The notes beneath the pieces were generated by a model. The model searched no databases and had not been told where the DNA came from. It saw only the letters and a list, made by a program, of their open reading frames with translations. DNA of 10,124 bases from Thermoplasmata archaeon. GTDB taxonomy: Archaea > Thermoplasmatota > Thermoplasmata > Lutacidiplasmatales > UBA184. The DNA lies in the NCBI GenBank assembly GCA_030043405.1, contig JASHXS010000038.1, positions 1 to 10,124 of the forward strand, read 5' to 3'. Of this stretch, positions 1 to 10,124 are shown one piece after another. A program made the position numbers and the translations under genes. How positions within the stretch are numbered: the stretch's first letter is position 1; each line of letters opens with the position of its first letter.

Positions 1-183
1 GGGGAACTTGAGGTCGTAGACGCGCTGGACGTCCATCATGACGAGCGGAAAGGCCACCCGCACGGCGCCCGCCGCGTCCCCCACGGCCAGGTAGCGCTGG
101 ACTTCGCGGTAGGCCGCGACGGCGAACAGGCCCGACGGCTCGCTCCGGTCAGCTCCCGTTCCTCCGCCCGAGTCGACGGACAA
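1..183 (-). CDS. Unrecognised protein, N-terminal part (cut by left window edge)
   Basis: Only the first 61 residues lie in the window; the rest runs off the left edge. From codon 12 on, 48 of 50 codons end in G or C, like the other genes here. The translation is a plausible helical segment (SGLFAVAAYREVQRYLAVGD, then a hydrophobic stretch around FPLVMMDVQRVYDLKFP). The frame stays open further upstream but holds no ATG or GTG there, so the TTG at 183 is the best start. It has no clear Shine-Dalgarno, but a TTAA-containing box lies about 40 bases upstream (221-230). I do not recognise the family and assign no function. It is divergent from cysH. Coding is fairly sure, the exact start is not. 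Confidence 0.6.
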   Translation of the reverse strand, partial: MSVDSGGGTGADRSEPSGLFAVAAYREVQRYLAVGDAAGAVRVAFPLVMMDVQRVYDLKFP

Positions 184-220
184 GGCGCGCTGCCCCCCGG
201 GGTCGAGGAGACCGGCGCCC

Positions 221-230
221 GAGTTAAGTC
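221..230 (-). promoter_or_regulatory. Weak TATA-like box for the left-edge gene
   Basis: On the minus strand this reads GACTTAACTC, an A/T-rich island in GC-rich DNA. Its centre is about 42 bases before the proposed TTG start at 183, which would give a 5' leader of roughly 15-20 bases. The call rests on position and composition only. Confidence 0.25.
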
Positions 231-337
231 CATCCCAGCCCGCCGGTGGCCCCTCGGGGGCACGGAGCGGACGACACGCCCGAAGTTCGAAGAGCTCCGA
301 AGAGACCGTTGGGCCTGCTAGCCCCCGTCGTGCCGGT

Positions 338-347
338 TTTGTATAAC
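338..347 (+). promoter_or_regulatory. TATA-like box in the cysH / left-gene divergent region
   Basis: The sequence TTTGTATAAC is the most A/T-rich patch of the 184-410 intergenic region. As an archaeal TATA box for cysH it predicts transcription starting near 368, about 40 bases before the ATG at 411. The complement (GTTATACAAA) is also TATA-like, so the site could serve both directions. A second candidate for cysH lies at 379-386. Confidence 0.4.
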
Positions 348-378
348 CCGCGCCGTTTTCGCATGAATCTTCGCCGCC

Positions 379-386
379 AAATACCG
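379..386 (+). promoter_or_regulatory. AAATACCG promoter-like element before cysH
   Basis: AAATACCG begins 32 bases before the cysH ATG at 411. The same eight bases occur 36 bases before the ATG of the surface protein at 7591, in both cases after a G/C-only stretch ending GCC or GCCG. The spacing fits an archaeal TATA element driving a leaderless or very short-leader transcript. Two occurrences are thin evidence, and the box at 338-347 competes as the cysH promoter. Confidence 0.35.
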
Positions 387-410
387 TGAGCCGTGGTGCC
401 TCGGTTCCCG

Positions 411-1175
411 ATGGGAGACGTTCCCGAAGTCGCGCTGGCGGCCCGCTGGTCCCAAGAGCTCGAAGGGCGGGACCCGGCCGAGGTGATCCGGTGGGCCGAC
501 CGGCAGTTCGGCGCCGGCCTGGTCATCGGGTCGAGCTTCGGGAAGGACGGGCTCGTGATCCTCGACATCGCCCGCGGGATCCGACCGGACATCCCGGTCC
601 TGTTCCTCGAGACCGGGTACCACTTCCCCGAGACCCTCCAGTTCCGTGACGAGCTCAAACAGCGGTGGAACGCGAACATCGTCGACGTTCGGCCCGAGCA
701 GAGCGTGGCCGAGCAGGACGCGGCGTATGGGTTCGAACTGTTCGCCCGCGACCCGGACCGGTGCTGCGCGATGCGGAAGGTCGAGCCCCTCCAGCGAGCG
801 CTGCACGGCCGCTCCGCCTGGATGACCGGCGTGCGACGAAGCCAGCACAGCGGTCGACAGGCCACCCCAGTGGTCGAGTGGCAGGAACTCGAGGGCGGCG
901 GCGGGCTCTACAAGATCAATCCCCTCGTCAGCTGGTCGCTCCCCCAGGTCGAGGCGTACCTGGGCCAGCACCAGATCCCGGCGCACCCGTTGTGGTCGCG
1001 CGGATACCGGAGCGTGGGCTGTGCCCCGTGTACCTCCCCGGTCGCGGCCGGCGAAGACGAGCGCGCGGGACGGTGGCGGGGTCGCGACAAGGTCGAGTGC
1101 GGCATCCACGTGGCCGGCATCCGCCGAAGCGCCCCCGGCGCCGAACCGGCGACGACCGCGCCCGAGGGCTCTTAA
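411..1175 (+). CDS. cysH: Adenylyl-sulfate / phosphoadenylyl-sulfate reductase, 4Fe-4S type
   Basis: This enzyme reduces APS and/or PAPS to sulfite in assimilatory sulfate reduction. Counting from the in-frame GTG at 393, the nucleotide-binding loop SSFGKDG lies at residues 47-53, the ETGYHFPET segment at 73-81, a Cys pair in CCAMRKVEPL (C124, C125), GCAPC with C210 and C213, GEDERAGRW at 220-228, and the catalytic-cysteine motif ECGIH (C236) near the C-terminus. CC plus CxxC are the 4Fe-4S ligands of plant/Bacillus/Mycobacterium-type reductases and are absent from the E. coli PAPS reductase. I prefer ATG 411 (254 residues); GTG 393 or 396 would add six or five residues. No Shine-Dalgarno is seen. 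The gene heads a cluster with sat 36 bases downstream. Family is certain; substrate preference (APS, PAPS or both) cannot be read from the motifs alone. Confidence 0.95.
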   Translation: MGDVPEVALAARWSQELEGRDPAEVIRWADRQFGAGLVIGSSFGKDGLVILDIARGIRPDIPVLFLETGYHFPETLQFRDELKQRWNANIVDVRPEQSVAEQDAAYGFELFARDPDRCCAMRKVEPLQRALHGRSAWMTGVRRSQHSGRQATPVVEWQELEGGGGLYKINPLVSWSLPQVEAYLGQHQIPAHPLWSRGYRSVGCAPCTSPVAAGEDERAGRWRGRDKVECGIHVAGIRRSAPGAEPATTAPEGS

Positions 1176-1211
1176 GCGAGCGCGAGTCCCCCCGCCGCCC
1201 CCGGGCCCCTC

Positions 1212-2366
1212 ATGATCGAACCGTACGGTGGACGGCTGGTGCATCGCGTGCTCTCGGAGCCCGAGCGGGCCCGGCGCGAGGCGGAGGCCCAGGACCTCAT
1301 CCGCGTCGCCCCACCCATCGACCAGCTCTACGACGCGGAGAAGCTCGCGATCGGCGCCTACAGCCCGCTGGACGGTTTCATGGGCGCCGAGATGCTCCGC
1401 TCGGTCGCGGAGACCGGCCGGCTGCCGAACAGCCTGCCCTGGTCGATGCCGATCCCCTTCCCCGTTCCACCGGGGGCGGCGAACGCGGCTTCCGTGAAAG
1501 CCGGCGACGAGGTCGGTCTGGTCGACTCGCAGGGTCGGCTGATTGCCTTGCTGCATGTGGAGGAGCGATTCGCGCTGGACCGGAAGGCCCTCGCCCTCGC
1601 GACGTACGGCACGGACGACCCGAAGCATCCGAACGTCGCTGACCTCTTGGGAGCCGGTGAGGTCGCCTGGTCCGGTCGCGTCGACCTGGTGCGTCGGCTC
1701 GAATCCCCCTGGGACCGCGCCGAACCGACCCCCGCCGAGACCCGCGCCGAGTTCGAACGCCGCGGCTGGAAGCGCGTTGCCGGCTACCAGTGTCGGAACC
1801 CGCCGCACACGGCCCACGAATACATCCAGCGTCTCACGCTCGAACGGGAGGACGTGGACGGGCTCCTCATCCATCCGGTCGTCGGTCGCCTCAAGAAGGG
1901 CGATTACAAACCGGCCGTGATCCTCGAAGCGTACGACGCGCTCGTCCGCCACTACTACCCGTCGGATCGGGTGATGATGAGCCCCCTCACGATCACGATG
2001 CGCTACGGGGGTCCCAAGGCGGCGCTCTTCCTCGCGATCGTCCGTCGGAACTACGGCTGCGCGGTGTACATCGTCGGCCGAGACCAGGCGGGCGTCGGGA
2101 AGTACTACGACCCGTACGCCTGCCAACGCATCTTCGACGCGTTCGACATCGGCGTCACGCCGGCCCGGTACGACGAGTCGTTCTTCTGCCGCCGCTGCGG
2201 CTGGATGGCCAGCGGCAAGACGTGCAACCATCCACTCTCCGACCGGGCGGAAACGAGCCAGAGCCGGGTGCGCGAGGCGCTCGCCACCGGCACCCCGCTG
2301 CCCCCCGAGATCCTACGCCCCGAGGTCGCGGAGATCCTCCGTCGGCCCGACGTCATGCTCACGTGA
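1212..2366 (+). CDS. sat: Sulfate adenylyltransferase (ATP sulfurylase)
   Basis: Sat catalyses sulfate + ATP to APS + pyrophosphate, the first step of sulfate activation. The 384-residue length fits the monofunctional prokaryotic enzyme. The N-terminal PUA-like part (about 1-165) includes GAYSPLDGFMG at 48-58. The catalytic domain carries QCRNPPHTAHE at 193-203, with the HxxH pair H199/H202, then MRYGGPKAA around 263-271 and GRDQAG at 289-294. A zinc-site signature follows (C326, C329, C338, H340), as in Thermus-type enzymes, and the C-terminus ends with SRVREAL and RPEVAEILRR. The oddity is Gln292, where most bacterial, fungal and archaeal enzymes have His (GRDHAG). The start is ATG 1212 without a Shine-Dalgarno. 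cysC follows at once, so the two are probably co-transcribed. There is no C-terminal kinase fusion. Confidence 0.97.
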   Translation: MIEPYGGRLVHRVLSEPERARREAEAQDLIRVAPPIDQLYDAEKLAIGAYSPLDGFMGAEMLRSVAETGRLPNSLPWSMPIPFPVPPGAANAASVKAGDEVGLVDSQGRLIALLHVEERFALDRKALALATYGTDDPKHPNVADLLGAGEVAWSGRVDLVRRLESPWDRAEPTPAETRAEFERRGWKRVAGYQCRNPPHTAHEYIQRLTLEREDVDGLLIHPVVGRLKKGDYKPAVILEAYDALVRHYYPSDRVMMSPLTITMRYGGPKAALFLAIVRRNYGCAVYIVGRDQAGVGKYYDPYACQRIFDAFDIGVTPARYDESFFCRRCGWMASGKTCNHPLSDRAETSQSRVREALATGTPLPPEILRPEVAEILRRPDVMLT

Positions 2367-2368
2367 GT

Positions 2369-2373
2369 GGAGG
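2369..2373 (+). promoter_or_regulatory. Ribosome binding site deciding the cysC start
   Basis: GGAGG lies just after the sat stop codon and ends 8 bases before the GTG at 2382. This favours GTG 2382 over the GTG at 2367, which directly abuts the sat stop and would sit upstream of the site. Confidence 0.6.
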
Positions 2374-2381
2374 AAGCAACC

Positions 2382-2924
2382 GTGCAACGAGGACCCCCGG
2401 GTTTCTGTATCTGGCTGACCGGTCTGCCGAGCGCTGGCAAGACGACGATCGCGAAGGAGCTCCTGCCCCGGCTCGTCGAGCGGGGCTGGTATGCCGACCT
2501 CCTGGACGGGGACGAGATCCGTCGGGGATTGAGCGCCGACCTGGGGTTCGACCGGAAGTCGCGCGAGGCGCACGCCACGCGCGTCGCCTTCTGTGCGAAG
2601 CTGCTGGCCCGGAACGGCTCCATCCCGGTGGTCGCCCTCATCTCGCCATATCGCTCCTCCCGGGCGGCCGCCCGACAGGAGATCGGCCGGTTCGTCGAGG
2701 TGTACGTCAGCACCCCGCTGACCGTGTGCGAGGACCGTGACGTCAAGGGGCTCTACAAGAAGGCCCGAGCCGGCACGATCAAGGAGATGACCGGGGTCGA
2801 CGACCCGTACGAGCCCCCCGAGCACCCGGAGATCACGGTCGACACCGTCCGCTTCACGCCGGCCCAGTCGGCCGAGTTCATCCTCGGCGAACTGGAGCGG
2901 CTGGGCTGGATGCCCAAGGCCTAG
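2382..2924 (+). CDS. cysC: Adenylyl-sulfate (APS) kinase
   Basis: CysC phosphorylates APS at the 3' position with ATP to give PAPS, a cytosolic P-loop kinase reaction. The 180-residue length is normal. The protein opens with WLTGLPSAGKTT, the Walker A motif of the family. It continues with DGDEIRRGLSADLGF, the conserved ISPYRSSRAAAR segment, and the C-terminal signature EVYVSTPLTVCEDRDVKGLY followed by KKARAGTIKEMTG and DDPYEPPEHPEI. All these blocks appear in the family order, so the enzyme looks active. GTG 2382 is preferred for its GGAGG; GTG 2367 would add five residues. It is the last gene of the cluster and converges, 17 bases away, on a minus-strand gene. No clear terminator hairpin is visible in that gap. 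Confidence 0.96.
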   Translation: MQRGPPGFCIWLTGLPSAGKTTIAKELLPRLVERGWYADLLDGDEIRRGLSADLGFDRKSREAHATRVAFCAKLLARNGSIPVVALISPYRSSRAAARQEIGRFVEVYVSTPLTVCEDRDVKGLYKKARAGTIKEMTGVDDPYEPPEHPEITVDTVRFTPAQSAEFILGELERLGWMPKA

Positions 2925-2941
2925 CCCGGGATTTCCGTCGT

Positions 2942-4030
2942 TCAGCGGTGGGCGACGAGCAGCTGGGCGGCCGCGGGTAGGCTCCGGAACAGGTCGACCA
3001 CGTCAGGCGCGAGTCCCAGCGCGACGGCGTACCGGACCAGGTCCGGACGTCGGACCTCGGCGGAGCGGAAGCCCCCCTGGCGGGCCAGGGTCTCGAGTTC
3101 GGCGTCCTCGTAGAAGTGCACGCGGGAGGCGATCGGCTCCGGGCAGGCCGGCGTGCCCACGAGCTCCCGGGTACCGGTGAATACGGCAAACCGTCCTCCG
3201 GGCGTCAGCGCCCGGTGCACTTCCCGAAACGTCTCGAGTGCGCGGGGAAAGAAGGCGAGCGCCCCGGTGGAGACCGCGCAGGTGTACGCTCCCGTGATCA
3301 CGGGAAGCTCGCTCGCCTCGGCCTCGAGGACCTCGAGGCGCCCCGCCTCCACCGCGGCGCGGTTGTTCGCCCGGGCGAGACGCACCATGTCGGGGCTGTG
3401 GTCCACGGCGGTCGCCGAGCAGCCGGACCGGAGCGCCTCCTGGAGGAACGCCCCGCCCCCGCATCCCACCTCGAGGAGACGGTCCCGCGGTCCCAGCTCC
3501 AGGACCTCGAGCAGGAGGGCGAAGTTCGGTCGGTGAAAGATCGGGTCGGAGTAGATCCCGCGCGATCGGCGACCGGAGGGTCGTCGGGCCGTCCGGTCCG
3601 TGACCCAGTCTCCGAGGGCCGCGGGAGCGAGGTTGGCGACGAACGACGCGAGGGCGGAGCCCGCGACCCAGCCCGCCACCTCGCCGGCCTCGCCAAACAC
3701 GTCTGCCCCGCCGCGGTGCTCCGCCGACACGCGCGTGCCTCCGGCCGCGTCGGCGAACCGTAGCTCGAGCTCGGTGGTCTCGTTCGGGAGCCAGGGCGCG
3801 GGGTGCCAGGCGAGCCGGATCCGCTCCTTGGGGACCCAGGCCTCGACATGGCCGACCGGCTTCTCCTGCTGGGTGATCGTCCCCTTCGGGCCGGGAACGA
3901 AGACGAGCCCCTGTCGCCCGAGCGCTTCCACCAACTCGTCGACGACGACCGAGAAGGCCTCGGCGCGCTTCAGCGGAACGACACTGGCGACCTCGACTCG
4001 GAGCGGCTCCTTGCGGGGGGCGCGTGGCAT
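2942..4030 (-). CDS. AHSA1/SRPBCC-like domain fused to a class I SAM-dependent methyltransferase
   Basis: This 362-residue protein has two parts. Residues about 10-108 read like an AHSA1-type SRPBCC (START-fold) ligand-binding domain: an opening strand VEVASVV, then HVEAWVPKERIRLAW (61-75), then TTELELRFADAAGGTRVSAEHRG with the typical GGT turn. Residues about 160-345 form a Rossmann methyltransferase: motif I LLEVGCGGGAF at 185-195, the acidic end of strand 2 at D210 (AVDHSPDMV), GAYTCAVSTGALAFFP at 247-262, and LTPGGRFAVFT at 275-285. The latter resembles the Methyltransf_11/25 group that acts on small molecules. The substrate is unknown; the SRPBCC part could hold it. The ATG at 4030 has no clear Shine-Dalgarno. 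The gene lies 49 bases downstream of the DUF885 gene on the same strand, so they may share a transcript. Confidence 0.85.
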   Translation of the reverse strand: MPRAPRKEPLRVEVASVVPLKRAEAFSVVVDELVEALGRQGLVFVPGPKGTITQQEKPVGHVEAWVPKERIRLAWHPAPWLPNETTELELRFADAAGGTRVSAEHRGGADVFGEAGEVAGWVAGSALASFVANLAPAALGDWVTDRTARRPSGRRSRGIYSDPIFHRPNFALLLEVLELGPRDRLLEVGCGGGAFLQEALRSGCSATAVDHSPDMVRLARANNRAAVEAGRLEVLEAEASELPVITGAYTCAVSTGALAFFPRALETFREVHRALTPGGRFAVFTGTRELVGTPACPEPIASRVHFYEDAELETLARQGGFRSAEVRRPDLVRYAVALGLAPDVVDLFRSLPAAAQLLVAHR

Positions 4031-4079
4031 GCTCGGCTCGGAATACCTGTGGTAGGAGGTAAGCGGTTCGGTCGCGGCC

Positions 4080-5711
4080 CTAGGGGAGATCCGGTCGCGC
4101 GAGCATCGCCTCGAGGAGCCCGATCGGCGGGGCCCCGAGCGCGAGCAGGGCGTCGTGGAACTCCTGGAGGCGACCGCCGAACCGCGACGCGAGGAGGTGG
4201 CGCCGGGCGTCCAGGATCGCCAGTTTGCCGAGCGTGTAGCAGAAGTAGACCGGGTCGTACGTCCCGCGGATCGCCTCTCGCTCGGCGGGTAGACGGTCCA
4301 TGTGGGCTTCCCGCATCAGGAACTCGGTGGCCTGGGTGAGCGACCACCCGCCGGTGTGGAGTCCGATGGAGACCAAGAGTCGACCGTCCCGGAGGAGCGC
4401 GTCGTGGATCTGGGCGACTTCGGCGTCGTGGCTTGGGAGGCCGAGCCCCGCCTCCACCACGAGCTGTTCGCAATAATGCGCCCAACCCTCCACGAAAGAC
4501 GGGGAACGGTAGACCCGCCGCGTCAGACTGCCCCCCGCCCGACGGAGGTGCAGGAACTGGAGGTAGTGGCCCGGGTACACCTCGTGCACCGTGATGTTCC
4601 GGAGCATCGTGCGGTTGAGGGACCGGAGCCATTCGTCCTGCTGGGTCGGGTTCCACTTCGAGTCCACGGGGGTGACGTAGTAGACGCCCTCCGGGCCGGG
4701 GTCGAACGGGCCCGGGGAGTCCATGCTCGCCGTCGACAGCGCCCGACCGAAAGGCGGCGTCTCCTCGACCCGCACGGCGGTGGGCTCGGGGATGCTCGCG
4801 AGGTGCTGGTCGAGGACGAACGCCCGGGCTTCCTCGACGCAGCGGTTCGCCGTCGGAATGATCTCCGAAGCGCGAGGGTGGTCGTCGCCGATCCGACGGA
4901 ACAGCGCCTCGACGGGGAGCCCCTCGCTGTGGGCGATCTCCGCCAGCCGGGATTGGTTCCGGGCGAGGTCCGCCGCGCCGGCCTTTCGCATCTCCTCGAA
5001 GGACGCCTCGACCCCCTCGCGGACGAAGAGGAGGCGCTGGTACCGGGCCGGGCCGAGCGCGAACTCCGGGACGGCCCGACCGAGCTCCTCCTGATGGAGC
5101 CAGCTCAGGAAGCGCGCGATCGCCGCCTCGGCTACGGCGCGGGGCTCGCGCACGGTGTCGGCGAGGCCGGCCGACGCGGCGAACGCTTCGCCTTCGGCAA
5201 AGTGGACCGGTAACCCGGCCCCGATGGAGAGGGCGAGCTCCACGTACGGCTTCGGCAGTGGGCCGGCGAGGCGACGACGCCCCGCCTCGAGGACGGACGG
5301 TACCGCTTCCAGTGTCCGGACGATGGCCTGGACGCGGTCCGCGGCCGGGGCGTAGTCCCGGATCAGGTACGGTGTGAGGCTGAACGCCCCGACGTACGAC
5401 ATCGGATTGTGTTCCAACTCGCCTGCCTCCCGCAGGTCGAACAGGGGGCTCTCGAGGAGCAGGCGCAGGAGGAAGCGGTCCACCTGCCGGTCCTCGCGGA
5501 GGGATTCGCGCGGCACGGAGGCCAGGCGTTGGAGCAGGCGGTCCGCCGTCGAGGCCCAGCCGTCCGTGGCGTCCCGGGCGAGCTCGGGCAGTCGGCCATC
5601 GTACTGGTGCAGGCCGATCCCGACGGCATGCGCCGGCAGGAGGGTGAACAGATGATCGACCACCTGCCGCTCGAGTTCGTCGAGCGCCGTCGTGGGAGAG
5701 GAGACCGCCAT
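4080..5711 (-). CDS. DUF885 family protein (predicted zinc metallopeptidase-like)
   Basis: This 543-residue protein matches the DUF885 family (PF05960). It begins with the family opening ALDELERQVVDHLFTLLPAH and GIGLHQYDGRLPEL (31-44). It has NPTQQDEWLRSLN (354-366), the hallmark HEVYPGHYLQ (376-385) and SFVEGWAHYCEQL (405-417). The HExxPGH motif with the downstream EGW glutamate (E408) resembles the metal site of gluzincin peptidases; peptidase activity is inference. The C-terminal half also has YDPVYFCYTLGKLAI (485-499), a family block. No signal peptide is seen, so it is probably cytosolic. The frame extends to a GTG at 5789, but the extra 26 codons have 10 ending in A/T, unlike the gene, and would overlap the upstream neighbour. 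ATG 5711 has GAGGTA 9 bases before it and is preferred. Confidence 0.9.
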   Translation of the reverse strand: MAVSSPTTALDELERQVVDHLFTLLPAHAVGIGLHQYDGRLPELARDATDGWASTADRLLQRLASVPRESLREDRQVDRFLLRLLLESPLFDLREAGELEHNPMSYVGAFSLTPYLIRDYAPAADRVQAIVRTLEAVPSVLEAGRRRLAGPLPKPYVELALSIGAGLPVHFAEGEAFAASAGLADTVREPRAVAEAAIARFLSWLHQEELGRAVPEFALGPARYQRLLFVREGVEASFEEMRKAGAADLARNQSRLAEIAHSEGLPVEALFRRIGDDHPRASEIIPTANRCVEEARAFVLDQHLASIPEPTAVRVEETPPFGRALSTASMDSPGPFDPGPEGVYYVTPVDSKWNPTQQDEWLRSLNRTMLRNITVHEVYPGHYLQFLHLRRAGGSLTRRVYRSPSFVEGWAHYCEQLVVEAGLGLPSHDAEVAQIHDALLRDGRLLVSIGLHTGGWSLTQATEFLMREAHMDRLPAEREAIRGTYDPVYFCYTLGKLAILDARRHLLASRFGGRLQEFHDALLALGAPPIGLLEAMLARPDLP

Positions 5712-5720
5712 GCGAACGAG

Positions 5721-5726
5721 TACCTC
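5721..5726 (-). promoter_or_regulatory. Ribosome binding site deciding the DUF885 start
   Basis: The minus strand reads GAGGTA, ending 9 bases before the ATG at 5711. The upstream GTG at 5789 only has GGAGGG 15 bases away, too far for usual use. Confidence 0.5.
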
Positions 5727-5764
5727 AGCGAGTCCGAGTCCAGCGTCCACCTGCGAGGGGCGAC

Positions 5765-6280
5765 TCACTCGACCCAAGTCACGCGACACGTCGGGCAGTA
5801 CTTGCCCTCCAACGCGGTCCCGCAGACGAAGCAGAGCGAGAACGGCGCCGCCCGGGAGGGAGGGGCCGGCGCCGGAGAGGGAGCCGGACCGGGAAGGGGT
5901 GGGGGGATCGCGCTCGGGGGGGGCACCGCCGGAACGACGGGGGGCGGCGTGGGCGCTTCGACCGGCGAGACCGGGGCCGGCACGAGGGGCTCGGGGGCGG
6001 CGGGCGTGGCCGGTGCCGGAGCCGGAGCCGGGGCGGGGACCGGAGCCCGAGGTGGAGACTTGGTGGGAGCCGCGGGCCGGGAGGGGGCCGACGGGGTGGG
6101 CTTGGCAGGTGGGACCTTCGCCGGGGGTGCCTCGGCCTCGGCGGCCGGCGCCTCCGACGCAGGGCGTTGGGGGAAGTTCTCGTCCGACCAGGTGGTCTCG
6201 CCCTCCTCCGGTTCGGGCGGCGTGGCCGGCTTCTCCTCCGGCTCGTCCTTGTCCCGGCGGAAGCGGCGGAAGAATGACAT
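5765..6280 (-). CDS. Pro/Ala-rich protein with a C-terminal zinc ribbon
   Basis: This 171-residue protein has three parts. The N-terminus (1-15) is basic and aromatic, MSFFRRFRRDKDEPE, turning acidic to about residue 36. A long disordered-looking stretch (about 38-146) is almost only Pro and Ala, with scattered Val, Ser, Thr and Lys and perfect PA dipeptide runs around 81-91. The C-terminus holds a zinc ribbon with C150, C153, C162 and C165 (CFVCG and YCPTC). No membrane segment or enzyme motif is seen. Zinc binding is likely from the two CxxC knuckles. The function is unknown; a tethered scaffold or nucleic-acid/protein-binding knuckle are possibilities. It lies upstream of the DUF885 gene on the same strand and diverges from the RidA-family gene. 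A long plus-strand open frame across it is a shadow of the GC-rich repeats. Confidence 0.75.
   Translation of the reverse strand: MSFFRRFRRDKDEPEEKPATPPEPEEGETTWSDENFPQRPASEAPAAEAEAPPAKVPPAKPTPSAPSRPAAPTKSPPRAPVPAPAPAPAPATPAAPEPLVPAPVSPVEAPTPPPVVPAVPPPSAIPPPLPGPAPSPAPAPPSRAAPFSLCFVCGTALEGKYCPTCRVTWVE
6009..6047. repeat. Low-complexity GCCGGA-type repeat coding for Pro-Ala dipeptides
   Basis: A run of imperfect six-base units (GCCGGA / GCCGGG / GCGGGG) within the zinc-ribbon gene. On the minus strand it encodes the alternating Pro-Ala stretch near residues 78-91. Such a tract can change length by slippage. Confidence 0.6.
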
Positions 6281-6366
6281 CGGCGAAGAGAGCCTACGCC
6301 CGGTTCTTAGCGCTGCCGCCGAAGGAGAGGCGCATCCGTTTTCCCCCCGGCCGCCTGGGGAGACCC

Positions 6367-6831
6367 GTGACGGCCTCGCCGACGGCCCGCCTCCAGGAGC
6401 TCCACCTCACCCTCCCTCCGCCCCCGACGCCCAAGGGAACCTATGTCCCCGTGCTTGTCCACGGAGGCTTCGCCTTCGTGTCGGGTCAGATCGTCACCGA
6501 CGGGAGTGGCGTGGCCTCCCCGGGGGCGGTCGATCGGGACGTATCATTCGAGCGGGCCCGGGAGCTCGCACGGCAGGCGACCCTGCAGGCGTTGAGCGCG
6601 CTCCACGCGGCCCTGGGCTCGCTCGACCGGGTGAGTCGCATCGTGCGGGTCGGCGTGTTCGTCTCCTCGTCCCCAGGATTCGGTCGTCAGCACGAGGTCG
6701 CGAACGGGGCCACCGACCTTCTGGTCGAGGTTTTCGGGGAAGCCGGCCGACCGGCACGGGCGGCGGTCGGGGTCGCCGACCTTCCGCTGCACGCCCCGGT
6801 CGAGGTCGAACTGGTCGCCGCGGTCGGCTAG
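6367..6831 (+). CDS. RidA/YjgF/YER057c/UK114 family protein
   Basis: The 154-residue protein aligns by eye with the longer RidA-like subgroup. Recognisable blocks are LPPPPTPKGTYVPVLVHGGF (16-35), VSGQIV (38-43), ALSALHAALGSLDRVSRIVR (75-94), VFVSSSPGF (97-105), NGATDLLVEVFGEAGR (113-128) and the C-terminal ARAAVGVADLPLHAPVEVEL. The arginine of that last block (R131) corresponds to the Arg that holds the substrate carboxylate in RidA. RidA proteins hydrolyse reactive enamine/imine intermediates from PLP enzymes; other family members do other deaminase-like chemistry, so the exact reaction is unsettled. The start is GTG 6367, behind GGGGAGA at 6357-6363 and matching the family's N-terminus. 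An ATG at 6274 in the same frame would add 31 residues and overlap the divergent gene's start. The stop is 5 bases before the fibrillarin start, suggesting co-translation. Confidence 0.9.
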   Translation: MTASPTARLQELHLTLPPPPTPKGTYVPVLVHGGFAFVSGQIVTDGSGVASPGAVDRDVSFERARELARQATLQALSALHAALGSLDRVSRIVRVGVFVSSSPGFGRQHEVANGATDLLVEVFGEAGRPARAAVGVADLPLHAPVEVELVAAVG

Positions 6832-6836
6832 GACCC

Positions 6837-7499
6837 ATGGCCGACACGCCCTGGGACCGGGTACATCGAGATGGCCGGGAGCTGTTTACCCCGAATCGGG
6901 GGCCCCCGGGCGACCGGGTCTACGGAGAGTCGCTCCGCACCTTCCACGGTGTCGAGTACCGGAACTGGGACCCGTTCCGATCGAAACTCGCCGCCCTGTT
7001 CGTCAAGGGAGGCGCGCTCGAGATCTGGACCGGCGCGGGCCGGACCCTGTACCTAGGCGGGGCCCACGGCACGACGGTCAGCCACCTCGCCGACCTAGTG
7101 GAACCGGCCCCGGTCTTCGCGATCGAGAAGAGCCCGACCTCCTTCGCCCCCCTCCTGGCGTTGGCGGGTCGCCGGTCGAATATCCTCCCGATCCTGGCGG
7201 ACGCGCAGCTCCCCGAACGGTACCGGGCCGACGTGGGCGAAGTGGACCTGATCTACCAGGACGTCGCCCAGCGCAACCAGGCCGCAATCTTCGTCGAGAA
7301 CGCGCGGACGATGCTCCGCCCCGGAGGTCGCGGCCTCCTCATGCTCAAGGTGCGGTCCGTGACCCAGCGCCGGCCGGCCCACGCGGTCGTGCGAGAGGCT
7401 CGCGCCGAGCTGACCGCGGGGGGCCTCGAGGTTCGTTCCGAGGTCGCCCTCGCTCCGTTCGCCCGGGACCACGTAGCCCTCGTCGCCGCGTTCACCTGA
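6837..7499 (+). CDS. flpA: Fibrillarin-like rRNA/tRNA 2'-O-methyltransferase
   Basis: This is the catalytic subunit of archaeal C/D-box sRNPs, which with Nop5, L7Ae and a guide RNA adds 2'-O-methyl groups to rRNA and tRNA from SAM. The 220-residue length is typical. The N-terminal block VYGESLRTFHGVEYRNWDPF (28-47) ends in RSKLAA. The SAM site is YLGGAHGTTVSHLADLV (72-88; usually GAASGTTVSH). Then come AIEKSP (95-100), NILPILADA (115-123), DLIYQDVAQRNQA (137-149), MLKVRSVT (169-176) and FARDHVAL (208-215). K171, D142 and the D211-H212 pair are the expected catalytic-type residues. Translation starts at ATG 6837, 5 bases after the RidA-family stop. nop5, often its neighbour in archaea, is not in the window. 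This gene is the main reason to call the DNA archaeal. Confidence 0.96.
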   Translation: MADTPWDRVHRDGRELFTPNRGPPGDRVYGESLRTFHGVEYRNWDPFRSKLAALFVKGGALEIWTGAGRTLYLGGAHGTTVSHLADLVEPAPVFAIEKSPTSFAPLLALAGRRSNILPILADAQLPERYRADVGEVDLIYQDVAQRNQAAIFVENARTMLRPGGRGLLMLKVRSVTQRRPAHAVVREARAELTAGGLEVRSEVALAPFARDHVALVAAFT

Positions 7500-7554
7500 G
7501 CCGCTCGGAACCGGCGTCCTCCATGTTCCACCGCCCGCCGGGCGGAGGCGGCCG

Positions 7555-7562
7555 AAATACCG
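7555..7562 (+). promoter_or_regulatory. AAATACCG promoter-like element before the surface protein
   Basis: AAATACCG lies 36 bases before ATG 7591 and follows a G/C-only stretch. It is identical to the octamer before cysH. As a TATA element it predicts transcription starting near 7582, giving a leader of about ten bases and no Shine-Dalgarno, as observed. Confidence 0.4.
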
Positions 7563-7590
7563 CGCCGGGGTCCGGACCGTGGGTGATCCC

Positions 7591-9795
7591 ATGGCGGGGC
7601 ACGGATGGAGGACGACGCTCGCCGCCGGACGGCCCCTTCCGGAGCTGGCGTTCGTCTTCGTCCTTCTGAGCGTGCCCACGGGCCTCGGGGTCACCTCCCC
7701 GGTCGCGGGGGTCGGGAGCGGGACCCACCTGTCGAGCGACACCGGACGGGCCGCTCCGGTGAATCTGAGCATCCAGGCCGCGTCGACCTGGGGCTGGGCC
7801 GACAATGGTACCGAGCTGTCGGCCGTGTGGTCGAGCCCCGACGACAGTTGCACCCTCACGCCCGGCTGGTTCCGATGGTCTGTCGCGCCCGGGCTGGTCT
7901 CGGGGTGGTTGAGCGACGCGAATCGCTCGGTCGTCAACTTCACGAGCACCACGGGAACGACCGGCAACGCCTCGGTTACGGTCCAGGGGTCCGTCTCGGT
8001 CTCGTGCGCGAACGGCACCTGGGCGCGGGTCGCGTCGGCCTCTCTCCCGTTGCTCGAGATCGCCCCCCTCACCCTGGGTCCGCTCTCGCTCGGCCCCGCC
8101 CCCGCCCCGGCCCAGTCGACCACCTATCTGAACGGCTCGTTGGACGGGGGTCTGCCGCCGTATCGCCTTTCCGTCGCATGGGGCAATGACACCTCTTCCG
8201 AACGAACACTGACCGAGCCGGGGCCGTTCTCGCTCCCCCACACCTTCCCGAGCGGCAAGTTCGCCCCGGTCGTCACGGTGACCGACGCGACCGGCGCGAA
8301 CCAGACCGCCGAAGTGCCGGAGTGGCTGAACGTCGGTCTCGTCCCGACCGGTACCATCCGGGCCTCGCTCCCGGTCGCCGAGGTCGGCCAGCCGGTCCAG
8401 TTCCAGCCGATCGTCTCCGGCTTGCTCCCCAACTCCTTCGAGCTCTTCTCCGGCTGCGGGGCCAACACGACCTCCGTGAACGGGACGGCCGCGCCGATCG
8501 TGTGCGACCCCACGCGCGCGGGCGACCTCGACCTCCGACTCGAGGCGTGTTCGAGCCCGGTCCTCCCGATGGCGTCCGACGTGCTCGAGGAACCAGTGCG
8601 GCCGGCCCTCTCCGCGTCGCTCGTGCCGGATCTCGCCGACGGGGAGGTGGGCTCGTCCTTCCCGATCGACCTTGGGATCGCGGGGGGCGTCCCCCCCTTC
8701 TCGGTCGAGTGGATGGCCAATGGGCTGTCCCAGCCCAGCCCACCGCTGATCCCGAACGACGGCTCGATCACGCTGAGCCTCGACCCGGCGGTGGCGGGCT
8801 TCGACCCGATCCAGCTCACGGTCGTGGACGCGGACGGAGCCCGCGCGTCGCTCACCAACGTGAGCGTGCATGCCGAACGTCCCCTCGACCTGACGGCCAC
8901 GGCGACCGTCACGAACGGTTCGGCGCCGGCCGGCCTGACCGTGCAGCTGGCCCTCGTCGGTGGGGTGGCACCGGTGGCCTGGGCCGCCACCACCGACTTC
9001 CCCTACGCCTCCGGTGCGCCGCCGAACGGCTGGACGGGGACGCCCGACGACGTGGCCTGGTCGGCCGACTCGTGGGTCGAGGGCGAGGGCAGCCTCTCGG
9101 TGGAGGTCCTCGATGCCGCGAATGCGGAGTTCGCGGTTTCGATGGTGGTCCACCTCGTCCCGCCCCTGACCGCCCAGCTCTCGCTGTGGCCCATGGACCG
9201 GGCCTCCCAAGCCGGACTGAACGCTACGGTGGCGATCTCGGGCGGAGTGCCTCCGTTTACGGTCTGGCTGAACAGTTCCGTCGGGGCGGCGTGGAACGGC
9301 ACACTCCTGCTCGACGGCGCCTGGCCGATCCAGCTACTGCTCCCGAACACGACGCCCGTTTCCGCGACGCTCGTGGTCCTGGATGCCGGCGGAACGAGGG
9401 CGGTGTCCGGCGGACAGGTGAGCTTCCCGCTCCCGCCGCCACCCGTGACACCGGTCCCCGCGCCCGACCCGTCCTCCGGGGGTGTCGCTCCCTGGCTGGC
9501 CGGGGGTGGGCTCGTCGGGGTCCTCGGAGCTCTCGGCGGTGTCGTGTTCTGGCGTCGCCGCCGGCGGCAGGCGCCCACTCCGCCCATGCCATCCCCGGAA
9601 CGGGTGTTGGAGGAGATCCTCGCCCCGTCCGATGGCGCGGAACGCCTGACGGTCGAATTGCTGGCCGAGGAGGCGGGGGTACCGTTGTCGACGGTGCGCT
9701 CCACCCTCACTCGCCTGATCGCCGAAGGCCAGGTCCGCTCCGAGATCACGTCGGAAGGCGAGGAGGTGCTCGCATGGGCCCACCTTCCCACCTGA
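7591..9795 (+). CDS. Large glycosylated-type surface protein with Ig/PKD-like modules, one membrane anchor and a cytoplasmic winged helix
   Basis: The 734-residue protein starts with a signal sequence or anchor (hydrophobic 17-34). A long ectodomain follows with repeated beta-sandwich-like modules. Their recurring turn is GG-hydrophobic-P-P/V-aromatic: GGLPPYRLSVAW (186-197), GGVPPFSVEW (365-374), GGVAPVAWAA (457-466) and GGVPPFTVWL (551-560). These often pair with a closing TVTDATG- or VVDADGA-like strand, as in PKD and other Ig-like domains. It has 17 N-x-S/T sequons between 58 and 588 and five cysteines (87, 139, 289, 305, 320). A Pro-rich stalk (613-628) leads to a membrane helix at about 631-654, then five arginines. 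Residues about 669-731 form a winged-helix-like domain (LTVELLAEEAGVPLSTVRST, then LTRLIAEGQVRSE and a wing). Topology is outside to cytosol. Sensing or adhesion coupled to regulation is inference. The start is ATG 7591; GTG 7579 would add four residues. Confidence 0.85.
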   Translation: MAGHGWRTTLAAGRPLPELAFVFVLLSVPTGLGVTSPVAGVGSGTHLSSDTGRAAPVNLSIQAASTWGWADNGTELSAVWSSPDDSCTLTPGWFRWSVAPGLVSGWLSDANRSVVNFTSTTGTTGNASVTVQGSVSVSCANGTWARVASASLPLLEIAPLTLGPLSLGPAPAPAQSTTYLNGSLDGGLPPYRLSVAWGNDTSSERTLTEPGPFSLPHTFPSGKFAPVVTVTDATGANQTAEVPEWLNVGLVPTGTIRASLPVAEVGQPVQFQPIVSGLLPNSFELFSGCGANTTSVNGTAAPIVCDPTRAGDLDLRLEACSSPVLPMASDVLEEPVRPALSASLVPDLADGEVGSSFPIDLGIAGGVPPFSVEWMANGLSQPSPPLIPNDGSITLSLDPAVAGFDPIQLTVVDADGARASLTNVSVHAERPLDLTATATVTNGSAPAGLTVQLALVGGVAPVAWAATTDFPYASGAPPNGWTGTPDDVAWSADSWVEGEGSLSVEVLDAANAEFAVSMVVHLVPPLTAQLSLWPMDRASQAGLNATVAISGGVPPFTVWLNSSVGAAWNGTLLLDGAWPIQLLLPNTTPVSATLVVLDAGGTRAVSGGQVSFPLPPPPVTPVPAPDPSSGGVAPWLAGGGLVGVLGALGGVVFWRRRRRQAPTPPMPSPERVLEEILAPSDGAERLTVELLAEEAGVPLSTVRSTLTRLIAEGQVRSEITSEGEEVLAWAHLPT
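9761..9768 (+). promoter_or_regulatory. Strong ribosome binding site inside the end of the surface-protein gene
   Basis: AGGAGGTG ends 5 bases before ATG 9774. It is the best Shine-Dalgarno in the window and fits translational coupling of the last two genes. Confidence 0.75.
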
Positions 9796-10124
9796 ACCGG
9801 GTTCGCGCCCTCGGCCCGACCGGGGCGATCGTCGGGGCCCTCCTCGCCGGGCTGCTCCTCGCTTCGCCCGGAGCGCTTGGGCAGAGCTCCCACGCGGCGC
9901 CGGTGGTACGGCCGGTGGGGACCGTGGCTCCGGGGAACTCGTCGGCGGTCGCCAACTTCACCGCCTCCCTGAATCGGATGGTCGAACTGCTCGGACTGGC
10001 GGGGAGTGGGATCCTCGCGCTCGTGTGGGCGCGGGTCGCGCTCAGCTGGTTCTCGAACGACGTGACGAAGAAAGTCCAGGCCAAGGACCGGGCGCGCGAC
10101 GCCCTGATCGGCACGCTCCTCTTC
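9774..10124 (+). CDS. Small secreted/membrane protein with VirB2/TrbC/CedA1-like layout (cut by right window edge)
   Basis: The first 117 residues are present and the frame is open at the window edge. A signal peptide is clear: basic start (R9, R11), hydrophobic 16-31 and a likely cleavage after ALG36. A short Ala/Ser-rich mature N-terminus follows. Then come a hydrophobic helix at about 69-93 (VELLGLAGSGILALVWARVA), a short basic loop (SNDVTKKVQAKDRARD, 94-109), and the start of a second hydrophobic helix (ALIGTLLF) as the window ends. Signal peptide, helix, short charged loop, helix is the layout of VirB2/TrbC conjugative pilins and of archaeal CedA1/TedC-type pilins. No specific residue proves homology, so the family is inference. 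The gene overlaps the surface-protein gene by 22 bases in another frame, with a strong ribosome binding site, so the two are translationally coupled. Confidence 0.8.
   Translation, partial: MGPPSHLNRVRALGPTGAIVGALLAGLLLASPGALGQSSHAAPVVRPVGTVAPGNSSAVANFTASLNRMVELLGLAGSGILALVWARVALSWFSNDVTKKVQAKDRARDALIGTLLF

Follow-up and report, generated by a model that had tools for sequence, protein, structure and literature searches.

Archaea import DNA through conjugation-related machines such as Ced and Ted. To our knowledge, how machines of the Ced/Ted type recognise a partner and start is an open question. ToxR and CadC combine an extracytoplasmic domain, one membrane helix and a cytoplasmic winged helix, with the DNA-binding domain at the cytoplasmic N-terminus and the outer domain at the C-terminus; membrane-anchored winged-helix proteins exist in archaea too. 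Adhesins of the PrgB type, which we liken to the protein described here by description only, are surface proteins that go with the T4SS of monoderm, Gram-positive cells, and PrgB is not known to have a cytoplasmic winged helix. The covered part of PMC12102498 names PrgB as an adhesin. Ced (Sulfolobales) and Ted (Thermoproteales) are chromosomal DNA-import systems with a pilin-like protein, a polytopic VirB6/CedA-like protein and a VirB4-like ATPase; the covered parts of PMC9905601 and PMC11868833 mention no winged-helix receptor. In Cuniculiplasma (Thermoplasmatales), from the archaeal class studied here, VirB4 and membrane-protein genes are likewise clustered, and the covered part of PMC5155288 names neither a surface receptor nor a winged-helix tail among these T4SS genes. 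No receptor with a winged-helix tail is described in the open-access literature covered, which comprised parts of the above sources on Ced/Ted, Cuniculiplasma and the T4SS of Patescibacteria (PMC12102498), a T4SS review (PMC12857230), and papers on the pili (PMC4858521) and the dark matter (PMC4158269) of archaea.

The stretch of DNA analysed here (the window; 10,124 nucleotides, the entire contig 102 of a Thermoplasmata genome that is 56% complete) encodes such a protein, called the receptor below (Table 1). The preliminary description of this DNA had read from the sequence an export signal, a roughly 590-residue Ig/PKD-like ectodomain, a Pro-rich stalk, one membrane helix, five Arg residues and a winged-helix tail. 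The ORF indeed translates in this way: an N-terminal hydrophobic core is followed by the ectodomain, the stalk, the single helix, Arg5 and a tail of 75 residues. An alternative start is possible at GTG 7579. The homologue search that had been proposed gave 25 homologues that align along the receptor at 22 to 39% identity. By hydropathy, the N-terminal hydrophobic core is present in all 24 homologues checked; the remainder of the 29 loci are soluble forms or lack the N-terminus.

Table 1. Coordinates of the receptor locus in the window
Feature	Position	Strand	Basis or remark
Fibrillarin-like methyltransferase	6858..7499	+	Conserved left neighbour of the operon
TATA-like box GAAATACC, putative operon promoter	7554..7561	+	Starts 37 bases before the receptor ATG
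Receptor gene, 734 aa	7591..9795	+	ORF translation and homologues
Export signal	7591..7692	+	Hydropathy; hydrophobic core at residues 19-32
Ectodomain (Ig/PKD-like modules) and Pro-rich stalk	7693..9486	+	Module matches in homologues
Membrane helix, residues ~636-654	9496..9552	+	Comparison of loci
Arg5 stop-transfer, residues 655-659	9553..9567	+	Positive charge following the helix
Acidic winged-helix tail, residues 668-729	9592..9777	+	Profile matches, hhalign, charge
B2, small membrane protein, T4SS-pilin/VirB2-like	9774..10124	+	Cut by the contig end; overlaps the receptor stop

The ectodomain, of about 600 residues, is built from modules that in 26 homologues match SprB (five), PKD (four), Big_9, Big_6 and Ig_3 (two each) at E ≤ 0.01. 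Its identity to the window is 24 to 37%, versus 59 to 78% for the neighbouring fibrillarin gene, and it evolves fastest among the parts compared, being less conserved than fibrillarin, the tail, B2, B6 and VirB4. Receptors with a complete N-terminus have 552 to 753 residues in the loci of the genus, the open frames in other genera of the family 589 to 1861, and receptor frames overall from about 550 to 2307. A variable ectodomain joined to a kept tail fits a recognition domain outside the cell and a functional module inside. A second surface protein of the window's genome, on contig 158 (G000:C158; L002-L005), has similar ectodomain modules. It ends 28 residues past an Arg4 and carries no winged-helix tail, in agreement with the earlier remark that ordinary surface proteins stop soon after the helix.

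For topology we compared 29 loci, 27 of which are membrane-anchored. The side following the helix is net positive in all 27, and its charge exceeds that of the preceding side in 26, with L042 equal. Positive charge after the helix places the tail inside the cell; this supports a single-pass surface protein with a cytoplasmic C-terminus, as proposed at the outset, and the pattern in the 27 membrane forms contradicts a C-terminus outside. The helix-turn-helix lies where it had been read, at residues 687-711. Residues 682-717 match the Pfam models HTH_IclR, GntR, HTH_24 and MarR_2, with TrmB also placed there. HTH_IclR scores 24.1 bits with the tail alone, which passes the cut-off of 22, and 19.6 within the whole protein, which is below it. 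Among the 29 homologues, the tail matches DUF5817_CT in 23, Rrf2 in 15 and EutK_C in 14 at E ≤ 0.1. When compared by hhalign (single-pair E-values) with 18 ordinary HTH_24 domains, drawn from a set of 30 ordinary winged helices, the tail alignment (A1) gave prob 90 and the alignment of tails including other genera (A11) prob 94. A PDB profile search with the tail was only marginal, the best hit being the repressor NsrR at E = 0.014. Taken by profile comparison (prob 90 to 94), the tail is thus supported as a winged helix, and the contrary outcome, some other fold, did not occur. The tail also has weak matches at other places in the genus (E 1e-4 to 1e-2); the five examined all look like HMG-CoA reductase by their sequence features and were set aside as chance.

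The preliminary description stood in its account of architecture, topology and tail, and missed the operon context, most of which lies past the end of the window. The receptor gene heads an operon, in which it is followed by a pilin-like protein (B2), a polytopic VirB6/CedA-like protein (B6), a basic membrane protein (B3) and a VirB4 ATPase. The surrounding gene order is seen in the locus of Thermoplasmata archaeon WH2.bin150 (L006) and in other relatives. A DUF885 peptidase, a zinc-ribbon protein, a RidA-like protein and fibrillarin lie to the left of the receptor. To the right come B2, B6, B3, a small membrane protein that was detected in only part of the loci, VirB4, one more protein and an N6/N4 DNA methylase. 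The methylase (13137-13991 in L006; also in relatives) is conserved on the right flank of the operon, in the opposite orientation. Apart from receptor losses, relatives keep the order fibrillarin, receptor, B2, B6, B3, VirB4 up to the ends of their contigs. In the window, B2 probably starts at ATG 9774, within the last 22 bases of the receptor gene, and is cut off because the window is the whole contig; the fragment is 86% identical over 63 aa to its L006 homologue. With script-assigned start codons, the receptor stop overlaps the B2 start in 14 of 16 loci. Compared with Ced and Ted as described in the literature covered, the Thermoplasmata operon adds a winged-helix receptor, a basic membrane protein and often a small membrane protein.

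The identity of VirB4 is firm by profile comparison: it matches PDB 4ag5 at E = 5e-28 and DUF87 above its cut-off, while its matches to the NCBIfam VirB4 models (1.5e-34 at best) fall short of the cut-offs. The pilin label of B2 comes through homologues only, to which the window's B2 family is linked by alignment A7. The B2 homologue of L068, from the family taken here as Aciduliprofundaceae (as are L143-L147), scores 34.3 bits against T4SS_pilin (PF18895; cut-off 26.6); the B2 of L075, from another family, scores 22.9, below that cut-off. No pilin model matched the L006 B2 or the window's fragment, the L006 B2 matched nothing in Pfam, and B2 had no PDB match. B6 and B3 matched no known family and no PDB chain in profile searches, which argues against the machine assignment; they are labelled by position and hydropathy. 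Six to eight hydrophobic peaks are present in all six B6 sequences examined (of 16) and its position fits VirB6/CedA, so that the likeness to CedA is one of position and hydropathy, with no match by sequence. The covered part of PMC11868833 describes archaea as having no VirB3 and VirB8 homologues. The mean net charge of B3 is +12 (15 sequences), and that of the N-terminal 180 residues of VirB4 is +5 (13 sequences). Matches resembling TraG/VirD4 occur in 35 of the 78 genus genomes at E ≤ 0.001, 19 of them above the family cut-off and the best at 28 bits; among the matches listed, only G063 has any on the contig of the receptor operon, the nearer at a distance of more than 15 kb.

A tail match at E ≤ 1.2e-10 is present in 59 of 78 genus genomes, and B6 at E ≤ 0.001 in 61. 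In 54 of the 59, B6 follows 384 to 468 bases downstream, on the same strand as the tail. The window's tail and the four remaining strong tails stop no further than 352 bases from a contig end, too close for B6 to lie on the contig. Because 25 homologues align lengthwise and 59 of 78 genomes carry the tail, the receptor architecture is more than chance. Six of the 61 genomes with B6 lack a strong tail match: G009 and G012, which have short fragments, G071, and G004, G019 and G073, which have no receptor gene and in which fibrillarin is followed directly by B2. Since these last three keep B6, the receptor is not needed everywhere. In receptor-less G073, VirB4 is split into two overlapping frames (L087, 8523-10615), and the DNA-transfer-like machine may be decaying there. 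Three genomes (G002, G064 and G029) have only a soluble winged helix of 86 to 98 residues at the receptor's place; between G002 and G064, dN is 0.023 and dS 0.207, indicating purifying selection. Within the family, alignment A8 matches at E ≤ 1e-4 in 52 of 61 genomes and 7 of 7 genera, eight non-genus genomes matching by construction as their rows are in A8, and G068 and G120 matching only near the 1e-4 limit. Class-wide, B6 occurs in 34 of 200 genomes. The operon layout is common to other genera of the family and Aciduliprofundaceae, and the receptor is a conserved component of this Thermoplasmata type IV operon. The G237 and G169 loci have no recognisable receptor tail; in G169, the surface-protein frame before B6 ends shortly past its helix, which speaks against the machine assignment. 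In five loci of one other family of the class (L071-L075), taken here as Thermoplasmatales, B2, B6 and VirB4 have no receptor beside them; this family seems to include cultured species, in which a Ced-like system could be studied.

The preliminary description had suggested that a single protein might link the cell surface to DNA or to a partner protein. The net charge of the 62-residue tail domain is below zero in every one of the 29 homologues (from -11 to -2, mean -7.4), and all eight tails from other genera of the family are negative too. In contrast, the mean is +2.8 (range -5 to +8) for 30 ordinary winged helices of related genomes, taken from 64 such matches and including one shorter stretch whose charge was scaled to length; because the homologues share descent, the p-value of this comparison overstates independence. 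The residues kept in 26 to 29 of the 29 tails are A692, E693, E694 and G696 in the second helix, which carries the conserved LLAEE, and G723, E725 and W729 in the wing, which ends in a conserved Trp. The exposed recognition-helix positions 699-701 and 704 are variable across the 29 tails. Judged by whole-domain charge and column entropy rather than a mapped surface, the tail does not show the basic domain with conserved recognition helix of a DNA-binding transcription factor, and it probably does not read DNA. Together with the lack of a shared upstream operator (see below), these features go against the path to DNA; the fallback offered at the time, that the domain acts only in protein-protein contact, fits them better.

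We consider it somewhat better than an even chance that the receptor is the contact receptor or adhesin of a chromosomal, Ced/Ted-like type IV DNA-transfer machine, on which the acidic tail docks by protein contact. What the sequences show is the architecture, the winged-helix homology by profile, the topology signals, the operon position and the conservation; from there we infer DNA transfer, contact sensing, docking and the docking partner. The fast-evolving ectodomain would project outside and recognise another cell or its surface, and the single helix would anchor the receptor beside the VirB6-like channel and the pilin-like subunit, as the operon suggests. The acidic cytoplasmic winged helix would dock on a machine protein at the inner face and, once docked, signal contact or recruit the motor. 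Judged by charge alone, the partner would most likely be B3 or the N-terminal 180 residues of VirB4. Three observations weigh against docking: four of the 30 ordinary winged helices sit at -4 or below, basic tail residues are kept (R703 in 18, R708 in 24 and R716 in 26 of 29), and the soluble winged helices that stand alone, at -2 and -5, rank with the least acidic tails. If the docking reading is right, contact sensing in archaeal DNA exchange becomes directly testable, with a candidate receptor that lies in the machine's own operon, has a defined cytoplasmic domain, is kept across a Thermoplasmata family and is present in Aciduliprofundaceae; it would also be an example of a winged helix that has apparently given up DNA binding in favour of protein contact.

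The receptor could instead be a membrane-anchored one-component regulator of the ToxR/CadC kind, with an ectodomain that detects a signal and a tail that binds DNA from its place at the membrane and switches the DNA-transfer operon. We regard this as unlikely. The tail is homologous to winged-helix transcription factors, R708 and R716 are conserved, soluble stand-alone winged helices survive in three genomes with one pair under purifying selection, and the receptor heads the operon behind a promoter-like box, all as such a regulator would have it. However, the tail is acidic in all homologues and its recognition-helix positions vary; compared with ToxR and CadC, the domain order is reversed and the acidic tail is tied to a secretion-like operon. 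The box GAAATACC, an 8-mer picked from these same data, is complete in 4 of 23 loci, one of them the window's, and keeps at least 7 of its letters in 10 of 23 versus 8 of 1150 shuffled regions (L006, with masked bases, counted as a miss), yet degenerate forms are visible by eye in genomes that have no receptor gene. The operator search covered inverted repeats upstream of the receptor operon and revealed no shared operator: across 31 upstream regions the longest repeats have a mean arm of 5.7 bases, versus 5.2 in shuffles, and no arm sequence is common to more than two regions. A CGTTCAYCGTTC-like element just past the fibrillarin stop matches as a regular expression in 8 of the 31, the window's excluded. 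An autoregulation operator was rejected, as this element is absent from the window, the box persists in degenerate form where the receptor is lost, and the repeats barely exceed shuffles.

Rather less probable is a plain adhesin whose winged helix does not signal and serves for structural anchoring or for dimerisation, in an operon for protein transport or pilus assembly instead of DNA movement. The fast evolution of the ectodomain and the wide span of receptor lengths suit an adhesin, and VirB4 machines do move proteins as well as DNA. Three genomes, however, keep the winged helix without ectodomain or membrane helix, and because this stand-alone form survives, the winged helix has a role apart from anchoring. 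More speculatively, and in our estimate improbable, the acidic winged helix might act as a DNA mimic that plugs a basic DNA path of the transfer motor, in B3 or at the N-terminus of VirB4, as long as the ectodomain has not met a suitable partner cell; the receptor would then be a contact-operated gate for DNA exchange. Least probable, given a net charge that averages -7, is a tail that catches incoming or outgoing DNA non-specifically where the channel opens on the inside of the cell; its place in a DNA-transfer-like operon and, in 2 of 29 tails, a weak match to the DprA winged helix speak for this reading.

Aciduliprofundaceae, which has cultured members, offers a more distant comparison. In L068, a surface protein of 745 residues, which has a membrane helix and a tail resembling the receptor's, is followed by several B2 copies, B6, B3 and VirB4. 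Among six frames examined that bear such a tail, B2 is the next gene found in L068 and L143-L146, none was found beside L147, and the run extends as far as VirB4 in L068, L143 and L146. By itself, the Aciduliprofundum tail gave no match (prob 1.9, and 0.3 against ordinary winged helices); its prob of 94 against A8 was discarded as circular because A8 includes that tail. With the Aciduliprofundaceae tails aligned (A10), A11 reached prob 62 (E = 7e-5, colinear over 57 columns) and A1 prob 35. A10 did not match ordinary winged helices (prob 2.8), and the Pfam winged-helix model F-93_WHD was matched at 1.7e-4 by two of its six members. These comparisons are suggestive of homology between the Aciduliprofundaceae tail and that of the window's family.

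Two further observations concern neighbouring genes. In the window, a row of genes at positions 393-2924 looks, by reading alone, like PAPS reductase, ATP sulfurylase and APS kinase, an assimilatory sulfate cluster. In L068, five B2-like frames lie in a row (8829-13703), most with long N-terminal domains and three rich in Gly, Trp and Ser; these are possibly decorated pilins.
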